Source: an uncultured Coriobacteriia bacterium (GTDB lineage Bacteria > Actinomycetota > Coriobacteriia > Coriobacteriales > QAMH01). From it: a stretch of 7,658 bases of DNA. The stretch's first letter is position 1, and the number at the start of each line of letters is the position of its first letter. Shown here piece by piece: positions 1 through 7,658 of the stretch. The stretch covers positions 1 to 7,658 of the forward strand of contig CASDTD010000045.1 of assembly GCA_949283445.1 (NCBI GenBank), read 5' to 3'. Below the pieces are notes generated by a model that saw only the letters and a list, made by a program, of their open reading frames with translations, did not search any database and was not told the DNA's origin. Position numbers and translations under genes: made by a program.

Positions 1-59
1 CTTGTCAACCAGGAGACATCCCGTCCTGTCCAAGCAGGCGGCTTCGCGAATGAGGGGCA
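1..59 (+). other. Leader of the kinase gene or 3' end of a preceding gene
   Basis: The sequence before the kinase start is too short to identify. One frame reads from base 3 to a TGA at 51-53, ending just before the kinase start. Another reads from base 1 to a TAA at 79-81 and would overlap the kinase. Either could be the last codons of an upstream gene in the same operon, but codon use does not clearly favour one. I see no convincing sigma-70 promoter: a TTGTCA at 2-7 has no matching -10 box at normal spacing. The kinase promoter, if separate, probably lies further upstream. Confidence 0.3.
52..57 (+). promoter_or_regulatory. Ribosome-binding site of the kinase gene
   Basis: GAGGGG lies two bases before the ATG at 60; its GAGG core (52-55) leaves a gap of four. 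The spacing is short but usable. It supports the ATG at 60, which also places the Gly-rich loop at the usual distance from the N-terminus. Confidence 0.55.
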
Positions 60-1781
60 ATGGCAGAAGAAGGGTCCATAATCGGCGGGAGATACCGCAT
101 CCTCGCCCAGATCGGCGAAGGCGGCATGTCCCGCGTCTATCTCGCCTTAGACACCGTACTGAACAAGCAGTGGGCGGCAAAGGAAATCAAGCACGTCGAA
201 GACGCGACACAGCGCGAGCTCATCATCCAATCGCTCGTGACCGAATCGAACATGATCAAGCGCTTCGACCACCCGGCCATTCCCCGTATCGTCGACATCG
301 TCGACAACGACGGCACGCTCTACGTCATCATGGACTACGTCGAGGGACGCACACTTGACGAAATACTCAAGCGCGAGGGGCCCCAAGCCGAAGACGACGT
401 CGTGGACTGGGGCGTGCAGCTGTGCGACGTCCTCGACTACCTGCACAACCGCACGCCTCCCGTCGTCTACCGCGACATGAAACCCAGCAACGTCATGCTC
501 AAGCCCAACGGTCTCGTGCAGCTCATCGACTTCGGCATCGCGCGCGAATACCGCGACGAAGGCGCCGTCACTGCAGCGATCGGCGACACGGTGCAGCTGG
601 GAACGCCGGGTTTCGCGCCTCCGGAACAATACGGCGGCAGCGGGCAGACCGACGCGCGCTCGGACATCTACGCTTTAGGCGCGACGATGTACTTTCTTCT
701 GACGGGCAACAACCCCGCAGAACCGCCCTACACCATCCTGCCTGTGCGCCAGGTCGTGCCCGACATCTCTCCCGGCCTGGAGCGCATCATCGCCAAAGCG
801 ACGCAACAAGACCCTGCCGACCGTTTTTCCAGCTGCGCCGAGATGGCTTACGAGCTCGAACACTACCACGAAGCCGATGGCGCGCACCGCCTTCAGCTCA
901 AACGCAAGTGGCATCTGTTCTTGGGCACCTGCATCGCCGCCGCGTGCTTTCTCGTGCTTGGCGTGAGCGGCACCGTCTTGCAGCAGGCCACGTTGTCCTC
1001 GGACTTCGACCACTGGATGACCGTGGGCAAACAGTCCTCCGACGAGACCGAAGCGGCCAAGGCCTATGCCCAGGCAGCCCAGATACGCCCCGGCAGCACC
1101 GAACCGTATATGGGCATGGCGGAGCTCTTCCGTACCGACCAGGCGTTCACGAGCAACGAGGAATACCTCATGCGCCAGTCCCTCCTGCCCCAGCTGGGCG
1201 CCTTCAAGCACGACGCGGCGTGGGCGGACATGTGCTTCACCATCGGCAAGCTCTACTGGTACAACTATCAGGTGGCCGAAGACGGGCAAAACGAGACTGC
1301 CTACGAGTCGGGCAGGTCGGAGCGCATCAGAGCGGCAAGCCAGTGGATGCGCGACGCCGCTTCCGTTGAAGGTTACGCAAACCACGAGCTCGCGCAGGCG
1401 TATGCCGATATCGCGGACTTCAACACCGACATCGTCCCCCTCATCAACGAGGGCTCCGATGCGGGACAGTACGCACCGTACTTCGAGAGACTCGACTACC
1501 TCGTGGGCGCGGTCGGCTCCGAAAACAACGATGTCATCAAGCTCGAGGCGGCAAACCTCGCGCTCGACGCGCTGACGACGTACCCGCGCAAGTTCCGGGC
1601 AGACGGCATCTCCCAAGATCGGCTGCTCGCTCTCGCCGACAAGGCGGTCGCCCTGGGGGTAGGCGTGCAACCAACCACGGCGCGTCTCGACGGCGAACAG
1701 CAGCGGGTAAAGAAACAGGCGCAATCGACGCGGGAGGCAATCGCGAACGCGTTCGTCGACATCGAGGGGAGCCGCGCATGA
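60..1781 (+). CDS. Membrane Ser/Thr protein kinase with outer TPR-like helical domain
   Basis: This 573-residue protein should phosphorylate Ser/Thr on target proteins using ATP at the inner face of the membrane. The kinase domain spans about residues 11-268: Gly-rich loop GEGGMSRV (19-26), ATP-anchoring Lys41 in AAKEI, helix-C Glu62, catalytic loop YRDMKPSN (137-144; Asp139, Lys141, Asn144), DFG (157-159), GTPGFAPPEQY (181-191), Asp202 and late Arg255. All catalytic residues are present, so it looks active. The HRD His is Tyr137, and APE reads PPE. Thr171, Thr177 and Thr182 in the activation loop are candidate autophosphorylation sites. After KRK (281-283) comes one membrane helix (about 286-306). 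Residues 308-573 lie outside; 332-357 resemble one TPR hairpin, and the rest is helix-rich with GKLYWYNYQ and a REAIANAF motif near the end. From memory, this outer domain recurs in clostridial kinases; there are no PASTA repeats. The stop overlaps the next start (ATGA), which suggests joint production with the small TTML protein, a likely substrate (inference). Ligand and targets are unknown. Confidence 0.96.
   Translation: MAEEGSIIGGRYRILAQIGEGGMSRVYLALDTVLNKQWAAKEIKHVEDATQRELIIQSLVTESNMIKRFDHPAIPRIVDIVDNDGTLYVIMDYVEGRTLDEILKREGPQAEDDVVDWGVQLCDVLDYLHNRTPPVVYRDMKPSNVMLKPNGLVQLIDFGIAREYRDEGAVTAAIGDTVQLGTPGFAPPEQYGGSGQTDARSDIYALGATMYFLLTGNNPAEPPYTILPVRQVVPDISPGLERIIAKATQQDPADRFSSCAEMAYELEHYHEADGAHRLQLKRKWHLFLGTCIAAACFLVLGVSGTVLQQATLSSDFDHWMTVGKQSSDETEAAKAYAQAAQIRPGSTEPYMGMAELFRTDQAFTSNEEYLMRQSLLPQLGAFKHDAAWADMCFTIGKLYWYNYQVAEDGQNETAYESGRSERIRAASQWMRDAASVEGYANHELAQAYADIADFNTDIVPLINEGSDAGQYAPYFERLDYLVGAVGSENNDVIKLEAANLALDALTTYPRKFRADGISQDRLLALADKAVALGVGVQPTTARLDGEQQRVKKQAQSTREAIANAFVDIEGSRA
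1764..1771 (+). promoter_or_regulatory. Ribosome-binding site of the TTML protein gene
   Basis: GAGGGGAG inside the kinase's last codons sits six bases before the ATG at 1778. Together with the ATGA overlap at 1778-1781 it supports this start and translational coupling to the kinase. Confidence 0.75.
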
Positions 1782-2314
1782 GTGCCGCAGCGTTCGGCTT
1801 GACGGCCATCATCTGCTATTCGCTGGCTGCGGTCTGCGTCGCCATCGCGGTCATCTTGTTCTTCGTCCTGCACATCCGCGACGTGTGCGACGACCTGACG
1901 GGACGCACCGCGCAACGCGCCATAGCGCAGCTGCGAAGCGGCAGCTCGAATCGTTCCAAGTTCTTCGGCGGAGAAGAGCGTGGGGCAGCTGCGAAAAATG
2001 CCGGCAAGCGCCGCTCGAGCCTGCAGAAAGACTCCAGCGGCAGCCTGAAACTCAGGCATTTCTCCAACGAGGACAACATACCCACGGCGCACATGGACGA
2101 AGACGCCGCGGCCACCACCATGCTCGGCGCGCAGGCAGATGAGGCCGATGCGATGCCCACTACTATGCTCGGCGCAGCAGACGGCACCGTCGAGGCGCCG
2201 TGCAGCGAAGACGATATGGCCACGACGATGCTTTCCGCAAGCGGTGCAGACCCCGAGGACAGCCTCTCGACGACGATGCTTTCCGCACCAGGCGGCAAAG
2301 GAGGCGCACGATGA
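1778..2314 (+). CDS. Small single-helix membrane protein with four TTML motifs, probable phospho-docking platform
   Basis: This 178-residue protein has no family name I can give with confidence. Residues 5-31 form one strong membrane helix with no charged residues before it. The next stretch (32-95) is basic and includes DLTGRTAQRAI (39-49), a motif I recall from small uncharacterised Gram-positive membrane proteins. By the positive-inside rule the C-terminus is cytoplasmic, on the kinase-domain side. Residues 96-170 are acidic, low in complexity and probably disordered, with Thr-Thr-Met-Leu at 113-116, 128-131, 149-152 and 165-168. Each copy follows Asp/Glu residues and is followed by Gly-Ala or Ser-Ala. 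Thr103 in NIPTAHMDED is another possible site. Paired Thr in an acidic setting suits bacterial Ser/Thr kinase substrates, and pThr-x-x-Leu suits FHA domains with an aliphatic +3 preference (known of FHA domains generally). The inferred role is a membrane platform phosphorylated by the kinase encoded just upstream. It overlaps both neighbours by four bases. There is no catalytic motif. Confidence 0.9.
   Translation: MSAAAFGLTAIICYSLAAVCVAIAVILFFVLHIRDVCDDLTGRTAQRAIAQLRSGSSNRSKFFGGEERGAAAKNAGKRRSSLQKDSSGSLKLRHFSNEDNIPTAHMDEDAAATTMLGAQADEADAMPTTMLGAADGTVEAPCSEDDMATTMLSASGADPEDSLSTTMLSAPGGKGGAR
2114..2281 (+). repeat. Four spaced TTML motifs in the small membrane protein
   Basis: Thr-Thr-Met-Leu is encoded at 2114-2125, 2159-2170, 2222-2233 and 2270-2281. 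Start-to-start spacing is 15, 21 and 16 residues. The Thr codon pairs are ACC ACC, ACT ACT, ACG ACG and ACG ACG, with Leu as CTC, CTC, CTT, CTT. The protein motif is therefore kept while the DNA differs. The linkers are not alike beyond acidic residues 3-8 positions before the motif and GA or SA after it. This looks like short linear motifs rather than a folded repeat. Confidence 0.9.
2297..2304 (+). promoter_or_regulatory. Ribosome-binding site of the giant surface protein gene
   Basis: AAAGGAGG, nearly a perfect Shine-Dalgarno sequence, lies six bases before the ATG at 2311, inside the last codons of the TTML gene. With the ATGA overlap at 2311-2314 it fixes the start of the giant gene and implies coupled but independently strong initiation. 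Confidence 0.85.
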
Positions 2315-2418
2315 GGCCACCACGCGTAAATGACAAGATCACGACGGGCGTCAGCGCAATCGTCGCGGTCTCGCTTGTCGCCAGCATGACCTTTCCGCTC
2401 ACGTCGACCGCCTATGCA
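2311..2418 (+). other. Signal peptide of the giant surface protein
   Basis: Residues 1-36 hold Arg2, Arg5 and Lys9, then a hydrophobic stretch (ITTGVSAIVAVSLVASMTF), then an Ala-x-Ala-like site at residues 34-36 (AYA) before Asp37. The length suits high-GC Gram-positive Sec substrates. There is no lipobox Cys and no twin-Arg motif. Confidence 0.85.
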
Positions 2419-5400
2419 GACGCCGCCAGCAGCTCGGACCGCACAGCGCCCTCGAACACATCAGATGAGCCTGCCAAGGCGATAGAGGGACAACTCTCCT
2501 TCGTCGAGCAGACCGTCTACATCCCCTACGGCGTCAATATCGACGAATGGCTCGCCAGGGCAGATGTCAAGATCCTGCAAGACGAAAGCGGCCAGCTGTT
2601 CAGCGCGAAAGAGCTGTCCTCCCTTTTCGAGAAAACGACGCCACCGCTCAGATACACGGGGCAAAGCTACCCTGCAGCCGACTTGGAAACGCCGCAAAGC
2701 ATATCGGGGCTGCTGCAGTGGGGCACGCTTGCCGCAGGCGCCCCAGACATCGAGCTGCCTGATCTGGCGACGCTGGATCTTCAGATGACCCAGCTCGCAA
2801 ATGAAGGCGCGAGCCTCCCTCTTGCCCCCGACATCGTCTGCACCCGGCTGCTGGCTATCACAGATGACAAGGGGGATGCCTCATGGCGCCTTGCTGGCTC
2901 GGCTGCCGAGGGAACCCGCAAGCTGTGGGTGAATGCAAACGACGCCGTGCAAGATGACGGCGTGAGCATCGCGGCATCGCAAAACAGCGAGCTGAAGGCC
3001 ACTGTCTCCCTCTTTGCATCTCTCGATGCGCAAGGGGCATTCTCCAATACAGAACCTGTCAAAGTGCGTGACGCGGGGTGCGTGTTCGTCAAGCTCCCCT
3101 GCGACGTGACGACTGTCGACAAGAACACGGGCAGGGAAACAACCCTGTGCAAGGGGCAGGTGGTACGGCTTCCCGTCGTATCCGACAAAACTTCCCCGGA
3201 AATCGGCGCTATAACCGTCAGCGGCGCCGACGGCACGCCGCTCGACCTTGCAAGCATGTGGACCGACGGCAACCGCCTGTCCGTGGGCAGCACTGGCATC
3301 ACCATCACAGCACCCATAACCGACGGAGCCGAAGACGGGCAAGCGGAGCCTTCGGGCATCGCAACGGTGCAGTTGCGCGTCGGCAAAGGTCAAAACGCCC
3401 CGCATTTCGACGCGACATCATTCGAAGACGGCGTCGCGCGCTTTGCCCTCGACATCGACACGCTTGGAGCAGAAGGCGTCTACGAACTTTCCCAGATGGC
3501 CATCGAGACAAGCGACGCCGCCGGAAACATCAGCTCCAAGACGCTCGCCCAGGCAAGCCCCCTGGCCGAAGCTGGCATCAAATTCGTGGAACTCATCGAC
3601 GAGCAGGCGGCGGACAACAAGCCGCAGGCTAGCATCGCTGCCACGTCGGTTGCAGGCGAAGACGACGGCGTGCAGTACGTGACCAGCGCGGGCGGGACGC
3701 ATGTGACCTTCCGCGTCCTCGACAAGCGCCTGTCGGATTTGCTGGCCAAGGAAAGCTGGCTTTCCAGCGAGCCTTTGAGCTACACGGTAAACGACGGCGA
3801 GAAGGTCCTCATCGATCCGAGCACGCTGCAGGTACTGGGAAGCGAGTCGAATCTCTACCAGAGCACGCAGGCACTCGACCTCGTCGAGGAAGGACGCTAT
3901 AAGATCGAATTCGACTACACGGGCGCCGCGCGCTATTTTATCGGCATCCCCATCGGCAGCTTCAAAGATTCGGCATCGGCAGACATCGTCGTCGACCGTA
4001 CCGCCCCACAGGTGAAAAGCGTCGAGCTGTCAAACGGCTATGACGAAGATGCAGAGCTCGCCCGTTCGCTCGAGCAGCTTGGCGGCGCCAATGCGCTCAT
4101 AGGCGCCGAACGCACCATCGACGTGCGCATCGACGACCTCCCCGGCTCTTCTGCCCCTGCAGGAGCAGAGACCTCCGGACTCTCGAGCGCGCGCATCGAG
4201 TGGGTGCGTCACGACCGTCTCGACGCAACTGACACCGGAAAGACGGAAAAGCGCGACGCCACGTCATCGGAGCTCAAAGACGAGGTGCTCCACATCAATC
4301 TGGACGAGCAGGGCATCTACCGTCTTTCGGACATCAACCTCGTCTTGCACGACAGTGCCGGCAACGAGCGCACCGTCAACTTGGCCGAGCACCTTTCCAC
4401 CCTGCCCGAAGAACAGCGCGCCTACTGGGATTTCTCGACAATCATCGTCGACGAAAACGACCAGGCGAAAACCGGTCTGTCCGTCTCTTCAGCAACCGAT
4501 GCGAAAGACCGCGCGGGAACGACGGTCTACGGCAAAGACGTGAACGTGACGGCCTGGATCGCGAACGACCCGCTCGCCTTCGTCTACGCGAAAACCGACG
4601 CGTTCAAGCGCAACATCGGCGTCTCCTTGAAGCCGGATGGTGTTAACACGCCTGCAGGAGAGCTGACCTTCGGTGAGATGACCTACGACGACGCGACAGG
4701 GCGCTGGGACCTTCCCCTCGGGTTGCCGAAAGACGCGCAGGGCGCCGTCCTCAACGGGCGCTACGAGCTCTCGTTTGCCTATCGAGACGTCGAGCCCGCA
4801 ACGCAGGACTTCATCGTCGACTCGCACGCGCCGCAGCTGACCGACGTCCGGCTGGAAGGTAGTGTAGACGAAAACGCCGACATCGCGCATCTCGGGTCGA
4901 GAAGCGTGCTCGTCGGAACAGAGCGCTCTATACGCGTGCGCGTGCAGGACCTCCTGGACGCCACGGACTCGTCCGGGAAGCGCGATCAGGAACACACGTC
5001 CGGCGTGAAGGCGGAACAGACGGGAACGGATGGCAGACCCCAAGGAGACGCGGTCGTCACGCTCAGCCTTTCCCGCACACCTTCTCTCAACCCCAGCGAC
5101 ACGCCCGAGAAGCTTTCCGACCGCATCATGTCGGTTGGAGAAGACGGCTGGACGACTATCGAGTTCGACGAGGCCGGCGTATACGACCTGAACGACATCG
5201 TGTTCACCGTCGAAGACAATGCGGGCAACACGGCACAGATTTCGCTGCGCGACTACATCGCGGCACTTCCGGCTGAGGAACGAGCCGCCTGGAACTTCGA
5301 TGCCATACTCGTGGATTCCGAGCAAAGCGCGTCCGAACGTTCCGTCAGCCTCACGGTTCAAGACGCCCCGGGTACCCCCGAAAGCGAAGATGCGGAAGGC

Positions 5401-7658
5401 TACTACCACCGAGGCACCGTCGACGTCGAAGTGTCTGTGCAAGACAGATGGTTCGAAGCGTACCGCGCGATTGCCAGCCGCCAGGAAGGCTTCTTCACCA
5501 TCAGCTGCATCACGGACGAGGGCACGGCGCTGGATGCCGAACAGCTGCCCGCCTTGAGCCCTGCCGACTTTACTTACGATGCGTCACGCGATGCATGGAC
5601 GGCAACGCTCAGAATCCGCTCTGCAGGTGCAGACCGCCCCGAAGAGGGGTCGTACGAGGTGAAAATCGATTACCAGGGCATCAGCGGAAGCTCCGCGCAG
5701 ACGCAAGCGGCCATGACGTTCGGCATCGACTACACGGCACCCGAATTCGGCGAGCTCGCGCTTTCCAAAACGTCGCCGCAGCGTTGGGGCTGGCTGTTCC
5801 CGCATGACGAGGAGACGTTGAGCGTCGAAGTGGCCGACAACTTCGCCGGTATCGAGCCCGCCGGTGCCGGCACGCTGCGCACGAAAGACGGTCAAAGTCA
5901 CACGACCGACCTTGATAACGGAAAGCTCTCGTTCACGTTCGACGACGACGCCGAACGTCTGAACTTCGACCAAGCGCGCATAACGGTGAAAGACCGTGCG
6001 GGCAACACGAGAGCCCTGGCAGACATCAAGACGTACGCCCACGGCAACATCCCCACGAACGCCGATGCCTTTTCCGTGGACGTGCACGCACCACGCATCG
6101 ACATTGCCTACGACAACGACGACGTGCGCAACGGCCGCTACTACAACGCGGCGCGGACAGCCACCATCACCGTCACGGAAGCCAATTTCGACCTGCTCAA
6201 AGCCCATGACCCCAAACGCGTCATCGCGAAAGCGAGCTGCGACGGCATCGAAGACGAACTGCGCGCAGAGGATTTCGAGAACCCGAGTAAAGACGGCGTG
6301 ACCTGGGTTTGCAGCTACACGTTCGAACGTGATGGCGACTGCACGCTCGACGCCTCGTTTTCCGACCCGGCAGGCCGGCCCTCAAACGTCGTCCACGACG
6401 AGTTCACCATCGACACCACCGCACCGGTCCTGCTGGTGACCTTCGACAACAACGAAGTTCAAAACGGCATGTACTACAAAGAACGCAGGACGGCATCGAT
6501 CGAAGTCAGCGAGAGGAATTTCGACACAGACCTGACCTCGATCGAGACGACGGCTGCAAACGGGAACGTGCCAGCTCCAACGGGCTGGAAAAGCGACGGG
6601 CGCAATGGGCACGTGAATTCTGTGCACTTCGGAGACGAGACCCATTACACGCTGCGTGTAAGCGTCACCGACTTGGCGGGAAACGAGGCAGACGTCTTCG
6701 AGGAACCCGAGTTCGTCATCGACCTGACCGCCCCTCAGGTAGCCATCGACGACGTTTCGAACAACACCGCCTACGCGGGAACCGTCGCACCGAGCATCGA
6801 CTATTCGGATCTGAACTTCGACCCGCTGGCCACGACTTACGAACTCGAAGGCGCGCGCCAGGGCATGGCGTTCATGGGCCAGCCGCATGAGACGCAAAAC
6901 GAGACGAGCAAGCATGTCCAGTTCGCCGATTTCGAACGCAGCATCGAGTTCGACGACGTCTACACGCTCACGGCGAAAGTGACCGACTTGGCGGGAAACG
7001 AGTCAACCGACACCGTGCGTTTTTCCGTCAACCGCTTCGGAAGCAATTACATACTCGTCGGCGCATCGAGAAACACGCCGGGAAGCTATCTTGACGAGGC
7101 GCGCGACCTGCAAATCGCCGAAATCAACGTGAGCGGCCTGCAGACGGGAAAGACCCACGCCGAACTCGTGCACGACTCGCGCACCGTCCGGCTTTCCCCC
7201 GAAGAGGACTACACAGCCAAAGCCGGCACGGCGCAAGGCTGGAGCGAGACGCTCTACACCTTCCCCGCACGGCTGTTCGACGCCGATGGCTACTATCGCG
7301 TGCTGCTCACCTCGCGCGACAGGGCAGGCAATCTCTCGCAGAACACGATGCCCGCAAAGGACGAGAAGCGCGAGGGAACGGCCGAGGTGAATTTCGCCAT
7401 CGACACGACGAGCCCGAGTTCGTCTGTCATCGGCATCGAGCCAGGCGGGGTGTATCTGCAACCCGAGATGCAAGTGGAGATCGACAGCCACGACAATCTT
7501 GCGGTGGAAAAGGCGCGCCTGCTCGTCGATGGCACCGAAGTCGCCAGCTGGAGCGGAGCGCAAGACGGTTCCGTCAGCGCGCAGCACACGCTCGTCGCCG
7601 ACGGAACGCCCCACACGATATCTCTGGAGACGACCGACCGCGCCGGAAACACCCGTAC
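2311..7658 (+). CDS. Giant secreted Ig-like repeat surface protein (partial, 3' end outside window)
   Basis: The frame is open from ATG 2311 to the last base, giving 1782 residues plus two bases with no stop. Residues 1-36 are a Sec signal peptide: basic N-terminus, hydrophobic core about 14-30, likely cut after TAYA (33-36). Residues 37-291 match nothing I know. Residues 292-1139 are three composite repeats, followed by at least six smaller Ig-like modules to the edge. Hallmarks are module-opening D-x-T-A/S-P sequences (292, 562, 837, 1140, 1257, 1368, 1471, 1698) and D-x-A-G-N turns (402, 681, 969, 1228, 1454, 1559, 1670, 1776), typical of bacterial Ig-like (Big_3-type) adhesin or stalk domains. 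No enzymatic motif is visible. A sorting signal or membrane anchor would be expected in the missing C-terminus. The likely role is an extended cell-surface stalk, adhesin or envelope component. It is translationally coupled to the TTML protein and kinase, so it may be their output or sensing partner (inference). The mature chain is strongly acidic. The Ig-like class is secure; the function is not. Confidence 0.93.
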   Translation, partial: MRPPRVNDKITTGVSAIVAVSLVASMTFPLTSTAYADAASSSDRTAPSNTSDEPAKAIEGQLSFVEQTVYIPYGVNIDEWLARADVKILQDESGQLFSAKELSSLFEKTTPPLRYTGQSYPAADLETPQSISGLLQWGTLAAGAPDIELPDLATLDLQMTQLANEGASLPLAPDIVCTRLLAITDDKGDASWRLAGSAAEGTRKLWVNANDAVQDDGVSIAASQNSELKATVSLFASLDAQGAFSNTEPVKVRDAGCVFVKLPCDVTTVDKNTGRETTLCKGQVVRLPVVSDKTSPEIGAITVSGADGTPLDLASMWTDGNRLSVGSTGITITAPITDGAEDGQAEPSGIATVQLRVGKGQNAPHFDATSFEDGVARFALDIDTLGAEGVYELSQMAIETSDAAGNISSKTLAQASPLAEAGIKFVELIDEQAADNKPQASIAATSVAGEDDGVQYVTSAGGTHVTFRVLDKRLSDLLAKESWLSSEPLSYTVNDGEKVLIDPSTLQVLGSESNLYQSTQALDLVEEGRYKIEFDYTGAARYFIGIPIGSFKDSASADIVVDRTAPQVKSVELSNGYDEDAELARSLEQLGGANALIGAERTIDVRIDDLPGSSAPAGAETSGLSSARIEWVRHDRLDATDTGKTEKRDATSSELKDEVLHINLDEQGIYRLSDINLVLHDSAGNERTVNLAEHLSTLPEEQRAYWDFSTIIVDENDQAKTGLSVSSATDAKDRAGTTVYGKDVNVTAWIANDPLAFVYAKTDAFKRNIGVSLKPDGVNTPAGELTFGEMTYDDATGRWDLPLGLPKDAQGAVLNGRYELSFAYRDVEPATQDFIVDSHAPQLTDVRLEGSVDENADIAHLGSRSVLVGTERSIRVRVQDLLDATDSSGKRDQEHTSGVKAEQTGTDGRPQGDAVVTLSLSRTPSLNPSDTPEKLSDRIMSVGEDGWTTIEFDEAGVYDLNDIVFTVEDNAGNTAQISLRDYIAALPAEERAAWNFDAILVDSEQSASERSVSLTVQDAPGTPESEDAEGYYHRGTVDVEVSVQDRWFEAYRAIASRQEGFFTISCITDEGTALDAEQLPALSPADFTYDASRDAWTATLRIRSAGADRPEEGSYEVKIDYQGISGSSAQTQAAMTFGIDYTAPEFGELALSKTSPQRWGWLFPHDEETLSVEVADNFAGIEPAGAGTLRTKDGQSHTTDLDNGKLSFTFDDDAERLNFDQARITVKDRAGNTRALADIKTYAHGNIPTNADAFSVDVHAPRIDIAYDNDDVRNGRYYNAARTATITVTEANFDLLKAHDPKRVIAKASCDGIEDELRAEDFENPSKDGVTWVCSYTFERDGDCTLDASFSDPAGRPSNVVHDEFTIDTTAPVLLVTFDNNEVQNGMYYKERRTASIEVSERNFDTDLTSIETTAANGNVPAPTGWKSDGRNGHVNSVHFGDETHYTLRVSVTDLAGNEADVFEEPEFVIDLTAPQVAIDDVSNNTAYAGTVAPSIDYSDLNFDPLATTYELEGARQGMAFMGQPHETQNETSKHVQFADFERSIEFDDVYTLTAKVTDLAGNESTDTVRFSVNRFGSNYILVGASRNTPGSYLDEARDLQIAEINVSGLQTGKTHAELVHDSRTVRLSPEEDYTAKAGTAQGWSETLYTFPARLFDADGYYRVLLTSRDRAGNLSQNTMPAKDEKREGTAEVNFAIDTTSPSSSVIGIEPGGVYLQPEMQVEIDSHDNLAVEKARLLVDGTEVASWSGAQDGSVSAQHTLVADGTPHTISLETTDRAGNTR
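2419..3183 (+). other. Unrecognised N-terminal region of the giant surface protein
   Basis: Residues 37-291 lie between the signal peptide and the first D-x-T-S-P module start. A Ser/Thr-rich stretch (40-60) comes first, then mixed sequence with Trp106-type hydrophobic patches and no D-x-A-G-N turn. It holds four Cys (177, 257, 264, 280), half of all Cys seen in the mature protein, so disulfides are possible. Being the most distal part of a stalk anchored at its C-terminus, it is the natural candidate for a binding head (inference). Confidence 0.5.
3184..5727 (+). repeat. Three tandem composite protein repeats of about 270-303 residues
   Basis: Units are residues 292-561, 562-836 and 837-1139. 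In order, each has: D-x-x-S/A-P; a Thr/Glu-Ser-Gly loop; G-V/I-Y followed by a strand ending in D-x-A-G-N (402-406, 681-685, 969-973); a short link ending in V/I-D-E/S-type residues; a second beta-rich half; and a closing G-x-Y strand (EGRYKIEFDY 527-536, NGRYELSFAY 815-824, EGSYEVKIDY 1112-1121). Units 2 and 3 are closest and share LPxExRAxWxFxxIxVD (698-714 and 986-1002). Unit 1 has diverged and lacks that Trp motif. Each unit probably contains two Ig-like sandwiches. DNA identity is low, so the duplications are old. Confidence 0.8.
5728..7658 (+). repeat. Run of single Ig-like modules in the giant surface protein
   Basis: Module starts are residues 1140, 1257, 1368, 1471, about 1575 and 1698, giving lengths of about 117, 111, 103, 104 and 123, with the last one cut by the window edge. 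Modules 1257 and 1368 share a signature: N-G-x-Y-Y, then R-T-A-x-I-x-V, then x-x-x-NFD (NFD at 1292-1294 and 1403-1405). Module 1471 keeps NFD at 1502-1504 but lacks the Tyr-Tyr. The 1575 module opens with NRFGSNYIL and contains EINVSGL, a pattern I recall from clostridial surface proteins. D-x-A-G-N closes most modules; in module 1257 it reads DPAGR (1352-1356). Confidence 0.82.
6667..7002 (+). repeat. 21-base exact direct repeat encoding TDLAGNE
   Basis: Bases 6667-6687 and 6982-7002 are identical over 21 bases, including a TTG Leu codon, and encode TDLAGNE in neighbouring Ig-like modules. The offset of 315 bases equals one 105-residue module. The flanking DNA differs. Confidence 0.85.

Follow-up and report, generated by a model that had tools for sequence, protein, structure and literature searches.

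Gene content of the locus

The stretch of DNA analyzed here (the window; 7,658 nt) carries three overlapping genes on the forward strand, encoding a kinase, a small tail protein, and a large Ig-repeat protein. The features discussed below are located as follows.

60..1781, + strand: tsdD-type Ser/Thr kinase, 573 aa (Pkinase match, 4.3e-44; Lys, Glu, catalytic Asp, and DFG present)
585..605, + strand: activation-loop segment DTVQLGT of the kinase, which fits the T-x-x-L-G of the tail (alignment; coordinates counted from the sequence)
1778..2314, + strand: tsdH-type tail protein, 178 aa (family searches and the TsdH description in PMC11217815)
1808..1864, + strand: core of a single transmembrane helix, residues 11-29 (hydropathy peak; AlphaFold2 helix 3-40)
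1892..1921, + strand: juxtamembrane signature at residues 39-48, DLTGRTAQRA, where conservation across the family is highest
2114..2125, + strand: TTML copy 1, candidate phospho-Thr113, with Leu at +3 (sequence; alignment to relative P0002)
2159..2170, + strand: TTML copy 2, candidate phospho-Thr128 (same basis)
2222..2233, + strand: TTML copy 3, candidate phospho-Thr149 (same basis)
2270..2281, + strand: TTML copy 4, candidate phospho-Thr165 (same basis)
2311..7658, + strand: tsdI-type envelope protein, large and with Ig repeats, truncated at the end of the window (Big_13 match, 5e-19)

The original prediction placed the tail gene directly after a Ser/Thr kinase gene, and this is the arrangement found: the two genes (60-1781 and 1778-2314) overlap by an ATGA, and a second ATGA joins the tail gene to the Ig-repeat gene. 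The kinase has an N-terminal Hanks domain and, by eye, one helix; we infer that its C-terminal segment lies outside the cell. Besides the catalytic residues listed above, it has the Gly-loop and the activation-loop Thr of a Hanks kinase. PADLOC matches to PD-T4-6 and MAD6, among the rows listed, span the kinase domain and look generic, and assignment as a phage-defense kinase was rejected. The window search assigned no Pfam or PADLOC family to the tail protein, and its single NCBIfam match (E = 0.057) did not pass the cut-off. The Ig-repeat protein matches a homolog from Olsenella profusa at 6e-145.

Garrett, Higginson, and Palmer (2024, PMC11217815) described a T7SSd whose core comprises TsdA (WXG100), TsdC (an ATPase with FHA), TsdD (a kinase), TsdH, and TsdI (Ig-like). 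According to that description, TsdH has one helix and a short unstructured cytoplasmic region, the pThr-binding consensus of TsdC appears well conserved, and threonine phosphorylation may control the system, as its authors suggest; the portion of the text drawn on here names neither a TsdD substrate nor a TsdH repeat motif. Among the matches listed in our literature search, it was the sole paper using the term T7SSd. Judged by sequence, the window covers tsdD, tsdH, and tsdI of a T7SSd-type operon, three of the five core parts, probably from a member of the Coriobacteriia, and the published description matches it in the one-helix protein with a short tail, the membrane kinase, and the Ig-repeat protein. 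The three genes lie together in the window and keep the same order in the Olsenella loci L001 and L002; tsdC is absent from the 7,658-nt window.

Topology and disorder of the tail protein

The tail protein had been predicted to be a one-helix membrane protein with an acidic tail on the cytoplasmic side. The one helix and the acidic tail, which is also disordered, were borne out, and the cytoplasmic placement was supported. Hydropathy peaks at residues 11-29, and AlphaFold2 places a confident helix at residues 3-40 in a model with a mean pLDDT of 60.7 and a pTM of 0.28; beyond residue 100 the model has neither helix nor strand, and block-mean pLDDT stays in the range 44-52. In the window protein, no charge precedes the helix and the 30 residues after it carry +5/-3. 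Likewise, in all 23 scored sequences the 30 residues that follow the helix hold more Lys plus Arg than the stretch of up to 15 residues that precedes it. Since these flanking charges fit the positive-inside rule, topology signals point to a tail on the cytoplasmic side, the side expected for the kinase domain. By its charges and its AlphaFold2 model, the window protein has the one helix and the short unstructured cytoplasmic region described for TsdH.

The TTML array in the window protein

Four TTML copies are indeed present, beginning at residues 113, 128, 149, and 165; their spacings of 15, 21, and 16 residues fall in the predicted range (15-21), and Leu stands at +3 from the first Thr in all four, as claimed. 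Asp or Glu had also been placed before each copy; these residues are found at -3 and further upstream, and at -1 the window has A, P, A, and S. When residues 61-178 were shuffled by composition, any 4-mer appeared four times in 5 of 20,000 shuffles. The Thr-Thr codons vary among the copies (ACCACC, ACTACT, and ACGACG twice). Duplication is the probable origin of part of the array, because the DNA of copies 3 and 4 is identical over 18 nt and that of copies 1 and 2 agrees at 89% over 19 nt.

Distribution of the tail protein family

A single-sequence search returned two relatives besides the window's own protein, and a profile search returned 284 proteins, of which the 120 listed were used. Whole-genome searches covered two classes. 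In the one that includes the Rubneribacter genome G004, which we take to be Coriobacteriia, the tail protein was found in 13 of 296 genomes; in the one that includes the Lachnospiraceae MAG G003, presumably Clostridia, it was found in 11 of 391. Two marginal matches, one per class (G169 and G594, both E = 6.9e-4), were left out; the 13 Coriobacteriia genomes considered below are 12 from the class search plus G002. The tail protein is a patchy trait, since a phylum-wide search found it in G004 alone (1 of 396) and a family-level search in G004 and G297 alone (2 of 138). Relatives carrying the array come from two bacterial phyla.

We assembled 24 loci, comprising the window, L001 to L004, and 19 further genomes. 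All 24 have a kinase homolog immediately upstream of the tail gene. In 17 loci the tail gene is followed, at a distance of no more than about 2.1 kb, by an Ig-repeat homolog, and in two (L066 and L067) such a homolog lies upstream of the kinase; in five (L056, L061, L062, L068, and L069), some near contig ends, none was found. Named Bifidobacterium kinases that are 53-55% identical also exist; these are kinase matches only.

Conservation of the repeat

The array statistics drew on 144 sequences (the 120 proteins and the 24 loci), of which 8 without a juxtamembrane anchor were dropped; 43 non-redundant tails, at most 60% identical, were kept. In these, we counted 163 copies of T-x-[VMLI]-L, compared with a mean of 8.3 and a maximum of 21 in 1000 shuffles, and at least one copy is present in 41 tails, at least two in 33, and at least three in 29, frequencies that are biased upwards because the search profile includes the array. 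S-x-[VMLI]-L occurs once, despite 594 Ser vs 654 Thr residues in the tails, and [V/A]-x-[VMLI]-L also occurs once. When all Thr residues were considered, with no motif presupposed, Leu at +3 was the top enrichment (4.93-fold) and Val at +2 came next (3.31-fold), among the six commonest residues listed per offset. Acidic residues occupy 40% of positions at -4, 51% at -3, and 53% at -1 from the motif Thr, and the +1 residue is T (49), D (35), E (30), or S (16). In its Thr rather than Ser and its hydrophobic +3 residue, the tail motif has the features of an FHA ligand of the pTxxL type: FHA domains select pThr over pSer (PMC3146460), and the pT+3 residue matters for FHA choice (PMC5549992).

Within the 24 loci we counted 61 Thr motifs against two Ser motifs, both of the latter in L056. 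Copy number ranges from 0 to 8, and 14 tails have at least two copies. Homologs without the motif, which the original prediction had held to count against it, do occur, at three loci (L003, L057, and L058), and the other 21 tails have at least one copy. The further expectation that TT[MV]L is conserved while the linkers drift was largely borne out. When the window protein is compared with its 61% identical relative P0002, all 4 copies retain the first Thr and the +3 Leu, 3 retain the second Thr, and 2 the Met, and 25 of 68 linker residues (37%) are identical; across relatives the second Thr varies among T, D, E, and S. The idea that both Thr residues of TTML are essential was rejected on that ground.

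Three extra loci were fetched by their kinases. One of them, L091, the second locus of G611, has five T-E-x-L repeats; in the other two, L090 (whose tail was recognized by eye) and L092, the motif was not found. Loci L057, L058, L090, and L092, two each from genomes G248 and G289, make up a divergent subgroup without T-x-[VMLI]-L. In L057 and L058, Thr residues occur in acidic settings instead (e.g., PTLV, PTQV, and ETVL), perhaps reflecting a different FHA preference.

The kinase activation loop

Lys, Glu, the catalytic Asp, and DFG are present in all 23 aligned tail-linked kinases; L052, which has a broken frame, was left out of this judgment. The activation loop reads D-T-x-x-[LI]-G-T in 16 of the 23 (for example, GDTTMLGT and ADTTCLGT, with GDTVQLGT in the window), a pattern that resembles the tail repeat, and does not in 7. 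This loop was not found in 20 control kinases, namely the best-scoring kinase from each of 20 genomes out of 88 non-tail kinases in all. The tail repeat also fits the published Mycobacterium tuberculosis kinase motif, given as four acidic residues, T, X, X/V, and a large hydrophobic residue (PMC6888350).

The Olsenella-type kinases of L001, L002, L050, and L051 have no Thr at the usual place in the activation loop and have YCD for YRD, with Cys replacing the HRD Arg, as if they were freed from activation-loop control. The array is not a mere by-product of the loop, since the tails of these four loci keep one to six repeats. In L052 (G230), two in-frame stops break the kinase frame, and three repeats are retained in the tail.

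FHA and PP2C genes near the tail gene

A search of the flanking genome for FHA and PP2C genes had been among the proposed checks. Of 23 tail loci, 18 have an FHA gene within 15 kb, compared with 45 of 88 other kinases, a modest enrichment (Fisher p = 0.03). PP2C genes are present near 14 of the 23 but are not enriched, since 52 of the 88 other kinases of the same genomes also have one nearby. In Coriobacteriia, an FHA gene lies within 15 kb of 13 of 13 tail kinases and 42 of 61 others; in Clostridia, the counts are 5 of 10 and 3 of 27. The FHA neighborhood was rejected as proof given the high background in Coriobacteriia, and taken alone it is weak because FHA genes also lie near about half of the other kinases. 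No FHA gene was found within 15 kb of five Clostridia tails. The possibility that motif loss tracks FHA loss was likewise rejected: four of these five tails hold 1-3 motifs, and the fifth, from G003, has no motif and lies near a contig end. The FHA protein nearby is often the secretion ATPase itself.

We read 23 FHA domains by eye, with the aid of a single-sequence model. Ser-x-x-His is present in all 23 (the domains were located by that pattern), Asn in 22, and Arg in 11. The Arg of the Gly-Arg pair occurs in 5 of 9 TsdC-type and 6 of 14 J-like domains, and the others have IGG, IGS, LGS, or GK. By sequence, the TsdC-type FHA of L002 is closest to GarA among solved structures, and these structures include a pThr22 form of GarA (Rv1827). 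Six of 14 J-like ORFs carry an ETTVL-like motif at a distance of 48-69 residues ahead of the FHA Ser-x-x-His, an arrangement that may parallel the N-terminal phosphosite of GarA. A structure of Rad53 FHA2 with pTXXL has reportedly been solved as well.

FHA proteins near the kinase were recorded at L001:6762-7922, L002:6590-8023, L004:6496-7770 (minus strand), L051:6634-7794, and L057:13493-14404 (minus strand); that of L002 matches FHA at 2e-12 and DUF6382 merely at E = 0.045. J-like FHA proteins are present in T7SSd-type loci, and the portion of PMC11217815 drawn on here lists no J component for T7SSd.

Association with secretion ATPases

Of the 13 Coriobacteriia genomes examined, 11 encode an EssC-type ATPase no farther than 13 kb from the tail gene; it was not found in the other two, G297 and G291. 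At all nine related loci checked, the ATPase gene has close to it a W-x-G ORF of one type, recognized by eye and similar to the WXG100 protein TsdA. This gene content agrees with the published definition of the T7SSd. Among 10 Clostridia genomes, one (G611) has EssC close to the tail gene and five have it elsewhere; in G003, G385, G317, and G505, the search for EssC gave FtsK-level matches only. All four encode the kinase and the tail protein in a genome with no recognizable EssC, and in G385, G317, and G505 FHA and PP2C genes lie close by. These four genomes suggest use of the kinase-tail pair outside the T7SS, or incomplete assemblies.

Mbeg1-like proteins are encoded beside the T7SSd-type locus of L001 (4243-5802 and 15592-17313; PF11187 matched in both copies) and also in L004, L050, L051, and L057. 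They may be secreted substrates.

A candidate phospho-scaffold and its alternatives

The tail is a conserved repeat array, a feature new relative to the published TsdH description. We put at roughly two in three the probability that TsdH is a membrane phospho-scaffold, in which TsdD would phosphorylate the repeats and the FHA of TsdC and/or a J adaptor would dock on them. Within the disordered tail on the cytoplasmic side, the kinase would modify the leading Thr of every T-x-[V/M/L]-L repeat, and each pThr with Leu at +3 would dock an FHA domain, either that of TsdC and/or, where present, that of a J-type, DUF6382-like adaptor. With several sites per tail, one TsdH or a TsdH cluster could bring multiple FHA modules together at the membrane, and assembly or activity of the secretion complex would thereby follow kinase activity; where encoded, PP2C would reset tail phosphorylation. 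The sequences show the array and its conservation, the operon context, the topology signals, the catalytic residues of the kinase, and the match to its loop; from these we infer phosphorylation, FHA binding, and the effect on secretion alike. At the level of sequence, the checks mostly favor the original prediction of a kinase phosphorylating the array and thereby recruiting FHA proteins, which is supported to that extent.

The repeats could instead be phosphorylated and act by negative charge, causing detachment or a conformational change near the membrane with no FHA reader. This is unlikely, if the strongest of the competing explanations. The motif agrees with the mycobacterial kinase consensus as well as with the loop of the kinase itself, no FHA gene lies within 15 kb of five Clostridia tails, and several FHA domains lack the canonical Arg, all of which a charge effect would accommodate. 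Such an effect should, however, tolerate Ser, which takes the place of the motif Thr once against 163 times, and charge alone does not need Leu at +3. A Thr-preferring kinase could also account for the avoidance of Ser and the kept Leu. Slightly less probable again is that the tail mimics the activation loop and tethers or inhibits the kinase as a docking or pseudosubstrate array, not via FHA proteins. The occurrence of D-T-T-x-L-G in several loops and of [DE]-T-T-x-L-G in many tails agrees with this, as does the kinase gene directly upstream in 24 of 24 loci, but the Olsenella-type tails keep their repeats beside YCD kinases without a loop Thr, and the same motif appears near FHA domains in J-like proteins.

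Finally, the repeats might be a drifting low-complexity expansion without function, as the identity of copies 3 and 4 and the spread of copy number among loci would allow. We consider this very improbable: the motif is about 20 times as frequent as the shuffled expectation in the 43 tails, it is kept while linker identity falls to 37% between the window protein and P0002, and the Thr codons differ among the copies.

A broader proposal can also be made, which we advance tentatively and hold at somewhat less than even odds. TsdH/TseH-type proteins may serve as dedicated multivalent phospho-Thr receptors, to which secretion ATPases would be held through their FHA domains; the kinase would write the D/E-T-x-x-L-G mark of its own loop on the array, and the activated kinase, the J adaptor, and the ATPase FHA domains would share one code and compete for it.

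Comparison with known systems and implications

Our literature search found no phospho-scaffold switch for a type VII system. The nearest solved FHA to the L002 TsdC type, GarA, offers one parallel: in work attributed to Villarino in 2005, this FHA protein is said to be recruited by PknB via the kinase activation loop. GarA and OdhI are soluble metabolic regulators, whereas TsdH would present a membrane-tethered multisite array.

A second parallel, of mechanism only, is the threonine phosphorylation pathway of the T6SS (PpkA / TssL or Fha1 / Fha / PppA). There, a membrane-linked kinase, a phospho-Thr machine part, an FHA reader, and a phosphatase control secretion, and in Agrobacterium, Fha binds pThr14 of TssL (PMC3953482). 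PpkA, phospho-TssL, and Fha are a working precedent for the TsdD-TsdH-FHA scheme (PMC3953482), although the machine and envelope are unrelated and the one reported TssL site contrasts with a repeated array on a dedicated tail. In the T7SSb, the FHA domains of EssC lack pThr residues and searches for their partners failed (PMC4925161, PMC11217815); that system has the pseudokinase EssB, unlike the T7SSd, whose kinase has intact catalytic residues.

For the little-studied T7SSd, the array is a precise candidate for the missing kinase substrate. It is also a candidate ligand for the FHA domains of T7SS ATPases, a class for which T7SSb partner searches came up empty (PMC4925161). T-x-[VML]-L arrays behind a DLTGRTA helix provide a search code for such tails in Coriobacteriia and Clostridia.
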